DNA of 64,000 nt from Methylopila capsulata (lineage in GTDB: Bacteria > Pseudomonadota > Alphaproteobacteria > Rhizobiales > Methylopilaceae): NCBI RefSeq assembly GCF_016907975.1, contig NZ_JAFBCY010000002.1, positions 558,001 to 622,000 on the forward strand, written 5' to 3'. Within the stretch, counting starts at the first letter, position 1, and each line of letters starts with the position of its first letter. The notes beneath the pieces are model-generated. The model ran no database searches. It was not told the origin of the DNA and saw only the letters and a program-made list of their open reading frames with translations. The position numbers and the translations under genes were made by a program. Positions 1 to 64,000 of the stretch are shown piece after piece.

Positions 1-314
1 AGGAAGGTGCGCGTGAGCAGGCCCGGGGCGTCGACCCGCAGCAGGCCGCGCGGCTCGCCCGCGCGCAGCGTCGCCTCCGCGTCCTCGACATCGGCGAGGA
101 TCGCGACGCAGCGTTCGTAGAACTGTCCCCCGTCGAGCGTCGGCGCCACATGACGCGTCGTCCGCTCCAGCAGTTTCGCGCCGAGGCGCGCTTCGAGCCG
201 CCGGATCGTCTCCGTCGCGGTCGAGCGCGACAGGCCGAGGTCGACCGCCGCGTCGGTGAAGCTGCGCCGCTCGACGACGCGGGCGAACAGGCGCAGGGCG
301 TCGAAATGGTCCAT
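1..314 (-). CDS. LysR-family transcriptional regulator (N-terminal part, runs off the window)
   Basis: Reading the minus strand from an ATG at 314 gives an N-terminus MDHFDALRLFARVVERRSF, then a helix-turn-helix with DLGLSRSTATETIRRLEARL, the typical LysR DNA-binding domain. About 104 residues are visible; the effector-binding domain lies beyond base 1. It is divergent from the SDR gene at 411 with only 96 bases between the two starts, the usual layout of a LysR regulator and its target. A perfect inverted repeat lies in that gap. Family assignment is secure; ligand and regulon cannot be seen. Confidence 0.88.
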   Translation of the reverse strand, partial: MDHFDALRLFARVVERRSFTDAAVDLGLSRSTATETIRRLEARLGAKLLERTTRHVAPTLDGGQFYERCVAILADVEDAEATLRAGEPRGLLRVDAPGLLTRTF

Positions 315-321
315 GCGCCAT

Positions 322-340
322 TGTTCGCCATAGCCGAACA
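322..340. promoter_or_regulatory. candidate LysR operator
   Basis: Perfect inverted repeat TGTTCG, 7 bases, CGAACA. It contains a T-N11-A core and lies between the divergent LysR gene and the SDR gene. Position and symmetry match LysR recognition sites; binding is inferred. Confidence 0.5.
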
Positions 341-410
341 GAGTTGGCAAGCGCGGGGCGATTATTCAGACGCGAAGCCGGTCCATGTTCAGTTTCCAAG
401 GAGACACCAC

Positions 411-1151
411 ATGGCCGAACTTTTGAATCGCACCGCGATCGTCACCGGCGGCTCCCGCGGCATCGGCGCGGCGATCAGCCGGCGGCTCGCCGCCGACGGC
501 TTTTCCGTCGTCATCAACTACGCACGCGGCCGGGACGCCGCCGAGGCGCTTGTCGCCGAGATCGCTGCAGCCGGCGGTCGCGCTCTCGCGGTCCAGGCCG
601 ATCTGACCGATAGGGCGGCCGCGTCCGCGCTGTTCGACGCGGCGGAGGCCGAATTCGGGGGCGTCGACGTGCTCGTCAACAACGCCGGCGTCATGACGCT
701 GTCTCCGCTCGCCAAGGCCGACGACGCGCTGTTCGAGGCCCATGTCGCAGTCAATCTCGGCGGCGTGTTCCGCGGCCTGCGCGAAGCGGCGAACCGGCTT
801 CGCGACGGTGGGCGCATCGTGAACTTCTCGTCGAGCGTGGTCGGTCTGTACCCACCGGGCTACGCCGTCTACGCCGCGACCAAGGCGGCCGTCGAGGCGA
901 TGACCCACGTCCTCGCCAAGGAGCTCGGCCTCCGCGGCGTCACCGTGAACGCGGTCGCGCCGGGCCCGGTCGCGACCGACCTCTTCCTCTCGGGCAAGTC
1001 CGAGGAGCAGGTCGCCGCCCTGACCAGAATGATCCCCGCGGGACGTCTCGGCGAGCCGGAGGACATCGCCCGCGTGGTCTCGTTCCTGGCCGGCCCCGAC
1101 GGGGGCTGGGTCAATGGCCAGGTGGTCCGCGCCAATGGCGGCGCGATCTGA
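411..1151 (+). CDS. SDR-family NAD(P)-dependent oxidoreductase
   Basis: 246 residues, classical short-chain dehydrogenase. The cofactor motif TGGSRGIG is near residue 12, NNAG near 90, the catalytic Ser in NFSSS, and YxxxK as YAATK. The C-terminal GGWVNGQVVRANGG is the usual SDR ending. Start chosen at the ATG preceded by AAGGAG at 399-404; the frame is open further upstream but that part has no SDR similarity. It reduces or oxidises an unknown carbonyl/alcohol in the cytosol. The divergent LysR regulator probably controls it. Confidence 0.9.
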   Translation: MAELLNRTAIVTGGSRGIGAAISRRLAADGFSVVINYARGRDAAEALVAEIAAAGGRALAVQADLTDRAAASALFDAAEAEFGGVDVLVNNAGVMTLSPLAKADDALFEAHVAVNLGGVFRGLREAANRLRDGGRIVNFSSSVVGLYPPGYAVYAATKAAVEAMTHVLAKELGLRGVTVNAVAPGPVATDLFLSGKSEEQVAALTRMIPAGRLGEPEDIARVVSFLAGPDGGWVNGQVVRANGGAI

Positions 1152-1250
1152 GGCCGCCGACGATGCCGAAGATCGCGCCCCGGCGCCGCCGGGCCGCGGG
1201 GTGACCGGAGCCCCGCCGTTCTCCATCAACCTTTTCAGGACCCCATCGCC

Positions 1251-1751
1251 ATGCCGTTGCCTATCGCTTCTGAGGCGCCCAACCGAAACGCCGACGCCAG
1301 ACTGGTCATTCCCGGGCTCGCGGGCTTCTACAACCGCGCGTATCCCATGAGCTACGCGGCGCTCAGGATCGCCTGCGGGCTGACGCTGGTCACCCATGGC
1401 CTGCCGAAGATCATGGGGACCGCCCATGGGTCCATGGCGGACCCGATGGCGGGCTCCACGCGGCTGATATCGGAAACGCTCGGACTGCCTTTCGGCGGGG
1501 AGCTCGCGTTGTTCGTCGCGATCCTGGAGTTCGCCGGCGGACTGATGCTCGCGGCGGGCCTGCTGACGCGCGTCGTCGCGCCGATGTTTGCGGTCCAGAT
1601 GGCGGTCATCTGCTGGTTGCTGGGCGCAACCTATCCATGGATCGACCGCGGTTTCGAATATCCTCTGATGCTGGGCTTCACCGCGCTGTTCATCGCCTTC
1701 CGCGGCGGCGGCCCGCTGTCGCTCGACAGGATGATTGGGCGCGAGCTCTAG
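1251..1751 (+). CDS. DoxX-family membrane protein
   Basis: 166 residues with about four hydrophobic segments. The LRIACGLTLVTHGLPKIMG region is the DoxX-type first helix, followed by FGGELALFVAILEFAGGLML and a membrane pair near the C-terminus. DoxX proteins are small inner-membrane proteins often linked to thiol or oxidative-stress chemistry; the specific role here is unknown. It lies 99 bases downstream of the SDR gene and may be cotranscribed with it. The start at 1251 is the first plausible ATG; a second in-frame ATG at 1347 is possible but would remove part of the conserved N-terminus. Confidence 0.8.
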   Translation: MPLPIASEAPNRNADARLVIPGLAGFYNRAYPMSYAALRIACGLTLVTHGLPKIMGTAHGSMADPMAGSTRLISETLGLPFGGELALFVAILEFAGGLMLAAGLLTRVVAPMFAVQMAVICWLLGATYPWIDRGFEYPLMLGFTALFIAFRGGGPLSLDRMIGREL

Positions 1752-2061
1752 GGCGACGCTCCACGCTCCTGGGACGACCGAACGGATCAGCGCGCCTATG
1801 GCGGTCGACCTTCTCCGGCGCGATCCGGCGCGCACGGCACGCCAGCTCCTGCACGATCGTCCCACGAGAGACTGAGGCGGCGACATGCGCCAGAAGCGGT
1901 CTTTCGCTTTCTTGCTGAGAGCGGACGCTCGCGTTTGCTGAGCGCTTCGCAAGCTCGCATCGCACATGGCCGTCGATGACGCGACCGCTGACGGCGCGCG
2001 AGGCCCCTATAGAAGAATGGGAGCCTTTAGGCGGCAGCGCCGCAGGTTTCGCCACAGCCGA
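1752..2061. other. intergenic region, no gene recognised
   Basis: About 310 bases between the DoxX gene and the ECF41-type promoter. Open frames here have no recognisable similarity, and codon use does not look coding. I see no convincing terminator. Confidence 0.5.
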
Positions 2062-2089
2062 TGTCACATCGCCTGTCAGCTCGCTCGTC
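2062..2089 (+). promoter_or_regulatory. ECF41-type promoter upstream of the NAD(P)-binding protein
   Basis: TGTCACA at 2062-2068 and CGTC at 2086-2089, spaced 17 bases. Known ECF41 promoters have TGTCACA and CGTC separated by about 16 bases. The predicted start of transcription is a few tens of bases before the ATG at 2134. The same motif occurs twice more next to the sigma gene; this copy is one base wider. Confidence 0.65.
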
Positions 2090-2133
2090 ATGTCGTCGAG
2101 GCCCCCGTGGGGACACGACAGATGGAGCGTCGC

Positions 2134-2892
2134 ATGAAGATCGTCGTTATTGGAGGGACGGGCCTGATCGGCTCCCAGCTTGTCGCCAAACTGAACGCCG
2201 CGGGACATGAGGTGGTCGCCGCCTCGCCCAACACCGGCGTCAACGCGGTCACGGGCGAAGGGCTCATCGAGGCGATGAAGGGCGCGACGGTGGTGGTCGA
2301 CGTCGCCAACTCTCCCTCCTTCGCGGACGACGCCGTGCTCGACTTCTTCGTCCGCGCCGGCCGCAACCTCGCAGCCGCCGAGACCGCGGCCGGCGTCTCG
2401 CACCACGTCGCGCTGTCGGTCGTCGGGACCGAGCGCCTGCTCGACAGCGGCTACTTCCGGGCGAAGCTCGCGCAGGAGGAGTTGATCGCCTCGTCCGGCA
2501 TCCCCTGGACGCTGGTGCGGGCCACCCAGTTCTTCGAGTTCGCCGGCGCGATCGCAGGCGCCGCGACGGTCGACGGCGTGACGCGCGCGACGTCACGCGC
2601 GATCCAGCCGGTCGCGTCGGCCGATGTCGCCGCGCTTGTCGCGGAGGTCGCGCTGGCGGCGCCGCTGAACGGGATGGTGGAGATCGCGGGCCCGGAGAAG
2701 ATGCCGGTCGCCACGCTCGTGAAGCTCTATTTCGAGTCCGTCGGCGAGCCGAAGAACGTGCTGGTGGACGATGCGGTGGGCTATTTCGGCACGATCATCG
2801 ACGATCGCTCCCTGACCCCCGACGAGGGCGCGCGCATCTCAGAGAAGCGGTTCGGCGACTGGGCCGCCGCTCAGCCCCCGCGCGCGATCTGA
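2134..2892 (+). CDS. NAD(P)-binding NmrA/SDR-like oxidoreductase
   Basis: 252 residues. The N-terminus MKIVVIGGTGLIGSQLV is a Rossmann GxxGxxG motif of the atypical (extended) SDR / NmrA type, and there is no classical YxxxK. A central SGIPWTLVRATQFFEF stretch is typical of NAD(P)H-binding epimerase-like proteins. ATG 2134 is chosen because GGAG precedes it at the right distance; ATG 2122 is an alternative. Genes for this kind of oxidoreductase/epimerase are classic neighbours and targets of ECF41 sigma factors, and an ECF41-type promoter lies just upstream. Substrate unknown. Confidence 0.85.
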   Translation: MKIVVIGGTGLIGSQLVAKLNAAGHEVVAASPNTGVNAVTGEGLIEAMKGATVVVDVANSPSFADDAVLDFFVRAGRNLAAAETAAGVSHHVALSVVGTERLLDSGYFRAKLAQEELIASSGIPWTLVRATQFFEFAGAIAGAATVDGVTRATSRAIQPVASADVAALVAEVALAAPLNGMVEIAGPEKMPVATLVKLYFESVGEPKNVLVDDAVGYFGTIIDDRSLTPDEGARISEKRFGDWAAAQPPRAI

Positions 2893-2906
2893 CAGGGCGC
2901 ACGCCG

Positions 2907-3347
2907 ATGGACGCGGGCTACATCTCGGCGCTCGCCGCCCTTGCCGGCTCGGCCATCGGCGCGCTTGCGTCCTTCGCCACCACATGGCTGACCCAGCACG
3001 CCCAGGAGCGCGCCACCCTGTTGGAGCAGGACCGCGCGCGCCGGGAAGCGCTTTATGGAGAGTTCATCCGGGAGGCCTCGACCCTGTTCGGCGACGCCTT
3101 CCGGCATGAGCTCGACGATCCGGCCAAGCTCGTGAACCTCTACGCCATCGTCAACAAGATCCGGCTGTTCGGCGAGGCCGGCACGCTCGCGGAGGCCGAG
3201 CGCGTCATGCAGCGCATCGGCGAAACCTATTTTTCCCCGAACAAGGATCTGGCCGCCTTCGCGGACATCCGACACGCAGGCGACCTCGACCCGCTCTGCG
3301 ACTTTTCGCACGCCTGCCGGGCGGAACTCGCAATTGCGCGGCGGTGA
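2907..3347 (+). CDS. small membrane-anchored hypothetical protein
   Basis: 146 residues. Residues about 6-28 form one hydrophobic helix (ALAALAGSAIGALASFATTW), followed by a charged, helix-rich cytosolic part with many Arg and Glu residues that may form a coiled coil. I recognise no catalytic motif. It begins 14 bases after the oxidoreductase stop and so is probably in the same ECF41-controlled transcript. It ends a few bases before the convergent sigma factor gene. Confidence 0.65.
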   Translation: MDAGYISALAALAGSAIGALASFATTWLTQHAQERATLLEQDRARREALYGEFIREASTLFGDAFRHELDDPAKLVNLYAIVNKIRLFGEAGTLAEAERVMQRIGETYFSPNKDLAAFADIRHAGDLDPLCDFSHACRAELAIARR

Positions 3348-3353
3348 CCGGCC

Positions 3354-4253
3354 TCAGTGGGCGCTCGGCGAGGCCGCGCCCCGCCCGAACCGCTCCACGA
3401 GCCGCTCCAGCTTGTCGGGGTTGCGCGTGAAGTAGATCCCGACGATCAGGCCGTTCTCGATCTCGAGCGCGACCGTCTGGAACGCGTTCCCCGGCTCGAG
3501 GCTGAGATAGCCTGGCAGGCCGTCGATCCAGAGATCCTGCAGCTTCTGCGCATTCTGGATCCACGACTTGCGCGCCACCCCCTCGAACATGCGCGCGACC
3601 TTGTCGACGCCGATGATCGGCTGCGGGAAGGCGTGCGCCTTGCCGCCGCCATCCGAGTGCACGACCACTGACTCTGCAAGCATCGCTCGAAGCGCCGCGA
3701 CGTCCCCGGACGCCGACGCCTCGAAAAACGCTTTAGCGATCGTCGCGCCCTCCTCCCGATCGACAGGGAAGCGCGGCTTTGCCGCCTGCACGTGCTTCCT
3801 CGCCCGTGCGGCAAGCTGCCGGATGGCCGGAGCCTCGCGGTCGAGGGTGGTGGCGATCTCGTTGAGCGGCATGCCGAAAACGTCGTGAAGAATGAACGCC
3901 GCGCGCTCGAGCGGGGAAAGCCGCTCCAGCGCCAGCATCAGGGTCAGCGTGATGTCGTCGCCGATGTCGTCCTCCGGCGTCGTGGCGAAGGGTTCCGGCA
4001 GCCAGGTGCCAAAATAGGTCTCGCGCTGCACGCGGGCGGACTTCATGACGTCGAGGCAGAGCCGCGTGACCGTCCGTGACAGGAACGCTCCAGGCGAGGC
4101 GACCTCCGAATGGTCGACCTGCCGCCAGCGGATCCAGGCGTCCTGAACCACGTCTTCCGCCTCGCCGAGCGAGCCGAGCATGCGGTAGGCGAGCCGGACG
4201 AGCCGAGGCCGCTCCGCCTGGAACGCGCCTGTCGCCTCGTCAGCGCTCAGCAT
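3354..4253 (-). CDS. ECF41-type RNA polymerase sigma factor with SnoaL-like C-terminal extension
   Basis: 299 residues, longer than a standard ECF sigma. Region 2 (LVRLAYRMLGSLGEAEDVVQ) spans about 18-37 and region 4 about 110-155 (DREAPAIRQLAARARKHV). A C-terminal SnoaL/NTF2-like domain follows, with the ECF41 hallmarks WLPEP (84-88) and DGGGK (201-205). In this family the extension regulates the sigma factor in place of a separate anti-sigma factor. The gene overlaps the upstream membrane-protein gene by 14 bases, so the two share a transcript whose promoter carries the ECF41 motif, implying autoregulation. The inducing signal is unknown. Confidence 0.93.
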   Translation of the reverse strand: MLSADEATGAFQAERPRLVRLAYRMLGSLGEAEDVVQDAWIRWRQVDHSEVASPGAFLSRTVTRLCLDVMKSARVQRETYFGTWLPEPFATTPEDDIGDDITLTLMLALERLSPLERAAFILHDVFGMPLNEIATTLDREAPAIRQLAARARKHVQAAKPRFPVDREEGATIAKAFFEASASGDVAALRAMLAESVVVHSDGGGKAHAFPQPIIGVDKVARMFEGVARKSWIQNAQKLQDLWIDGLPGYLSLEPGNAFQTVALEIENGLIVGIYFTRNPDKLERLVERFGRGAASPSAH

Positions 4254-4635
4254 GGCGCGCCGACCAGACCGTGAGCGCGATCGCGACGAGAGCAGGCGTC
4301 GTCACCGCCGGAAAGTCCCTCGCCAGCGCGTCGGGCCCGCAGATCCCGGTGGCGACCTCCCAGAAGTGAAACAGCGCGTGGCCGGACAGCCAGACCGCGC
4401 CGGCGCCCCAAAGCAGCGTGCGGACCTCGCGCCGCGCCGCGCCCAGGGCGAAGGCGGACCCGAGGCACACGAAGATCAGCCCGATGTCGCGGAGGAAGTG
4501 CTGGTTGAACGGACCCGTCGTGGTGACGCCCGGTATGGCGAAGTACCACGCCTGCGGATCCGCGAGCATGTAGAGGCCGTTCGCCGCGAGGCCGGCGCCG
4601 AACACGAGAGCGAAGGTCAAAATCGCCTTGGTCAT
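4240..4635 (-). CDS. small four-helix membrane protein, cotranscribed with the sigma factor
   Basis: 131 residues with four hydrophobic segments. It starts MTKAILTFALVFGAGLAANG and includes an unusual motif GPFNQHFLRDIGLIF in the second helix and HALFHFWE in the third. I do not recognise a named family with confidence; it resembles small DoxX-like or DUF-type inner-membrane proteins. Start 4635 is used because earlier in-frame codons fall inside the promoter, and GGGGA precedes this ATG. Its 3' end overlaps the sigma gene. It may be a sensor or target of the ECF41 circuit. Confidence 0.78.
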   Translation of the reverse strand: MTKAILTFALVFGAGLAANGLYMLADPQAWYFAIPGVTTTGPFNQHFLRDIGLIFVCLGSAFALGAARREVRTLLWGAGAVWLSGHALFHFWEVATGICGPDALARDFPAVTTPALVAIALTVWSARHAER

Positions 4636-4668
4636 GAAGATGTCCCCAAACGGAATGTTCGGGGCTGT

Positions 4669-4695
4669 GACGAGCCGGCGTCGGCGCATGTGACA
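4669..4695 (-). promoter_or_regulatory. ECF41-type promoter of the membrane protein / sigma operon
   Basis: On the minus strand TGTCACA (4695-4689) and CGTC (4672-4669) are separated by exactly 16 bases, the known ECF41 promoter geometry. It lies about 35 bases before the start at 4635 and would make the sigma operon self-activating. Confidence 0.75.
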
Positions 4696-4816
4696 TCGTG
4701 CGGGAGATATTCGCTCGAACCTGCTTCTCGCAGCGAAAGGCGGGCGCGACCGAAGCCTTCAAGACGCCCTCCCCAGGGCAATGGCGACGGGCGCCCGAGG
4801 CGATTTCCCTCCAGCA

Positions 4817-4843
4817 TGTCACATCCCGGCCGGGCCGCTCGTC
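4817..4843 (+). promoter_or_regulatory. ECF41-type promoter upstream of the metallo-beta-lactamase-fold gene
   Basis: TGTCACA at 4817-4823 and CGTC at 4840-4843, 16-base spacer. It points toward the hydrolase gene starting at 4978, leaving a leader of about 130 bases. It is divergent from the copy at 4669-4695. Confidence 0.72.
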
Positions 4844-4977
4844 TTCCCTTCGCGACGTCCGAACGCCGGCGTCGCGCGACCGGAGGCGGAATCCTCGGCG
4901 GCGCGCTGAAGACCGCTCAGCCGCAAGCCGCCGCTTTCGCTTCCGCCATGGCGATCAAATCTCGGAAGGATGCAGAA

Positions 4978-5895
4978 ATGGACATCGGATCTCCTGTCCG
5001 GGCTCCTCTTGCGAAGCCCCATGACCTGGTGCCGTCACGCTATGCCGTGCGCGTCGGCGACATCGACGTGCTGGTGATCAGCGACGGGGTGCTGCCGCTC
5101 CCCACCGCAATGCTGGGGCACAACGCCGCCCTGGCCGACCGGACCGCCTGGCTGGACGAGATGTTCCTGCCGCGGGAGGCGTTCGACTGGTCGCTCAACG
5201 TGGTCGTGGTTCACAGCGGCGACCAGACGATCCTCATCGACGCGGGTCTCGGCTTCGATCCGGACCTCAATCTGCCGCGCGCCGGGCAACTGATCATGCG
5301 GCTGGAGGCCGCCGGCATCGATCTTGGGTCGGTCACCGACGTGGTGCTCACCCACATGCACATGGATCACGTCGGCGGCCTTCTCGTGGACGGCGTGAAG
5401 GACGCGCTGCGTCCGGACCTGCGGATCCACGTCGCGGCCGCCGAGGTCGCGTTCTGGGAGGCTCCGGACTTTTCCCTCACCTCCATGCCGCAAGGATTTC
5501 CGGACGCGCTGAAGTCCGCCGCCAAGCGGTTTGTGATCGCCTACCGCGACCAGTTGCGGATGTTCGAGGACGAGCATGAGGTGGCGCCCGGAGTTGTGGT
5601 CCAGCGCATCGGCGGCCACACTCCGGGACACAGCGTCGTTCGCGTCGCCTCCGGCGGCGACCGGCTGACCTTCGCCGGCGACGCGGTGTTCACGGTCGGG
5701 TTCGATCATCCCGATTGGCACAACGGCTTCGAGCACGACCCGGAGGAGGCCGCCCGCGTCAGGGTCAGGCTTCTGCGAGAGCTTGCGGCGACCGGCGAAC
5801 AGCTGGTCGCGACCCACCTGCCGTTTCCGTCCGTCGGCCGGGTCGCGGTCGAGGGCGAAACGTTCCGCTGGGCGCCGGCGTACTGGGACTACTGA
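4978..5895 (+). CDS. metallo-beta-lactamase-fold hydrolase
   Basis: 305 residues. The metal site HMHMDH is at about 126-131, followed by GGHTPGHS (third ligand) and FAGDAVF (bridging Asp), then a late His in ATHLPFPS. This is the glyoxalase II / quorum-lactonase type of MBL-fold enzyme (Zn or Fe), probably cytosolic since no signal peptide is seen. Start 4978 has AAGGA seven bases before it; ATG 4948 is the alternative. It is placed in the ECF41 regulon by the promoter at 4817. The substrate could be a lactone, thioester or phosphoester; sequence alone does not decide. Confidence 0.88.
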   Translation: MDIGSPVRAPLAKPHDLVPSRYAVRVGDIDVLVISDGVLPLPTAMLGHNAALADRTAWLDEMFLPREAFDWSLNVVVVHSGDQTILIDAGLGFDPDLNLPRAGQLIMRLEAAGIDLGSVTDVVLTHMHMDHVGGLLVDGVKDALRPDLRIHVAAAEVAFWEAPDFSLTSMPQGFPDALKSAAKRFVIAYRDQLRMFEDEHEVAPGVVVQRIGGHTPGHSVVRVASGGDRLTFAGDAVFTVGFDHPDWHNGFEHDPEEAARVRVRLLRELAATGEQLVATHLPFPSVGRVAVEGETFRWAPAYWDY

Positions 5896-6069
5896 TCTGA
5901 AGTCGGGGTGAGGCATCGGATCTGGGACGCGCTCCACCTTGGCGCCTGCGCGTCCCAAGTCCTCAAATCATCTCTGCCGTTCCGAGCAAGAAGCGAAAAT
6001 TTGGCCCTCGCAGATTCAGGTCCCGACGGCGTTAGAGGGCGACCAGCCCTTCCCCTCGTCCGAGGCTCG

Positions 6070-7050
6070 TCATTCGATCCGGATCCGGCTTTCCTTCGCG
6101 ACCGTCTCCCACCGGCTGTAGTCCGCCTCGAGCAGTTTCTGAAAAGCCGCGCCGGTTTTCGCCGTCACCACCGCGCCGTCCTTGGTGAAGAGGTCAGAAA
6201 CCTTGGGCTGGCGCATGGCGTTCCCGGACACGCTCGCAATACGGTCGACGATCGGCTGCGGGGTTCCAGCCCGCACCATGATGCCAAACCACGCCCCGAC
6301 ATCAAAGTCGGGATAGCCGGACTCGGCCATTGTGGGAACGTTCGGCAGGATGGACGAACGCTGTCTGGAGCTCACCGCGAGCGGCCGCAGCTTGCCGGCG
6401 CGTATGTTCGCGATGCAGGCGACGATGTTATCGAACATCATATCGACCCGGCCGGTCGTGAGGTCGAGCTGCGCCGGCCCGCTGCCGCGATAGGGCACAT
6501 GGACGATGTCGATCCCGGCGGTGAGCTTGAGGAACTCGCTCGCCATCTGGTGCGAGGTGCCGGGGCCGGAAGATGCGAAGCTGATGCCGCCGGGCTTTTC
6601 CTTGGCGAGAGCGACAAGCTCCTGCACCGAATTCGCCTTTACGTCCGGATGCACCACGAGCACCAGAGGCATCGTCGTAAGCTCGATGACGGGGATGAAG
6701 TCCTTGCGCGGATCGAAGGTCAGCTTCTTCATCGTGACCGCCGTGATCGTGTGAGCGGCGGTCGCCATCAGCAGCGTGTAGCCGTCGGCGGGCGCAGCCG
6801 CGACCGATCCTGTGCCGATGGCGCCGCCCGCCCCCGGCTTGTTCTCGATGACGATCGGCTGGCCGAGCATGTCGCCCATCGACGCGCCGAGGGCGCGCGA
6901 CAGGATGTCGGAGGCGCTCCCCGGCGGGAACGGCACGGTGATCTGGACCGGCTTGGCGGGCCAATCCGACGCACCGGCACGCGCCTTAGTCAGAAAGACC
7001 GGCGCCGCAAGCGCGCCGGCCCCGAGGGCGAGAAACTCCCTACGCCGCAT
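6070..7050 (-). CDS. Bug/TctC-type tripartite tricarboxylate transporter substrate-binding protein (orphan)
   Basis: 326 residues. The N-terminus MRRREFLALGAGALAAPVF carries a twin-arginine-like signal. The mature part has the family sequence PVQITVPFPPGSASDILSR, PGAGGAIGTG and DGYTLLMATAAHT, all hallmarks of periplasmic Bug proteins that bind carboxylates. No TctA or TctB partner lies nearby, which is common for this family. It is the last gene of a minus-strand operon with an FAD oxidoreductase and a GntR regulator, suggesting uptake of the acid the oxidoreductase handles. Confidence 0.92.
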   Translation of the reverse strand: MRRREFLALGAGALAAPVFLTKARAGASDWPAKPVQITVPFPPGSASDILSRALGASMGDMLGQPIVIENKPGAGGAIGTGSVAAAPADGYTLLMATAAHTITAVTMKKLTFDPRKDFIPVIELTTMPLVLVVHPDVKANSVQELVALAKEKPGGISFASSGPGTSHQMASEFLKLTAGIDIVHVPYRGSGPAQLDLTTGRVDMMFDNIVACIANIRAGKLRPLAVSSRQRSSILPNVPTMAESGYPDFDVGAWFGIMVRAGTPQPIVDRIASVSGNAMRQPKVSDLFTKDGAVVTAKTGAAFQKLLEADYSRWETVAKESRIRIE

Positions 7051-7101
7051 GTCAAACCTCCCAATGCAAAGCTTCTTGTTTTTGATTTTTGAGTCCGGTC
7101 G

Positions 7102-8466
7102 TCAGGCTGTTCGCCGCTCGCGTGGCTCCTCGCTCTCGCCGAGAAAGGCCCCGTCGGCGACGAGCTGCTTCTGCAGGTCCGCGACGTCGAGATGGGCGAC
7201 CGGCGCGTTGCCGCGAGCGGCCAGCGCAGCAGCCGTTCCGGCGGCTTGGCCAGTCACTATGCAGGGCGCCATGTTGCGCGTCGCGCCGTGGGCGAAGTGA
7301 GTAGCCGAAAGGCAGCGGCCGGCGACGATCAGGTTGTCGATCCCCTGCGGCAGCAGCGAGCGGTAAGGCACGTCGAACGCGCCGTCGCCGCCGACGTCCA
7401 CGAAATAGGCCTGGCCGGTGTCCGGATGGTGGATGTCCACGGGGAAGCAGATCTGCCCGACCGTATCGTCGAACTTGCGGCCCTCAAGCACGTCCTCCTT
7501 CGTGATCTCGTAGCGCCCGAGGATATTGCGGCTCTCACGAACGCCCGCCACCACCTGCGGCGCGAAATAGCCGCGCTCGAACCCCGGCACGTGCTTCACG
7601 AGGAAGTTGCCGGCCTTCACGCACTGCCGCGTGAGATCCTGGAAGGCGCGCGACATCGCAAGCGGATCGGTGCCGTCGACGCCGAAAACCGCCGAGGTGT
7701 TGACGTTGATGCGGTCCGGCCAGACCGTGTTGAAAAACACCTTGTGGTCGCGGTTCGGGAAGATCTTCTCCTCCGCGATGACATCGTTCCAGGCGCTGAA
7801 CGTACCGTTGAAGTAGACCGGGATAGGCTCGCTCTCGCCGGGCTTGTCGGCCATCGCGGGCCCGACTTCGCCGAGCGTCTTCGCGATGAGGCGGGTATCG
7901 ACGCGGTGGAAGTGCATCAGCATCGAGACCGGCTGCATCTTGCCGGTGCCTTCCTCGCCCTTTCGGGTGGGGGCCCCCGCCAGCGCCGCGATGTCGGCGT
8001 CTCCACTGGTGTCGATGTAGGAGGCCGCGACGACGCGGCGCAGCCCGCCCTTCATCGCGACGGTGAGCGCATCGATCGCGTCGCCGTCCCGCTCCACGCC
8101 CACGACGCTCGCGCCATAGATCACCTGGCAGCCGGCCTCGGCCAGCATCTCGCTCGCAAGGATGCGGAACCAGTCGCCGTCGACCGGAGTCACCGCGCTG
8201 ACGAAGCCGTCATAGGGGATATGGCCAACCGCGGCGCCGATGGCCTTCAGGCGGTCGACCATTTCCTGCGCGAGGCCGAAGACGGTCTGGCGGCGGTCGC
8301 GCGTCAGGAAGCTGTGGAGGCAGAGGCCTGTGGTCGCGTTGCCGCCCACGAAGGGACGCGGCTCCAGAACCACGGCATTGGCTCCGGCTCGCGCCGCGGC
8401 GATGCCGGCCGCGACGCCGGTCACGCCGCCGCCAACCACCACAACGTCAAAAGTCATCTCGTCCAT
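7102..8466 (-). CDS. FAD-dependent oxidoreductase
   Basis: 454 residues. The dinucleotide motif VVVGGGVTGVAAGIAAARAG is at the N-terminus, followed by an acidic residue in VVLEPR that contacts the adenosine ribose. GDADIAALAG and the late VAGRCLSATHFAHGATR complete the FAD-binding fold of the FAD_oxidored family. The reaction is unknown. It lies between the GntR regulator and the Bug-type binding protein, all on one strand with short gaps, so probably one catabolic operon. A second start nine bases downstream (MTFDVVVV) is also plausible. Confidence 0.88.
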   Translation of the reverse strand: MDEMTFDVVVVGGGVTGVAAGIAAARAGANAVVLEPRPFVGGNATTGLCLHSFLTRDRRQTVFGLAQEMVDRLKAIGAAVGHIPYDGFVSAVTPVDGDWFRILASEMLAEAGCQVIYGASVVGVERDGDAIDALTVAMKGGLRRVVAASYIDTSGDADIAALAGAPTRKGEEGTGKMQPVSMLMHFHRVDTRLIAKTLGEVGPAMADKPGESEPIPVYFNGTFSAWNDVIAEEKIFPNRDHKVFFNTVWPDRINVNTSAVFGVDGTDPLAMSRAFQDLTRQCVKAGNFLVKHVPGFERGYFAPQVVAGVRESRNILGRYEITKEDVLEGRKFDDTVGQICFPVDIHHPDTGQAYFVDVGGDGAFDVPYRSLLPQGIDNLIVAGRCLSATHFAHGATRNMAPCIVTGQAAGTAAALAARGNAPVAHLDVADLQKQLVADGAFLGESEEPRERRTA

Positions 8467-8504
8467 GTCACGCGTCTCCCATGCGCAGTCTTCGTCTCGC
8501 GCGC

Positions 8505-9245
8505 TTAGCGCGCTTGTTCGGTGTCTAGGCCGTTGAGATTGGCGAGCTGCCGCAACGCCTCACCGTCGTCCTGCCCCTGATCGATCTGAAGCACGGCGTC
8601 GGTGATGCGGCGGCCGGCGCGGGCGATGTGGGCGCGCATCAGCGCCTCGGCCTTCTCGCCGTCGCGGGCGTCCAGCAGGTCGATGAGGCGGCCGTGCTCG
8701 TCGATCGACGCGGCGCGATGGCCGGGCGCCAAGAGCGACAGCCTTCGGTAGGTCGCGACCAGCGGATCGAGCGCCATCAAAGTGTTTTCGGCCCTGACGC
8801 TCCCCGCCACGGCCGCGATCACCGAATGGAACTCCCCGTTGAGAGCCACCAGCGAGGCGATGTCGTCGCGGCCGTTCGCCTCGAGCGTCCTCGTGTGGAT
8901 CTTTCGCAGCGCGGAAATCTCGTCCGGGGAGATGCGGCCACAGGCGGCGCGGATCATCGCGCCCTCGATGGCGGCGCGCAGAAAATAGACCTCCGCCACG
9001 TCCTGAGGCTTTGGCCGGAACACCCGGAGTCCTCGGGGCGTGCTCTCCACAAGACCATTCGCCACCAGCCGCTTCACGGCCTCGCGCACCGGCGTTCGGC
9101 TGATCTCGAGCTCCTCCGCGAGCTTGACCTCGGAGATCATGTCTCCGCCGCGCAGGCGCCCCGAGACGATCATCTCGCGGATGGTCTCATAGGCCTGTTC
9201 GTAGCGGGTCGGGGCTGCGTCGGCGCGGCTTGGGATCTTCTGCAT
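8505..9245 (-). CDS. GntR-family transcriptional regulator, FadR/FCD subclass
   Basis: 246 residues from ATG 9245 (MQKIPSRADAAPTRYEQAYE). The winged helix carries EISRTPVREAVKRLVANGL, the GntR signature. The all-helical FCD domain has metal-binding His residues in NGEFHS and MRAHIARAG. An in-frame ATG at 9269 exists, but it lies inside a long palindrome that is better explained as an operator; AGGGA precedes the ATG at 9245. It heads the operon with the oxidoreductase and the binding protein and is likely their repressor and its own. Confidence 0.9.
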   Translation of the reverse strand: MQKIPSRADAAPTRYEQAYETIREMIVSGRLRGGDMISEVKLAEELEISRTPVREAVKRLVANGLVESTPRGLRVFRPKPQDVAEVYFLRAAIEGAMIRAACGRISPDEISALRKIHTRTLEANGRDDIASLVALNGEFHSVIAAVAGSVRAENTLMALDPLVATYRRLSLLAPGHRAASIDEHGRLIDLLDARDGEKAEALMRAHIARAGRRITDAVLQIDQGQDDGEALRQLANLNGLDTEQAR

Positions 9246-9273
9246 GGATCCCTGTATGCAGGTATCCATGCAG
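9240..9273. promoter_or_regulatory. palindromic operator at the GntR start
   Basis: CTGCATGGAT (9240-9249) and ATCCATGCAG (9264-9273) are perfect inverted arms around a 14-base spacer, which itself carries CCTG and CAGG in opposite orientation. It overlaps the ribosome-binding region of the GntR gene, a position suited to autorepression. Confidence 0.6.
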
Positions 9274-9522
9274 AAGATCAAGCCGGCTCGTTATTTGTCA
9301 ATTTATTTTACATTTCGGCTGTACGCGGCTGCGCGCGGGCGTCGGCGGCAGCCTGCCGCCGCCGGGAGGGTGAACAAACCCTGAAGCCCGATCTGCGTCC
9401 GGCGCACGTCTGGCGCGCGTGGGCGCTCGATCATCTTTCCCCCGCGCCGCCGGCTCCTCTGGTAGACCTTGATCCGCCTCGCCCTCTGCGCAAGTCCGTC
9501 CACTGCACGCACCTCGAGTCCC

Positions 9523-10536
9523 ATGAGCCCCCCGCCGTCCATCGCCTCGGCCGACGCCGCCGAGCCGGCGTCCGTCGCCGCGCCCCGCATCCCGCTCCCC
9601 CTTCCCTCCACCGACAACGCGTCTCTCGCGATCGGCCTGGTCGTGGCGGCGACGGCGTGTTTCTCGGCGGGCGACGTGGCCGCCAAGATGCTCGCGGCCA
9701 CGCTTCCGGCGGTCCAGGTCACGTGGATGCGCTACACCGTGTTCGCGACCATGGTGGTCGTCGCCGCGCTGATCATCGGCGGGCCCCGGACGCTGCGCCC
9801 GAAGAGCGTCAAGCTCCAGCTCCTGCGCGGCGTCGCCACCTCGAGCTCGGCGCTGTTCTTCATCCTCGGCCTGAGGAGCCTCGACGTCGCCCAGGCGACG
9901 GCGATCCACTACATGTCGCCGATCTTCATCACCGCGCTGTCGATCCCGCTGCTCGGCGAGCGGGTCGGGGCGCACCGATGGGCCGCCGCAGCGCTCGGCT
10001 TCGCCGGCGTGCTGATCGTGATGCGGCCGTTCGGCGCGTCGTTCACGCTCGCGGCGCTGCTGCCGGCCGCAGGGGCCATGGCCTGGGCGCTCGGCGCTGT
10101 CGTCACGCGCAAGATGGCGGCCGACCGGCCCGAGACGACGCTCGCCTGGTCGGCGATCGTCGGCCTCGCCCTGCTGAGCGTCCTCGTCCCCTTCGCCTGG
10201 CGCATGCCGACGGCGCATGAGGCGGGCATCGCCATCGCCATGGGCGTCTGCTCGACCGCCGGCCACGGTCTGCTGGTTGTCGCGCTGCGCCGCGCGGCGG
10301 CGTCAACGCTCGCGCCGTTCTCCTATGTGCAGATCCTGTTCGCCGTCGCCGTCAGCTTCGTCGTGTTCGGGCGCCTGCCGGATCTCTGGACGATCGCCGG
10401 CGGAGCCGTGATCGCGGCGAGCGGCGTCTACGTCGCCCACCGCGAGCGCGTCTCCTCGCGCGCGCCGCGAGTGTCGTCGCGCTTCGCGGACGACCCGCAC
10501 GTGGTCGCGGAGGCCGAGGCGGCCCCGCCTCGCTGA
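9523..10536 (+). CDS. EamA/DMT-superfamily transporter
   Basis: 337 residues with about ten hydrophobic segments forming two EamA repeats, for example ALFFILGLRSLDVAQATAI and HYMSPIFITALSIPLLGERV in the first half. The latter is the conserved EamA stretch ending in GE. The C-terminal tail is polar. Such inner-membrane proteins export or import small metabolites. ATG 9523 is the first good start; the first 35 residues are Pro/Ala-rich and precede helix 1. It is a monocistronic unit divergent from the GntR operon. Confidence 0.87.
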   Translation: MSPPPSIASADAAEPASVAAPRIPLPLPSTDNASLAIGLVVAATACFSAGDVAAKMLAATLPAVQVTWMRYTVFATMVVVAALIIGGPRTLRPKSVKLQLLRGVATSSSALFFILGLRSLDVAQATAIHYMSPIFITALSIPLLGERVGAHRWAAAALGFAGVLIVMRPFGASFTLAALLPAAGAMAWALGAVVTRKMAADRPETTLAWSAIVGLALLSVLVPFAWRMPTAHEAGIAIAMGVCSTAGHGLLVVALRRAAASTLAPFSYVQILFAVAVSFVVFGRLPDLWTIAGGAVIAASGVYVAHRERVSSRAPRVSSRFADDPHVVAEAEAAPPR

Positions 10537-10603
10537 CGGCGACGGGGAGCCCCGGCGGGGCACGGATCTTGCGTACGGCCAAGGCCTTACAGGAGATTGG
10601 CTG

Positions 10604-11449
10604 ATGCCCGCAGGTCACGTTTCGGCGCTTTGGCGCTATCCCGTCAAATCCATTCTCGGGATGAGCGTCGCCGAGGCGCCGCTGACGGCGGCGGGCCTGC
10701 TCAACGATCGGGCCTACGCTGTGATCGACGTCGAGACCGGCAAGATCGCAAGCGCCAAGCGGCCCCAGCTGTGGCGCAGGATGCTCGAGCTTTCCGCCGT
10801 CGCCGACGCGGACGGCGGCTACGGCGTGCGCTTCCCTGAGGGGGACGTGGTCGCGCTGGACGACCCCGCGCTGGACGGTCGGCTGTGCGCCTTCCTTGGC
10901 CGCGAGGTGCGGCTCAAGGCCCAGGCCGCGGCGACCGACGCCCTCGACCGCGCCGTTCCGGACGAGGTCTTGGACGCCGGCGAAGGCGCCGAGGTGCAGT
11001 CGACCCATCTCGTGCTGGCCCAAGCCTCACCCGAAGGCGGGTTCTTCGATTACGCGCCCTTCCACGTGGTGACCCGCGCGAGCCTCGACGCGGTGAGCCG
11101 TGCGCTCGGCGACGACAGCATTCTCGCCCAGCGCTACCGCGCGAACATCGTGCTCGACATGCCCGACGCCGAGCCCTTCGCGGAGAACGGCTGGGCCGGC
11201 CGCGAGCTGAGGATCGGGCCCGACGTGGTGCTCACGCTGATCGGCGCGACGCCGCGGTGCGCGGTCCCCATGCTCGCCCACGGCGACCTGCCGCGCGCGC
11301 CCGGCGCCCTGACGAAGGTGGTGGAGCTCAACCGGATCGAGCTGCCGGAGTTCGGGCCGGGCCTCTACCCCTGCCTCGGCGCCTTCGCGACCCTGACCTC
11401 CGCCGGCGTCGCCGCGGTGAACGACGCCGCTGAGCTTTCCGACGCCTGA
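10604..11449 (+). CDS. MOSC-domain protein
   Basis: 281 residues. The N-terminal beta-barrel domain begins with VSALWRYPVKSILGM (the WRYPVKS motif of MOSC_N proteins). The C-terminal MOSC part carries ANIVLDMPD and the conserved Cys in TPRCAVPMLAHG. Family members handle sulfur or molybdenum-cofactor chemistry, for example N-hydroxylated-base reduction. AGGAG sits about ten bases before the ATG. It stands alone and converges on the TRAP permease operon. Confidence 0.88.
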   Translation: MPAGHVSALWRYPVKSILGMSVAEAPLTAAGLLNDRAYAVIDVETGKIASAKRPQLWRRMLELSAVADADGGYGVRFPEGDVVALDDPALDGRLCAFLGREVRLKAQAAATDALDRAVPDEVLDAGEGAEVQSTHLVLAQASPEGGFFDYAPFHVVTRASLDAVSRALGDDSILAQRYRANIVLDMPDAEPFAENGWAGRELRIGPDVVLTLIGATPRCAVPMLAHGDLPRAPGALTKVVELNRIELPEFGPGLYPCLGAFATLTSAGVAAVNDAAELSDA

Positions 11450-11456
11450 CGACGGG

Positions 11457-11482
11457 GCGCGGAAGGCCGGGACCCTCCGCGC
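11457..11482. terminator. hairpin between convergent genes
   Basis: Arms GCGCGGAAGG (11457-11466) and CCCTCCGCGC (11473-11482) pair with one mismatch around a 6-base loop, in the 37-base gap between the convergent MOSC and DctM genes. There is no clear T-tract, so terminator function is only likely by position. Confidence 0.35.
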
Positions 11483-11486
11483 AGCG

Positions 11487-12764
11487 TCAATACAGCATTC
11501 GCGCGGGCACGAGCACCAGCGCCGGGAACAGCGTGAGGATGACCAGCACGATCAGCTGCGCGATCAGGAACGGCCACACGCCCTTGATCGCGAGCGCGAG
11601 CGGCACCTTGCCGACCGCGGAGACGACGTTGAGCACCGTGCCGACCGGCGGGGTGATCAGCCCGATCGCGTTGTTCATCACGAACAGCACGCCGAAGTAG
11701 ACCGGGTCGATGCCCGCCTGCTTGACGATCGGCATCAGCACCGGCGTCAGGATCAGGATCGTCGGGATGAAGTCGAGCGCGGTGCCGACGATCACCACCA
11801 GCAGCATGATCACGGCCATCAGGATGACCTTGTCGTGCTTGAACGGGTCGAGCATCGCCGAGACTTCGGCCGGGATGTTCGCGATCGCGATGAGGTAGGC
11901 CGAGACCGAGGCCGCGGCGACGAGGAACATGACCGCGGCCGAGGTGCGGACCGCCATCAGCATGGCCTCGTAGAGCTTCGGCAGCGTCAGCTCGCGGTAG
12001 ACGAAGGCGCCCACGAGCACCGCGTAGACCGCCGCGACGACCGCCGCTTCCGTCGGCGTGAACACGCCGCCCTTGAGGCCGCCGATGATGATGATCGGCA
12101 GGCCGAGCGCCAGCGCCGCGTCGAGAAGGGCGCGCCCCGCCTCGCCCCAGCTCTTGCGCTCCATCGGCTGGACCTTGTCGCGCTGCGACACCACCCACCA
12201 GGCGACCGCGAGCGAGAGGCCGAGCAGCAGGCCCGGCACGATGCCGGTGAGGAACAGCCGGGTGATCGACACGCCCCCGATGACGCCGAACACGATGTAG
12301 CCGATCGACGGCGACAGCACCGGCGCGATGATGCCGCCCGAGGCGATCAGCCCCGAGGAGCGGCCGACGTCGTAGCCGGCCTGCCGCATCACCGGCAGCA
12401 GCATGGAGGCGAGCGCCGCGGTGTCCGCAACCGCCGAGCCCGACATGCTGGCGAGCAGGATCGCGGTGAAGATCGCCACATAGCCGAGCCCGCCGCGCAG
12501 ATGGCCGACGAGCGTGAGCCCGAGCGTCACCAGCCGCTTCGACAGGCCGCCCGCGTTCATGGCTTCGCCCGCGAGCAAGAAGAACGGCACCGCGAGCAGC
12601 GGGAAGCTGTCCGCGCCGTTGACCATCTGCAGCGCGATCAGCTGCCAGTCGAGCGCGCCGAGGTGCCACATGAGAGCGCCGGCGGTGACGATCAGCGCGA
12701 AGGCGATCGGCATGCCCATGAAGATCGCGCCGAGCAGCACGAGCGAGAAGATGGCGACGGTCAC
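11487..12764 (-). CDS. TRAP transporter large permease subunit (DctM type)
   Basis: 425 residues, strongly hydrophobic with about 12 helices. Family landmarks are PIAFALIVTAGALM, MSGSAVADTAALASMLLPVM and TPPVGTVLNVVSAVG. It starts at GTG 12764, whose GTGA overlaps the stop of the small subunit, so translation is coupled. It forms the sodium-driven channel of a TRAP system with the DctQ subunit and the periplasmic binding protein of the same operon. Confidence 0.93.
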   Translation of the reverse strand: MTVAIFSLVLLGAIFMGMPIAFALIVTAGALMWHLGALDWQLIALQMVNGADSFPLLAVPFFLLAGEAMNAGGLSKRLVTLGLTLVGHLRGGLGYVAIFTAILLASMSGSAVADTAALASMLLPVMRQAGYDVGRSSGLIASGGIIAPVLSPSIGYIVFGVIGGVSITRLFLTGIVPGLLLGLSLAVAWWVVSQRDKVQPMERKSWGEAGRALLDAALALGLPIIIIGGLKGGVFTPTEAAVVAAVYAVLVGAFVYRELTLPKLYEAMLMAVRTSAAVMFLVAAASVSAYLIAIANIPAEVSAMLDPFKHDKVILMAVIMLLVVIVGTALDFIPTILILTPVLMPIVKQAGIDPVYFGVLFVMNNAIGLITPPVGTVLNVVSAVGKVPLALAIKGVWPFLIAQLIVLVILTLFPALVLVPARMLY

Positions 12765-13303
12765 GACACGCCCTCGGCGACGTTGGGCTCGATGACTTCG
12801 CCATGCGGCCCGGAGCGGATCAGGTCGACGAGATCGGCGAGGATGAGCAGCGACAGGCCGACGCCCGCGACCAGCGCGCTGGCGTAGACCCAGCCGGTGG
12901 GGAGCTCCGAGACCGGAAGCAGATTCTCGGCGTTCAGCAGCGCCTGGTCCCAGGCCCCGACTGCGAGCACGACGCAGCAGCCGAGCGACAGCACGTCGGT
13001 GACGATGCGGCAGAGCCAACGGCCGACCTTCGGCAGCGGCGCGAGGAACATGTCGACGCCGAGATGGCCCTTCTGGCGCATCACCACGACGGAGCCGAGA
13101 AAGATCAACCACACGAACAGGACTCGCGACACCTCTTCGGCGACGGTGATGCCGCTGTCGAAGCCGTAGCGCAGCACGACGTTGCCGAAGACCAGCACGA
13201 TCATCACGCCGAGGATCGCAACCAGCAGCGCCTCGAGCCCGCGGAACCCGAGGTCGACCGCGCGCCCGAGCCCGCGCCGCGGCGGGGACGAAGGGTCAGA
13301 CAT
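12761..13303 (-). CDS. TRAP transporter small permease subunit (DctQ type)
   Basis: 180 residues with four transmembrane helices. The DctQ core is visible in NVVLRYGFDSGITVAEEVSR and FLGSVVVMRQKGHLGVDMF. It overlaps the cyclase gene at its 5' end by eight bases and the DctM gene at its 3' end by four. Confidence 0.92.
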   Translation of the reverse strand: MSDPSSPPRRGLGRAVDLGFRGLEALLVAILGVMIVLVFGNVVLRYGFDSGITVAEEVSRVLFVWLIFLGSVVVMRQKGHLGVDMFLAPLPKVGRWLCRIVTDVLSLGCCVVLAVGAWDQALLNAENLLPVSELPTGWVYASALVAGVGLSLLILADLVDLIRSGPHGEVIEPNVAEGVS

Positions 13304-13967
13304 CGAGGCCCTCGATGGCGTAGGCGCGGGCCGGCGCTCCGTCCGCGTTGGGGATCAGCAGCGGCGCGGCGCTGAGCAGCACGCGCGGCGCGCGGATCTC
13401 GGCGGTGTTGACGAGGTATTCGATCAGCGTGACGCCGTTCCGGAGCAGCACGTCGTGGGTGACGTGCTCGTCGTTCGGCACGGCCTCCCCCTTCAGCAGC
13501 AGGCGGATCGGGTAGTCCTGCGGGAAGTCGAAGGCGACCGCCGTCGGCCGCCGCTCCCACAGCCAGTCCGCAGCCTCCCGGGTGAGCCAGGGCGCCTCGG
13601 TCCAGAACGCGGGGGTCGTGTGGTCCCGCCGCGCCGCCCACCGGGTCGCGAGCAGCAGGATCTCGCCCTCCGGCCCGCCGGGGTCCGCGGCGGCCAGCGC
13701 CTCCGGCCCGATCGGTGCGTTCGCCGGCGCCGACGAGAGGTCGAACACCCGGCAGGGACCGACGACGCGCTCGAGCGGCGTCGCCTCGATGGTGGGGCCG
13801 CCCGCCACGAAATGCGCCTGCGCGTCCACATGGGTGAAGCCGTGGCAGGTGGTGGCGATGCGGGTGACGCGGAACTGGTCGCCCGCGGCGAGGTCGCCCT
13901 TGACGGTGACCTCGGGAGACCACCGGAAGTGGCTCTCCATGGGCATGCTGAGATCGACGACGCGCAT
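13296..13967 (-). CDS. cyclase-family / kynurenine-formamidase-like metal hydrolase
   Basis: 223 residues. The signature HGFTHVDAQAHF is the HxGTHxDxxxH-type metal site of the cyclase/formamidase family; a further FDFPQDYPIR and DEHVTHDVLL follow. The family hydrolyses amides or lactones using divalent metals. It sits between the binding protein and the permease subunits of a TRAP operon, so the imported compound is probably its substrate or precursor. The actual substrate is not apparent. Confidence 0.87.
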   Translation of the reverse strand: MRVVDLSMPMESHFRWSPEVTVKGDLAAGDQFRVTRIATTCHGFTHVDAQAHFVAGGPTIEATPLERVVGPCRVFDLSSAPANAPIGPEALAAADPGGPEGEILLLATRWAARRDHTTPAFWTEAPWLTREAADWLWERRPTAVAFDFPQDYPIRLLLKGEAVPNDEHVTHDVLLRNGVTLIEYLVNTAEIRAPRVLLSAAPLLIPNADGAPARAYAIEGLDV

Positions 13968-13972
13968 CGGGC

Positions 13973-14974
13973 TCAGCTCGCGGCGGAGGTGATCTTGTCG
14001 ACGAGCTCGTGACCGAACTTCGCGACGTACTCGGCCTTCACCGTGTCCGCCACCAACGCCCGGAACGCGCTCACGTCGATGTCCTCGACCACCTTCATGC
14101 CGTCGTTCTTCAGCTCGGCGACGGCGACCTTCTCGCCCTCGACGTTCATCTGGCGCTGGAACACCGCGGCCTCCCGGGCGGCGGAGACGAGGGCCGCGCG
14201 CAGGTCCTCGGAGAGGCCGTCGAACTTGGTCTTGTTCATCACCAGCGGGGCGGTGGTGAAGGCGTGGCGGGTGAGCGACAGGTGCTTCTGCACCTCGAAG
14301 AACTTGGCGTTCAGGATCAGCGTGACCGGGTTCTCCTGGCCGTCGATCGAGCCCATCTCGAGCGCCGTGAAGAGCTCCGTGAAGGCCATCGGCGTCGGCA
14401 CCGCGCCCAGCAGCCGGAAGGCCTGGATGTGCGCCGGGTTCGGCGTGGTGCGGATCTTCAGGCCCTTCACGTCGGCGGGCGTCTTCACCGCGCGGCGGTT
14501 GTTGGTGAGGTTGCGCCAGCCGACCTCCCAGGTGGAGAGCGCCTTCAGGTTCGACCCCGAGAGGCCCTCGCGCAGGTCGTCGCCGATCGGCCCGTCCAGC
14601 ACCGCCGCCACATGGGCGCGGTCGTTGAACAGGTACGGCAGGTCGAGCACGTTCAGCTTGGGCGCGAGGCCGGTGAAGAACGGGTTGCCGGTGAGGCAGA
14701 TGTCGAGCGTGCCGCCGCGCACGCTCGCGATCATGGTCGGATCGTTGCCGAGCGCGCCGTTGGCGTAGACCTCGACGGCGATCCGGCCGCCGGTCTTCTC
14801 CTTCACCAACTCCGCGAAGCGCAGCCCGCCCTTGTGGAAGGCGTCGACCTCCGGGTGCGGATGGCCGAAGCGAAGCTTGAGCGGCGCCTGCGCGCGGGCC
14901 CGTGAGCCGGTCGCGACGAAGGCGGTCGCGGCGGCGGCGCCGGCGATGACGGCGCGGCGGGAGAGAGCGGTCAT
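13973..14974 (-). CDS. TRAP transporter substrate-binding protein (DctP type)
   Basis: 333 residues. A signal peptide with a twin-arginine-like start (SRRAVIAGAAAATAF) ends at RARAQA. The mature part has LKLRFGHPHPEVDAFHKG, GLKIRTTPNPAHIQAFRLLG and the family-typical MAFTELFTALEMGSIDGQEN, where the Arg binds the ligand carboxylate. ATG 14974 is preceded by AGGAGG. It is the first gene of the operon with the cyclase and the DctQ and DctM genes. Confidence 0.93.
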   Translation of the reverse strand: MTALSRRAVIAGAAAATAFVATGSRARAQAPLKLRFGHPHPEVDAFHKGGLRFAELVKEKTGGRIAVEVYANGALGNDPTMIASVRGGTLDICLTGNPFFTGLAPKLNVLDLPYLFNDRAHVAAVLDGPIGDDLREGLSGSNLKALSTWEVGWRNLTNNRRAVKTPADVKGLKIRTTPNPAHIQAFRLLGAVPTPMAFTELFTALEMGSIDGQENPVTLILNAKFFEVQKHLSLTRHAFTTAPLVMNKTKFDGLSEDLRAALVSAAREAAVFQRQMNVEGEKVAVAELKNDGMKVVEDIDVSAFRALVADTVKAEYVAKFGHELVDKITSAAS

Positions 14975-15447
14975 GAGCAGTCCTCCTGGTGGCCGCCCGG
15001 CGCCCGGAGGCGCGGACGCGCCAGCGCCCGTGAGGGCGAGCGGCTGCGTTCCGCGCCAGGCGGCGGCGGCGGCGGTCTTTGCGATGAGGAGGCGTCCGCC
15101 TGTCCCGGCGGGTCGCCCGTCCCGAAGTTGCGTTTCCCAGCCGCTGGCGATCTTCACGTCGCCGTCAGCCGCCATATACTGCATGCAGCATGCGGCGTAA
15201 TGCAACAGCGATGTTTCGACCGTGACGAAGACTTCGGAGGCTTGAGGCGGCCGGAGCGCTCTCCTCCGCGACGACGCCGTGCGGCGCCGGGCGACCGGCC
15301 CCTGGCGCGCTCCTCGCCCGGCTGTTCCGCATGCGGCCCTGAATGGACCGCGACGCCCCGCCCGACCCGCCCGACGTCCATCCCCGCCAATGCGTTCGCC
15401 CCGATTGCCCCGCGCGCCGCGATCGGCTAGGTTCCGCGCCGGCTCAG
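14975..15447. other. promoter-side intergenic region of the TRAP operon and tRNA
   Basis: About 470 bases without a recognisable gene. At about 15178-15190 there is CTGCATGCAG, a perfect 10-base palindrome, followed by another GCATGC. It shares the CTGCATG half with the GntR operator at 9240. A TATA-like stretch lies next to it on the minus strand. This is probably the control region of the TRAP operon, but the regulator is unknown. Confidence 0.4.
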
Positions 15448-15524
<77 letters not shown>

Positions 15525-15540
15525 GATTTTTCGTTATTTT

Positions 15541-15996
15541 GCAAAGGCTTATGGGGACGGGCCAGCTTTCTCGCCTGGCGTCCCACATAGCTGTCCCACA
15601 CCACGCGCGCAGCCAGGCCGGTCAACGACGCTCGCCGTCACGCTGCTGGTCGCGGCGCCGATCGCCGGGTGTCAGACGACGTCCGAGGTCGAATACGAGC
15701 GCTCGCAGCGGCTCGCGGCCTTTCAGGGCTCGACGCTGGCGCGGTTCATGGACGCGACGGGGCTGACGCCAACCGACGCGTATCCGATCACCGGCGGGAA
15801 GGTGTTCGTGTTCGACGGGCCGACCGTCGTCTCGACACTTCCGGCGACGCAGTGGACGCCCGCCGTCTCGCGCGCAGCGGCGTGCCGGCTGCTGATCTCG
15901 GCGAGCCCCGCCCCGGGCGTCGCCGCCGGCACCGCCGACAGCTGGGTCATCACAGGGACGACCCGCTCGGGTCCCTGCCAGACGCTGCCGATCTGA
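15541..15996 (+). pseudogene. lipoprotein-like gene remnant just inside the left end
   Basis: An open frame ending at 15996 encodes a hydrophobic signal LAVTLLVAAPIAGCQ with a lipobox (IAGC), then about 110 residues including ERSQRLAAFQG, TPTDAYPITGGKVFVFDG and SWVITGTTR. No ATG, GTG or TTG lies in frame between the tRNA and the signal region, so either the 5' end is lost or an unusual start is used. A diverged homologue follows the right attachment site, with matching order of motifs. I do not recognise the family. Confidence 0.5.
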
Positions 15997-16036
15997 CGAG
16001 CGCCCGCGGTCGCTCGTCAGATTGAGGCTGAATGAG

Positions 16037-16495
16037 CTACGCGGCCTTGGCGGCCGGCTTCCGTCCACGCTTGGCGGGAGCCGGCACCGCGGCGGCCGGC
16101 GCGCGCTGCTGGCCCAGGCCCATCTTCTTCGCGAGCGCGGAGCGCGACGCCGCGTAGTTCGGGGCGACCATCGGATAATCGGCCGGAAGGCCCCACTTCG
16201 CGCGGTAGTCCTCGGGGCTCATGTCGTACTTCGAGCGCAGGTGCCGCTTGAGCGACTTGAACTGCTTTCCGTCCTCGAGGCAGATGATGTAGTCGGGCGT
16301 CAGCGACTTCTTCACCGACACCGCGGGCTTCAGCTCGACGACGGGCTCTTCGATCTTACCCTTTGCGGCCGCGGCGAGAGCCGCGTGAACCGAATGGATA
16401 AGGTCCGGAAGCTCAGTCGCGCGCACAGAGTTGTTGCCGACATAGGCGCTCACGACGTCTGCAGCCAGCGCGATGAAATCCGTTTCGTATTCCAT
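16037..16495 (-). CDS. MucR/Ros-family zinc-finger transcriptional regulator
   Basis: 152 residues. The Ros/MucR core YIICLEDGKQFKSLKRHL contains the prokaryotic Cys2His2-type finger, followed by YDMSPEDYRAKWGLPADYPM. The C-terminal tail is Ala/Lys-rich (RGRKPAAKAA). It binds AT-rich DNA and in Hyphomicrobiales controls surface polysaccharides, motility or silenced foreign DNA. The start at 16495 has GGAG nine bases upstream. As the first gene inside the island it could act as a xenogeneic silencer for the less GC-rich cargo; that is inference. Confidence 0.93.
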   Translation of the reverse strand: MEYETDFIALAADVVSAYVGNNSVRATELPDLIHSVHAALAAAAKGKIEEPVVELKPAVSVKKSLTPDYIICLEDGKQFKSLKRHLRSKYDMSPEDYRAKWGLPADYPMVAPNYAASRSALAKKMGLGQQRAPAAAVPAPAKRGRKPAAKAA

Positions 16496-16755
16496 GTATC
16501 GAAGCTCCGTTTCAGATCGTCTTGAGATGATCTAATCCGGCGCAATACGCAAGCTCAATCCAAAACATTCGTAAGGCGGAGAAGGTCGTCGGCTTCCAGT
16601 ATCTAAGCCTGCACTGTAAGATTGCCGCTAATTTCTGCGAATTATGGCTGGACCGGCCACTTTAATCAGCACCCCAACACCTGCCAACATCGCATGTCCT
16701 CCCCTGCGCTCCGCGAGGCGCATCGCTATCGTCTGGATTGGCTAACGCTGGAGGC

Positions 16756-17472
16756 TCAGCGCCGAGCCTCGCGCCGCGCGATCATCGCGGCCGGGACGTC
16801 TTCCGGGTAGCAGAACAAGCTCCGGCCGCCGGCGCGCGAATAGGCGGACCGTCCGCCGCAGCGCCGCCCGCCGCGGTCGCGGTCGTCCGGGCAACCGCAA
16901 GACCCGCTGTACGACGCGCGGCTCTCCTGGACGATCAGCGCCGCGATCCCGCCGGCGGCGGCGAGCGTCTCCAGGGAAGGCGCTTCAACCGTTACAGGCC
17001 CCTTCCGCGAGGCCGGCGAGGGTGCAGCCTTCGGCGCTTCGAATGCCGCGGCCGGCAGCCAGCCGCGCCGCCCATCCGACAGCTCGACGTCGCGCCAGGC
17101 TCCGCGCGTGCCGCGCTCAATCACGACCTCGTCGGGCTCGACCGAACCCGCTTTCGCGGCCTTGCCCTTCGGCTCTCGTCGCAGCGTGGCGGACTGCCGG
17201 ACCGTAATGGTTGGCACCACGATGACGGCGGGCGGTTCGGCCAACGGCGCCGCGGCGCGCACCGGCTCGGGTGGCGCAGACAGGGTGACAAGGTCGATCG
17301 GCGGGCGGGGCGCGGGAGCCGGGGGCGCTGGCGCATGGACGATCGCTGCCGGTGCGGGCGCTACCGCCACAAACGGGGCAGGGGCGGCGGTCGGGCTCGT
17401 GGATTGATTGTGCCCAATGGCGGCGAACACAGCGAGGCCGGCGAGCAAGACGACGCCCTTCACGCGCGACAT
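16756..17472 (-). CDS. membrane-anchored SH3-like protein with Cys-rich C-terminus
   Basis: 238 residues from ATG 17472 (AAGGGG upstream). An N-terminal hydrophobic segment (VKGVVLLAGLAVFAAIG) is a signal or anchor, followed by a Pro/Ala-rich linker. An SH3-type domain follows (TVRQSATLRREPKG, then RGAWRDVELSDGRRGWLP). The end has a Cys-rich motif with SCGCPDDRDRGGRRCGGRSA and YSRAGGRSLFCYPED, seen in secreted proteins next to nuclease genes in this order. It is divergent from the thermonuclease gene and overlaps no other gene. Probably envelope-associated; function unknown. Confidence 0.75.
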   Translation of the reverse strand: MSRVKGVVLLAGLAVFAAIGHNQSTSPTAAPAPFVAVAPAPAAIVHAPAPPAPAPRPPIDLVTLSAPPEPVRAAAPLAEPPAVIVVPTITVRQSATLRREPKGKAAKAGSVEPDEVVIERGTRGAWRDVELSDGRRGWLPAAAFEAPKAAPSPASRKGPVTVEAPSLETLAAAGGIAALIVQESRASYSGSCGCPDDRDRGGRRCGGRSAYSRAGGRSLFCYPEDVPAAMIARREARR

Positions 17473-17546
17473 GCGGTTCCCCTTCAAAGCCAGAAGGCGC
17501 GCATGGTATCGGACGGTCACAGACAGCGGCGCCCGGAGAACCACCT

Positions 17547-17960
17547 ATTCGCACGACCACAATCGCGATCGCCGCTGCGATCCTGGCGACGTCTGGGCCG
17601 GCTGCCCCAGCTCAAGAATTGACCGGCCGAGCGTCCGTCGTCGACGGCGACACGATCCGGGTGGATGGCGAGCGCATCCGCCTTCGCTCCGAGGCCGGGC
17701 CGATCGACGCGCCGGAGCTTCGGTCCGCGAAGTGCCCGCTCGAGCTGTTCCGGGCGGAGGCCGCGCGCGATAGGCTGAAGGCGCTCCTGAAGGACCGCGA
17801 TCCTCTGATCGAGCGCACCGGCGCCGACCGCTACGGGCGCACCGTCGCCGTCGTGCGTGTGGACGGAAAGGACATAGGCGCGGTTCTGATCGCGGAGGGG
17901 CACGCGAAGCCGTGGCCGTCGCTGCGCAAGGCGGATAGGCCAAAATGGTGCGAGGGGTGA
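17547..17960 (+). CDS. exported thermonuclease-like (SNase) protein
   Basis: The SNase fold is clear: VVDGDTIRVDGERIRLR, IDAPELRSAKC and RYGRTVAVVRVDGKDIGAVL hold the catalytic Arg/Glu/Arg set, ending GHAKPWPSLRKADRPKWCEG. A signal peptide (TTTIAIAAAILATSGPAAPA) precedes it. No ATG, GTG or TTG is in frame before this signal. The best start is ATT at 17547, with GGAG eight bases before it; a start further downstream would drop the signal. If ATT is not used the gene may be inactive. About 137 residues; divergent from the SH3-like gene. Confidence 0.72.
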   Translation: MRTTTIAIAAAILATSGPAAPAQELTGRASVVDGDTIRVDGERIRLRSEAGPIDAPELRSAKCPLELFRAEAARDRLKALLKDRDPLIERTGADRYGRTVAVVRVDGKDIGAVLIAEGHAKPWPSLRKADRPKWCEG

Positions 17961-17967
17961 CGTAAGT

Positions 17968-18081
17968 ACACTTCAGCGAGCCATTCAGATCGCGACTGAG
18001 GCGCACGCCGGGCAGGTCGACAAGGCTGGTGCCCCGTACATCCAGCACTCGATGCGCGTCACATTGCGCCACGGCCTTTGA
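17968..18081 (+). pseudogene. fragment of a RelA/SpoT-type (p)ppGpp hydrolase
   Basis: A 37-codon open stretch reads LQRAIQIATEAHAGQVDKAG followed by APYIQHSMRVTLRHGL and a stop. This is the N-terminal signature of HD-domain guanosine polyphosphate pyrophosphohydrolases, which normally continue for over 140 residues. There is no start codon and the downstream HD residues are absent. It lies directly after the nuclease stop and is a decayed remnant. Confidence 0.65.
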
Positions 18082-18332
18082 GATGTGTCAGCCAGCGCCG
18101 CCGGCGTCGCGACATCTGCTTAATTGGACGAACCCTCCGCTCTCAATGCCGGGCCCACGACCTAACCGGCGCCTAAAAAAGCGACGCCGGGATCTTTTAT
18201 GCGTCTATGCAAGTGCCTCTTGCAGAACGAGACAGCCGAATGCAGAAATTCGGCGCTGACGACAGCGACCGCTCGACTATGTCGGCGCGTCCGTGGGGGA
18301 CGGTCTAGGGTGGTCGCCAGCAGGGGGAAAGA

Positions 18333-19376
18333 ATGACTGTCTATCGTGGAACGGACGGTGCGGATAATCGCACTGGTAGCTCGCTGAACGACCGACTGTA
18401 CGGCTTGCTTGGTAATGACACGCTGAAGGGAGCCGCTGGGGATGATTACATTTCCGGCGGGCGCGGCGACGACAGTCTCGATGGTGGGGTTGGCCGAGAT
18501 CAACTTGATGGCGGGATCGGCGCGGACGTACTCTTCGGCGGCGAGGGAGACGACTACCTCGACGGCGGGCAAGATAACGTGCGTGACAAACTGTACGGCG
18601 GGGCTGGCGACGACGTCGTCCAGGCGCGCGCCAACGACGTGGCAGACGGCGGCGCGGGCGATGTCGACACGTTGATCCTGACCTCGGATTTCGCGAACAT
18701 TGGCGGCGACGCTACGCTTTACCGGATCGACCTCTCCGGGATCGACGGCGCGTCCTACGCTTCGACGGGGTTTGCGGGCGTCAAGGCCATGAACTTCGAG
18801 CAGGCCAACGTCGTCATCGCCGACGCCGCGGCGCGCTCGACCATCACGGGCAGCAAGGGGCATGACGTCATCGCGGTGAGCGTTGCGGAAGGCCAGACGT
18901 CGGGCGTTACGATCAAGGGAGGCGCCGGCAACGACGAGCTGACCGGCTCGTCCCTGAAAGACGTGCTCTACGGCGACGCCGGCGAGGACATCATCGACGG
19001 CGGCGCGGGCGCGGACGTGCTGTTCGGCGGAGCCGGCAGCGACCTGTTTCACGCGGTGCTGGAGTTCACCTACCCCGGCGGTCCCAAGCAGGCCGTCGAC
19101 ACGATCCGCGACTTCGGCGCAGACGATTTCATTCTCGTCACCGACGAAATCTACCCTGGGTTTGGTCCGTCGTTCGAGACGCTTGACCTCAATAACCCGC
19201 TCGTCTCCGGCTCGGCGCCGAAGGCCAACTCGACCGGCGGACAGTTCCTCTACAACACGACGAGCGGCCTGTTGTCCTACGATCCCGACGGTAAAGGCTC
19301 TCAGGCGGCGATCGATCTCTACAAGCTGACCGGCGCGCCCACCCTTACTGTCAACGACTTCATCCTCGACATTTGA
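18333..19376 (+). CDS. RTX calcium-binding repeat protein
   Basis: 347 residues. Two blocks of glycine/aspartate nonapeptide repeats (GGxGxDxLx) are visible, one at about residues 20-100 (GGRGDDSLDGGVGRDQLDGG) and one at about 205-240 (YGDAGEDIIDGGAGADVLFG). They bind calcium in a beta-roll after secretion. The C-terminus (DTIRDFGADDFILV, then SYDPDGKGSQAAIDL) resembles the C-terminal part of proteins exported by type I systems. No enzymatic domain and no type I exporter genes are nearby. A purine-rich GGGGGAAAG precedes the ATG. It may be controlled by the quorum-sensing genes that follow; this is inference. Confidence 0.88.
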   Translation: MTVYRGTDGADNRTGSSLNDRLYGLLGNDTLKGAAGDDYISGGRGDDSLDGGVGRDQLDGGIGADVLFGGEGDDYLDGGQDNVRDKLYGGAGDDVVQARANDVADGGAGDVDTLILTSDFANIGGDATLYRIDLSGIDGASYASTGFAGVKAMNFEQANVVIADAAARSTITGSKGHDVIAVSVAEGQTSGVTIKGGAGNDELTGSSLKDVLYGDAGEDIIDGGAGADVLFGGAGSDLFHAVLEFTYPGGPKQAVDTIRDFGADDFILVTDEIYPGFGPSFETLDLNNPLVSGSAPKANSTGGQFLYNTTSGLLSYDPDGKGSQAAIDLYKLTGAPTLTVNDFILDI

Positions 19377-19385
19377 TGAGGATAT

Positions 19386-19419
19386 CCGCCGGCGCGCTGG
19401 CCTACGCGCGCGCCGGCGG
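19386..19419 (+). terminator. GC hairpin after the RTX gene
   Basis: 12-base perfect arms CCGCCGGCGCGC (19386-19397) and GCGCGCCGGCGG (19408-19419) with a 10-base loop, ten bases after the RTX stop. There is no T-tract, so termination efficiency is uncertain. Confidence 0.45.
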
Positions 19420-19551
19420 GCCTCCCGGACCACTTGGCTTCACCGTTCCAAGTACGTTAGATGTCCATCAGTTTGAATACCTAGAGGGCATGGACTCTGC
19501 TTCGTAACTTTATGATTAATAAAGCCCTGCACGCGCTTGGGGGAGCGACGA

Positions 19552-20280
19552 GTGGTTGGCTTTACGAAGGTTCAAGAGGCAATCGAGGCGGTAACCCAGG
19601 GCGGAACCCCTGAGGATGTTTTCCGAGAGCTTTTGAAAATCGTGGAGCCTTACGGGCTTACGAACTTAATAGCCGGGACGATGCCGTCACCCCGATCCAC
19701 TAAATCGAAGGCGAAACAACACCTGTGGTCAGAGCGCCATCCCCCAGGTTGGATGGAGCGCTACCTTCAAAAAGGCTATGTATTTGATGACCCTGTGATC
19801 CGCCGTATTCATGGGGAGTTGAGCGCATTCCGTTGGCGCGATGCTCCTTTGTCTTTAGGTATCGAGAGCCGTCAACGGCTGATCATGAATGAGGCCCGGG
19901 ATTTTGGGCTGCGTGACGGCTTAGCGGTCCCGATCGTTCTCACGGACGGTTCGCTCGGGTCTGTTTCATTTGGCGGCTCCCACGTCGACGTGCCCCCTGA
20001 AGCCGTTGGAGCGATCAACCTTATCGCGATCTACGCGATGGGGCGCGCCGTCCAGCTCCGCACCGAAGCGGAGATCGGCGCCCGTGCCCGCCTTACGCCT
20101 CGGGAAGTCGACGCCCTCCGTTGGGCTGCGGAGGGGAAAACGCTCTCCCAAATCGGCACTTGTTTGGGCATCTCGGATCGAACGGTCGAACATCACCTGA
20201 AATCGGCTGCTGTGAAGCTCGGCGCGGCCAACCGAGCCCACACCATCGCTGAAGCGTTCAGGGCGGGCTTAATTACCTGA
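19552..20280 (+). CDS. LuxR-family quorum-sensing regulator
   Basis: 242 residues from GTG 19552, which has GGGGGAG upstream. The autoinducer-binding domain keeps the invariant residues (GWMERYLQKGYVFDDPVIRR and FRWRDAP). The C-terminal GerE-type HTH is LTPREVDALRWAAEGKTLSQ followed by ISDRTVEHHLKSAAVKLG. It would bind an acyl-homoserine lactone and act at a lux box such as the palindrome at 20297. It is followed by the luxI gene on the same strand after 81 bases. Confidence 0.93.
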   Translation: MVGFTKVQEAIEAVTQGGTPEDVFRELLKIVEPYGLTNLIAGTMPSPRSTKSKAKQHLWSERHPPGWMERYLQKGYVFDDPVIRRIHGELSAFRWRDAPLSLGIESRQRLIMNEARDFGLRDGLAVPIVLTDGSLGSVSFGGSHVDVPPEAVGAINLIAIYAMGRAVQLRTEAEIGARARLTPREVDALRWAAEGKTLSQIGTCLGISDRTVEHHLKSAAVKLGAANRAHTIAEAFRAGLIT

Positions 20281-20296
20281 AATCCAATATTTACTA

Positions 20297-20309
20297 GGGG
20301 AATTTCCCC
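20297..20309 (+). promoter_or_regulatory. candidate lux box before the LuxI gene
   Basis: GGGGAA, T, TTCCCC: a perfect 13-base palindrome in the gap between luxR and luxI, 53 bases before the luxI start and surrounded by AT-rich sequence. Position fits a LuxR operator; the sequence differs from the Vibrio consensus. Confidence 0.5.
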
Positions 20310-20361
20310 ATACAGAACAATTGAATGGATCGACAAAGTCCTCGTAGTTCAGGAGGGCGCG

Positions 20362-21006
20362 ATGATCCAAATATACGCCGGCTGCGATGTTGATCGGTAC
20401 CAAGACGTTTTCGACGAAGTTTTTCGGTTCCGGCACGAGGTGTTCGTCGAGCAGATGGGGTGGGAGGATATTCGCCGGTGTGACGGCCGGGAGATCGATC
20501 AGTTCGACGACGCGTTTGCAGTTCACATGGTCGCTACACGCAACGGACAACTGGCCGGCTACCAGCGCATGCTCTCGATGGGACGGCCTAACCTCCTCAG
20601 CGAGATCTACCCGGACATCTGCGAGCTCGAACTGCCGTCCGGAGACGACGTCTGGGAACTGACGCGCTATGCGGTCGCCCCCGCGTTTCGCGAAGGCAAG
20701 CGCGCTACGGGAAGCGTGGGAACCGAGCTGATCGCTGGCTTCGTTGAATGGGGGCTGGCGTCTGGGATTTACAAGGTCGTCATTGAGTTCGAACCGATGT
20801 GGGTCTTCCGGGCGATGGGCCTGGGTTTTCTTCCGCGGCCTCTCGGGCTTCCCAGCGAATTGGGCGATCAAACGATCGTGCCGACCGAAGTCACTTTCGA
20901 CCAACGGACCTTGCTAAAAATCCGCGCGGCTATGCAACAGCACGAGCCCGTCATCCAGTTCATGGGGACTCTTGCAGAGCAGCGGCGCACCGCCGCCGCC
21001 TCCTGA
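20362..21006 (+). CDS. LuxI-family acyl-homoserine-lactone synthase
   Basis: 214 residues. The conserved LuxI core is present: FRFRHEVFVEQMGW (Arg24, Phe28, Trp34), EIDQFDD (Asp46), QRML and the WELTRYAV segment with its Glu and Arg. It joins an acyl chain from acyl-ACP or acyl-CoA to S-adenosylmethionine to give an AHL signal. It is followed by an enoyl-CoA isomerase-like gene after 13 bases, which hints at an unsaturated acyl chain. Chain identity cannot be read from sequence. Confidence 0.95.
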   Translation: MIQIYAGCDVDRYQDVFDEVFRFRHEVFVEQMGWEDIRRCDGREIDQFDDAFAVHMVATRNGQLAGYQRMLSMGRPNLLSEIYPDICELELPSGDDVWELTRYAVAPAFREGKRATGSVGTELIAGFVEWGLASGIYKVVIEFEPMWVFRAMGLGFLPRPLGLPSELGDQTIVPTEVTFDQRTLLKIRAAMQQHEPVIQFMGTLAEQRRTAAAS

Positions 21007-21019
21007 TCGGGAGTCGGCC

Positions 21020-21775
21020 ATGTGCGGGTTTTCTCTGAAGCGTGACGGCGCCGTGGGCGTGCTTCATCTCTCGTCGGGCCGCTCAAGCCTGACCCTTGAC
21101 GATCTCGCTGCGCTGGCACGATTGCTCGAAGAAGCGGGCCGCGAGCCTCAACTGCGGGTTCTTCTTTTCAGCGGACCCGCAGGCACATTCTGCGCAGGCG
21201 GCGATCTCGCTGATTTCCTCAGATGTCAGGACCTCGACATCCTTGAGGGTGTGGTCCGCCGCTTCATGCGCGCGTTGGCGTTTGCCGACAAAACGATGAT
21301 CGCCGCTGTCGACGGGGCCGCGATTGGGCTCGGCATGACCATGTTGCTCCACTTCGACCTCGTCTTCGCGAGCTCGACGAGCACTTTCGCGGCGCCCTTC
21401 ACCGACCTCGGCCTCATACCCGAGGCAGGCTCGACGCTGCTCGCGCCGGCCTGTCTCGGGCGGATGAAAGCGTTTCAGGTTCTCTGTCTGGGCGAAACGC
21501 TGAACGCTGCGGAGGCCGACCGCCTGGGCCTGGCGATCAAGGTTGACGGTGATGTCTCTGCGCAAGCGCTCGATACAGCGCGACTTCTCGCACGCAAGCC
21601 CGCCGCCGCCCTCGCTGCAACACGTCGCTTTCTCCGTGGAGACCTCAACACGCTTTCGGCCCGGATCGATGCGGAGATCGCTCACTTCCGGACCCAACTG
21701 GAAGATGCGCATACCGTCCGCCGGCTTTCTCGCATCACGCGATTGGCCGGGGCGCACAGATCGGCCGCCGCTTAA
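21020..21775 (+). CDS. enoyl-CoA hydratase/isomerase-family protein (crotonase fold, isomerase-like)
   Basis: 251 residues. The oxyanion-hole segments GPAGTFCAGGDL and VDGAAIGLGMTM are intact. The region APFTDLGLIPEAGSTLLAP resembles delta3-delta2-enoyl-CoA isomerases, which use a single Glu in the PEAGS-like loop, rather than hydratases with two Glu. It starts 13 bases after luxI with GGGAG upstream and so is cotranscribed. A role in shaping the double bond of the AHL acyl chain is an inference from position. Confidence 0.85.
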   Translation: MCGFSLKRDGAVGVLHLSSGRSSLTLDDLAALARLLEEAGREPQLRVLLFSGPAGTFCAGGDLADFLRCQDLDILEGVVRRFMRALAFADKTMIAAVDGAAIGLGMTMLLHFDLVFASSTSTFAAPFTDLGLIPEAGSTLLAPACLGRMKAFQVLCLGETLNAAEADRLGLAIKVDGDVSAQALDTARLLARKPAAALAATRRFLRGDLNTLSARIDAEIAHFRTQLEDAHTVRRLSRITRLAGAHRSAAA

Positions 21776-21789
21776 CTCAAGGACCCGCC

Positions 21790-21996
21790 ATGAGAGACGA
21801 AATATCGCTCGAAGCTAAGTCCGCGGCAGACCATCGAACAATGGCCGCGCTGACTAACTCTCTGCCGCCGAGCACCCGGAGCGCGCTGATCGCGTTCCTG
21901 TATCTCGCCGATCCTCTGGCGCCCGTAAGCGCCGACTGCGACATTGACTGCAACGGTAAATTGAGGTTTGAAATACGAACAACTCCAAGGCAATAA
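21790..21996 (+). CDS. small hypothetical protein of the quorum-sensing operon
   Basis: 68 residues, MRDEISLEAKSAADHRTMAA then a helical NSLPPSTRSALIAFLYLADP. AAGGA lies seven bases before the ATG and the gene starts 14 bases after the isomerase gene. Its stop codon is one base from the start of the next gene. No family recognised. Operon position and ribosome-binding site support it as real. Confidence 0.6.
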   Translation: MRDEISLEAKSAADHRTMAALTNSLPPSTRSALIAFLYLADPLAPVSADCDIDCNGKLRFEIRTTPRQ

Positions 21997-21997
21997 C

Positions 21998-22366
21998 GTG
22001 TCCACGCCACCCGATCGATCAGTTGGCGATGAGGCGCACGCTGATGAGCCAGATCGCCCCTTGCTCGTCGGCGTGCGGATTATCCCTCTGAACGAAGCGC
22101 CAATTGCCGCGGAAACCATTGCCTACGGCATCTTCGGTCGAGTGCAGGTGTTCGACCGAATGGAAGGCCCGTTTCAGAGCGCATGCCTATGGTTCGATGC
22201 TGTTCTTGAGGCGGAACCCACTAGCGAGTTCTTTTTACTGACCTACCGAGGTGAGCTATTGGCTGCGAGATGCCCCGTGCGCATAGCTGAAGCTACGCGC
22301 CTCGACGCCAAGAGAACGGGCAATCCAACTTCACCGAAGGGAGGGACGCGCAAAAGGTCCCTGTGA
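21998..22366 (+). CDS. hypothetical protein of the quorum-sensing operon
   Basis: 122 residues from GTG 21998, immediately after the preceding stop, with AAGG upstream. A central IAAETIAYGIFGRVQVFDR and SACLWFDAVLEAEPTSEFFL suggest a small folded domain; the C-terminus is basic. I do not recognise it. It is the last gene of the apparent luxR-luxI transcript and may be a modulator of the signal system. Confidence 0.6.
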   Translation: MSTPPDRSVGDEAHADEPDRPLLVGVRIIPLNEAPIAAETIAYGIFGRVQVFDRMEGPFQSACLWFDAVLEAEPTSEFFLLTYRGELLAARCPVRIAEATRLDAKRTGNPTSPKGGTRKRSL

Positions 22367-22383
22367 ATGGTCGCTCGCTGTAG

Positions 22384-23093
22384 TCAAGCGTCGTCGTTCC
22401 GCAGCAGCTCCATCTGGTAGGTCTCCGTCGCTGGCGAGATCTCGTCCACGTCCTGGCGCAGCCCTCGCGCCACGATGATCAGCGCGTCGTTCGGCAACGG
22501 CCGCTGCAGCGCCTTCGCCTCGTTCCAGTCAGCGCGCAGCCAGACGTCGATCTCCTCCGCCGTTTTCAGGAGCACCGGCATCGCCTTGGGATGGATCGGC
22601 GCGACGACCGCGTTTGGCTCAGTGGTGAGGAAGCCGTAAGCGTCGACGGTCACCTCGCCCTCGGCCTTCTTCCTCACGCTTGTCCAGGTCGTCCAGATGC
22701 CCGCGAACGCCGCCAGCGGGCGGCTCTCGTCGCGGGCGAACCACACGACTTCCTTCTTCCCGCCCGGCAGCGTGTCGTACTCGCTGAAGCTCGAGAACGG
22801 CACGACGCAGCGGTTCGCAGGCCCGAGCCAGCGGTGCCAGTGCGGCGAGGCGGTGTTGCGGATGTTCGTAACGCCGGGATCGGTCGTGCGGCCCTTCAGC
22901 GCCAACACCGGCGACGGCATGCCCAGCGCGCCAGCGCAAGCTCGCGGCCCTCGGCACCCTCGCGCACGATCGGCGCGGGATAGTCCGGGAAGATGCCCGG
23001 CATCGGCGGCACGTTGCCGGTGCGGTCGGCCATTGCGCGCGTCAGCTCGCGGATCGCCGCCTGGCCTTTGGTAAGCGAATAGAGGTTGAACAT
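22384..23093 (-). pseudogene. inactivated SOS response-associated peptidase (SRAP/YedK)
   Basis: The family is clear: [20 protein letters not shown] at the N-terminus, then in a second frame [39 protein letters not shown] and [23 protein letters not shown] proteins need Cys2, exposed after Met removal, to form the thiazolidine crosslink with abasic sites. Here codon 2 is TTC (Phe). In addition one base is missing at the run at 22922-22924, so the two halves lie in different frames. Both changes point to loss of function. Confidence 0.85.
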
Positions 23094-23355
23094 GCGGCCA
23101 GACTGCAGCGCGCGGCACATGCCCTACGTCAAAGCTGCGAGAGCTGGTCCTATAGGATGCTACTGCACGTGTCGGCACGGCGCGCCTAAGGGCCGCGGGC
23201 GGGGTTTGTACGGATGGCGCCCGGGCCCCGCTCGGTCCTAGAACGGTCGCCCGGTCAGACGGAGAAGGGCCCCCGAACCTTTGAGCTGTCTGAGAAAATC
23301 GCCATCCTCGCGGGCACTGATGGCTGGCCGGAACAGGGATCGGACTGGGTAAGAG

Positions 23356-23559
23356 ATGCCATATCGAGTGAGCTGCGGAGCTTCGGTCGGCCGCACGACA
23401 ATCATCGAGCACTCGGCGAAGGCCGCGCTCCATCGGGTGCGCCAACTTCAGGATGAGGGTCAGGAAAATATCGTCGTCAGCCATCTCGAGAAGGGCGAAC
23501 TGACGATCCTGGAGCTCGAGGCGGCCGCCGCCGAGGATGCGACGCAGGCTCCTGTCTGA
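23356..23559 (+). CDS. small hypothetical protein (paralogue of the gene at 24116)
   Basis: 67 residues containing [20 protein letters not shown] and [12 protein letters not shown]. The pattern of a helix, then GxENIVVS, then LTxxELE is shared with the small protein at 24116-24301. Family not recognised; probably a small alpha/beta domain. Confidence 0.5.
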
Positions 23560-23703
23560 GAACCCAGCCCTCGCGCTCTCCCGTGAGAGAGCCCCTCAAG
23601 GGAGATGATCGCGCTGTCCCTCAGCCGGCGTCGGACGCTTCCTCTGTGGGATGTGCGCGTCCGTCCATCGTGGCATCCTCGCCGCGCAGCCGGATGGGGG
23701 ATC

Positions 23704-24006
23704 ATGCGCGAACGAGAGAAACTGGAGCGCCACTCTCGGTCCGCGTCGCTGTCGCACGCCAGGGCGCGCTTGAGACCGGAAGCCAAGGCCCGAACGCCTG
23801 CCTCCTCGCGCGACGTGGCAACGGAGATCCTCTGGGCCGCGGAAGCCCAGCTGAAGGCTCAGAACGCTGAGGACGCGGAGTGGGTGCGGCGGACGGCTCG
23901 TGTTCCGCGCGCCGAGGGCGGCGTGCTCTGGGTCGTCGTAGCCCTTGCGATGGCCGCCGCCGGCGCCAGCGCACTCTCCGCCTGGGTACTCGGCGCTTTG
24001 CCGTAA
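23704..24006 (+). CDS. small single-pass membrane protein
   Basis: 100 residues starting MREREKLERHSRSASLSHAR with GGGGG just upstream. The N-terminal two thirds are charged, and residues about 76-96 form one hydrophobic helix (GGVLWVVVALAMAAAGASAL). It would be a cytoplasmic-facing tail-anchored protein. No family recognised. Confidence 0.5.
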   Translation: MREREKLERHSRSASLSHARARLRPEAKARTPASSRDVATEILWAAEAQLKAQNAEDAEWVRRTARVPRAEGGVLWVVVALAMAAAGASALSAWVLGALP

Positions 24007-24115
24007 CCCGCCCGGGAGGCGGCGACGTCATTAGCGCGGGGCGATAGCGAGCTTGAAAGCTCCCTACGCCAGAACAATCTGACCCGTGGCGGTGCTTGTC
24101 AGGGGAGGTTGTGCG

Positions 24116-24301
24116 GTGGCCTACACGGTCTTTGCCCAACAGGACCAAGTGTCCATTGCGACGACAGTTCCGACCGCAGTCGACGCCTTAAAACTTGCCC
24201 AGCGGTTCGCGCAGGAAGGTGGCGAGGAACACATCCTGGTCAGTGATGAGACCGGATGGGTTCTGACCCTCGACGAGCTTGAGGAAATGGTAAGGCACTG
24301 A
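24116..24301 (+). CDS. small hypothetical protein (paralogue of the gene at 23356)
   Basis: 61 residues from GTG 24116, with AGGGGAGG seven bases upstream. It reads YTVFAQQDQVSIATTVPTAV, then ALKLAQRFAQEGGEEHILVS and LTLDELEEM. It resembles the protein at 23356 over about 40 residues. No known function. Confidence 0.55.
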   Translation: MAYTVFAQQDQVSIATTVPTAVDALKLAQRFAQEGGEEHILVSDETGWVLTLDELEEMVRH

Positions 24302-24520
24302 AGGTCGACATTATCGGTCCCGGCAGAGTTCCAAGGATCCAGAGGCCATGTCCCCTGAGCCGGTGGGCGGTCCGGCTTCGCGACGAGCGTCGCGGACGCC
24401 CTCGTGATGTTGGATGCTCGGCGATCGACCGGGCGCGGCGGCATGAGCGGCAGTGGCACGGATATGCGGCCTCGAAGACACAATTTTCCGCCGCCGACAC
24501 TTTAACGTCGCATTCTTGCG

Positions 24521-24560
24521 CCTATCATATTGACAGGTGACAACCTGTCAGGCTGATAGG
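24521..24560. promoter_or_regulatory. nested palindromic operator upstream of the toxin-antitoxin pair
   Basis: Inner perfect arms TGACAGGT (24531-24538) and ACCTGTCA (24543-24550) with a GACA centre; outer perfect arms CCTATCA (24521-24527) and TGATAGG (24554-24560). The 40-base symmetry overlaps a TTGACA -35-like box. It lies 38 bases before the first gene of the pair, the usual place for autorepression by an HTH antitoxin. Confidence 0.7.
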
Positions 24561-24598
24561 AGGAGAGCGGCGCAGGGAGGGCCAAAGGCCGATAGCGT

Positions 24599-24955
24599 AT
24601 GAGCGGAAGAGCACCGGAGAGGGTCTTGGCGAACTTCCGCCCCCGACCTTCCGACCTGGAAGCAACAATCCGCCGCTTGGCTATAGACCCCGACAATGTG
24701 CGATGGCGCTCGCAGGCATACGAAACGCACGCGGAGAAGCGTCAAGGCGAGCGCGACATCTTCGATGACATGATGTTCGACGTTTTGCGTACCGGTTACC
24801 TCGCCGGTGACATCGAACCGGGCAGCCGCCCGGGCGAATGGAAGGCCAAAATGTGTAAGGCCATGCGAGGGAGAAGAGAGATCGGCGTAATCACGATCGT
24901 GATCAATATGCAGAAACTCTTCGTTAAAACAGTAGAATGGGAAGATCTGAGATGA
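24599..24955 (+). CDS. DUF4258-domain protein, likely toxin of a type II pair
   Basis: 118 residues. THAEKRQGERDIFDDMMFDV followed by LRTG and GEWKAKMCKAMRGRREIGVI then VINMQKLFVKTVEW is the DUF4258 pattern (HAxxR, then a beta-sheet ending in TVxW). DUF4258 proteins are RelE-like and usually paired with an HTH protein. Its stop overlaps the next start (ATGA). Toxic activity is inferred from arrangement. Confidence 0.75.
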   Translation: MSGRAPERVLANFRPRPSDLEATIRRLAIDPDNVRWRSQAYETHAEKRQGERDIFDDMMFDVLRTGYLAGDIEPGSRPGEWKAKMCKAMRGRREIGVITIVINMQKLFVKTVEWEDLR

Positions 24956-25482
24956 CAAGCCGGGAGCATTTTATCTTCAGTGGCGAACAGCGCGCTCAGG
25001 TTCCTTATCACTACCGCGAATGCGGTCTGGATAACGTTTGGCTTGAGAACGGCTTTACACGAGAGATCTATGAGGGCGAGGAGTACGTCAGCGTGCATGA
25101 CGTTGACGGTCTCTGGAAAGCGATTGGGCTGAGCCTGGTGTCCGATAAGAAGACCCTCTCTCCGAAAGAGATCTTCTTCCTCCGCCGGCACATGAAGCTC
25201 ACTCAGTCAGAGCTAGCCACCCGTCTACGCGTTGACGACCAGACCGTGGCGCGATGGGAAAAGGGCAAAGTGAAGCTGCCTGGGCCGGCTGATCTTGCGC
25301 TGCGCGCCGCCTTTCTGGGATCGGAGATCTGTCAACCCGAAGGGCGCGACATCTTAGTACAGTGGGAAGAAACCGTGCGCCGTCTCATCACCAAAGACGA
25401 GACGGGGTGCATTGAGTACGTCTTCCAGAAGGACCAGAACCATTGGTCTGAAAGCTTTGCCGAAACCCGTCTCCGAGCCTAA
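24952..25482 (+). CDS. HTH-domain antitoxin-like regulator
   Basis: 176 residues. The N-terminal half (YHYRECGLDNVWLENGFTRE) is a partner-binding-like domain. The C-terminal half has an XRE-type HTH (RRHMKLTQSELATRLRVDDQ then TVARWEKG) as in MqsA/HigA-type antitoxins; no CxxC zinc motif is present. It is translationally coupled to the DUF4258 gene by ATGA. It probably represses the operon through the palindrome at 24521. Confidence 0.8.
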   Translation: MTSREHFIFSGEQRAQVPYHYRECGLDNVWLENGFTREIYEGEEYVSVHDVDGLWKAIGLSLVSDKKTLSPKEIFFLRRHMKLTQSELATRLRVDDQTVARWEKGKVKLPGPADLALRAAFLGSEICQPEGRDILVQWEETVRRLITKDETGCIEYVFQKDQNHWSESFAETRLRA

Positions 25483-25661
25483 GGGTTCCGGTCGCCGAAC
25501 GCGTTGACTTCCGTATAGCCAGCGCGTTCGGCGATTGCAGATGCGACGTTGTTAAGGCGGCAGGCTCGAGCGAGCAGAGTGCGCTAAGGCACAATCTGAG
25601 CCAGTTCGACGGCCGCTGGCTAATTAAACTGATCTCCACGGGCCTAGGAGAGCCGATTGAC

Positions 25662-25925
25662 ATGAGCTTCATTCACGGCGAAGAGCATCTATCAGCCGGC
25701 GACGTGGTCGTCGTGGACTGTGACCATCAGGTCAACGTGCTGCTTCTCGACGATACGAATTTTAGTTACTACAGGCGGGGCCAGCGTTTCCAATATCACG
25801 GCGGTTTTTACGATCGCTTCCCCGTGCGGATTACAGCTCCGTCAACAGGCGATTGGAACATTGTGATCGCCTTACCGCCCGGCCGTCGCGCCAACATCCG
25901 CTACAACATCAGTGTTGTCCGATAG
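25662..25925 (+). CDS. DUF1883-domain protein
   Basis: 87 residues: LSAGDVVVVDCDHQVNVLLL, DDTNFSYYRRGQRFQYHGG, FYDRFPVRITAPSTGDWNIV and GRRANIRYNISV match the whole DUF1883 domain. AGGAGAG precedes the ATG. The domain binds or mimics a small beta-sandwich and in some proteins is fused to TIR; here it is alone. Function unknown. Confidence 0.82.
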   Translation: MSFIHGEEHLSAGDVVVVDCDHQVNVLLLDDTNFSYYRRGQRFQYHGGFYDRFPVRITAPSTGDWNIVIALPPGRRANIRYNISVVR

Positions 25926-26197
25926 CGCTTGACCAAGATGCAGTTCAGCGTGTGGGCCGCGTAGCCGCTCTTGAGGCCGCGCGCGCCGTTGAGGTCATGC
26001 GCGCCAGCGGCCCAGTGCACAACCTTCCTTCCGGCACGAGGTTGCACTTACAAACTCGGGCGCCGCGGGCGACGATGGCCATATTAAGCAGCGGCTCAAC
26101 TCTTGCGGCTCCGTTTCACAGATGCCCGATGACGAGCCCGAAGCCGAACGGCTTGGACGGGGACGGGAAGCCAAAGTAGGCTCCGGCGGCTCGGGGG

Positions 26198-28207
26198 TCA
26201 GCGTCCATCCCGTTCCCCAATCGCCTGCGTCTGCAGCGCCTGCCGGGCGAACATCGCCGCAAGCGGGCTGGCGTCGCTCCGGGTCGCCAGTCCGCGAATA
26301 CGCTCCACGCTGTCCGGCGCCGTGAAGAGCTCTGCGAGCTCGCTGTGCGCCCGGTCCTGCGCGGCCTGGCGCACGCGATCTCGGATTTCCGAGAAGACCG
26401 ACGACCCCGCGCTCGCGGGCGACGCCGCGATCGCGACGGGCATCGCGACCTGATCGAGCCGCTCGTTGATCTGCCGGTTCGCGTCCGTCGGGCTGCCCAT
26501 CGGGCGGCGCTGGCTGGTGGCGCGCAGAACGTCCAAGAGGTCGGACGTCTGCCGGCGCGCCTCGGGGAGGCCGAGCGCCTCCAGCACGGCGTCCAGCGTC
26601 GCGCGCTGCTCGGGCGTGCCGGCCACGGCGTTTGCGAAGCGCCCGCCCACGCTCTGATTGTCGCCCGTCGCGATGCGCCGGCTGGCCTGATCAAACTCGT
26701 CTGCGAGGCTCTGGCGGACCAGCGACGGCGGGAGCTCGGCGTCCTGGCCGCCGAGGCGGCGCACGGCGTCAGTGATCTCGCCAGCCCCGCCGGCGAGCGG
26801 CTTGTTCGGCAGGATCTCACCATAGGCCGCTTGCGTGTCCGCCGCGGTCGCGATGCGGCCGAGCGGACCCTGCTCGAGCGGCTCGAGGTTCTGCCGGCGC
26901 GCCTGGGACTGCATCGTGAGCGCGTCGTCGTAGGCTTGCACGCCGCCGCGCGCCGGGTCGCGGGCTATGTCCCGCGCCTCGGAAGCGCCGCTGCCGTATG
27001 CGGCAGACTTGAGGCCCGAGAAGCCAGGGTTGGCGGAGTTCGCCAGCGCTACGCCGCGGTCGCGCATGTCTTTCGACACGGCGTCGATCACCGCGATCGA
27101 GTTGTCGGGCTGGCCCTCGAACTGCGGCCCCAGCACCTCGTCGGCGCGCAGCCGCCGCAGCGACGCCGCGAACGCCGGGTCTCGGGCGATCGGTTCGAAG
27201 TCGGCCGGATCGAGCACATGCGCCTCGGCGGCGGCGTACGCTGGCCGCGTCGCGGTGTTGATGCCGCGGCGGACATCGTCGAGCGCGGCGTCGGCCGCCT
27301 GCGCGGCGCGCGGCCCAAGGGTGGACGGCGCGGCCGGTGCCGGCGCGATGGCGTCGAGCACCTGACGTGTCGCCGCATCGACCTGCTGGGGCCGCTGCGC
27401 GTAAAAGCGCGACGTCGTCGTGCCGCCCGCGAGCGAGCCTTCCACCGTCCGCTGCACGTCCGCGAGCTTCGACCCGCCGCGCGTGGCCTCGCCGATGGCC
27501 TCGGGCCCGCTGAGAGGCACGCCGACGCGGCGGGCGGTCTCCGCCAGGCGCTGGGCCTCGTCGAACTGTTGAGGGTCCACGGCGCGGGCGGCGCGCGCCG
27601 CCACGGAAGTCGGCGCGTCCGCGACCGCGCGGGCACCGGCAACGGCAAGGTTCCCGCCAAGCGCGCCGGCGGCGCGGGCGAACGGCTCGGCGACCGTGCC
27701 TTCCGTGACCTGTCCGGCCGTTTCGGACGCGACGGCCGGGATCAGCACGTCGCCGACGATCCGCGCGCCGAGCCTTCCGGAGCCAAGCGCCGCCGAGGGT
27801 GCGAACTCCCCGATCGTGCGCGCGTACTCGCCCGCGACCGTTTCCGGCTTGTGAAAGGAGCCGATGGCGGCCTCCACGGGCGCCTTGAGGTCCGCCGTCG
27901 TCTTCGGCCGCAGGAAGCCGAGCGGGCCGCCGCGCACGGCGTCGATAGCCTCTCGCTGCTGCGGTGACGGGTCGGCGCCGGCGAGCTTTTCCAAGCCCCA
28001 AGCCAGCCCACGGCCTGCGAGCGCGTTCACGTCTCCGATCGACCCACCGAACGAGAGAACGCCGTCCGCGACGCCGGCTGCCCCGGACTCCGCGACGTCG
28101 CCGGGCAGGCTCGACGCCTGCGGAGACGCGCCCGCGTCGGGGAAGGCGGCGAACGGGTCCGCGGCCGGGGAAGCGTCGGGGAAGCGATCCCAAGCGTAGG
28201 CGGCCAT
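26198..28207 (-). CDS. phage virion-internal-like / structural protein
   Basis: 669 residues, alanine-rich and largely helical. It starts MAAYAWDRFPDASPAADPFA and includes a Gly/Ala-rich centre (GDVLIPAVASETAGQVTEGT) and long predicted helices with QQVDAATRQVLDAIAPAPAA. Such large low-complexity helical proteins beside another of the kind are typical of podovirus internal or ejection proteins; I cannot assign a specific one. Its ATG shares one base with the stop of the gene before it (TAATG type), showing coupling. Confidence 0.6.
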   Translation of the reverse strand: MAAYAWDRFPDASPAADPFAAFPDAGASPQASSLPGDVAESGAAGVADGVLSFGGSIGDVNALAGRGLAWGLEKLAGADPSPQQREAIDAVRGGPLGFLRPKTTADLKAPVEAAIGSFHKPETVAGEYARTIGEFAPSAALGSGRLGARIVGDVLIPAVASETAGQVTEGTVAEPFARAAGALGGNLAVAGARAVADAPTSVAARAARAVDPQQFDEAQRLAETARRVGVPLSGPEAIGEATRGGSKLADVQRTVEGSLAGGTTTSRFYAQRPQQVDAATRQVLDAIAPAPAAPSTLGPRAAQAADAALDDVRRGINTATRPAYAAAEAHVLDPADFEPIARDPAFAASLRRLRADEVLGPQFEGQPDNSIAVIDAVSKDMRDRGVALANSANPGFSGLKSAAYGSGASEARDIARDPARGGVQAYDDALTMQSQARRQNLEPLEQGPLGRIATAADTQAAYGEILPNKPLAGGAGEITDAVRRLGGQDAELPPSLVRQSLADEFDQASRRIATGDNQSVGGRFANAVAGTPEQRATLDAVLEALGLPEARRQTSDLLDVLRATSQRRPMGSPTDANRQINERLDQVAMPVAIAASPASAGSSVFSEIRDRVRQAAQDRAHSELAELFTAPDSVERIRGLATRSDASPLAAMFARQALQTQAIGERDGR

Positions 28208-29505
28208 TACGGGCGGACCTTCAGGCGCCCATCAGGCGTGACGAACTTCGTTCCGGGCGGCAGCGCGAACGCCTCTTTAGGCGTGCTCACGCGGACGGCG
28301 TCAGAGGGAATGGCCGGCGGCGCCGGAGGCGACGGCGCGGCCGGCGGTCGCGGCTCCTGGCCGACCTGCGCCGGCGTGCCGGGAAACGTCGGTGTGGTTT
28401 GCCGTCCGCCGCCGCGGTAGGCGTTCGACCGCTCGAACGGCGGCAGCACGTCGTCGCGTCGGACGCCGGCACGGTCGGCGATCCCGCCGTAGCGATCGAG
28501 GTCGGCGCCGAGCACGTCTTCGTACGACCGCATCCGGGAGTGGGCTTCGGCGAGCAAAGCGGCCCGCGTCTCGGGCTGTAGGGCCGCGCCACCGTTCAGC
28601 CGGTTCGCGGCGCCGACGACCCAGTCAGGCAACGACGCCGTGTTCTGCACAAGGACCATCTCGCCCTCGCGCACGACGGACGTTGGATCCATAATTTTGC
28701 CGAGGCCATAGACGAGGTTGAGGTCCGAGGCCTTCGAGTTGGTCCCTGCCGTGTCGACCATCGAGCGGTAAATCGGAGCCGCCTGCGCGTAGTTCTTGTA
28801 GCTCGGGAGCTGCGCGATCTCGCCGCGAAGCTTCCCGGCCTGTTCGCCGACCTTGGTCGCGTCGGTCGCCGGCTGGGCGCCGGTGCGCACGGCCGCGCCG
28901 GGCGACATGAAGGTCGTCCGGCCGTCCGGGCCCATCGCCTGGACCGGCGTCTCCGCGCCCAGAACCGTCTCCGCCTGCTGCTGGGGCGTCAGGCTCTGGA
29001 TGATCTGCGCGGTCACTTCGCTCTCAGCCAATGGCTTCGGCGAGCCCCGTTCGGCGCCGAGCGCGGGGAGGCCGACGAGGCCAGCAACATCCGCCGGAAG
29101 GGCTGGGCGCAGTTGCCCCTGGCTCAGCGGTTGGAACATCGACGTGATGGTCGCCCGCGTATTGTCCGCGGCGTTGGTCCGGAGCGACGTCGCGGCGCCA
29201 ACGTCCGCCGTGTACCGCGTGCCAGCAAGGCCCTGGTCCGCGCTGTAGCGCTTCGCCGCGGTGTCCTGGTCCACGTTGTAGGTGAAGCCCTGCGGCGTGG
29301 CGCCGTAGTTCTGGATCCCGGCGAGCGCGGCCTGCTCCGACGGCGTCTTGCCGGCGGCGAACAGCTGCGAGATGCGGTCGTTCTCGGCGCGCTTGGCGCC
29401 GGCGGAGGCATACGCGAGTTGCTCCTGGGCGCTGGGCGGCGCGAACAGGCCCGCGATGGAACGGAGGCTCTGACCGATCGTGGGGTCGTATTGCCGGATC
29501 GCCAC
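28207..29505 (-). CDS. phage virion-associated-like protein
   Basis: 432 residues. It starts MAIRQYDPTIGQSLRSIAGL, has a helical middle, a recognisable block SDLNLVYGLGKIMDPTSVV followed by REGEMVLVQNTASLPDWV, and a Pro-rich C-terminus. This kind of block is found in phage proteins annotated as internal or DNA-ejection-associated. It is coupled to the 669-residue gene downstream and separated by three bases from the small gene upstream. Confidence 0.62.
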   Translation of the reverse strand: MAIRQYDPTIGQSLRSIAGLFAPPSAQEQLAYASAGAKRAENDRISQLFAAGKTPSEQAALAGIQNYGATPQGFTYNVDQDTAAKRYSADQGLAGTRYTADVGAATSLRTNAADNTRATITSMFQPLSQGQLRPALPADVAGLVGLPALGAERGSPKPLAESEVTAQIIQSLTPQQQAETVLGAETPVQAMGPDGRTTFMSPGAAVRTGAQPATDATKVGEQAGKLRGEIAQLPSYKNYAQAAPIYRSMVDTAGTNSKASDLNLVYGLGKIMDPTSVVREGEMVLVQNTASLPDWVVGAANRLNGGAALQPETRAALLAEAHSRMRSYEDVLGADLDRYGGIADRAGVRRDDVLPPFERSNAYRGGGRQTTPTFPGTPAQVGQEPRPPAAPSPPAPPAIPSDAVRVSTPKEAFALPPGTKFVTPDGRLKVRP

Positions 29506-29508
29506 GGT

Positions 29509-30027
29509 TCAGCCCTCGTCGTCGGCGGTGGCGAACGCCGCGGCGTTGCTGAGCGCTCGCAGCCGATCGCCGCGGCGCTCTAGCCGTGCGGCGCGGTGGA
29601 AGGCGTCGAGAATGTCGGCGACCTGGGCTGCCTCGTCGAGCAGGTCGGCGAGCAGGTCGATTTGCTCCGCAGTGCGGAGCACCTCGGGGCGGCCGAACAT
29701 GCGCAGCGTCCCGAGCAGGCGGTCGAGCTTGACCGCGAACGCCGCCGGCGCGGCTGCGACGTCCGGCGCGACGGCGGCCAGCATCGGCCGCGCTTTCGCG
29801 AGCGCGGCAGCGGCGAAGTCGGCTTCTTCAGGTGTCGGGTGAACGCCGGCCGCATGAAGCTGGAGCGCGCAGCGGATCCCGAGCGCGGCGTCCGCGAGGC
29901 AGCGCTCGGCCCCCACGCCCGCCAAGAGAAGCCACGCCTCGGCGCCCACCCATGAAAGGCGCTCGTGGCCCGGGCCATCGCTGGGAAGGCCCGCCTCCGC
30001 GAGCGAGTGGTCGTGTTTCGTGCTCAC
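29509..30027 (-). CDS. hypothetical protein in the phage-like operon
   Basis: 172 residues, mostly helical: HERLSWVGAEAWLLLAGVGA, then EEADFAAAALAKARPMLAAV and QIDLLADLLDEAAQVADILD. Its ATG overlaps the stop of the preceding gene (ATGA). No family recognised; possibly a phage assembly factor from position. Confidence 0.6.
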   Translation of the reverse strand: MSTKHDHSLAEAGLPSDGPGHERLSWVGAEAWLLLAGVGAERCLADAALGIRCALQLHAAGVHPTPEEADFAAAALAKARPMLAAVAPDVAAAPAAFAVKLDRLLGTLRMFGRPEVLRTAEQIDLLADLLDEAAQVADILDAFHRAARLERRGDRLRALSNAAAFATADDEG

Positions 30028-30548
30028 TCGAACCCCTTTCCGGCAAACCGATGCGCTTCGAGGTCCACCACGACGCCGGCGGCGATCGCCGCGCGGCGCC
30101 GGGCGGCCGCTATCTCACCGAGGCAGTCGTCCGCGGCCGCTGCTTCCGCGTGGTGCCAGAAGCGGCGCGCCTGTAGGTCGATCTCGACCGACTTCGTGGC
30201 CTCGCCCGCACCGGCCCAACGAAACATGACGACGAGCAGCGCGAGCATGTCCGCGTTCCAAGACTGCGGCGCGTCCGGCCACACCTCGGCGCGGGGGTAG
30301 AGCTCCCACCAGGCCGCGCGGAGGTCGTTGAGTTCGGTCTCGCTGATCACCTCGTCGGCCGGCCGCTGGTGCAGGCTCGACAGCGCAAGGCCGAGAGGCC
30401 AACCCGCGGTCCGGAAGGTCTGTTCGCCCGCCGCCTGGCGGAGGCGGCCGGCCACGAAGGAAACCCGGTCGTCGCGGTCCCGGCGTCGGCGGTGCTCGTC
30501 GGGATCGTACGGTGCGTGTGCGTCGTCGTGGGCGGGGTCGCTGCTCAT
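30024..30548 (-). CDS. hypothetical protein in the phage-like operon
   Basis: 174 residues from ATG 30548 (MSSDPAHDDAHAPYDPDEHR). An in-frame ATG at 30650 would add 34 residues. The N-terminus is acidic/basic and low in complexity. The centre SWNADMLALLVVMFRWAGAG and the C-terminus AAARRRAAIAAGVVVDLEAH are helical. First gene of the coupled set that runs to 26198. No family recognised. Confidence 0.55.
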   Translation of the reverse strand: MSSDPAHDDAHAPYDPDEHRRRRDRDDRVSFVAGRLRQAAGEQTFRTAGWPLGLALSSLHQRPADEVISETELNDLRAAWWELYPRAEVWPDAPQSWNADMLALLVVMFRWAGAGEATKSVEIDLQARRFWHHAEAAAADDCLGEIAAARRRAAIAAGVVVDLEAHRFAGKGFE

Positions 30549-30936
30549 CCGGTGAGGATCGAGCCCCCGTGGTGGACGGATCAACCGGGGTAAAACGCCG
30601 ATTTTCATCCACTTCGGCGATTTATTCCGGCGAATGTCTTTTAACATCAAACGCTTATAGGGCGCGCCGCCGCGGCCGGACTGCCTGATGCGGGTGGTGC
30701 TTTTTGAGCTGTTTTTGCGGGTTTTTTGCTAGAAGCTCTTGAGGTTGCAGGTGGTGATGCGAGGCGGCCGGTTTGGCCCGGTTTGGCCGCTGCGGACAGG
30801 GTGCCCAAAAGTTCGGTGCGGGCGAATTTTTGTGTCGGCGCCGGCCGCCGCTGCGGCGGACGCGATCGGACTATCCCCCGGGGGTCGACCCGGGGTGCGG
30901 GCCCGCGCCGGCCAGTGTTCGACCCGACGGCCAGGC
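30549..30936. other. intergenic region, no gene recognised
   Basis: About 390 bases between the recombinase and the virion-like operon. It contains a T-rich stretch near 30700-30730 and short repeats of GTTTGGCC near 30770-30790. It probably holds the promoter of the operon going left; no clear consensus seen. Confidence 0.4.
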
Positions 30937-31656
30937 TCACCCCGTCATCAATGCGACCGACTTGGGGTCGAACGGCCGGCCCCTTTCATTGAAAAAGCCG
31001 GCGGCCGCGAGCTCGGCCGAGATGGCCCGATAGCTGCGTCGCTCACCCGTCTTCGGACTTCTCCGGCGCAGACGCTTCGCCAGTGCGACCGCTTCCGGGC
31101 GAACCTCAGCATGCGACTTGCGACCTTCGCACTTGCCCGTCGCGAGCTTCTTACGCTCCCGGGCGCCGCGGAGCTTGGCGACGATCGAGGCCTTCTCGAA
31201 CTGTGACACCGCGCCGAGGATCTGGCGGACCATGATGGCTGTCGGCGTGTCCTCGAGAAACGCGCCAGGGCTATCGGCGGCGACTAGGTCGATCCCCCGC
31301 GCCTTCAGCAGCGCATAGCCCGTCTCTTGAACGATCAGATCACGGGCGAAACGGTTGGCGGTCTCGACGATGATCGTGCGGACGTCCGGGTTCTCGTCGA
31401 GGAAAGCGAGCAAGTCGCCGAAGCCACGGCGCGTGCCGAGGTGGTCCGCGCCGCTGACCGCGACGTCATAGAAGTCAGCGACCATCTCGACGCCATGGCG
31501 AGCCGCGTAGGCCTCCATCGCCACGAGCTGGCGCTTCTGGCTGTCCTTATCGTCGCCGGTGTTCGCTGCCGACGACGTGCGAGCATAAGCCACGGCCTTG
31601 CGCCGAACGGGCGCGTCAAGGCGCTGGCCGCCGATCGACTTCGCCTTTCGTGCCAT
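30937..31656 (-). CDS. serine recombinase (resolvase/invertase family)
   Basis: 239 residues from ATG 31656; an in-frame ATG at 31671 is equally possible. The resolvase domain is clear: VAYARTSSAANTGDDKDSQK holds the catalytic Ser region. TIIVETANRFARDLIVQETG and AVSQFEKASIVAKLRGARER hold the active-site Arg residues and E-helix. A C-terminal segment SYRAISAELAAAGFFNERGR is the HTH. It is too short to be a large serine integrase, so resolution or inversion is likelier than integration. The 47-base hairpin 157 bases upstream is a candidate site. Confidence 0.88.
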   Translation of the reverse strand: MARKAKSIGGQRLDAPVRRKAVAYARTSSAANTGDDKDSQKRQLVAMEAYAARHGVEMVADFYDVAVSGADHLGTRRGFGDLLAFLDENPDVRTIIVETANRFARDLIVQETGYALLKARGIDLVAADSPGAFLEDTPTAIMVRQILGAVSQFEKASIVAKLRGARERKKLATGKCEGRKSHAEVRPEAVALAKRLRRRSPKTGERRSYRAISAELAAAGFFNERGRPFDPKSVALMTG

Positions 31657-31812
31657 GATCTTAACTCTCATACCTGTGTAGCTATCCTCAGAAATATACA
31701 CACGCACCCTTGGCGGACAAGGGCAACCCCGTCAGCGGTCGCAAAATAAAAATCCGACCCGGACCGACCGAGCGACCTACAATATTTGCCTCTTAAATCA
31801 GCAACATAAAGT

Positions 31813-31859
31813 ATATGTAGGTTATGTCTGTCGAATGTAGACAGACATAACCTACATAT
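31813..31859. repeat. perfect 20-base inverted repeat (47-base hairpin)
   Basis: Left arm 31813-31832 begins ATATGTAGGTTATG and right arm 31840-31859 is its exact reverse complement, with a 7-base loop GAATGTA. It is AT-rich in an otherwise GC-rich area and sits between the divergent recombinase and the gene at 31920. It could be a phage operator, a recombinase site or a transcript hairpin. Confidence 0.85.
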
Positions 31860-31919
31860 CAATTATTGACAGCCGCTTAGCACTTGGAGAACCTTCATCG
31901 ACAACCGAAGGGGACCGCC

Positions 31920-32363
31920 ATGACCAACGCCGTGCCTGCGCCGACCAAAGAACAAGAAGCCCGCTACTACTGGAATGTGATGACGGATTTTATGGGGGCC
32001 TGCCGTGAGGGCAGATCGATGCAGCAGCCCGAGGACCCCTACGACGTCCAGAACGTGCCGGCGCTTATACGCGAGGAGCTGGAGATGCTCCGCGACACCT
32101 GCTCGTCGCACCGCCTCCGCATAATTGCCTGCCGAACCCTGGATATGCTGCCGGCGCCTGAAGCCGCGGAACCGGTAAGCGCGCCCGCTGATCCTGAGGA
32201 GGCCGCCTGCCCTTATTCGTTCCGGATGACCATGCAGACGTCTGGCGGCGATTGGCCCACAATGGAAGTCCACGCGATCCTGCCTGTCCATGCGGTGCAG
32301 GACATCGGGCGGCTCTATGGCGAGGCGGTCGAGACGTACGAGGCCGCCACCGCGGGGGCCTAA
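31920..32363 (+). CDS. hypothetical phage-island protein
   Basis: 147 residues, MTNAVPAPTKEQEARYYWNV, acidic and helical in the first half; the second half YSFRMTMQTSGGDWPTMEVH looks like a beta-sheet. GAAGGGG precedes the ATG. It is the only plus-strand gene in the right half of the island and its end overlaps the end of the convergent small gene. Its promoter would adjoin the 47-base hairpin. Function unknown. Confidence 0.6.
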   Translation: MTNAVPAPTKEQEARYYWNVMTDFMGACREGRSMQQPEDPYDVQNVPALIREELEMLRDTCSSHRLRIIACRTLDMLPAPEAAEPVSAPADPEEAACPYSFRMTMQTSGGDWPTMEVHAILPVHAVQDIGRLYGEAVETYEAATAGA

Positions 32364-32677
32364 TCGAAAACGCTAGGCTCGTCGTCGTCTTCGGCAGCCG
32401 CCGAGCGTCGAGCCTTCAGCGCAGCGATGGCGCGCGCCAGCTCGTCGCCGGTCATTTCGTGAGGCTCCTTCTCAAGGAGATCCCCGTCATTCTGCCGGCT
32501 GAAGCCGCCTATCGCCGCGGCGCGCATCAGCAGCCCCGACGCCGTAGCCCTCGCAGGCGCCGGGGCTGCTTTGTCGCCGGCAACGTCGATAGCGGCCTGG
32601 ATCGCGATGCGGAGGCCCTGGAGCTGTACAAGCTCGAGCGCTTCGCGCCGCGCGTCAGCAATGCTCATCCGTGTCAT
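32360..32677 (-). CDS. small phage-like protein
   Basis: 105 residues: MTRMSIADARREALELVQLQ, then ARATASGLLMRAAAIGGF and EMTGDELARAIAALKARRS, with an acidic tail. The EMTGDELxxxIAxL motif is common in small phage proteins near packaging genes, but that alone does not identify it. Its ATG overlaps the previous stop (ATGA). Last of a four-gene coupled chain from 36265. Confidence 0.55.
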   Translation of the reverse strand: MTRMSIADARREALELVQLQGLRIAIQAAIDVAGDKAAPAPARATASGLLMRAAAIGGFSRQNDGDLLEKEPHEMTGDELARAIAALKARRSAAAEDDDEPSVFD

Positions 32678-33321
32678 CCGAACACCCCGTCGGTGTAGTT
32701 ATTGAAGTCGTGGTCTTCAGCGGAGGCGGCGGCCTGCGCGAGCAGTTGGTCGCGCTCGGCGCGCAGCGCGGCGATCGCGGCCGCGATCTCCGCGGCCTCC
32801 GGGCTCAAAGGCGGCTCACGACGTCGATCGATCTCGTCGAGCAGGGCGCGCCCGTCGGCGTCGTCCTTCCGGCGCTGGCGAGCCGCTGCGCGCTTCTGAA
32901 AGTCACCCGGCTGGTGCGCACGTTGCCAGGCTTCGGCCGCTTGCCGCTGCTCAGGCGTCATGGCCTCTAACGCCCGTCGGCGTTTCTTCGCGCGGCGCGC
33001 GACATCGCGATCCTTACGCCGATAGCGCTCGTCCGCGTCCGAAGCCCCTGGCCGCGGCGCCGTCATCCTGTGCCAGCCTTGCCCGCGCGGCGTCACGCCG
33101 CCGTGAAGCCGGCATTTTCCGTTTTCCATCCCAGGATTTCGACACGGCTCGCCGGTCGTCCGCGCCTTCGCCCCGCAGGCGGGGCGCTCCGCCCGCGCCT
33201 TTGAGTTCACCCGACATTGGCGGCGGCCCACATCCCGAAGCCCGCCATTCCACCACGCCTCCTGCCTCGGGGTGCCCGGTCGCCGTGGTTCGCCCGGCAG
33301 GCGCTTCCGCCGGCGGTTCAT
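32674..33321 (-). CDS. HGG-motif zinc-binding-like protein
   Basis: 215 residues. A Cys/His cluster CGAKARTTGEPCRNPGMENG followed by KCRLHGG is a compact metal-binding motif widespread in mobile-element proteins (the HGGxSTG type, with GGVTPRGQ here). The rest is strongly basic and helical (RRKDRDVARRAKKRRRALEA), suggesting DNA binding. It overlaps its neighbours on both sides by ATGA. Exact role unknown. Confidence 0.65.
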   Translation of the reverse strand: MNRRRKRLPGEPRRPGTPRQEAWWNGGLRDVGRRQCRVNSKARAERPACGAKARTTGEPCRNPGMENGKCRLHGGVTPRGQGWHRMTAPRPGASDADERYRRKDRDVARRAKKRRRALEAMTPEQRQAAEAWQRAHQPGDFQKRAAARQRRKDDADGRALLDEIDRRREPPLSPEAAEIAAAIAALRAERDQLLAQAAASAEDHDFNNYTDGVFG

Positions 33322-33719
33322 GCTCCCACCTCGAACATGCGATCACGTGAGGTATGACCGGCAGCGCGGCCGCGGCGCGCGAGGCGATCTCCTACTCCCG
33401 TCTCCCCACCGGCTGCATTCGGACAAGTTGTCATCGTCCGTGCTCCTTCATTTTTCCCTTGGCAATCTGGCGGCCTACCCTCGGTGGGCCGGAGCGCCGC
33501 TTCACCGGCGGCGCAGGCCCCCGTAGGGGGTGAAGCTGGTGAAGCCTTCCAAGGTTGATTTTCTTGGGCTTTTTCGAGCTTCACCGGCGAAAGCCCGCGG
33601 TGAAGGCGGTGAAGCAGGATCGAACCGGCCTCAACCTCAAGAAGATCAACCTTGGAAGGCTTCACCGGCGCCCTTTTTGGTGAAGCCGGTGAAGACGGTG
33701 AAGCAGCCTCGACGGTCAT
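33318..33719 (-). CDS. repeat-rich small protein in the replication operon
   Basis: 133 residues. Its ATG overlaps the RepA-like stop and its own stop overlaps the next ATG, both as ATGA, which argues that it is translated despite poor sequence complexity. The N-terminus holds SPxSP repeats (ASPSSPASPKRAPVKPSKVD). The underlying DNA carries the GGTGAAG repeats described separately. No family recognised. Confidence 0.45.
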   Translation of the reverse strand: MTVEAASPSSPASPKRAPVKPSKVDLLEVEAGSILLHRLHRGLSPVKLEKAQENQPWKASPASPPTGACAAGEAALRPTEGRPPDCQGKNEGARTMTTCPNAAGGETGVGDRLARRGRAAGHTSRDRMFEVGA

Positions 33720-33751
33720 CCGAAAACGGACCCCTGGTGAAGCTGGTGAAG
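33500..33751. repeat. iteron-like GGTGAAG repeats with a 22-base inverted repeat
   Basis: GGTGAAG occurs nine times on the plus strand (33529, 33538, 33599, 33608, 33679, 33688, 33697, 33736, 33745) and three times on the minus strand (33500, 33579, 33660), in clusters with exact 9-base spacing. Arms 33538-33559 and 33645-33666 are a perfect 22-base inverted repeat. It covers the end of the RepA-like gene and the next small gene. It could be a replication origin of the element or a coding repeat. Confidence 0.65.
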
Positions 33752-36265
33752 CCCATCGCTATGCGACGCGGCCGCCTCAATCGGACAGGATGTCCGTTGC
33801 TCGACCTCGATAATCCAGCCGGCGGTGCGGCTAGTTCCGTCCTGTCGGACATGAAGCCGGATCGGTCGCCCATCGTATTCGAGCGAGACGCCCTCGCCGG
33901 CGAGAGCGACCTTCACGAGATCGGTGATCCGGTTCCGGCTCGCCGCTTTGCAGATGCCGGCGTCCGCGAGCTTTCTTCCGATCTCGTTCCAGAGATCTCC
34001 AAGCACCGCCGTCCGGTTCGTGCCGAGCGCCTCCAGCACGGCGATCGCGATCTTCTCGTTCTGATCGTTCGCCGCGCTCCGCTTCGGAGCGGGCGGGGCC
34101 GCGGCTGTCCATCTCACAGTACAGGACGTCACGGGGTCGCCGTCGGCGTCCACGCCAAGAGTGACGACATCGAGCGAGAACGCCGCGGCAAACGACTTGT
34201 CCAGGTCGCGCTGCTTGGTGACCGTCAGCCGTTGGTCGTCAATCTCGATCTCAGTGTCGGTCGCCGCACGCAGCAGCGTGTGTCCGCGGGCGCCCTTGGC
34301 TTTGTCTTTGCCCGTGTGGTGCACGACCATCAGATGCGCGCTGGTGGCCGCCCGGATCGCGTCCAGGTGCTTCACCATCGCACCCATGTCGGTTGACGTA
34401 TTCTCGTCGCCGCCGGCCATGGCCCGGGAGAACGTATCGATCACAATCAAACCGACCGGTGCGACGCGCCGGAGGTCTGCGATCAGGGGCCTGAGATCGG
34501 CGTCTTCGTGCAGCAGATCCACCGAGTGCAACAGGTAGCGGAAGCCGCCGGTGTCGGCGTTTCTGAACTTCGCCTTCAGCGCCGCGGCGCGCTTGCGGGC
34601 ACCTTGGCCACCTTCGGCGGCGACATAGACGATCGGAGCACGCGCGGTCCGCAAGCCGCACCAGGACAAGCCGGCGGCGACATGGAAGGCGATGTCCATC
34701 GCCACGAAGGTCTTGCCGCTGTTGCTCTCGCCGTACAGCACGGACATCGCGCCCTGATCGAGCAGGCCTTTAATCAGCGGTCGGGCTGACGACGTGAGAG
34801 CGGTCGCCGCGGCTTCCTCGAACAGCGTGAACGTAAAGCGCTCGTCGGGCTCGGCCGGCCCTTCCGGAAACAGCGGTTCAAATCGCTCAGCTGGTGCAGC
34901 CTGTGCCGCCTTCGCGCGATCCTCCTCTGTCTCGAAGAACACCGATGCCAGATCGAACGTGTAGGTGATGCCGCCGTGCGCCTGGCTGTGGATCCGCGGC
35001 GGGCTGCAGTCGGTGAACAGGATCGCCAAGTTCTCGCCGCGGCCGTATTCGGGCTCAAGCGGGTCCGGCATGGTGATGCGGTGGAACACCTTCCGGTTGT
35101 CGTAAACCTCACGGACCGTCGCGACCGACCCGTCGTCGAACACCAGCTCATGATCGGCGAGCAGGACGTGCGTCTCGGACAGCGATCCGACGAGCTTCGC
35201 AGCCAGCTCGCGGGACTTTCCTGTAGCGACAAGTTCGGCGATCCGCTTCTCGCGCCAGCGCTCACGAACGGCTCGGGCGTGGGGCTCGGCGGTGCGCTTT
35301 ATCTCCGCCTCGATCGCGGCGAGCTGCTCGGCCTCGCCGTCGTCGAGATCGAGCACGGCGCGCGTGTCTAGCAGGCCGCCGGCGATGACCTTCGGATCCC
35401 GGACGCCCGGCGCGAACTGCAACTCGCGGTCTCCCAGGATCGCGGCGCCTTCGAACCACAGTCGGGAGAGCTCGCCGGTTGCCGCGCGATCGACGAGCGT
35501 CCGCACCTCGACGTGGCCGGCTTTTGAGATGAACGGAAAGCCGTATCCTGCGAACACAAGGCGGGCGCAGAGGGCGTCGATGAACCGTCCGGCGTCCGCG
35601 CCATCCGCGGCGATCAGGAAGCGGTGCTGTCCGGCTTCGGCGCTCGTCGGCATCCCGTCGTCGCCGACGCGCACGCCGGCCGATGACGAAGCCCGCAGCA
35701 GACAGGCGGCTCCAACAAAAGCTGGCGCGACGGTCGCGAGCACCTTCGGCAAACCGCCGTTGGCCCGGACCTTGTCGCGGAGCTCGTCAGGCCAGCCCTT
35801 CGCGTCCACGTCGAGGCCGATCAACGCCGGCCCGCTGGCGTGACGCAGATAGTCCGCCGTCCGCGCGATCGTGTCGGCCGGGGCCTCTGCGCCGAGCGCG
35901 GCGAGATCCCGCTTCGTAATGAAGCGCCAGACGTCGCGCTCCTCGGGCGGCGGCGGCGCGCACGCGATCGCCTGGCGGCTGGGCATGTTGTGGAGAATGG
36001 TCGCCAGCCGCTCGAGGGCCTGCGTCGCCGAGCCGGTGAGGGCCGCCCTGCGGATCGTCCCGCGCGACGGCTGCTGTCCGTGCTGAACGACGCGCGGCTC
36101 GCCGGCGACGACGCCGAAAGTCTTCGCGGGCGGCACACAGTGCTCGTCGGCCTCGACGATCGAGAAGGCGACAAGAAGCCCGTCGCCGAACGTCGCGCGG
36201 CCGTTGAAGTCTGTCGGCGGGGCGGACGTATTGCCCACATCAGGGGCACGATCTATACTCTGCAT
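33716..36265 (-). CDS. RepA-type AAA ATPase / helicase with N-terminal primase-like region
   Basis: 849 residues. A Walker A motif GESNSGKTFVAMDIAFHVAA lies near residue 510, followed by APIVYVAAEGGQGARKRAAA and Walker B VGLIVIDTFSRAMAGGDENT, then HHTGKDKAKGARGHTLLRAA: the RepA/DnaB-like AAA_25 core. The first 400 residues resemble a primase-polymerase region (ALIGLDVDAKGWPDELRDKV) but the catalytic acids are not certain. The C-terminus has a helical domain. It heads a chain of ATGA-coupled genes and is likely the replication initiator of the element. Confidence 0.82.
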   Translation of the reverse strand: MQSIDRAPDVGNTSAPPTDFNGRATFGDGLLVAFSIVEADEHCVPPAKTFGVVAGEPRVVQHGQQPSRGTIRRAALTGSATQALERLATILHNMPSRQAIACAPPPPEERDVWRFITKRDLAALGAEAPADTIARTADYLRHASGPALIGLDVDAKGWPDELRDKVRANGGLPKVLATVAPAFVGAACLLRASSSAGVRVGDDGMPTSAEAGQHRFLIAADGADAGRFIDALCARLVFAGYGFPFISKAGHVEVRTLVDRAATGELSRLWFEGAAILGDRELQFAPGVRDPKVIAGGLLDTRAVLDLDDGEAEQLAAIEAEIKRTAEPHARAVRERWREKRIAELVATGKSRELAAKLVGSLSETHVLLADHELVFDDGSVATVREVYDNRKVFHRITMPDPLEPEYGRGENLAILFTDCSPPRIHSQAHGGITYTFDLASVFFETEEDRAKAAQAAPAERFEPLFPEGPAEPDERFTFTLFEEAAATALTSSARPLIKGLLDQGAMSVLYGESNSGKTFVAMDIAFHVAAGLSWCGLRTARAPIVYVAAEGGQGARKRAAALKAKFRNADTGGFRYLLHSVDLLHEDADLRPLIADLRRVAPVGLIVIDTFSRAMAGGDENTSTDMGAMVKHLDAIRAATSAHLMVVHHTGKDKAKGARGHTLLRAATDTEIEIDDQRLTVTKQRDLDKSFAAAFSLDVVTLGVDADGDPVTSCTVRWTAAAPPAPKRSAANDQNEKIAIAVLEALGTNRTAVLGDLWNEIGRKLADAGICKAASRNRITDLVKVALAGEGVSLEYDGRPIRLHVRQDGTSRTAGWIIEVEQRTSCPIEAAASHSDGLHQLHQGSVFG

Positions 36266-36363
36266 TGTCGATGCTCTGAATTGGCCGTCGCACTCTTGGT
36301 CCGGGTGCGGCGGCTTTTCGTTTCAGGGATTGGCGTTTGCCGGGGCGCGCACAGTCGGTCCGA

Positions 36364-37224
36364 TCATGCGGTCTCCAGCTGGCGTGCGATCCTCGGTGCG
36401 AGTTTGGTCTTCGGCGGGCGGCCACGCACGGCCCGCGCCGCCGCGAGCGGCGAAGGCGTGGGGCCGCTCTTAGGCGCCGCCGGCGCGAACGGAGAGCGGC
36501 CGGCCAGCAGGTTGGCGCGGATCTGCAGGAGACGGACCACCCCGACGCCGATATCGAGCTGCAGCTGTGCGTCGGAAAGCGCGGCGCGCTTGTGGATCTC
36601 GTAGGTGTCGAGCAACTCGCCGAGCAAAATCTTCCGGCTGATCGTGTCGACGGTGGAGATTGCCATTGCCGCCACGACCGCGACGTCGAGCGCCCATTGG
36701 CTCGCCTGTTCGACCACGTCCACGCCGTCGGCACGAAGCCGCCGCTTCAGAAACCTGATCACCTCGCGGCGGACCTGTTTCAGGACCGCGGGGCGCCCCC
36801 GCGCGTTGGCTTCCGAGCCGAGGCTTGGCGACCAGCTCGTGAGGGCCGTCGCACCCGTGCCCAGGCTCCCGCGCTTCCACACGAAGGCGCCGACGAGCGT
36901 GCGGTGGACCACGTCATTGTCGGTCGGGGCGGCCTTCCCCATGCAGAGATCCCGCCGCATCGTGTCGACGAGCAGCCCGCCAGCCTTCCCGTCCAGGAGA
37001 GCGTCGAGCGTCCCTTCGTCGGCGCCTTGGTCGAGGTATCGAGCTCGCGTTCGCTCGCGCCACCGCGTCTCGATCGCCTTGACCTCGGCGTGTCCTGCCG
37101 GCCCCACGTTCTCGGGGCCAGACCCGGCGTCGATCGAGGCGACATAGGACGTGACGCGAACGATGCGGCTCAGGAGCGACCGCGGGTCACGCGCCAGCAC
37201 GGCCGTCGCGCTGTCGTCGGACAT
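36364..37224 (-). CDS. hypothetical protein next to excisionase
   Basis: 286 residues: MSDDSATAVLARDPRSLLSR, a centre RPAVLKQVRREVIRFLKRRL, helices with QASQWALDVAVVAAMAIST, and a Pro/Ala basic tail with RAVRGRPPKTKLAPRIARQL. It starts three bases after the excisionase-like stop. No family recognised. Confidence 0.6.
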   Translation of the reverse strand: MSDDSATAVLARDPRSLLSRIVRVTSYVASIDAGSGPENVGPAGHAEVKAIETRWRERTRARYLDQGADEGTLDALLDGKAGGLLVDTMRRDLCMGKAAPTDNDVVHRTLVGAFVWKRGSLGTGATALTSWSPSLGSEANARGRPAVLKQVRREVIRFLKRRLRADGVDVVEQASQWALDVAVVAAMAISTVDTISRKILLGELLDTYEIHKRAALSDAQLQLDIGVGVVRLLQIRANLLAGRSPFAPAAPKSGPTPSPLAAARAVRGRPPKTKLAPRIARQLETA

Positions 37225-37227
37225 CGG

Positions 37228-37527
37228 TCAAGCCCGGGCCGCCTTCGATCGCGAAGCGCGGCCCGCCACAGCGTTCACGTGCCGCGTGGACGCGGACCAC
37301 GGCTCCGCCGCCTCCGCCAATGCGATCAGGGACGGCGTTGCGACCAACGTTCGGCCGCCGAGCTTTCGCAGCTCGAGCCGACCTTGAGCCGCGAAACCGT
37401 AGATGCTGGCGGTCGACAGGCCGATGATGGCGGCAGCGGCCTGAACGGACATGAGCGGACGATCGCGCCACGGGATATCCGCGGGCCGCAAAGGCGCGAG
37501 AACGGGCGAAGAGATGGAGAGGGCCAT
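37228..37527 (-). CDS. excisionase-like helix-turn-helix protein
   Basis: 99 residues. PLMSVQAAAAIIGLSTASIY followed by GFAAQGRLELRKLGGRTLV is an excisionase/MerR-like winged HTH (HTH_17), which bends DNA at attachment sites. The tail is basic (AGRASRSKAARA). It is followed by the 286-residue gene and lies 219 bases after the integrase end on the same strand, as expected for an int-xis pair. Confidence 0.75.
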   Translation of the reverse strand: MALSISSPVLAPLRPADIPWRDRPLMSVQAAAAIIGLSTASIYGFAAQGRLELRKLGGRTLVATPSLIALAEAAEPWSASTRHVNAVAGRASRSKAARA

Positions 37528-37746
37528 TCGTCATCCTGCCGAGAGAGCGGCAGAGCCGCTTCGGTTGCTGAGAGCCGCTCAAGCAGACCAGCAGAATGAC
37601 AGACCATCAGAATTAACGGGCGCGGCTTAGATGGCTCTATGTGCTACGAATGGGGTGATTATGTCAATCTCGATTACGGATCTGTAGACACTCGTCTTCT
37701 CACGAGCGACATACATCTGACATACATCCTAGAAGGCGCACGATCT

Positions 37747-39048
37747 TCAAGCAACGAGCGCGACGCGCCTCGCAAGCTCTTCTGTGGCGTCGACAATGTG
37801 GGCTGCGTAGTGCGCTTCGATCATGTCCGAGCTGGTGTCATGGAGCGCCGCGACGAGGCGGACCGGCAGCCCAGCAGCCAGTCCGCGCACAATGGAGCTG
37901 TGGCGAAACGCGTACATGATCGTTCCGGGCAGCTCTGCCGCGGCGACCGTTGCCGACCAAGGCCGCTCGATCTCGTAAGCCGCTCTCCAGGGCACGCGCC
38001 TATCTCGCTCCCACTTCAGCCGTTCAGCGCGCTTGTAAGCCCATCGCGTCAGAAGAGGCTCGTCGCCGCGACGGCCGTCGAGCGCTGGCGCCAAGCGAGC
38101 CAGGACGGCTGAGGACAGCGGCACGGCGACGGCCGCCTTGGCCGACCGCGACCTCCCCTTACGGGAGCCGGGCATCATCACCCTTCCACGTGCAGCCTGG
38201 ACGTCGCGAACCCGGAGCGCGGCGATCTGCGAGAACCGCGCGCCAGTGGCGGCGGCGACGATCACCAGCATCCCGAAATCGTCATCGACGCCGAACGCGG
38301 CGTCCACGAGGCGCCGCACCTCGTCGTCGGTCAGCAATTGCTTCCGAGCTACGGTCTGGACCGAGATGGCGCGGGTCCCGACCTTGATCTCGAGCGGGAG
38401 ATGCGCGGGGAGTTCGCGTCGATAGCGTTCGGCGGCGGCGTTCAAGGCGGCCCGCAGGTCCGTCAACAGACGGTTGAGCGTCGCCGGCGCCATCTGTCCC
38501 GCCGTCGGCTCATCGTCCTCATCACGCACGGCCAGACGTCCGCGCCAGGCCTCGATCGTTGACGAACGAAGCTGGCTCAGCTTCGTGGCTGCAAACGCGA
38601 CGTCCGCGAGGATATGATTTGTCATGCGACCGCGCGCGATCTTTCCAGACACGGTTTGCCGCTCTCGCGCACCGAGGTACTCGGCGATCGCCGAGGCGAC
38701 CGTCGGCTCCGCTGCTCCGTCGTCGCCGCGACGTTCGAGCGCTTCGGTTTGCCGCCGGCTCCACTCCAGAGCGGCCGCGACCGCGGCGCGGTAGGTCAGC
38801 GCCTCGGCGGGCGCGCCATCGTCGTCCGCACTGGCGAGGCCTTCCTCCAGACGTCGGCCGTCCAAAACGACTTTCGCCACCCAGCTTCCGAAACCCTTGA
38901 CCGCGCGACGATAGCCGAGGGAGACGCCCCCTCGTCCTCCGGAGATCCCTTGCCAGTACGGGTTTCTCCGCGGCGCGAGCTTGGCCCGCTTCGAAGGAGT
39001 ATCGATAATCGTCGCCACGGCCCGCCCGTCCCACACAACGTCCCACAC
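37747..39048 (-). CDS. tyrosine integrase
   Basis: 433 residues from GTG 39048. The catalytic set is present: Arg in ATGARFSQIAALRVRDV, Lys in SRKGRSRSAKAAV, HxxR in FRHSSIVRGL, the second His in ALHDTSSDM and the nucleophile Tyr in EAHYAAHIVD. An N-terminal arm-binding/SAM-like part is basic (KRAKLAPRRNPYWQGI). The gene ends 1.4 kb before the right attachment repeat and its 5' end is 98 bases from it, the standard location. It would integrate the island in tRNA-Arg. Confidence 0.93.
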   Translation of the reverse strand: MWDVVWDGRAVATIIDTPSKRAKLAPRRNPYWQGISGGRGGVSLGYRRAVKGFGSWVAKVVLDGRRLEEGLASADDDGAPAEALTYRAAVAAALEWSRRQTEALERRGDDGAAEPTVASAIAEYLGARERQTVSGKIARGRMTNHILADVAFAATKLSQLRSSTIEAWRGRLAVRDEDDEPTAGQMAPATLNRLLTDLRAALNAAAERYRRELPAHLPLEIKVGTRAISVQTVARKQLLTDDEVRRLVDAAFGVDDDFGMLVIVAAATGARFSQIAALRVRDVQAARGRVMMPGSRKGRSRSAKAAVAVPLSSAVLARLAPALDGRRGDEPLLTRWAYKRAERLKWERDRRVPWRAAYEIERPWSATVAAAELPGTIMYAFRHSSIVRGLAAGLPVRLVAALHDTSSDMIEAHYAAHIVDATEELARRVALVA

Positions 39049-39145
39049 AGATGTCCGAGACGGCGTTGACGATCATAACAGCATATGTTGAATTTTCAAC
39101 GCGTTACAGACGTCGCAGATGTCAGGATATACTGATGAACAAGCT

Positions 39146-39190
39146 CTCCGAAGGCAGAGGTCAGAGGTTCGAATCCTCTCGGGTGCGCCA
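39146..39190 (+). repeat. attR: copy of the tRNA-Arg 3' end
   Basis: 45 bases identical to 15480-15524. The 5' half of the tRNA is missing, so this is an attachment remnant and not a functional tRNA gene. Confidence 0.93.
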
Positions 39191-39241
39191 AAACTTCCGC
39201 GCTATTGCAGAGCCTTAAGAGAACGCGTCTGTCCGGGCGCG

Positions 39242-39613
39242 GTCGTCCCGCACAACGCGCCAGCCTCGTGATCGGCGAGGCTCGTCGTGGCGCTGGTGTT
39301 TGCGATGCCGATAGCCTGCTGTCAGATCATAGCAAAGGTCGGATATGAGCGATCACAGTGGCTCGCGGCCCTCCAGGGCGCGACGGGGTTCACGCCAACA
39401 GACGCTTATCCGGTCACGGACGCGAAGGCGTTCGTGGTCGACGCGCCGACCGCCGCGTCGACACCACCGGCGACGAAGGGGACGCCAGCCGTCTCTCGCG
39501 CGTGGCGGCCTCCCGTCTCGGCGAGCCCGGCGACGGGCGCCGCGCCTGGCGCCGCCGACAGCTGGATCCTCAACTGGCGCGGCGCTGGACGGCCCCGTCA
39601 GACACTGCCGATC
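39242..39613 (+). pseudogene. diverged copy of the lipoprotein-like gene outside the right end
   Basis: Reads GYERSQWLAALQG, TPTDAYPVTDAKAFVVDAPT, TPPATKGTPAVSRA, AADSWILNW and RQTLPI, in the same order as in the remnant at 15541-15996. The lipobox is degraded (IACC), a stretch near the middle is deleted and a frame change disturbs the later part; the reading frame runs past the original stop. It lies at the same distance from its tRNA 3' segment as the left copy. Confidence 0.6.
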
Positions 39614-39647
39614 TGCCCCGACGGCCGCTGGACGGCCCCGTCTTCGG

Positions 39648-39938
39648 TTATCGCCGCCCGAGTTCTGCGGGCGCGGCGCCCGCGAACTTGATCCACACGG
39701 GAACGCGATCGCTCGTATCGTCCCAGCCGCGTTCCTCGCGATTGACGGTGGAGGCCGCGACCTGCGTCTGGACTTGGCCGGTCACGGCATCGGAGCTGTC
39801 GAGGCGGGCTTCTGTCGCGGCGAATGAGGCGACTGGCTTGCTGGCGGCGATAGATGGAAACGCCAGCAGCGACGCGGCGACAGCCGCGTAAGTCGCGATA
39901 GCTGCGCCGGCCGCGGCGGCGACGATGCGGTTTGACAT
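39648..39938 (-). CDS. small exported hypothetical protein
   Basis: 96 residues from ATG 39938, with AGAGG about eight bases upstream. A signal peptide (RIVAAAAGAAIATYAAVAA then SLLAFPSIAASK) precedes a short polar mature part with VASFAATEARLDSSDAVTGQ and WDDTSDRVPVWIKF. No family recognised; probably periplasmic. Confidence 0.6.
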   Translation of the reverse strand: MSNRIVAAAAGAAIATYAAVAASLLAFPSIAASKPVASFAATEARLDSSDAVTGQVQTQVAASTVNREERGWDDTSDRVPVWIKFAGAAPAELGRR

Positions 39939-40569
39939 GACCAAGACCTCTTTGCACCAAGCCTTCGGGCACCGACCCGCGGCTCTTGGTCACCAACATC
40001 GTGCCTCGCGGCATATCGATCAAACGAATGTCGCCGATAATCAAAATCGACGACATCAATGATCCGCCTGCGGAAGGGCCGACGCCTCACGGCGGGTCCA
40101 TGGTCGCCGCCTCGGCGAGCAGCCTAACCTGAGCAAAGAGCGTTCCCTTCCTCCGAAGTCGATGAGGCGCTTGAACTGGTCGCGCCGCAGACCAGGCGTC
40201 GGCCTATGTCGCCGCTTGATGAAGCCGGCTATCAACATCCGGCGTTCGACCGCACGCGCCGGCTGGTCGAGCAGGGATTGAGGCAGGCCAAGGCCAAGCC
40301 GCGTCTGAACGCGGCGGCGCGCATAGCGCCGCTCGCCTTCTTTGCGGAGTACGCCGCCTCCTTCCTGGAACTGTTCGACCTTGGGCTGGCCGACTGCCTC
40401 GTGTGAGAGGCGGCCTGCCTGACCCGGCGCGGCCTGTCGAAAGCTCCGCGTCGCGCGTGGGAGGGCCGAGAACGTCCGCGTCAACGGCGTGATGGCGCGC
40501 AACGTCCTCGATGCTGGCCGGGCAAGCGGGCTCGGTTCGCCGCGGCGCGCTGGTCGCCGGGCTCGAACG
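39939..40569. other. long region with no secure gene
   Basis: About 630 bases between the small exported protein and the MocR gene. A 66-codon plus-strand frame at 40206-40406 (MSPLDEAGYQHPAFDRTRRL) has no ribosome-binding site or known relatives that I can see. It may hold decayed gene fragments, as this is the flank of an integration hot spot. Confidence 0.45.
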
Positions 40570-42078
40570 CTATCTCGGACCGCTCGACGATTGGGGGAAA
40601 GGCGGGATGGAGGCTGCGGTTGACGACAGCATGAGCCGAAGCTTCGAGACCGCGGCGGCGATCTGGCGTTCATCGAGCGACGAGTAGCCGAGCACCAGCG
40701 TGTCCTCCGCGGCCTCCCCGGTGAAGTCGAACGCCGCGCCGCTCGAGAGCGCGTAGGCCCCGACGCCCACCTCCCGCGCCAGGACCTGGACCTCGCGCGC
40801 GCTCGGAAACCCGCGAGGCAGGCGCCACGCCAGGTGGAGGCCGCTGTCTGCGCCCGAAATCCTCGGAGCGTCGAACTGCTCGTTCAGCGCGGCGACGAGG
40901 GCGTCGCGGCGGGGCTTGTACACCTGGCGGAGCCTGCGCAGGTGGCGGTCGAAGTGCCCCTCGTTGATGAAGGCCGCGAGCGCCGCCTGCTCGAGCCAGG
41001 ACTGGCCGTTGCTCATCCGCGCCTTCAGGAGCCTGGCGTCGTCCCACATCAGCCGCGGCGTCGCCGCGAAGCCGATGCGCAGCCCCGCGCCGACCGACTT
41101 CGAGAACGTCCCGGCGTAGAACACGCGCCGGCTGCGGTCGAGACCGGCGAGCGACGTCAGCGGCGGGCCGTCGTAGCGGAAGTCGCTGTCGTAATCGTCC
41201 TCGACGATGAAGCTGTCGGTCTCCTCCGCCCATCGCAAAAGCGCGAGGCGGCGCGCGAGCGTCATCAGCACGCCCGTCGGAAACTGGTGCGACGGCGTGA
41301 CGTAGAGGAGGCTGCCCCGCGCCGTCGGCAGGCGATCGGTCCGGATGCCCTCCTCGTCCACGGGGATCGGGTGGATCGCAAGCGACGCGCCGCTGAAGAG
41401 CATCGAGGCGCCGAGGTAGCAGGGGTTCTCGATGCATAGCTGGCGCGTATGGGACTGCAGCAGGTTCAGGACGAGGTTGAGCGCCTCTTGGCCGCCCGCC
41501 GTGACGATGATCTGGTCCTCGGTCACCGTCATCCCGCGCGCCCGACCGAGATGATCGGCGATCGCCCGGCGCAGCTCCGGCAGGCCCGCCGGATCGCCGT
41601 AGTCGGTGAGATAGCCGCTTCCGCCGCTCAGGAGGCGGTTGACGATGCGCCGCCAGGTCTTCAGCGGGAACGACGCGGCGTCGGATCGGCCGACCCAGAA
41701 GTCGAGCGCGGGGCGATCGCCGCCGCCGCCGGGCGCCCCCGCGAAGCAGAGCAGCGGCTCGCTGGAGGCCTCCGGCGTCGGTCCGCTGGCGTCGGGGCGG
41801 CGTGCGTTCCGGATCAGGATCAATGCGTCGGGCGGGATGGACGTGACGTAGACGCCCGCTGTCCCCCGCGCCTCCGCATAGCCTTCCGAAATCAGCCGCT
41901 CGTAGGCGATCAGCGCGGTGTTGCGCGAGATGCCGAACCGCTCGGCGAGCAGCCGGCTCGGCGGGAGCGCCATGCCCGCACGGAGCCGGCCGTCGAGGAT
42001 CAGCGCGCGCACCTGCTCGAAGATCTGAGCCTGCAAGGATCTGCTGGAGCCATGGTCCAGCGCGAGCGTCAGTTCCAC
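40570..42078 (-). CDS. MocR-type transcriptional regulator (GntR-HTH fused to PLP aminotransferase fold)
   Basis: 502 residues. The N-terminal GntR wing holds LPPSRLLAERFGISRNTALI; a linker follows; the C-terminal type I aminotransferase fold has IVTAGGQEALNLVLNLL, EDDYDSDFRYDGPPL and the PLP lysine in YAGTFSKSVGAGLRIGF. MocR proteins sense PLP or amino compounds and bind repeated operators near their own promoter. It is divergent from the molybdopterin oxidoreductase, with three to four near-identical sites between them. Confidence 0.93.
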   Translation of the reverse strand: MELTLALDHGSSRSLQAQIFEQVRALILDGRLRAGMALPPSRLLAERFGISRNTALIAYERLISEGYAEARGTAGVYVTSIPPDALILIRNARRPDASGPTPEASSEPLLCFAGAPGGGGDRPALDFWVGRSDAASFPLKTWRRIVNRLLSGGSGYLTDYGDPAGLPELRRAIADHLGRARGMTVTEDQIIVTAGGQEALNLVLNLLQSHTRQLCIENPCYLGASMLFSGASLAIHPIPVDEEGIRTDRLPTARGSLLYVTPSHQFPTGVLMTLARRLALLRWAEETDSFIVEDDYDSDFRYDGPPLTSLAGLDRSRRVFYAGTFSKSVGAGLRIGFAATPRLMWDDARLLKARMSNGQSWLEQAALAAFINEGHFDRHLRRLRQVYKPRRDALVAALNEQFDAPRISGADSGLHLAWRLPRGFPSAREVQVLAREVGVGAYALSSGAAFDFTGEAAEDTLVLGYSSLDERQIAAAVSKLRLMLSSTAASIPPFPQSSSGPR

Positions 42079-42096
42079 GTGCGACCCGCTGGACCG

Positions 42097-42239
42097 TTGG
42101 CGCCATCGACGGGCCCCTTAGCCGCGAACTTTGAAAGCCAAGCGACGGCTTGTCCATGGCGCCAATGGACGACCTCGAAGACCCTGAGGCTCGCCTTGGC
42201 GCCATCCAATCCGCAACTCTTGGCTCTTTCGCCATCCAA
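42097..42239. promoter_or_regulatory. repeated MocR-like operator sites
   Basis: TTGGCGCCATC at 42097-42107, its inverted form ATGGCGCCAA at 42156-42165, TTGGCGCCATCCAA at 42196-42209, and a partial TTTCGCCATCCAA ending at 42239. All lie in the gap between the divergent MocR and oxidoreductase genes. MocR regulators typically use such direct and inverted repeats. Confidence 0.65.
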
Positions 42240-42333
42240 GTATTCGAGTTGTTCTAGTGTGAAAGCGTCATGCGACGGGGGCCGCGCCAGCGCCCGGGCG
42301 AAAGGCGCGTCCGCTGGCGTCGGAGGGACGGGC

Positions 42334-44463
42334 ATGAACGACCACGTGAAATCGCTGACGTTCTATGGCGGCTGTCCGCACGACTGTCCGGACACCTGCT
42401 CGATGATCTTCGAGGTGCAGGACAACAAGCTGCTCGGCGTCAGGGGAAACCCTGAGCACCCTATGACCCGTGGGACGCTCTGCGTAAAACTCAAGAACTA
42501 CGAGGAGCGCCACTACCACCCCGACCGCCTGCTCTACCCGATGAAGCGGGTCGGCCCGAAGGGCTCCAGGCAGTTCGAGCGGATCACGTGGGATGAGGCG
42601 CTCGACACCATCGTCGCCCGCTGGACCGCGATCATCGAGGAATACGGCCCGCAGGCGATCGCGCCCTACAGCTATCTCGGCAACCAGGGGCTCGTGCACG
42701 GGCTGAACGGCGGCGACGCCTTCTTCAACCGTCTCGGCGCGACCGTCATGGAGCGCACCTTCTGCGGCGAGGGCTCCTGCACCGCGTGGCTGCTCACCGT
42801 CGGACCGACGGCCGGCCTCGATCCCGAGAGCTACATCCACTCAAAGTACATCGTGATCTGGGCCTGCAACTCGGTCAGCACCAACCTGCACCACTGGGCG
42901 ATCGTGAAGGACGCGCAGAAGCTCGGCGCGAAGGTCGTCGTAATCGACAGCTACGCCTCGCGAACCGCGAAGGCCGCGGACTGGCACATCGCTCCGAAGC
43001 CCGGCACCGACGGCGCGCTCGCCATGGCGCTGATCAACTCGATCATCGCGCAGGGGCTGGTCGACCAGGACTATGTCGACAACCACACGCTCGGCTACGA
43101 CGAGCTGAAGGAGCGCGCGGCCTCCCGGACGCCGGAATGGGCGGCGGAGATCACCGGCGTTTCGGCGGAAGACATCCGCACGCTCGCGCGCGAACTCGCG
43201 ACCGCGCAGCCGGCGGCGATCCGCATGGGCGTCGCGCTCGAGCGGCATTACGGCGGCGGCCAGACCATCCGGGCGGTGAGCTCGATCCCGGCGCTCACCG
43301 GCGCATGGCGCCACGTCGGCGGCGGCGTCACGCAGTTCCCGGTCTGGGAGCACCCCTACAAGTTCGACGTGATGTGCCGCCCGGACCTGATCCCCGAGGG
43401 CACCCGCGTCGTCTCGAACCTCCACATCGGCCGCGCGCTGCTCGGCGAGGGGCTGTCGGACGGTCCTCCGATCATGTCGATGATGTGCTGGAACTCGAAC
43501 CCCGTGACCCAGGCGCCGGAGACCGACAAGATCGTCGAAGGCCTGATGCGCGAGGACCTGTTCCTGGTCTCGGCCGAACACTTCATTTCCGACACTGCGT
43601 CCTACGCCGACATCCTGCTGCCGGCGTCGATGGGCGCCGAGATGGAGGACATGATCCTCTCCTGGGGCCATCTTTATCTCACCTACAACACCAAGTGCGC
43701 CGACAGCCCCGGCGAGGCGATCCCGAACAACGAGATCTTCCGCCGTCTCGCGGCCCGGCTCGGCTTCGAGGAAGAGAACTTCAAGTGGTCGGACAGCGAG
43801 TGCCTCGAGCACTACGTCGACTGGTCGTCGCCGGCCTGCGAGGGCGTCGACCTCGACTACATGCGCACGCACGGCTTCGCCCGGCTGAAGGTCGGCACGC
43901 CGGACGACCGGGCCCCGCACAGGGACGGCAACTTCCCCACGCCCTCGGGCAAGTGCGAGTTCAAGGTCGAGGGCGCCAAGAACTTCGTGGCCCCGCCGTT
44001 CAGGCAGATGTACCTCGACTTCCAGCCCGGCGAGGACCTCGACCCGCTGCCGGACTATGTCGGGGCGCGCGAGAGCGCGACCGCCGATCCCGAACTCGCG
44101 AAGCGCTTCCCGCTCAACATCGTGAGCCCGAAGAGCCACGCCTTCCTGAACTCCTGCTACGCCAATATGGCGGACAAGCAGCACACCCAGGGCGAGCAGT
44201 TCGTGATGATCAGCCGCGCGGACGCCGACGCGCGCGGCATCGTCGAGGGCGCCCGCGTCACGGTCGCCAACGACCGCGGCGCCTTCAAGGGCGTGGCGCG
44301 CATCACCGACGACGTCACGTCCGGGATCGTGGTGGCGACGCTCGGCTACTGGCGCCAGCTCAACGACGGCACGGTCAACTCGATCTCATCGCACCAGTTC
44401 GGCGACATGGGGCATTCGCCGACGTTCTCCGACAATCTCGTCGAAGTCTCGCTGTCGAACTGA
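42334..44463 (+). CDS. molybdopterin-dependent oxidoreductase (DMSO reductase family)
   Basis: 709 residues. The N-terminal [4Fe-4S] motif is CPHDCPDTCSM with the fourth Cys in TRGTLCVK. Molybdopterin-binding segments follow (YSYLGNQGLVHGLNGGDAFF, TFCGEGSCTAW, IVIWACNSVSTNLHHW) and a C-terminal MGD-binding domain (FPLNIVSPKSHAFLNSCYAN). No signal peptide, so cytosolic. BisC-like assimilatory or catabolic enzymes in this clade act on diverse substrates. GGAGG lies seven bases before the ATG. The divergent MocR gene probably controls it. Confidence 0.92.
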   Translation: MNDHVKSLTFYGGCPHDCPDTCSMIFEVQDNKLLGVRGNPEHPMTRGTLCVKLKNYEERHYHPDRLLYPMKRVGPKGSRQFERITWDEALDTIVARWTAIIEEYGPQAIAPYSYLGNQGLVHGLNGGDAFFNRLGATVMERTFCGEGSCTAWLLTVGPTAGLDPESYIHSKYIVIWACNSVSTNLHHWAIVKDAQKLGAKVVVIDSYASRTAKAADWHIAPKPGTDGALAMALINSIIAQGLVDQDYVDNHTLGYDELKERAASRTPEWAAEITGVSAEDIRTLARELATAQPAAIRMGVALERHYGGGQTIRAVSSIPALTGAWRHVGGGVTQFPVWEHPYKFDVMCRPDLIPEGTRVVSNLHIGRALLGEGLSDGPPIMSMMCWNSNPVTQAPETDKIVEGLMREDLFLVSAEHFISDTASYADILLPASMGAEMEDMILSWGHLYLTYNTKCADSPGEAIPNNEIFRRLAARLGFEEENFKWSDSECLEHYVDWSSPACEGVDLDYMRTHGFARLKVGTPDDRAPHRDGNFPTPSGKCEFKVEGAKNFVAPPFRQMYLDFQPGEDLDPLPDYVGARESATADPELAKRFPLNIVSPKSHAFLNSCYANMADKQHTQGEQFVMISRADADARGIVEGARVTVANDRGAFKGVARITDDVTSGIVVATLGYWRQLNDGTVNSISSHQFGDMGHSPTFSDNLVEVSLSN

Positions 44464-44467
44464 CCAG

Positions 44468-44500
44468 TCCGAGGCGGCGCGCCCGTCGCGCCGCCTCGGA
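44468..44500 (+). terminator. strong rho-independent-like terminator
   Basis: 14-base perfect arms TCCGAGGCGGCGCG (44468-44481) and CGCGCCGCCTCGGA (44487-44500), 5-base loop, followed by TTT and AAAA. It is four bases after the oxidoreductase stop and can act for the convergent gene as well. Confidence 0.8.
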
Positions 44501-44543
44501 TTTAAAAAGCAGGAGAGGTTTCTGGCGCTGGGCGCGCCGTGGC

Positions 44544-45296
44544 CTAAAACGCAGACGGCCGCCCGCCGGCTCGCGACGGCCTCGCGCGGGGCTTCGGCTT
44601 TCCCGCGCCGGGCGGGCCGGCCTGGGCCTTCATCGCGAGCCAGATCACATGACGGCCGCCCTTGCCGGCGCGGTGCGCGCGGACGCGATGCCCCTCGACC
44701 TTGAAGCCCGATTTGAACAGCCGCGCGCCGAACGACTTGTCCGGCCCCTGCGACCACACCGCCAGCACGCCGCCCCCCTTCAAAGCCGCGCGGGCGTCCC
44801 CCAGGCCCTCGAGGCCGTAGAGCCCGTCGTTCGACGCCTGCGTCAGGGCCTCCGGCCCATTGTCGACGTCGAGCAGGATCGCGTCGTAGCCGCCCCGATC
44901 CGCGCGCATCACGGCGGCGACGTCGTCCTGCACGATCGTGACCCTGGGATCGCCGAGGCTGGTCCCGAAGATCTCCGACATCGGCCCGCGCGCCCAGGCG
45001 ACGACCGCCGGAACCAGCTCCGCCACCACGACCGACGCCCCGGCCGGCAGCGCGCCCAGCGCCGCGCCGAGCGTGAAGCCCATGCCGAGGCCGCCGATCA
45101 GCACGCGCGGGCGCACCCGGTCCCTGATCCGTTCGCAGGCGAGCGTCGCCAGCGCCTTCTCCGACCCGCTGAGGCGGCTGTTCATCAGCTCGATCTGACC
45201 GATGCGGATCGAGAACTCGTCTCCCCGCCGCGCGAGCTTCAGCACGCCGCCGCCGCCCGGCGCCTGCGCCGTGTCCAGATGGATCCAGGGGATCAT
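44544..45296 (-). CDS. spermidine-synthase-like methyltransferase-fold protein
   Basis: 250 residues. PRVLIGGLGMGFTLGAALGA is the SAM/dcSAM-binding glycine loop, VVVAELVPAVVAWARG carries the acidic nucleotide-binding residue, and YDAILLDVDNGPEAL is the post-II motif of the spermidine synthase fold. The tail is Lys/Pro/Arg-rich. Whether it makes a polyamine or methylates something is undetermined. It stands alone on the minus strand. Confidence 0.85.
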   Translation of the reverse strand: MIPWIHLDTAQAPGGGGVLKLARRGDEFSIRIGQIELMNSRLSGSEKALATLACERIRDRVRPRVLIGGLGMGFTLGAALGALPAGASVVVAELVPAVVAWARGPMSEIFGTSLGDPRVTIVQDDVAAVMRADRGGYDAILLDVDNGPEALTQASNDGLYGLEGLGDARAALKGGGVLAVWSQGPDKSFGARLFKSGFKVEGHRVRAHRAGKGGRHVIWLAMKAQAGPPGAGKPKPRARPSRAGGRPSAF

Positions 45297-45514
45297 GGCA
45301 GCCTCTCGGGTTCAGCGCGCGTTGCGCGCCAGCGCTCGTCGTCGCGCCCCTCGATTAGGTTCGAAGACCGCCCGCCGTCAAACCGTCCCGCACTTGGCGC
45401 AAAGCGCAGGGCCGAGGTCGGCGCCCCGCAGTCTCCGCTGCAGCCGCGGTCCACGACGGCGCGGCGCGGGAACCGGCGCATCGCGCCCACCAGAGGCCCG
45501 ACGACGTCAAGACG

Positions 45515-46081
45515 TCATCCGGCCGCGGCGGCGATCACGACAAGCACTTCGGCCTGCTCCTCGCCGAGGCTGCGCACCTCGTGCCGCTCCTCGCCAGAAA
45601 AGTAGAGGCAATCGCCTCGGCCCATCAGGATCTCTTCGCCGCCGAGCTTCACGGCGACACGTCCCGAGACCACGAAGATCATCTCTTCGCCGCCATGCGC
45701 CCAGCGCGGCCCGCCGATCGCGCCGGGGGAATGGGCGGGGCGCATGAGGAAGGGCTCCATCATCTTGCTCGCCCGGCCCGGCGCGAGCGGCGTGAGGCCG
45801 AAGCTGCGGTCCGTCGTGTCGTGGTCGCCCGCGCGCTGGAGCGTGTAGCGGACGTTCGGCGCGGCGTTGAGGTCGAACAGCTGGGCGATGTTGACATCGA
45901 GGGCCCGGGCGACCCGCAACAGAGCCGTGATCGAGGGCGTCTTCAGGCCTCGCTCCACCAGCGAAAGATACCCGCGCGTCAGCTCGCTCATGCCGGCCAG
46001 CCGATCGAGGGTCAGCCCTCTCTCCTGCCGCAGCGCGCGCAGATTTGGACCCAGGCGGTCGCTTTCGGCCGTTTGCAGCAC
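45515..46081 (-). CDS. XRE-cupin transcriptional regulator
   Basis: 188 residues. The HTH LRALRQERGLTLDRLAGMSE then TRGYLSLVERGLKTPSITAL occupies residues about 13-60, followed by a cupin domain (GEEMIFVVSGRVAVKLGGEE, GDCLYFSGEERHEVRSLGEE). Such regulators often control amino-acid or polyamine catabolism. It is divergent from the RidA gene with a 519-base gap. Confidence 0.92.
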   Translation of the reverse strand: MLQTAESDRLGPNLRALRQERGLTLDRLAGMSELTRGYLSLVERGLKTPSITALLRVARALDVNIAQLFDLNAAPNVRYTLQRAGDHDTTDRSFGLTPLAPGRASKMMEPFLMRPAHSPGAIGGPRWAHGGEEMIFVVSGRVAVKLGGEEILMGRGDCLYFSGEERHEVRSLGEEQAEVLVVIAAAAG

Positions 46082-46600
46082 CAGTCCTCCGATCGTCGTC
46101 CAGTCGCCTCGGACGACGTCCGTAGCACGCCGGCGATCTTTGAGCGGACGCGGACCGCCTCGTCCGAGGCGCGCCCGCGGGCTCGATCCCCTGCCGCAGG
46201 CAAGAGCGTTCTGTCAGAAAACATACGGGGCGCGATTTTTTAATGCAATTATTTCAGGCGCCGAACGGCGGGAAACACCCTGCAAATGGAGACTGATGCG
46301 GCGCCATGTCCGCGCTTCTCACAGACGGCGCCCAAGGCACGCGCAGAACGGGCAAAATGCTGGGAAGAGTCCCTTTTGATTTCCCAAAGTAAACATGTTT
46401 CGATCCCTGAGCGACCCGCGATGGCTGGTCGCGCCTTCAAGGGAGAGCAGCATGGCGCGCTCAATCTCTTGTCGCGACCACTTGGGCGCGACCTCGGCGG
46501 CGGCGATGGCCCCGTTCCGCACGAGCAGAAATCATGCCGGCCGACGACGGCCGCATCGATCGGCCGCCTGCCTGGCGTCCGCCGGCCGAAAGCGCCGTTC
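46082..46600. other. intergenic region between XRE-cupin and RidA genes
   Basis: About 520 bases. One plus-strand frame is open into the RidA gene from 46286 but the added residues have no family similarity and include low-complexity basic sequence. Near 46230-46255 there is an AT-rich patch (TTTTTTAATGCAATTATTTC) that likely holds a promoter for the XRE gene. Confidence 0.45.
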
Positions 46601-46954
46601 GTGATCCGCCGCATCGGGAGCGGACCCCGTCTCTCCGCCGCGACCGTCCATGGCGGTCTCGTCTACCTCTCCGGCCAGGTGCCGGACGATCTGAGCGTCG
46701 ACGTCGTCGACCAGACCCGGCAGGTGCTCGCCAAGATCGACGCCATCCTCGCCGAGGCCGGGACCGACAAGAGCCGCATCCTGAGCGTCATGGTCTGGCT
46801 TCCGGCGATCGGCGATTTCGGGGCCTTCAACACCGTGTGGGACGCCTGGGTCGCGCCCGGCGCCGCGCCGGCGCGGGCGTGCGTCGAAAGCCGCCTCGCC
46901 GATCCGGCCATCAAGGTCGAGGTCGGCTGCGTCGCGGCTCTGCCCGCCGACTGA
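46601..46954 (+). CDS. RidA-family protein (enamine/imine deaminase type)
   Basis: 117 residues from GTG 46601: VIRRIGSGPRLSAATVHGGL then VYLSGQVPDDLSVDVVDQTR is the classical RidA start. The catalytic Arg is in ARACVESRLADPAIKVEV. RidA proteins remove reactive enamines made by PLP enzymes. Ribosome-binding site is weak, but a longer form has no supporting similarity. It lies upstream of the MHS transporter and divergent from the XRE-cupin regulator. Confidence 0.88.
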   Translation: MIRRIGSGPRLSAATVHGGLVYLSGQVPDDLSVDVVDQTRQVLAKIDAILAEAGTDKSRILSVMVWLPAIGDFGAFNTVWDAWVAPGAAPARACVESRLADPAIKVEVGCVAALPAD

Positions 46955-47120
46955 TTTTCCGCAGCGCTCGACGCGCGGATCTGACCTCCCGGCCAGCTGG
47001 CCGGGCGGCGCGGTCGCCTGCGGCCTTCGCGCCGCGCCTCACTACCAGGCCGAGGGCCTGACGCGAGCGACGACCGGCCAGCCTGCAATCGACGACGTCT
47101 CCACAACCCAACGGGGGTTC

Positions 47121-48449
47121 ATGATGACAGTTGCGGCGGACATCTCACAGGTGACGGCGGTTTCCGCCGGAGAAAAGCTTCCAAGCGCCGAGCGTCGCAA
47201 GATCGTCTGGTCGAGCGTGATCGGCACCACGGTCGAGTGGTACGACTTCCTGATCTACGGAACGGCGGCCGCGCTCGTCTTCAACAAGCTGTTCTTCCCG
47301 AGTTTCGATCCGGTGGTGGGCACCATCGCGGCGTTCGGCTCCTACGCCGTCGGCTTCGCGGCCCGCCCTCTCGGCGGCGTGATCTTCGGCCATTTCGGCG
47401 ACAAGCTCGGCCGCAAGGCGATGCTCTCGCTGACTCTGCTGATCATGGGCGTCGGCACTTTCCTGATCGGCTGCCTGCCGACCTACGAACAGATCGGCAT
47501 ATGGGCGCCCATCCTGCTGGTCGTCCTGCGGCTCGCGCAGGGGCTCGGCATCGGCGGCGAGTGGGGCGGCGCGGTTCTGATGGTCGTGGAGAGCGTGCCT
47601 GACAAAAAGCGCGGCTTCTATGGAGCCATCGTGCAGCTGGGCTACCCGCTCGGCGTGATCACGTCGATCGGGGCCTTCAGGCTTGCGGGGCTGATGTCGG
47701 ACGAGGACTTCCTGTCCTGGGGCTGGCGCATTCCGTTCCTGGCGAGCGCCGTCCTCGTCGGCGTCGGGCTGTTCATTCGGCTTCGCCTCAACGAGACGCC
47801 AGCCTTCCAGCAGGTGAAGCAGCGCAACGTCGTCGCGAAAATGCCGATCGTCGAGATCCTGACCCAGCACACCCGCACCTTCGCCAAGGCTGTGGGTCTC
47901 AAGGTCTCGGAGATCGCCTATGTCAGCATCGTCACCGTCTTCTCGATCTCCTACGTCACCACCAAGCTCGGCCTGCCGCGCAGCGTCATCCTGAACGGCA
48001 TCCTGATCGCGGCGATCATCGAGCTCTTCACCCTGCCGCTGTTCGGCATGCTGGCCGACCGCTACGGGCGGAAGCCGATGTTCGTCCTGGCCTGCCTGTT
48101 CTCGATCGGCTTCGCCTTCCCGCTGTTCCTGCTGCTCGACACCGGCGACCCGACGATCATCGCGCTCACGGTCGCGATCGCCCTCAGCCTGGGCCAGGGC
48201 GTGATGTTCGCGATCGGCGCGGCGTGGATGTCGGAGCTGTTCGACGCGCGGCTGCGCTACACCGGCGCCTCGCTCGGCTTCCAGGTCGGCGCGGCGCTGA
48301 GCGGCGGCTTCACGCCCATGATCGCGGCCGCCCTCCTCGCCTGGAGCGGCTCGACCTGGCCGATCTCCGTCTACCTCATCGCGCTTGCGCTGATCACGTT
48401 GACGGCCACGCTGCGCGCGCCAGAAACCGCGGGCGCGAAGATCGACTGA
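47121..48449 (+). CDS. MHS-family MFS transporter
   Basis: 442 residues, 12 helices. The N-terminal motif SVIGTTVEWYDFLIYGTAAA is the MHS signature, followed by ARPLGGVIFGHFGDKLGRKA (the MFS loop 2-3 motif) and LAQGLGIGGEWGGAVLMVVE. MHS proteins import organic acids, betaine or shikimate with protons. GGGGG precedes the ATG pair at 47121/47124. Confidence 0.92.
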   Translation: MMTVAADISQVTAVSAGEKLPSAERRKIVWSSVIGTTVEWYDFLIYGTAAALVFNKLFFPSFDPVVGTIAAFGSYAVGFAARPLGGVIFGHFGDKLGRKAMLSLTLLIMGVGTFLIGCLPTYEQIGIWAPILLVVLRLAQGLGIGGEWGGAVLMVVESVPDKKRGFYGAIVQLGYPLGVITSIGAFRLAGLMSDEDFLSWGWRIPFLASAVLVGVGLFIRLRLNETPAFQQVKQRNVVAKMPIVEILTQHTRTFAKAVGLKVSEIAYVSIVTVFSISYVTTKLGLPRSVILNGILIAAIIELFTLPLFGMLADRYGRKPMFVLACLFSIGFAFPLFLLLDTGDPTIIALTVAIALSLGQGVMFAIGAAWMSELFDARLRYTGASLGFQVGAALSGGFTPMIAAALLAWSGSTWPISVYLIALALITLTATLRAPETAGAKID

Positions 48450-48544
48450 GGTCGACGACGAACCTCCGGCTCCCGGACACGTGCGGGAGCCGCCGACGTC
48501 TGGAAGATCGAAGCGGCCTTACGACGGCCGCAGGGAGACGACCA

Positions 48545-49168
48545 ATGAGAGACGACGACACGCCTCAGGATGCGCTCGGCGGAAGCCCGGCCCCCGGCCC
48601 CGCTCTGGCGATGGTCGAAGCCTTCGCGCACGCCGCGGGATCGATCGCCCGCCACGTCGCCGGCGGCGCCACGGGCTTCAAGGGCGTGCTGCTGCACATC
48701 CACGTGGCGCCCGGCGCGAGCTACGAGATGGAGGAGCTTCAGGAGGCGCAATGCGTGGCTGGCCGCGGCATCGTCGGCGATCGCTACTACGAGGGATCCG
48801 GCACCTACTCGCCGAAACCCGACACGCGCGAGGTCACGCTGATCGAGCAGGAGGCGCTCGACGCGCTGGCGCGCAACGACCCGCCGCTGCAGGGCGGCCC
48901 GATCGCTCTCGCGCCCGGCGACCACCGGCGGAACCTCACCGTCCGCGGGGTCCCGCTCAATCACCTCGTCGGCCGCCGGTTCCGGGTGGGCGACGTGATC
49001 CTGCGCGGGGGCCGGCTGAACTTTCCCTGCAAGTATCTCGAGGAGCTGCTCGGGCTGCAGGTCTATCTGCCGCTCTACAACCGCTCCGGCCTGAACTGCG
49101 GGATCGAGCGCGGCGGCGTGATCCGTCCCGGCGACGCGATCGAGCTGCTGGACGACGACGGCGCATGA
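48545..49168 (+). CDS. MOSC-domain protein coupled to a PDR-type reductase
   Basis: 207 residues. The MOSC core is VAGRGIVGDRYYEGSGTYSP, VTLIEQEALDALARND and the conserved Cys in GRLNFPCKYLEELLG, close to the YiiM type. GGGAGA precedes the ATG. Its stop overlaps the ATG of the reductase gene (ATGA). YiiM-type MOSC proteins act on N-hydroxylated bases or similar with electrons from a reductase; here the coupled reductase is the likely donor. Confidence 0.88.
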   Translation: MRDDDTPQDALGGSPAPGPALAMVEAFAHAAGSIARHVAGGATGFKGVLLHIHVAPGASYEMEELQEAQCVAGRGIVGDRYYEGSGTYSPKPDTREVTLIEQEALDALARNDPPLQGGPIALAPGDHRRNLTVRGVPLNHLVGRRFRVGDVILRGGRLNFPCKYLEELLGLQVYLPLYNRSGLNCGIERGGVIRPGDAIELLDDDGA

Positions 49169-50109
49169 CAGCCCGCGTCGTCATGAAGCTCCGGGTCGAG
49201 GCCGCGCGGCTCGCGACCCCGGGGGTCCTGCATCTCACGCTCGTCCATGCGAGCCGCCCCGAGCTGCCGGCCTGGGAGCCGGGCGCGCACGTCGACCTCC
49301 GGCTCCCCGACGGCAGGATCCGGCAGTACTCGCTCTGCGGCGACCCACAGGATCGGCGGACGTACCAGATCGCGATCAAGCGCGAGGACGCCGGTCGGGG
49401 AGCCTCCCGATGGGCCCATGACGCGCTGGTCGAGGGCGCGGTCGCGCATGTCTCCGCCCCTCGCAACAACTTCCCGATCCGCGAGGCCGCGCGTCATGTG
49501 TTCGTGCTCGGCGGCATCGGCGTGACGCCGGGGCTTCCCATGGCCCATAGCCTTGCGGCCGAAGGCGCGGACGTCGCCGTGCATTTCTGCGCGCGGAGCG
49601 CGGCCGACGCGCCGCTGCTCGCGGAGCTGTCGGCGGCCTGCGGCGACCGCCTGTCGACATGGTTCTCGGCCGAGGGCCGGCGCTTCGATCCGCGCGCGGT
49701 CGGCCCCTATTGCGAGGGCGCCTGCCTCTACGTCTGCGGCCCGCAGCGGCTGCTCGACGCCGTGCGCGACGCCGCGGACGCGCTCGGCTGGCCCGAGACC
49801 TCCATCCACGCCGAGGCCTTCCAGGCGACGCTCGACGAGAACTTCAAGCCGGAGCCGTTCGAGGCGAAACTCGCCTCGACGGGCGCGACGCTGCACGTCC
49901 CGGCCGACCGCTCCCTGCTCGAGGTCCTGCGCGACCACGGCGTGACGATGCCGTCCTCGTGCGAGCTCGGCGTCTGCGGGTCCTGCGTCTGCGGCTATCG
50001 GGACGGGGTGGTGATTCACCGCGACGCGGTGATCTCCGTCGCGGACCGCCAGGACAGGATCGCGCCCTGCGTGTCGCGCGCGCGCGTCTCGGTCACGCTC
50101 GACCTCTAG
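49165..50109 (+). CDS. PDR/VanB-type ferredoxin reductase (FMN, NAD(P)H and [2Fe-2S])
   Basis: 314 residues. FMN-binding RQYSLCGDPQDRRTYQIAIK, nucleotide-binding FVLGGIGVTPGLPMA, and a C-terminal plant-type ferredoxin domain with CELGVCGSCVCG and a last Cys in IAPCVSRA. This is the phthalate-dioxygenase-reductase architecture that feeds electrons to an oxygenase or another acceptor. No Rieske oxygenase is next to it; the coupled MOSC protein is the obvious partner. Confidence 0.93.
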   Translation: MTARVVMKLRVEAARLATPGVLHLTLVHASRPELPAWEPGAHVDLRLPDGRIRQYSLCGDPQDRRTYQIAIKREDAGRGASRWAHDALVEGAVAHVSAPRNNFPIREAARHVFVLGGIGVTPGLPMAHSLAAEGADVAVHFCARSAADAPLLAELSAACGDRLSTWFSAEGRRFDPRAVGPYCEGACLYVCGPQRLLDAVRDAADALGWPETSIHAEAFQATLDENFKPEPFEAKLASTGATLHVPADRSLLEVLRDHGVTMPSSCELGVCGSCVCGYRDGVVIHRDAVISVADRQDRIAPCVSRARVSVTLDL

Positions 50110-50110
50110 G

Positions 50111-50138
50111 GTCCGGACGCCGCAAGCGGCGGTCCGGC
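50111..50138 (+). terminator. GC hairpin after the reductase gene
   Basis: CCGGACGCCGC and GCGGCGGTCCGG pair around two bases with one bulge, right after the reductase stop. No T-tract. Confidence 0.35.
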
Positions 50139-50161
50139 GACGGCGCTCAGAAACGAAGCAA

Positions 50162-50222
50162 TTGACAACCGGTGCGGGCGCGCAAAGTATTCACATAATG
50201 GACTATTTGTCCACATTGTGAA
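50162..50222 (+). promoter_or_regulatory. promoter and IclR-type operator of the catabolic cluster
   Basis: TTGACA at 50162-50167, an AAGTAT -10-like box 17 bases later, and an inverted repeat with arms TTCACATAATGGAC (50190-50203) and GTCCACATTGTGAA (50209-50222), 11 of 14 positions symmetric around 5 bases. The operator overlaps the expected transcription start, so the IclR protein encoded at 53633 would repress it. Confidence 0.6.
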
Positions 50223-50235
50223 CAATGAGCCGCGC

Positions 50236-50790
50236 ATGACCAACCTCAACGCCGCCGCCGCGTCGGAGCCGATCGATCCGGAGACGCTGCGGCGGATGCC
50301 GTTCCAGAAGCCGCAGCCGCTCGGCATGATCCCGGACCTCGTGGTGCCGAGCGCCATTCCGGACGACGAGCGCATCTGGGTCCCGCAGGGCGTGAACGTC
50401 TGGTTCCGCCCGCTCTGCCTCAACCGCTCGCAGGGCTACTGGGTCAATCTCCTCCGCGTCCGCAAGTCGGGCGTGCTCAGCCGCCACCGCCATCCCGGTC
50501 CCGTCCACGGCTTCGTGCTGAAAGGCCGCTGGCGCTACCTCGAGCACGACTGGGAGGCGACCGAGGGCGGCTACGTGTTCGAGCCGCCGGGAGAGACCCA
50601 CACTCTGGTGGTCGACGAAGGCGTCGAGGAGATGATCACCCTGTTCCAGGTGACCGGCTCGATGAACTACGTCGATCCCTGGGGCGCGACCACCGGCTAC
50701 GAGGACGTCTTCACCAAGATCGAGCTGTGCCGGAAGCACTACGGCGAGGTCGGGCTCGGCGCGGACTATGTCGACCAGTTCATCCGGTGA
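50236..50790 (+). CDS. cupin-domain protein, 2,4'-dihydroxyacetophenone dioxygenase-like
   Basis: 184 residues from ATG 50236. The cupin has GVLSRHRHPGPVHGFVLKGR (HxH and later His as metal ligands) and EPPGETHTLVVDEGVEEMIT. The overall layout with WVPQGVNVWFRPLCLNRSQG at the start matches 2,4'-dihydroxyacetophenone dioxygenase-type cupins, Fe enzymes that cleave aromatic side chains. It is the first gene of the cluster under the IclR-type operator. The substrate is inferred only. Confidence 0.82.
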   Translation: MTNLNAAAASEPIDPETLRRMPFQKPQPLGMIPDLVVPSAIPDDERIWVPQGVNVWFRPLCLNRSQGYWVNLLRVRKSGVLSRHRHPGPVHGFVLKGRWRYLEHDWEATEGGYVFEPPGETHTLVVDEGVEEMITLFQVTGSMNYVDPWGATTGYEDVFTKIELCRKHYGEVGLGADYVDQFIR

Positions 50791-50791
50791 G

Positions 50792-51511
50792 ATGACCTCC
50801 CGCGCAGCCTACGACTTCGCCGGCCGCGTCGCGGTCGTCACCGGCGGCGCGCAGGGCATCGGGGCGGCGATCGCCGACGCGTTCAGGACCGCCGGCGCGA
50901 CGACGGTCGTCTGGGACCGGACGCCCACGCCTGACGGCGTCGCCGTCGACGTGACCGACGCCGCGGCCGTCGCGCAGGCGGCGAACGAGACGCTCTCGCG
51001 GTGCGGGCGGATCGACGTCCTCGTGAACAACGCGGGCTACGCCGGCGTGACGGTTCCGCTGGTCGACTATCCCCTCGAGGAGTGGCGGCGGATCCTGGAC
51101 GTCAACCTGCACGGCGCGTTCCACGCCTGCCGCGCGGTGGTCCCCGGCATGGTCGAGGCCGGCTATGGGCGCATCGTCGCGATCGGCTCGCTCGCCGGCA
51201 AGGAGGGCACGCCGAACGCTTCGGCCTACAGCGCGGCGAAGGCGGGCGTGCTCGCGCTCGTCAAGTCGCTCGGCAAGGAGCTTGCGGGCTCGGGCGTCCT
51301 CGTCAACGCGATCGCGCCCGCCGCGGTAAGGACGCCGCTGCTCGACCAGATGAGCCCGGCGCACGTCGAGACGATGATCGGCAAGAGCCCGCTGAAGCGG
51401 CTCGGGGAACCGGAGGAGGTCGCGGCGCTCGCGCTCTGGCTCGCCTCCGACAGCTGCAGCTTCAACACCGGAGCGGTGTTCGACCTCTCCGGCGGACGGG
51501 CGACCTACTGA
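50792..51511 (+). CDS. SDR-family oxidoreductase
   Basis: 239 residues with TGGAQGIG near residue 16, NNAG in VLVNNAGYAG, Ser in VAIGSLAGKEG and YxxxK as YSAAK; C-terminal FNTGAVFDLSGGRATY. It begins one base after the cupin stop. It probably oxidises a hydroxyl or reduces a ketone of the compound handled by the cluster. Confidence 0.92.
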   Translation: MTSRAAYDFAGRVAVVTGGAQGIGAAIADAFRTAGATTVVWDRTPTPDGVAVDVTDAAAVAQAANETLSRCGRIDVLVNNAGYAGVTVPLVDYPLEEWRRILDVNLHGAFHACRAVVPGMVEAGYGRIVAIGSLAGKEGTPNASAYSAAKAGVLALVKSLGKELAGSGVLVNAIAPAAVRTPLLDQMSPAHVETMIGKSPLKRLGEPEEVAALALWLASDSCSFNTGAVFDLSGGRATY

Positions 51512-51552
51512 CGTCCAGCCTTCAATCAACAAGAACCTGAGGAAACGCCGAC

Positions 51553-52884
51553 ATGACCGAGGCCACGATCTCGTCCGGGGGCCAAGCGTCGCCCGCCGGA
51601 AAAACCGCCCGGCTCGTTCGCATCCAGTGGATCGCCGTGGCGTTCCTGACGGTCGCGGGCGTCATCAACTACCTCGACCGCAGCTCGCTCTCGATCGCGA
51701 ACACCGCGATCCGCGAGGAGATGGGCCTAACGCCGACCGAGATGGGGCTGCTGCTGTCGGCCTTTTCGCTGTCCTACGCCTTCGCGCAATTGCCGATCGG
51801 CGCGCTGCTCGACCGCTTCGGCTCGCGCATCATGCTGGGGGCCGGCATGTTCTTCTGGTCGCTGGCGCAGATCGTGTGCGGCCTCGTCGGCAGCTTCCAC
51901 CAGTTCCTCGTCGCCCGCGCCGTCCTCGGCGTCGGCGAGGCGCCGCAGTTCCCGGCGGGCGCGAAGGTGGTGAGCGAGTGGTTCAACGTGCGCGACCGCG
52001 GCACGCCGACCGGAATCTTCGTCGGCGCCTCCACCATCGGGCCCTGCATCGCGCCGCCGGTGCTCACCGCGATGATGCTCGCCTTCGGCTGGCGCTGGAT
52101 GTTCATCATCACCGGCCTCGTGGGCGTCGTCGTCGCCGTCGGCTGGTATCTGCTTTACCGCAACCGAGCCGAGGTGGAGCTCACCCGGGAAGAGACCGCG
52201 CATCTCGAAGAGGGCGTGGACATGGGCGGCGTCAACCGCTCGCTCACGTTCCGGGAATGGCGCGGCCTGTTCGGACACGCCGCCACCTGGGGCATGATCT
52301 TCGGGTTCATGGGCGTGATCTACATGGTCTGGCTCTACCTCACCTGGCTGCCGAGCTACCTCGAGCACGAGCGCGGCCTGTCGGTGGCGCGCACCGGCTG
52401 GGTGGTGGCGATCCCCTACCTGTTCGGCACCGTCGGCATGCTCTGCGCCGGCCAGATCGCCGATCGGCTCTACCGCGCCGGCGCGGGCCTGATCGCGAGC
52501 CGCAAGTGGCCGGTCTGCGTCGGCCTGCTCGGCGGCGCCGCCTTCACCGTGCCCGCAGCCTTCACGCCGAGCGTCGCCATGGCGGTCGTGTTCCTGTGCT
52601 TCGCGATGTTCTTCATCAACATGGCGAGCGCGGCCTGCTGGATGATGGTGAGCGTGATCTCGCCCCAGCGGCAGGTGGCGTCGCTCGGGAGCATCCAGAA
52701 CTTCGGCGGTTACTTCGCCGGCTCGTTCGCGCCCGTGATCACCGGCTGGATCGTCCAGACCACCGACAGCTACGTCAACGCCCTGCTGGCGAGCGCCGTC
52801 GTCGCGGGCGTCGCGGCCGTGGCCTACCTCGTGTTGGTGCGGAAGCCCCTGCCCGGCGTCGCTGCCGCGGAGGCGTCGGCATGA
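51553..52884 (+). CDS. MFS transporter (anion:cation symporter / ACS type)
   Basis: 443 residues, 12 helices. INYLDRSSLSIANTAIREEM and ALLDRFGSRIMLGAGMFFWS are the ACS-type first helices and loop, VLGVGEAPQFPAGAKVVSEW is the conserved helix 4 motif. ACS proteins carry organic acids such as sugar acids and aromatic acids. It overlaps the next SDR gene by ATGA. Confidence 0.92.
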   Translation: MTEATISSGGQASPAGKTARLVRIQWIAVAFLTVAGVINYLDRSSLSIANTAIREEMGLTPTEMGLLLSAFSLSYAFAQLPIGALLDRFGSRIMLGAGMFFWSLAQIVCGLVGSFHQFLVARAVLGVGEAPQFPAGAKVVSEWFNVRDRGTPTGIFVGASTIGPCIAPPVLTAMMLAFGWRWMFIITGLVGVVVAVGWYLLYRNRAEVELTREETAHLEEGVDMGGVNRSLTFREWRGLFGHAATWGMIFGFMGVIYMVWLYLTWLPSYLEHERGLSVARTGWVVAIPYLFGTVGMLCAGQIADRLYRAGAGLIASRKWPVCVGLLGGAAFTVPAAFTPSVAMAVVFLCFAMFFINMASAACWMMVSVISPQRQVASLGSIQNFGGYFAGSFAPVITGWIVQTTDSYVNALLASAVVAGVAAVAYLVLVRKPLPGVAAAEASA

Positions 52885-53621
52885 CCGCGCCGCGGAGCGC
52901 CTGGGCGGCGGACCTGTTCGCCGGCAAGGTCGCCGTGGTCACGGGCGGAACGTCCGGGATCGGCCTCGGCGTGGCGGAGGCGCTGGCCGCGCTCGGCGCG
53001 AGCGTCCGCGTCGTCGGCTTCGGCGCGAGCGGGGTCGCGGCGAGCCCCGGTCTCGACCTGACCGCGCAGGAGCTCGACGTCACCGACGCCGCGGGCGTGG
53101 CGGCCTTCGTGGACGGGCTCGACCGGCTCGATGTGCTGGTCAACTGCGCCGGCGTGATCCGCCGCGCGGCCGAGCACGATCCGGAGGTGTTCGAGCAGGT
53201 AATCGCGATCAACCTGACGGGGACGATGCGGTTCTGCGCGCTGGCCCGGCCCCGGCTCGCGGCGAGCAAGGGGTCGATCGTCAACATGGCCTCAATGCTG
53301 AGCTTCTTCGGGGCGGGGCTCGCCCCCGCCTACAGCGCCAGCAAGGGCGGCGTGATGCAGCTGACCAAGTCGCTGGCGATCGCCTACGCCCCCGAGGGGA
53401 TCCGCGTGAATGCGGTCGCGCCCGGCTGGATCGCGACGCCGCTGACGCAGGCGTTGCAGGACGACACGGCCCGCGCCGGCGCGATCCTCTCCCGGACGCC
53501 GCTCGGCCGCTGGGGCGCCCCCGCCGACGTGGCGGAAGGCGTCGTGTTCCTCGCAAGTCCCGCCGCGGCCTTCGTCACCGGCGTCATTCTGCCGGTGGAT
53601 GGCGGCTACCTCACCGCTTAA
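52881..53621 (+). CDS. SDR-family oxidoreductase
   Basis: 246 residues. TGGTSGIG, NCAG, SMLS with the catalytic Ser and YSASKGG; C-terminal FVTGVILPVDGGYLTA. Coupled to the MFS gene by ATGA and followed by the IclR gene after 11 bases. A second dehydrogenase of the cluster, clearly different from the one at 50792. Confidence 0.92.
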   Translation: MTAPRSAWAADLFAGKVAVVTGGTSGIGLGVAEALAALGASVRVVGFGASGVAASPGLDLTAQELDVTDAAGVAAFVDGLDRLDVLVNCAGVIRRAAEHDPEVFEQVIAINLTGTMRFCALARPRLAASKGSIVNMASMLSFFGAGLAPAYSASKGGVMQLTKSLAIAYAPEGIRVNAVAPGWIATPLTQALQDDTARAGAILSRTPLGRWGAPADVAEGVVFLASPAAAFVTGVILPVDGGYLTA

Positions 53622-53632
53622 GAGACGAGGCC

Positions 53633-54421
53633 ATGGAGACCGCGCCGCAGACGCCCGCCCCGCACGACCGGACCGACGTGCCCGGCGCCGCCGCGTTCGG
53701 CAAGTTCATGCGGGCGGTGCAGGCGATCGCGGACGCGCCGGGCGAGCTGACCGTGGCCTCGCTCGCCAGACAGACAGGCTTTCCCCGTCCGACCGCGCAC
53801 CGCATCGTCGCCGCGCTGGTGGCGGAGGGGCTTGCGATCGAGGAGCCCCGCACCGGCCGCCTCGCTTTGGGGCCCCGACTGATCAGCCTGGCGTTCCGAA
53901 GCTGGGACCGCTCGGACCTGCGCCGGGCCGCCCAGGAGCATCTGGTCGCCTTGCGCGACGCTCTGGACGAGACCGTGCACCTTGCGATCCCGAGCGGCTC
54001 CGAGATGGTCTACATCGAAAAGCTCGAGTCCCGCCGCAACGTGCGGATGGCGTCTCGGATCGGAACGCGCGTCGCGCTGCATTCGAGTTCGGTCGGCAAG
54101 GCCTGGCTTGCGGCCCTGTCCCCCGAGGATTGCGCGACGGCGCGCCTGACGCTGACGGCGCGGACCGCCCACACCTTCACGGAGCGCGCCGCCCTGATGG
54201 CGGACGTCGAGGCGACGCGGGCGCGCGGCTATGCGCTGGACCTGCAGGAGAACGAACTCGACATCTGCTGCTACGGCGCCGCGATCGCCGGACGCGACGG
54301 CAGACCGGCGGGCTGCGTCAGCGTCAGCCTGCCGCGGTACCGCTTCGAAGAGCAGCCTCCGCAGCTGATCGTGTCCGCGCTCCTCGACTGCGTGAGGAAC
54401 ATCGCGGACGAGATCGCCTGA
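53633..54421 (+). CDS. IclR-family transcriptional regulator
   Basis: 262 residues. The winged HTH SLARQTGFPRPTAHRIVAAL is at about 44-63. The effector domain contains the conserved SSVGKAWLAALSPEDC, ALDLQENELDICCYGAAIAG and a C-terminal ALLDCVRNI. It is the last gene of the catabolic cluster and the likely regulator of the operator at 50190. Confidence 0.93.
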   Translation: METAPQTPAPHDRTDVPGAAAFGKFMRAVQAIADAPGELTVASLARQTGFPRPTAHRIVAALVAEGLAIEEPRTGRLALGPRLISLAFRSWDRSDLRRAAQEHLVALRDALDETVHLAIPSGSEMVYIEKLESRRNVRMASRIGTRVALHSSSVGKAWLAALSPEDCATARLTLTARTAHTFTERAALMADVEATRARGYALDLQENELDICCYGAAIAGRDGRPAGCVSVSLPRYRFEEQPPQLIVSALLDCVRNIADEIA

Positions 54422-54501
54422 GTTTCTCCCGTCGACGGGAGCCGCAGTCCCTTTGCCGCCACAACCGTCGGTTCCTCGACGCCGGCCGAGCTTTTGTAAG
54501 A

Positions 54502-56007
54502 TCAGCCGATGGCGGCCGGGCCGTTCGTCGCGCGCCGGCGGCGGAGCCTGAGCAGGGGCGGAAGGAACCAGATCAAGAGCGTCGCGACGCCCGCCGTGGC
54601 CGCGATCGGGCGTTCGAAGAACGCCAGGAAGTCGCCGTCCGCCTTGATCATCGACGTGACGAAGTTCTCTTCCAGCAGCGGCCCGAGCACGATCCCGAGG
54701 ATGCACGGCGCGATCGGTATGTCGTTTTCCTCCATGAGGAAGCCGATCACGCCGAAGACCAGCATGATCACCACGCCGAAGGCCGAGTTGTTGGTGGCGA
54801 AAGCGCCGACGATGCAGAACGCCAGGATCAGCGGCATCAGAATGTTGCGGGGCGCCCGCAGGATCTGCTTCGCGCCCTTGATCGCCGCCCAGCCGAGCGG
54901 GATCATCGCGATGTTCGCCAGGATGAAGATCAGGAACACGGCGTAGATGATTTCGGGGCTGTTCAGGAAGATCGTCGGACCGGGATTGAGCCCCTTCACG
55001 TAGAGCACGCCGATGACGACCGCCGTGATCGAGTCGCCCGGAATGCCGAACACCAGCGCCGGCACCCACGCGCCCGCGAGCGCGGCGTTGTTCGCCGAGG
55101 TGCTTTCGATGATGCCCTCCACATGGCCGGTTCCGAACTTTTCCGGCGTCTTGGAGAACTTGCGGGAGGTGGCGTAGGACACCCAGGCCGCGATGTCCGC
55201 GCCCGCGCCCGGCAGCGCGCCGATCGCCGTGCCCATGACGTTGCCGCGGATCTGCTGCCGCCAGTAGGTGACGAACATCCGTCCCCACCCGGCGAACAGG
55301 TTGCCGACCGAGGTCTGCGGAAGAGGCAGGTCCTTGGCCCCGTGGACCATGCAGCGCAGCACCTCGGACACCGCGAACAGGCCGATCATCGCCGGGATGA
55401 AGTCGATCCCGCCGGTGAGGTCGACGTTGTCGAAGGTGAACCGCGGCACGCCCGCCGGGTTGTTGAGGCCGATGGTCGAGATCAGCAGACCGAGGAACAG
55501 GCTGACCAGGCCCTTGACCGCCGAATCCGCGCCGATGAACACCGCGCAGGTGAGGCCGAGCAGCGCCAGCCAGAAGTATTCGAAGGACGAGAACTTGAGC
55601 GCGAGTTCGGCCAGCGACGGCGCCGCCACGATCAGCACCAGAGTGCCGAACAGGCCGCCGAGCGCGGAGAACAGCAGGTTGGCGCCGAGCGCGATCTCGC
55701 CCTCGCCCTTCTTCGTCATGGCGTAGGCTTCGGAGGTGTAGGCGGCGGATGCCGGCGTGCCGGGAATCCGGAGCAGCGTGCCCGGGATGTCGCCGGCGAA
55801 GATCGCCATGGCCGAGCACGAGATCATGGCGCCGACCGCCGGCACGGGGTCCATGAAGAAGGTCACCGGCACCAGAAGCGCGATCGCCATGGTCGCGGTG
55901 AGGCCGGGGATCGCGCCCACGAACAGACCGAACATGGCCGCGCCGCCGATGACGAGCAGCACGTTCCACTGGAACACGAGCCCGAAGGCGGCTTCGATCG
56001 CTTGCAT
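54502..56007 (-). CDS. tripartite tricarboxylate transporter, large membrane subunit (TctA type)
   Basis: 501 residues, 12 helices. Family landmarks: VGAIPGLTATMAIALLVPVT, GIPGDSITAVVIGVLYVKGL, GAGADIAAWVSYATSRKFSK and the C-terminal PIAPCILGIVLGPLLEENF. It forms the channel with the TctB subunit that precedes it. It converges on the IclR gene, so the transporter may feed the same pathway. Confidence 0.95.
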   Translation of the reverse strand: MQAIEAAFGLVFQWNVLLVIGGAAMFGLFVGAIPGLTATMAIALLVPVTFFMDPVPAVGAMISCSAMAIFAGDIPGTLLRIPGTPASAAYTSEAYAMTKKGEGEIALGANLLFSALGGLFGTLVLIVAAPSLAELALKFSSFEYFWLALLGLTCAVFIGADSAVKGLVSLFLGLLISTIGLNNPAGVPRFTFDNVDLTGGIDFIPAMIGLFAVSEVLRCMVHGAKDLPLPQTSVGNLFAGWGRMFVTYWRQQIRGNVMGTAIGALPGAGADIAAWVSYATSRKFSKTPEKFGTGHVEGIIESTSANNAALAGAWVPALVFGIPGDSITAVVIGVLYVKGLNPGPTIFLNSPEIIYAVFLIFILANIAMIPLGWAAIKGAKQILRAPRNILMPLILAFCIVGAFATNNSAFGVVIMLVFGVIGFLMEENDIPIAPCILGIVLGPLLEENFVTSMIKADGDFLAFFERPIAATAGVATLLIWFLPPLLRLRRRRATNGPAAIG

Positions 56008-56017
56008 CGGGACGCCC

Positions 56018-56500
56018 TCAGAACGGAATGATGACGCCGCGCGGCAGCGGCACCCGGAGCAGGACCGTGAAGCCTTGATGGATCACGATCGCGGCGGCGA
56101 GCCCGACGGCCAGCGCGATCCACCAGCGGACGCCAAGCAGCAGACAGACCAGCGCGGTCAGGATCGTCATCGCGGCGAGAAAGCCGATGACCGGGGCGAG
56201 CAGGACGTAGCCGACCACGAGCGCGAGGCAGGCCAGCAGGTTGAACCAGGCGCGCCCCGAGCGCGTCCAGTCGGCCCGCTCCTCCCCCGGCGGGGGCGCT
56301 TCGGCCGGCGCGGGGCGCCGCCGGAGGCCCTGCGCGATCAGCACCGCGCCGCAGCCGACCAACGCCAGCGCGATGACCGTCGGAAACACCGCGGCGCCGT
56401 ATTGCTGGCCGGGAACATCGGGGAAGCCGCGGGACTGCAGCGTCACCGCAGACCCGAGCACCACGAGGATCGCCCCCGTCACGGCGTCGTTCACGCGCAT
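56018..56500 (-). CDS. tripartite tricarboxylate transporter, small membrane subunit (TctB type)
   Basis: 160 residues with four helices, from ATG 56500 (GGGGAAAGAG upstream). GAILVVLGSAVTLQSRGF, LLACLALVVGYVLLAPVIGF and the second pair around WWIALAVGLAAAIVIHQGF fit TctB. It lies ten bases before the TctA gene. Confidence 0.88.
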   Translation of the reverse strand: MRVNDAVTGAILVVLGSAVTLQSRGFPDVPGQQYGAAVFPTVIALALVGCGAVLIAQGLRRRPAPAEAPPPGEERADWTRSGRAWFNLLACLALVVGYVLLAPVIGFLAAMTILTALVCLLLGVRWWIALAVGLAAAIVIHQGFTVLLRVPLPRGVIIPF

Positions 56501-56558
56501 GGCTCTTTCCCCGAAGCCCGACCGGTCCAAATGAAACGCCACGCCTGACGGGCGGGGG

Positions 56559-57539
56559 TCAGCGCGCGAGGCCGACCTGCTTCATGACGGCGCCGAGATC
56601 GGCGTCGCCCTTCGCCATGAAGGTCCCGAACTCGGGTCCCGGAGCCCAGACCGCGCCGAAGCCGCGGGCGGCCATGAACTCCTTGTAGTCCTTGCTCTCG
56701 TAGATCTTCTGCAGCGCTGTAATCAGCACCTTCTGGGCGTCGTCCGGCAGGCCCTTCGGACCGACGATGCCGCGCCAGGCGCCCATGTCCCACACCACGT
56801 CGAGGCCGCTTTCCTTCAGCGTCGGGATGTTCGGATAGGCCGGGTTGCGCTCGGCGCCCATGACCGCGAGGCTTCGCACGCGGCCGGCGTCCAGCAGCGA
56901 GCGCGCTTCGGGCAGCGAGCACGGCACGATCGCCACGCCGCCGGCGACGAGATCCTGCAAGCCGGGCGCGGCGCCGTTGGACGGCACCCACGGCACGGCG
57001 GCGGGGTCGATCTTGAGCTTCGAGAGCAGCGCCGCCATGGCGAGGTGCCAGATGCCGCCCTGTCCGGTGCCGGACGCCTTGAGCTTGCCGGGGTTCGCCT
57101 TGATCGCCTCGATCAGCGCGGGCGCATCCTTGTAAGGCGCGTCGGCGGCGACCTGCAGGCCCGCGATGTCGTGGTTCATCAGGGCGAGCGGGGTGAAGTC
57201 GGCCGGAGTGAGCTTGGTCAGCCCCTGCCAGTGCATCATGCCGATCTCGACGGTGGCGATGCCGATCGTGTACCCGTCGGGCGTCGCGCTCGCGATCGCG
57301 CTGTGGCCGACGACGCCGGAGCCGCCGGTGCGGTTGATCACGTTGACCGGCTGGCCGAGCTCCTTCTCCAGCAGCGAGCCCACGATGCGCGCCACCGCGT
57401 CGGTTCCGCCGCCGGCGCCCCAGGGCACCAGCAGCTGGATGGGTCGATCGGGATAGGCGGCATGGGCCGCGCCGGCGAACGGCAGAGCGACGATGAGCGC
57501 CAGGCTCGCGGCAAAGGTCTTCAGCGCGTGGCGACGCAT
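56559..57539 (-). CDS. tripartite tricarboxylate transporter substrate-binding protein (TctC type)
   Basis: 326 residues from ATG 57539, with GGGAGG nine bases upstream. A signal peptide (TFAASLALIVALPFAGAAHA) is followed by the TctC/Bug core YPDRPIQLLVPWGAGGGTDA, GGSGVVGHSAIASATPDGYT and the ligand segment MNHDIAGLQVAADAPYKDAP. First gene of a complete tctCBA operon. Confidence 0.94.
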   Translation of the reverse strand: MRRHALKTFAASLALIVALPFAGAAHAAYPDRPIQLLVPWGAGGGTDAVARIVGSLLEKELGQPVNVINRTGGSGVVGHSAIASATPDGYTIGIATVEIGMMHWQGLTKLTPADFTPLALMNHDIAGLQVAADAPYKDAPALIEAIKANPGKLKASGTGQGGIWHLAMAALLSKLKIDPAAVPWVPSNGAAPGLQDLVAGGVAIVPCSLPEARSLLDAGRVRSLAVMGAERNPAYPNIPTLKESGLDVVWDMGAWRGIVGPKGLPDDAQKVLITALQKIYESKDYKEFMAARGFGAVWAPGPEFGTFMAKGDADLGAVMKQVGLAR

Positions 57540-57830
57540 GTCTGCCACCCTCCCCAGAATGTTTCCGTTCCCAGATCCAGGCTCGCCTTCTGGCGATGCC
57601 CGTCGCGGCGGCTCGCACGGCCACGATTTATTCGACGACGGTAGGAAGTCGGCTGCAACCTTGTCAATCAATTGTTCAGCACGCGAGCAGATGCGTCGAA
57701 GCCGCCGCCACGGCGTTCGGCCCGAGCCCTCGGGGCGCGAACGATCGGTCAGCGGCGACGGCTACCGACGCCCCGGCGGCGCCCTATGTCGCAGCGACGT
57801 GGACCCACCGCCGCGTTCAGGAGCCACCGC

Positions 57831-58568
57831 ATGTCCGCCGCCATCCTCGGCAAGCTCGAGGCGCTACATCCCCTCCCCGACGACGACAGGGCGCTGCTGC
57901 ACGCCGTGGTGGGGCGCGGGAGGCCGCTGAAGGCGGGCGACGACATCGTCCGCGAAGGCGAGCGCACCGACGCCGTGCACGTCATCATCGAGGGTCACGG
58001 CTACCGCTACAAAACCCTGGCGGACGGCAAGCGCCAGATCATCGGCTATCTCGTGCCCGGCGACTTCTGCGACCTCTATGGCTTCCTGCTGGACCGGATG
58101 GACCACGGCATGGCGGCGCGCACCGCCTGCCGGATCGCGGAGCTGAGCGAAGAGCACATCCTGATGCTGACCTCGCGGCCCGCCCTCGCCCGCGCGCTGT
58201 GGTGGTCGGAGCTGGTGAACGCCTCGATCCTGCGGGAGTGGCTCGTCAACATGGGCCGCCGCACGCCGAGCGTCCGGGTGGCGCACATCCTCTGCGAGCT
58301 GCTCGTGCGGCTGCAGGCCGTGGGCGAGGCCACGCGCGACAGCTTCCGGCTGGAGCTGTCGCAGGCGGAGCTTGGCGACACGGTCGGCCTCACCACGGTG
58401 TCGGTCAACCGCGCGCTCCAGAAGCTGCGCAGCGCGGGGCTGATCCACCAGACCAACCGCGAGATCGCGATCCCCGACGTCGCGGCGCTCAAGACCTTCG
58501 CCGACTTCGACCCTTCCTATCTCCACTTCCGCAAAGACCGTGACGAGTCATCCGAAGGACGCGCGTGA
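57831..58568 (+). CDS. Crp/Fnr-family transcriptional regulator
   Basis: 245 residues from ATG 57831 with AGGAG upstream. The cNMP-binding barrel has KAGDDIVREGERTDAVHVII and IIGYLVPGDFCDLYGF. The C-terminal HTH is LSQAELGDTVGLTTVSVNRA then LQKLRSAGLI. No cysteine cluster for an Fe-S centre is seen. It is followed by a small coupled gene and then by stress genes (DUF892, Mn catalase), which it may regulate. Confidence 0.92.
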   Translation: MSAAILGKLEALHPLPDDDRALLHAVVGRGRPLKAGDDIVREGERTDAVHVIIEGHGYRYKTLADGKRQIIGYLVPGDFCDLYGFLLDRMDHGMAARTACRIAELSEEHILMLTSRPALARALWWSELVNASILREWLVNMGRRTPSVRVAHILCELLVRLQAVGEATRDSFRLELSQAELGDTVGLTTVSVNRALQKLRSAGLIHQTNREIAIPDVAALKTFADFDPSYLHFRKDRDESSEGRA

Positions 58569-58816
58569 TGGAGTTCCGAGAGATCAAGGTCGCGACCGAC
58601 TCCGCCGACGAGGACGGCCGGCTCGTGCTGCACGACGGACGCCTGGTCGCGGTCATCGTCCGGCTCGACGATCCGAGCCACGGACCCGCCAAGGGCCAGT
58701 GGAGCCTGGAGGCCGGCTTCAACGGCGTCGAGAGCACGAAGCCGCCGCTGTTCGCCAATTTGCAGGCCGCCGAGCGATGGATCGAGCTGCAGATCGCTGA
58801 TCATATACGCGTATAA
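58568..58816 (+). CDS. small hypothetical protein coupled to the Crp-type gene
   Basis: 82 residues: MEFREIKVATDSADEDGRLV, then HDGRLVAVIVRLDDPSHGPA and a C-terminus AAERWIELQIADHIRV. The ATG shares a base with the Crp stop codon. It looks like a small beta-sheet domain. No family recognised. Confidence 0.6.
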   Translation: MEFREIKVATDSADEDGRLVLHDGRLVAVIVRLDDPSHGPAKGQWSLEAGFNGVESTKPPLFANLQAAERWIELQIADHIRV

Positions 58817-58933
58817 CGGAATCTGGTCCCAGGATCGGTTTATTCCGCACATCTCCCGCTGGAGCGCGATTCCGGCGGAACGAGGGTCCGCCTGAGACGT
58901 CTTCCGAGTCCACGACAGACACGGGAGCCTCAT

Positions 58934-59479
58934 TTGGCCAAGGAAAAGACCCTCGCGGACGCCTTTCACGAGACGCTCAAGGACGTGTACTACGCCGAGA
59001 AGCAGTCCGTCCGCGCGCTCAAGACATCCGCCAAGGCCGCGCAGTCTTCGGAGCTGAAGACCGCCTTCGAAAACCATCTCGAGGAAAGCCAGGAGCAGGT
59101 CGAACGCCTGACCCAGGTGTTCGAGATCATCGGAAAGCCGGCACGCGCCAAGACCTGCGAAGCGATGTCCGGGATCACCTCCGAGATGGAGGAGGATCTC
59201 GAGGACTTCGGCGGCACCGAAGCCTCGGACGACGTTCTCATCGGCTGCGCGCAGGCGGTCGAGCATTACGAGATCGCCCGCTACGGCCTGCTGAAGACCT
59301 GGGCCGGCAAGCTCGGCTACGACGAAGCCGTGCCGCTGCTCGAGAAGACGCTCGCGGAAGAGAAGAAGGCGGACGAGCTGCTGTCCAAGATCGCGCTCGG
59401 CCTCGACGTCTCCGGCGAGACCGCGGGCAAGCCGACCGGCCCTAAGGCCTCGACGAAGGCGTCCGCGAAGGCCGCCTGA
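58934..59479 (+). CDS. DUF892 ferritin-like stress protein (YciE/YciF type)
   Basis: 181 residues from TTG 58934. The four-helix DUF892 core is visible: FHETLKDVYYAEKQSVRALK, HLEESQEQVERLTQVFEIIG, then GCAQAVEHYEIARYGLLKTW and LLEKTLAEEKKADELL, with the acidic/His metal ligands. The tail is Lys/Ala/Thr-rich. It is a cytosolic protein linked to oxidative or osmotic stress, next to manganese catalase. Confidence 0.9.
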   Translation: MAKEKTLADAFHETLKDVYYAEKQSVRALKTSAKAAQSSELKTAFENHLEESQEQVERLTQVFEIIGKPARAKTCEAMSGITSEMEEDLEDFGGTEASDDVLIGCAQAVEHYEIARYGLLKTWAGKLGYDEAVPLLEKTLAEEKKADELLSKIALGLDVSGETAGKPTGPKASTKASAKAA

Positions 59480-59502
59480 TCGCCGCTCTCAAATTTATTT
59501 TC

Positions 59503-59527
59503 CCTCGCCGCCGATCCGGCGGCGAGG
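59503..59527 (+). terminator. hairpin between the DUF892 and Mn-catalase genes
   Basis: Perfect 10-base arms CCTCGCCGCC (59503-59512) and GGCGGCGAGG (59518-59527) with a 5-base loop, in the 75-base gap between the two genes. No T-tract after it on the plus strand, so it may only attenuate or stabilise mRNA. Confidence 0.45.
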
Positions 59528-59554
59528 AGCCCGTTCATATTTGAAAGTTCCAAC

Positions 59555-60469
59555 ATGTTCATGCGAATCGACAAGCTTCAGGCTGAACTTCCGAAGCCGA
59601 AAAGGGCTGATCCGAACGCTGCGGCGGCGCTTCAAGAGCTGCTCGGCGGTAAGTTTGGTGAAATGTCGACCCTGAATAACTATATGTACCAGAGCTTCAA
59701 TTTTCGTAACAAATCGAAAGTGATGCCGTTCTACAGCCTCGTGGCCAGCATTACGGCCGAAGAGCTTGGCCACGTCGAGCTGGTCGCGAACGGAATCACG
59801 ATGCTCGCGAACGGCCCCTCGCCCGAGAAGGAGCATAAGGGGGACATCTCGCAGGCCCCGTTCGAGGACATGAAGGACATCCGCTCGGCGGCCTCCTTCC
59901 TGCACGCGGGCGGCGGCGCCATGCCGGTCGATTCCAACGGACTGCCGTGGAACGGCACGTTCGTGTTCTCGACCGGAAATCTCGTGCTGGATCTGCTGCA
60001 CAACTTCTTCCTCGAGTGCGGCGCGCGGATGCACAAGCTCCGCGTCTACGAGACCCTGTCAGATCCGACCGGCCGGGAAGTCTGCGGCTACCTGCTGGTG
60101 CGCGGCTCCGTCCATGCGCACGCCTACGCGCTCGCCCTGAAGAAGCTCACGGGCGTCGAGATGGAGAAGATGCTGCCGACGCCGAACATCGACCTGTCCA
60201 AAATTCCGGAGTCGCAGAAGTACCTCGACGAGGGCAGTCACCGGCGCCTCTACACCTGGGGCGAGGAGACCTACCGCGAGATGGAAGCGGTCTGGGGCGG
60301 CGGCGAGAAGGCTCTGCCGGGCGACCCGCCCGGCGATCTGGAGGTCGTTTCGGGCCATCCCGACGGCGGCAAGATCGACGAACTGAAGGGGGCGTCCTCC
60401 GCCTTCACGACGGACTACGACCCGTCCGAGATCTTCGAGATCGCGTCGAAGCTGCACGCGAAGCTCTGA
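59555..60469 (+). CDS. manganese catalase
   Basis: 304 residues. The ferritin-like dimanganese site is visible in LLGGKFGEMSTLNNYMYQSF (Glu), TAEELGHVELVANGI (Glu, His), FLECGARMHKLRVYE (Glu) and RGSVHAHAYALALKKL (His). It disproportionates hydrogen peroxide in the cytosol. It follows the DUF892 gene and a Crp/Fnr regulator, and a terminator hairpin lies right after its stop. Confidence 0.95.
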   Translation: MFMRIDKLQAELPKPKRADPNAAAALQELLGGKFGEMSTLNNYMYQSFNFRNKSKVMPFYSLVASITAEELGHVELVANGITMLANGPSPEKEHKGDISQAPFEDMKDIRSAASFLHAGGGAMPVDSNGLPWNGTFVFSTGNLVLDLLHNFFLECGARMHKLRVYETLSDPTGREVCGYLLVRGSVHAHAYALALKKLTGVEMEKMLPTPNIDLSKIPESQKYLDEGSHRRLYTWGEETYREMEAVWGGGEKALPGDPPGDLEVVSGHPDGGKIDELKGASSAFTTDYDPSEIFEIASKLHAKL

Positions 60470-60485
60470 CATCTCGGCTCATCGG

Positions 60486-60509
60486 AGGGCGCCCGTTCCG
60501 GGGCGCCCT
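60486..60509 (+). terminator. rho-independent-like terminator after Mn catalase
   Basis: AGGGCGCC (60486-60493) and GGCGCCCT (60502-60509) with an 8-base loop, followed by TTCGTCTTTCC. Located 17 bases after the catalase stop. Confidence 0.65.
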
Positions 60510-60540
60510 TTCGTCTTTCCTCAAGAGCCAGGACCCCGGT

Positions 60541-61650
60541 TTGCGCATCGCCATCATCGCCCACTTGAAGCATCCGATCCGCGAGCCCTTCGCGGGCGGA
60601 CTGGAGACGCACACCCATCTCCTGGCGAGAGGGCTTCGCAAGCGCGATCACGACGTGACGGTGTTCGCCTCGACGCGATCGGACAAGACGCTCGGGCTCG
60701 AGGCGATCTGCGACGAGACCGCGCTCGAGGAGGTCGGCGTCGCGGAAGCGACCGACGTCGCGTTCTTTCGCGAGCACCACGCCTATCTCAGGCTGATGAC
60801 GGACCTCGCCTCGCGCGACTTCGACGTCATTCACAACAACGCTCTGCATTATCTGCCGGTCGCGATGGCCGACACCGTCGCGACGCCGATGGTGACGACG
60901 CTGCACACGCCGCCGTTCTGCTGGCTCGAAAGCGGCGTGCGGCTCTGCCGGTCGCCGCGTGCGACCTTCGTCGCGGTGTCGGAGGCGCTGCGCCAGCTCT
61001 GGAAGCCGATCGCGCCGATCGAAGGCGTCGTGCTGAACGGCATCGACCTCGACCGGTTCGCCTTCCAGGCCGAGCCCGACCCGGAACCCTATCTGGTCTG
61101 GTCCGGCCGGATCGTCCCCGAGAAGGGGCTTCATTTCGCCATGGACGCGGCCCGCATCGCGGGGGCGCAGTTGCGGATCGCCGGGCCGATCTCCAATCCC
61201 GAGTATTTCGCCGCCGAGATCGCGCCCCGGCTCGGACCCAACGCCGTCCACCTCGGGCATCTGGAGCACGGCCGCCTCGCGGAGGTGATTGGCGGCGCGC
61301 GCGCCCTGCTGTTCACGCCCTGCTGGGAGGAGCCCTACGGTCTCGTCGCCGCCGAGTCGCTCGCCTGCGGGACGCCGGTCGCGGCCTTCGCGCGCGGCGC
61401 CATCGCCGAGATCGTCGACCAGAACTGCGGCGTGCTGGCGCGTCCCGACGACGCCGAAAGCCTCGCAGCGGCTGCGATCGCGGCCCAGCGGCTTGACCGG
61501 CGCGCCTGCCGCGACCGCGCGGAACGTCACTGCGACGTCGACGTGATGATCGACATCTACGAACGCCTGTACCGCCGGCTCGCCGCCGCCCCTGGCCGCG
61601 CGGAGGCCAGGACGCCGATCGCCCGGTCCGATCTGGCCCTCGCGGTATGA
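60541..61650 (+). CDS. glycosyltransferase, GT4-type
   Basis: 369 residues from TTG 60541. The GT-B fold is clear: IAIIAHLKHPIREPFAGGLE at the start, NGIDLDRF and VWSGRIVPEKGLHFAMDAAR in the middle, and the donor site PCWEEPYGLVAAESLACGTP with its EPYG and E motifs. It would transfer a sugar from a nucleotide donor to an unknown acceptor. It overlaps the next gene by four bases. Confidence 0.9.
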   Translation: MRIAIIAHLKHPIREPFAGGLETHTHLLARGLRKRDHDVTVFASTRSDKTLGLEAICDETALEEVGVAEATDVAFFREHHAYLRLMTDLASRDFDVIHNNALHYLPVAMADTVATPMVTTLHTPPFCWLESGVRLCRSPRATFVAVSEALRQLWKPIAPIEGVVLNGIDLDRFAFQAEPDPEPYLVWSGRIVPEKGLHFAMDAARIAGAQLRIAGPISNPEYFAAEIAPRLGPNAVHLGHLEHGRLAEVIGGARALLFTPCWEEPYGLVAAESLACGTPVAAFARGAIAEIVDQNCGVLARPDDAESLAAAAIAAQRLDRRACRDRAERHCDVDVMIDIYERLYRRLAAAPGRAEARTPIARSDLALAV

Positions 61651-62600
61651 CCGCGCGTCGCCCCGACCCTCGGCGCCTCGTCGTCTGCGTGCCGGCCCGC
61701 GACGAGGCGGACCGCCTGCCGCGCCTGATCGCGGCGCTCGCCTCGCAGGACTGGCCGGCGCCCCTGCCTGTGGTCGTCGCGCTCAACAACACGACGGACG
61801 CCTCGCGCGAGGTTCTGGACGAGCTGAGCGCGCGTTACGCCGGCAAACTGGTTCTTCACGTGGACGAGGCCGTCTTCCCTCCGGACCTCGCCCATGCTGG
61901 CTCCGCCCGCCGCCGGGCGATGGACCTCGCGCTCGACCTGCTTGGCGGCGACGGCGGCGGGATTCTGCTGACCACCGACGCCGACGCATGTCCGCCGCCG
62001 CACTGGGTCTCCGCGAACGTGGCGGCGATCGAACGCGGCGTCGACCTCGTGGGCGGCGCGCTTGTGCTCGACGAGGCCGAGCCTGCGCCGGCTCTCGTGC
62101 GCCGGCGCTGGTCGGCGCTCGCCGCCTATTGGGCGGAGGTCCGGCGCATCGAGGACGAACTCGACCCGCGGCCATGGGACCTGCCGCCGCGGCACGGCGA
62201 CAACACCGGCGGGAGCCTCGCGGTCACGGCCGCCGCCTATCGCGCGGCGGGCGGCGTGCCGTTGCGCCCCACCGGCGAGGACTGGGCCTTCGTGATGGCG
62301 GCGCAGGCGACCGGAGCCCGGCTGGCGCACCCGCGGGACGTCTGGGTGCGGGTCTCGCCGCGGACCGCGGGCCGCGCGAGCGGCGGCATGGCCGCGGCGA
62401 TGGCCCGGCTTGGCGACCCCACGTCCGACGCCATGCTGCTGCCCTCCTTCGATCTCTGGCGGGAGCGCGCGCTGTGGCGCCGCGATCTGCGCCGTCGCGC
62501 CGGCGGCGACGCGCTGGTCGCGACCCTCGAGCCCGAGTTGCCTCTCATGCCCTGCGCGTTCCGGCTGGACGCGCCGGCGCCGACGGAGGTCGCGGCGTGA
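61647..62600 (+). CDS. glycosyltransferase, GT2-type
   Basis: 317 residues. LVVCVPARDEADRLPRLIAA is the GT2 start, and LLTTDADACPPPHWVSANVA carries the DxD metal site. TGEDWAFVMAAQATGARLAH is the conserved acceptor-side region. No membrane helices. Coupled to its neighbours by ATGA and GTGA overlaps. Confidence 0.88.
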   Translation: MTARRPDPRRLVVCVPARDEADRLPRLIAALASQDWPAPLPVVVALNNTTDASREVLDELSARYAGKLVLHVDEAVFPPDLAHAGSARRRAMDLALDLLGGDGGGILLTTDADACPPPHWVSANVAAIERGVDLVGGALVLDEAEPAPALVRRRWSALAAYWAEVRRIEDELDPRPWDLPPRHGDNTGGSLAVTAAAYRAAGGVPLRPTGEDWAFVMAAQATGARLAHPRDVWVRVSPRTAGRASGGMAAAMARLGDPTSDAMLLPSFDLWRERALWRRDLRRRAGGDALVATLEPELPLMPCAFRLDAPAPTEVAA

Positions 62601-63628
62601 GCCCGGCCCCCATCGGCTATTACGTCCATCACCAGGGCGAAGGTCACCGGCGCCGCGCAGCCGCCATCGCCGCCTTGGCGCCCGGTCGCTTCACGCTCAT
62701 CGGCACGGGGGTCGCGGGCCTGCGCGGCCCGTTCGAAACGCTCGACATCCCGGACGACCGCCCGCAGGCTGACGGCTTCGATGGCCGCGACGACGCCGCC
62801 GAGCGCCCGGAGGCGCTGCACTACGCGCCCTACGACCACGACGGCGTCCGCGCCCGGGCGCTCGCCATCGCCGGCTGGATCGCGGAACGGCGCCCCGCGC
62901 TGCTCGTGGTCGACGTCTCCGTGGAGGTCGCGATGCTCGCCCGCCTTTGCGCCACGCCAACCGTCTACGTCCGGCTGGCCGGCGACCGGTCCGACCCCGC
63001 CCATCTCGACGCCTTCCGCGGCGCGCAGGCCCTGCTCGCGCCGTTCGACGAGCGGCTGGAGGACCCGCGCACGCCCGACTGGGTGCGCGCCAAGACGCGT
63101 TACGTCAGCGGGCTGGCCGTCGCCCCGAAGCCGGCCGAGCCGGAGGCCAACGTCGTCATGGTCGCCTTCGGCCGCGGCGGCTCGCGCGTCACGGGCGCCG
63201 ACCTCGCTGCGGCGGCGGGCGCGACCCCGGAGCGGGAGTGGCGCGTCATCGGCCCGGGCGAGCCCCCGACGCCGTGCCCCGACAACCTCAACGTCCTCGG
63301 CTGGACCGACGAGCCGGAGCGCGCGATCGCCGCGGCCGGCGTCGTGGTCGGCGGCGCCGGCGACGGCGTCCTTGGGGCGGTCGCAGCCGCGGCTCGTCCC
63401 TTCGTCTGCGTGCCCGAGGACCGGGCCTATGACGAGCAGGCGGCCAAGGCCACGGCGCTCGAGGCCCTCGGCGCGGCGGTCGTCCGGCCGCGCTGGCCGA
63501 ACGCCGCGGACTGGCCGGCGACCCTCGACGAGGCCGGACGGCTGGACACGCGGCGGATCGCCGGCCTGCACGACCCCGCGGGCCTTGCGAAAGCCGCGGC
63601 CTTCATCCTGGATCAGGCGACCTCATGA
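62597..63628 (+). CDS. MurG-like (GT28-type) glycosyltransferase
   Basis: 343 residues from GTG 62597: IGYYVHHQGEGHRRRAAAIA is the GHxxR-type N-terminal loop of MurG-like enzymes. A C-terminal Rossmann part has MVAFGRGGSRVTGADLAAAA and VVVGGAGDGVLGAVAAAARP where the donor sugar would bind. It is coupled to the GT2 gene upstream and to the acyl-CoA dehydrogenase gene downstream. Confidence 0.85.
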   Translation: MSPAPIGYYVHHQGEGHRRRAAAIAALAPGRFTLIGTGVAGLRGPFETLDIPDDRPQADGFDGRDDAAERPEALHYAPYDHDGVRARALAIAGWIAERRPALLVVDVSVEVAMLARLCATPTVYVRLAGDRSDPAHLDAFRGAQALLAPFDERLEDPRTPDWVRAKTRYVSGLAVAPKPAEPEANVVMVAFGRGGSRVTGADLAAAAGATPEREWRVIGPGEPPTPCPDNLNVLGWTDEPERAIAAAGVVVGGAGDGVLGAVAAAARPFVCVPEDRAYDEQAAKATALEALGAAVVRPRWPNAADWPATLDEAGRLDTRRIAGLHDPAGLAKAAAFILDQATS

Positions 63629-64000
63629 CCAACCTCCCCGCCACCGCGCTGCGCTTCGCCCTGCTCGACGGGGCGCTCGCCGAACTGGGCGCGGCCTACG
63701 ACGCGAAGGGCGTCTATCCGGCCGACAGCGTCGCGCTGCTGGTCCGGTGCCGGATGCACCAGACCTTCGCTCCGCCGGCCGCCGGCGGCGAGGTTTTCCG
63801 ATCGGCGCAGGAGGAGAACCGGGCGCTGTTCGATTGCCTCCGGATGGTGGGGCGCGCGGACCTCAGCCTAGGCCGCATCTTCGAAGGCCACGTCAACGCG
63901 TTGAAGCTGTTCGCCTGGTACGGCTCGGAGCGTCAGCACAAGCGCCTCGCGCGGGATCTCGCGGCCGGCCGGCTGTTCGGCGTCTGGGCGACCGAACCGA
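63625..64000 (+). CDS. acyl-CoA dehydrogenase-like protein (N-terminal part, runs off the window)
   Basis: The first 125 residues are visible from ATG 63625, overlapping the preceding stop by ATGA. The stretch LRMVGRADLSLGRIFEGHVN followed by ALKLFAWYGSERQHKRLARD and FGVWATEP is the N-terminal helical and start of the middle domain of acyl-CoA dehydrogenases. It is the fourth gene of a coupled cluster with three glycosyltransferases. Its product may dehydrogenate the acyl part of a glycolipid-like product; this is inference. Confidence 0.82.
   Translation, partial: MTNLPATALRFALLDGALAELGAAYDAKGVYPADSVALLVRCRMHQTFAPPAAGGEVFRSAQEENRALFDCLRMVGRADLSLGRIFEGHVNALKLFAWYGSERQHKRLARDLAAGRLFGVWATEP

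What the first reader, a model, noticed from the sequence alone, without database searches (positions are those of the whole stretch)
2062..4843. Self-contained ECF41 regulon with three promoter copies
The sigma factor at 3354-4253 has the ECF41 signs (WLPEP, DGGGK, SnoaL-like C-terminal domain). TGTCACA and CGTC pairs occur at 2062, 4669 (minus) and 4817, with 17-, 16- and 16-base spacers. They point at an NmrA-like oxidoreductase plus a small membrane protein, the sigma operon itself, and an MBL-fold hydrolase. Oxidoreductase neighbours are known for ECF41; a divergent MBL hydrolase, a four-helix membrane protein cotranscribed with sigma and self-activation make a full circuit within 4 kb.
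Basis: partly seen in the sequence, partly recalled or inferred. Interest (0 to 1): 0.75.

Follow-up and report, generated by a model that had tools for sequence, protein, structure and literature searches.

The report
Three-promoter ECF41 sigma factor regulon
A bacterial gene switch of a known kind (an ECF41 sigma factor) sits beside three matching promoter copies that it most likely uses to turn on itself, a reductase-like protein and a hydrolase, and the same arrangement is kept in related bacteria.

Summary
TGTCACA/CGTC pairs lie at 2062 (+, N17), 4669 (-, N16) and 4817 (+, N16). They are the only exact N15-17 pairs in the 4.135-Mb genome, a Methylopila relative by its best matches. The sigma gene is its only ECF41-type one.

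ECF41, this promoter and self-activation are already in print (PMC3426412). What goes beyond that paper's "single target gene or operon" is a conserved three-unit circuit: NmrA-small protein, TM4-sigma, MBL hydrolase. Twelve distinct loci carry three such sites, all in one sigma clade. In six of them the MBL gene lies elsewhere but keeps its site. Of 44 close MBL orthologues in 397 genomes of the order, 6 bear the site: 5 of 5 beside this sigma, 1 of 39 without it nearby. Without the site, MBL, NmrA, TM4 or CMD genes often cluster, some beside LysR or winged-helix/TPR regulators.

Best reading: an ECF41 positive-feedback switch over a portable, probably detoxifying, effector module. Inducer unknown; nothing was tested at the bench. 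A new variant of a known kind.

The parts
2062..2089 (+). ECF41-type promoter, TGTCACA-N17-CGTC, for nmrA-smp; predicted start G at 2098
   Evidence: Exact match. Site found before NmrA in 14 of 14 loci. Start inferred from C at +11 in 86 and G at +12 in 82 of 118 sites.
2122..2892 (+). NmrA-like NAD(P)-binding protein (PF13460/PF05368); alternative start 2134
   Evidence: NmrA 34.5 bits, cut-off 27; gene call of my own script
2907..3347 (+). SMP: small protein with an N-terminal hydrophobic stretch, 14 nt after nmrA; probably cotranscribed with it
   Evidence: No Pfam or NCBIfam family (nothing above cut-off). 36-94% identical to 13 aligned sequences. Beside NmrA in 12 of 14 loci, in two pieces in L178. 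Membrane location read from the sequence only.
3354..4253 (-). ECF41 sigma factor with SnoaL-like C-terminal domain
   Evidence: NF007214 362 bits, cut-off 271; SigJ 5xe7 149 bits; only ECF41-type gene found in the genome
4240..4635 (-). TM4: four-helix membrane protein, gene overlaps the sigma start by 14 nt
   Evidence: AlphaFold model, mean pLDDT 93, four long helices. N44, H46, H86, H90 among the invariant residues of 24 sequences. No Pfam family above cut-off for this protein. No fold match at E <= 0.001.
4669..4695 (-). ECF41-type promoter, TGTCACA-N16-CGTC, for TM4-sigma; predicted start G at 4660
   Evidence: Found in 13 of 13 loci, always N16
4817..4843 (+). ECF41-type promoter, TGTCACA-N16-CGTC, for the MBL gene; predicted start G at 4852
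   Evidence: Found in 11 of 11 loci, six of them with MBL in another position. In 44 close orthologues: 5 of 5 sigma-linked have it, 38 of 39 others lack it.
4978..5895 (+). MBL-fold hydrolase (lactonase / organophosphate-hydrolase-like), motif THMHMDH
   Evidence: Lactamase_B 91.2 bits, cut-off 22.7; 7y7u 141 bits, then organophosphorus and methyl parathion hydrolases; AidB lactonase model 127.7 bits, below its cut-off of 360

Best explanation
This is an ECF41 (SigJ-like) positive-feedback regulon of three transcription units. An unknown signal relieves inhibition by the SnoaL-like C-terminal domain of the sigma factor. The active sigma then directs RNA polymerase to three copies of TGTCACA-N16/17-CGTC. 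One copy drives TM4-sigma (self-amplification), one drives NmrA-SMP, and one drives the divergent MBL-fold hydrolase. The proteins made are most likely an effector module that reduces and hydrolyses a reactive small molecule, perhaps a lactone, ester or other electrophile, with TM4 as a membrane partner. Supported by comparison: the family of the sigma, the three sites, their conservation, and the tie of each site to a sigma-linked gene copy. Taken from published work on other ECF41 factors: promoter recognition and C-terminal inhibition. Inferred: the signal, the substrate, TM4's role, and operation as a positive-feedback switch.
For: Three exact sites, the only N15-17 ones in the genome. Sigma family, sole ECF41-type gene found. 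In 80 named ECF41 loci, 107 of 109 exact sites lie within 330 bases upstream of a CMD (48), NmrA (19), sigma (16), TM4 (15) or MBL (9) homologue on the same strand. A control pattern with each half reversed gives 0 against 143 sites over 119 partly redundant loci. Sites found before NmrA 14/14, TM4 13/13, MBL 11/11, while flanks and spacers of those loci are only 37-57% alike. MBL keeps its site in six loci where it lies elsewhere. All loci with three or more sites fall in one sigma clade, support 1.0. Of 44 MBL orthologues in 38 of 397 genomes, 6 bear the site: 5 of 5 beside this sigma, 1 of 39 elsewhere. In the genus, this sigma, TM4, SMP and this MBL occur together in the same 4 of 13 genomes; a fifth, G007, has fragments only. 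Published motif, autoregulation and C-terminal inhibition: PMC3426412, PMC8999054 passages, S. meliloti RpoE9 in PMC6180224 passages.
Against: No transcript data. In G344 two sites (before MBL and NmrA) persist although the cognate sigma was not found in that genome; the only ECF41 found there at E <= 1e-30 is a 64%-identical one on another contig, so a site does not strictly need this sigma, and that MBL copy carries one in-frame TGA. The exact motif occurs 0 to 18 times per genome and at least once in 137 of 150 genomes, often at rates like the reversed control, so a site alone proves little. The 126-nt MBL leader is longer than the 22/23 nt mapped for published ECF41 promoters. Eight of 83 ECF41 loci read have no exact site.
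Confidence: 0.85

Rival explanations
1. Ordinary two-target ECF41 locus (self plus NmrA); the MBL site is a fortuitous or decaying copy and MBL has another regulator.
For: MBL has a long leader. The ECF41 factors of the 2012 paper and S. meliloti RpoE9 have one target. MBL is missing in L043, L048 and L049.
Against: Exact site before MBL in 11 of 11 loci, six of them with MBL elsewhere. Site absent in 38 of 39 orthologues without this sigma nearby. In L043 a CMD gene stands in the MBL slot, again with a site.
Confidence: 0.1
2. TM4 is an anti-sigma factor or membrane sensor that holds the ECF41 sigma, so the circuit is a classical sigma/anti-sigma pair in disguise.
For: The TM4 gene overlaps the sigma gene. 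TM4 relatives lie next to ECF41 genes in other contexts: L054 and L060 downstream; L076, L096, L113 and L116-L119 upstream. Invariant His residues suggest a ligand or cofactor site.
Against: TM4 sits with NmrA, and sometimes MBL, in genomes with no ECF41 at E <= 1e-30: G021, G105, G189, G368, G357; G327 has TM4 near MBL. Many ECF41 loci have no TM4 hit. Full-length Ecf41Bli works in B. subtilis, which has no ECF41 of its own.
Confidence: 0.12
3. The sites are read mainly by another sigma factor or by ECF41 factors in general, so this is not a closed circuit.
For: The same motif is found at most ECF41 loci read (75 of 83). G344 keeps two sites with only a distant ECF41 elsewhere.
Against: Only one ECF41-type gene was found in this genome, and three exact N15-17 sites, all here.
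Confidence: 0.05

Closest known systems
ECF41 sigma factors of Bacillus licheniformis and Rhodobacter sphaeroides (PMC3426412; abstract, passages, sections 20, 25 and 30 read)
   Same: Sigma domains plus C-terminal extension, TGTCACA-n16-CGTC promoter, linked CMD (in others oxidoreductase or NmrA/epimerase) gene; motif often before both genes when divergent
   Different: Those control one gene or operon. Here there are three units, including an MBL hydrolase and a TM4-sigma operon.
Sinorhizobium meliloti RpoE9 (PMC6180224, passages seen)
   Same: ECF41 factor with a TGTCACA/CGTC promoter at a mapped start and a very small regulon
   Different: Single CMD-rpoE9 operon as target; no MBL, NmrA or TM4 unit reported in the passages
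Mycobacterium SigJ (structure 5xe7)
   Same: Sequence match over residues 8-282 (149 bits)
   Different: Only the protein sequence was compared here; its promoters were not
CMD-MBL-NmrA and NmrA-TM4-MBL gene rows of other genomes of the same order (L168, L215, L217; L212, L213)
   Same: Homologous effector genes side by side
   Different: Beside LysR genes (L168, L215, L217) or TPR-bearing genes (L212, L213); full winged-helix/TPR regulators beside NmrA and TM4 in L218, L174, L175. No ECF41 site

Membership tests
ECF41 sigma factors | Sigma regions 2 and 4 | tested here: met
   Sigma70_r2 52.2 bits (cut-off 24) and r4_2 45.6 bits (cut-off 25.7)
ECF41 sigma factors | C-terminal SnoaL-like extension with WLPEP / DGGGK / NPDK-type motifs | tested here: met
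SnoaL_2 E 6.6e-5 but below the Pfam cut-off; match to SigJ through residue 282; motifs read and present in 65, 64 and 72 of 83 sigma stretches.
ECF41 sigma factors | Promoter TGTCACA-16+/-1-CGTC at target genes | tested here: met
   published motif
ECF41 sigma factors | Linked CMD, oxidoreductase or epimerase/NmrA gene (about 60% of members in Table 4 of the 2012 paper) | tested here: met
   NmrA 34.5 bits, cut-off 27; class definition
ECF41 sigma factors | No anti-sigma gene beside it | tested here: inconclusive
   No known anti-sigma family among the neighbours scanned, but TM4 is of unknown function
ECF41 sigma factors | Only one target gene or operon (general statement of the 2012 paper, not a strict definition) | tested here: not met
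   Three separately promoted units; inferred from sequence
ECF41 sigma factors | C-terminal extension inhibits activity | not testable with these tools
   Published for two other members
AidB-type AHL lactonases (MBL protein) | Curated score of NF047979 | tested here: not met
   127.7 bits against a cut-off of 360; substrate not testable here
DoxX / DUF4345 membrane proteins (TM4) | Pfam match | tested here: not met
   DoxX_2 and DUF4345 hit 3 of 24 members each, best E 0.018 and 4.3e-4; P0002 itself hits neither

The most novel reading that the evidence does not exclude
ECF41 has taken over (or been replaced as) the regulator of a portable effector module. NmrA, TM4 and MBL, which lie in one row beside TPR-bearing genes in other genomes of the order (L212, L213), are here separate units, each with its own copy of the sigma's promoter, so that sigma and effector genes form a self-amplifying cassette gained or lost as a block. 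TM4 with its invariant histidines may be a membrane redox or metal component that reports to the switch. The direction of the exchange was not tested.
Probability: 0.3. Interest if true: 0.6.

Novelty: new variant of a known kind. Interest (0 to 1): 0.42.

Why it matters
The inducer and physiological role of ECF41 factors were open in the 2012 paper, which states that no inducing condition was known. A conserved three-unit output, with related modules beside other regulators, gives a concrete handle: finding what MBL, NmrA and TM4 jointly act on would point to the ECF41 signal. The locus also questions the general rule that ECF41 factors have a single target, and gives a compact self-activating circuit that could be tested in Methylobacterium laboratory strains.

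Tried and rejected
SDR and DoxX genes at 411-1751 as further members: no exact site before them, and no DoxX hit and only SDR hits of 26-44% in the 13 other loci searched. Rejected.

A wider regulon in this genome: the loose pattern TGTCAC-N16-18-YGTC gives 13 places, 10 of them outside the locus, against 3 for the reversed control. None of the 10 is an exact TGTCACA-N15-17-CGTC site. The nearest to one (L182, TGTC in place of CGTC) has no long open frame right after it; the other nine were not followed. The exact N18 match at 31180 lies inside a same-strand ORF (30937-31707) and has G after TGTCACA, which 8 of 118 ECF41 sites have. It is probably chance.

Genome-wide motif counts as a test of sigma dependence: uninformative, background too high.

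Downstream genes by a first ORF picker: its largest cluster, 66 of 109, mixed CMD with other and wrongly picked frames, so I used the homology count instead.

TM4 fold by structure search: no match at E <= 0.001. The Pizza-protein hits have no matched stretch that passes on its own and were discarded. Terminators: two terminator-like sites in 1700-6100 (5993-6011 and inside the MBL gene), none between the convergent genes; mean 2.6 in shuffles.

Papers: five searches listed no paper on an MBL gene as an ECF41 target or on this locus, judged from titles, abstract starts and the passages named; the 18 papers were not all opened. Most subscription papers, including a later ECF41/ECF42 C-terminal study (seen as a reference only), are not held. 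An ECF41 factor said to control motility and lateral flagella in Azospirillum was seen only as a title in a reference list, so larger ECF41 regulons may be in print.
Full report
Observation. In the genome that holds the window (4,135,070 bases) the pattern TGTCACA-N15-18-CGTC occurs four times, three of them within 2.8 kb here. With N15-17 only three remain, against one match of the reversed control. The sigma gene at 3354-4253 is the only ECF41-type gene found in the genome; the other five hits reach at most 43 bits and stop by residue 158.

Anatomy. Site 2062 (+) reads into an NmrA-like gene and, 14 nt after it, a 146-aa protein (SMP) whose N-terminal stretch looks membrane-spanning by eye. 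Site 4669 (-) reads into a 131-aa four-helix membrane protein (TM4, 4635 to 4240) whose end overlaps the sigma start by 14 nt. Site 4817 (+) reads into an MBL-fold hydrolase with a long leader. In 118 ECF41 sites (83 loci; L178 repeats L040, and relatives are not independent) the base before TGTCACA is A in 102, the base before CGTC is T in 106, and counting the first C of CGTC as 0, +11 is C in 86 and +12 is G in 82. If the start is the G at +12 (the two published starts are at a G), the starts here are 2098, 4660 and 4852, giving leaders of 24 (or 36), 25 and 126 nt. The sigma and SMP genes converge with six bases between their stops and no terminator-like site there.

Proteins. Sigma: SigJ subfamily NF007214, 362 bits (cut-off 271); solved structure 5xe7. 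MBL: Lactamase_B 91.2 bits, best solved relatives 7y7u and organophosphorus / methyl parathion hydrolases; it fails the AidB lactonase cut-off. NmrA: passes PF05368 and PF13460. TM4: AlphaFold model with mean pLDDT 93, four long helices, N44, H46, H86 and H90 among 15 invariant residues in 24 sequences, no Pfam family above cut-off and no PDB fold match at E <= 0.001.

Conservation of the circuit. They hold 109 exact sites, of which 107 lie within 330 bases upstream of a same-strand homologue of CMD (48), NmrA (19), sigma (16), TM4 (15) or MBL (9); the other two are L053 2586 (-) and L069 5744 (-), the latter before a cyclase gene. Twelve distinct loci have three sites belonging to this system: four Methylopila (window, L040/L178, L179, L041; the genus of the window and of L179 taken from kinship) and eight Methylobacterium/Methylorubrum (L042-L047, L050, L069; L069 has two more sites for a second ECF41 system). 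They fall in one sigma clade of 15 tips (support 1.0; L040 and L178 are the same locus), which also holds L048 and L049, where TM4 or SMP is damaged or missing and MBL absent. The site was found before NmrA in 14 of 14 loci, before TM4-sigma in 13 of 13 (L048 dropped: TM4 hit too weak), and before MBL in 11 of 11 (L043, L048, L049 have no MBL hit). Spacers and flanks of the same loci are only 37-57% identical (the 100% at the two motif halves there follows from selecting exact matches, so the counts are the test). In six loci (L044-L047, L050, L069) MBL lies beyond NmrA instead of divergent from TM4, yet keeps its site. In L043 a carboxymuconolactone decarboxylase gene, the classical ECF41 target, stands in the MBL slot with its own site.

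Natural controls. In 397 genomes of the order, 38 have 44 MBL orthologues at E <= 1e-120. I checked about 400 bases upstream of all 44 (32, 12). Six bear the exact site: five beside this sigma (G000, G009, G010, G011, G186) and one, G344, where MBL and NmrA keep their sites but this sigma was not found in the assembly; the only ECF41 found in G344 at E <= 1e-30 is a 64% one on another contig, and its MBL has one in-frame TGA. The other 38, at 70-83% identity, have none, and no sigma hit within the stretch read (mostly 1.5 kb each side, 12-19 kb in all for 13 genomes). For six of the 13 even a looser pattern gave no site in 16-19 kb. Ten of the 38 lie within about 1.5 kb of an NmrA homologue. 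Some form rows: CMD-MBL-NmrA with a LysR gene divergent (L168, L215) or nearby (L217), and NmrA-TM4-MBL beside TPR-bearing genes (L212, L213); L218, L174 and L175 have full winged-helix/TPR regulators beside NmrA and TM4. The genomes of L212, L213, L218, L174, L175 and L214 have no ECF41 at E <= 1e-30, whereas those of L215, L216 and L217 have one elsewhere. So the effector genes travel together without ECF41, and the promoter goes with the sigma.

Within the genus, this sigma, TM4, SMP and the close MBL are found in the same 4 of 13 genomes. G007 has only fragments of MBL and TM4 side by side. G009, G010 and G012 carry a different ECF41 of 50-51% identity (two of the three with an in-frame stop). 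NmrA was not searched genome by genome. This points to gain or loss as a block.

Mechanism. Published work (PMC3426412: abstract, passages and sections 20, 25, 30 read; PMC8999054 and PMC6180224: passages only) shows or argues for other members that ECF41 sigma recognises TGTCACA-n16-CGTC, that most of the C-terminal extension inhibits it, that no separate anti-sigma seems to be needed, and that one gene or operon is the usual target. Applied here: release of the SnoaL-like domain would fire all three units, one of which makes more sigma. That gives a positive-feedback switch whose output is an NAD(P)-binding reductase-like protein, an MBL hydrolase, and two small membrane proteins. The chemistry suggests handling of a reactive small molecule; this is inference. 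TM4 as an anti-sigma is less likely because it occurs with NmrA in genomes without ECF41.

Known or new. The sigma group, promoter, self-activation and NmrA neighbour are known. An MBL unit and a TM4-sigma unit in a conserved three-promoter ECF41 circuit did not appear in the five paper searches made, in a library that lacks most subscription papers. I rate it a new variant of a known kind.

Noticed in passing
L069:4228-5744 (Methylobacterium sp. Leaf123): A second ECF41 system beside the first (NmrA-TM4-sigma) has a divergent exact ECF41 site before an adenylate/guanylate cyclase gene; a cyclase gene also lies near NmrA-TM4 in L175, whose genome has no ECF41.
   Followed up: partly
L229 and L230 (G344): ECF41 sites before MBL and NmrA persist although the cognate sigma is missing; a 64%-identical ECF41 elsewhere might serve them in trans. 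The MBL copy has one in-frame TGA.
   Followed up: partly
L043:4911-5437: CMD gene with ECF41 site occupies the slot that MBL has in relatives: target exchange at one promoter position.
   Followed up: yes
L173:8018-8458 (own genome, contig C3): Second copy of the small protein SMP, 90% identical, between an isochorismatase-family gene and another gene, without an ECF41 site in 16 kb.
   Followed up: partly
L176:7575-7889 (G007): Fragments of MBL (C-terminus) and TM4 side by side: a relic of the locus in a congener without this sigma.
   Followed up: no
window 3347-3354: NmrA-SMP and TM4-sigma units converge with six bases between stops and no terminator-like site; their transcripts may collide.
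   Followed up: no
window 31180-31208 (-): Fourth exact TGTCACA...CGTC pair in the genome, N18, inside a same-strand ORF; probably chance.
   Followed up: partly
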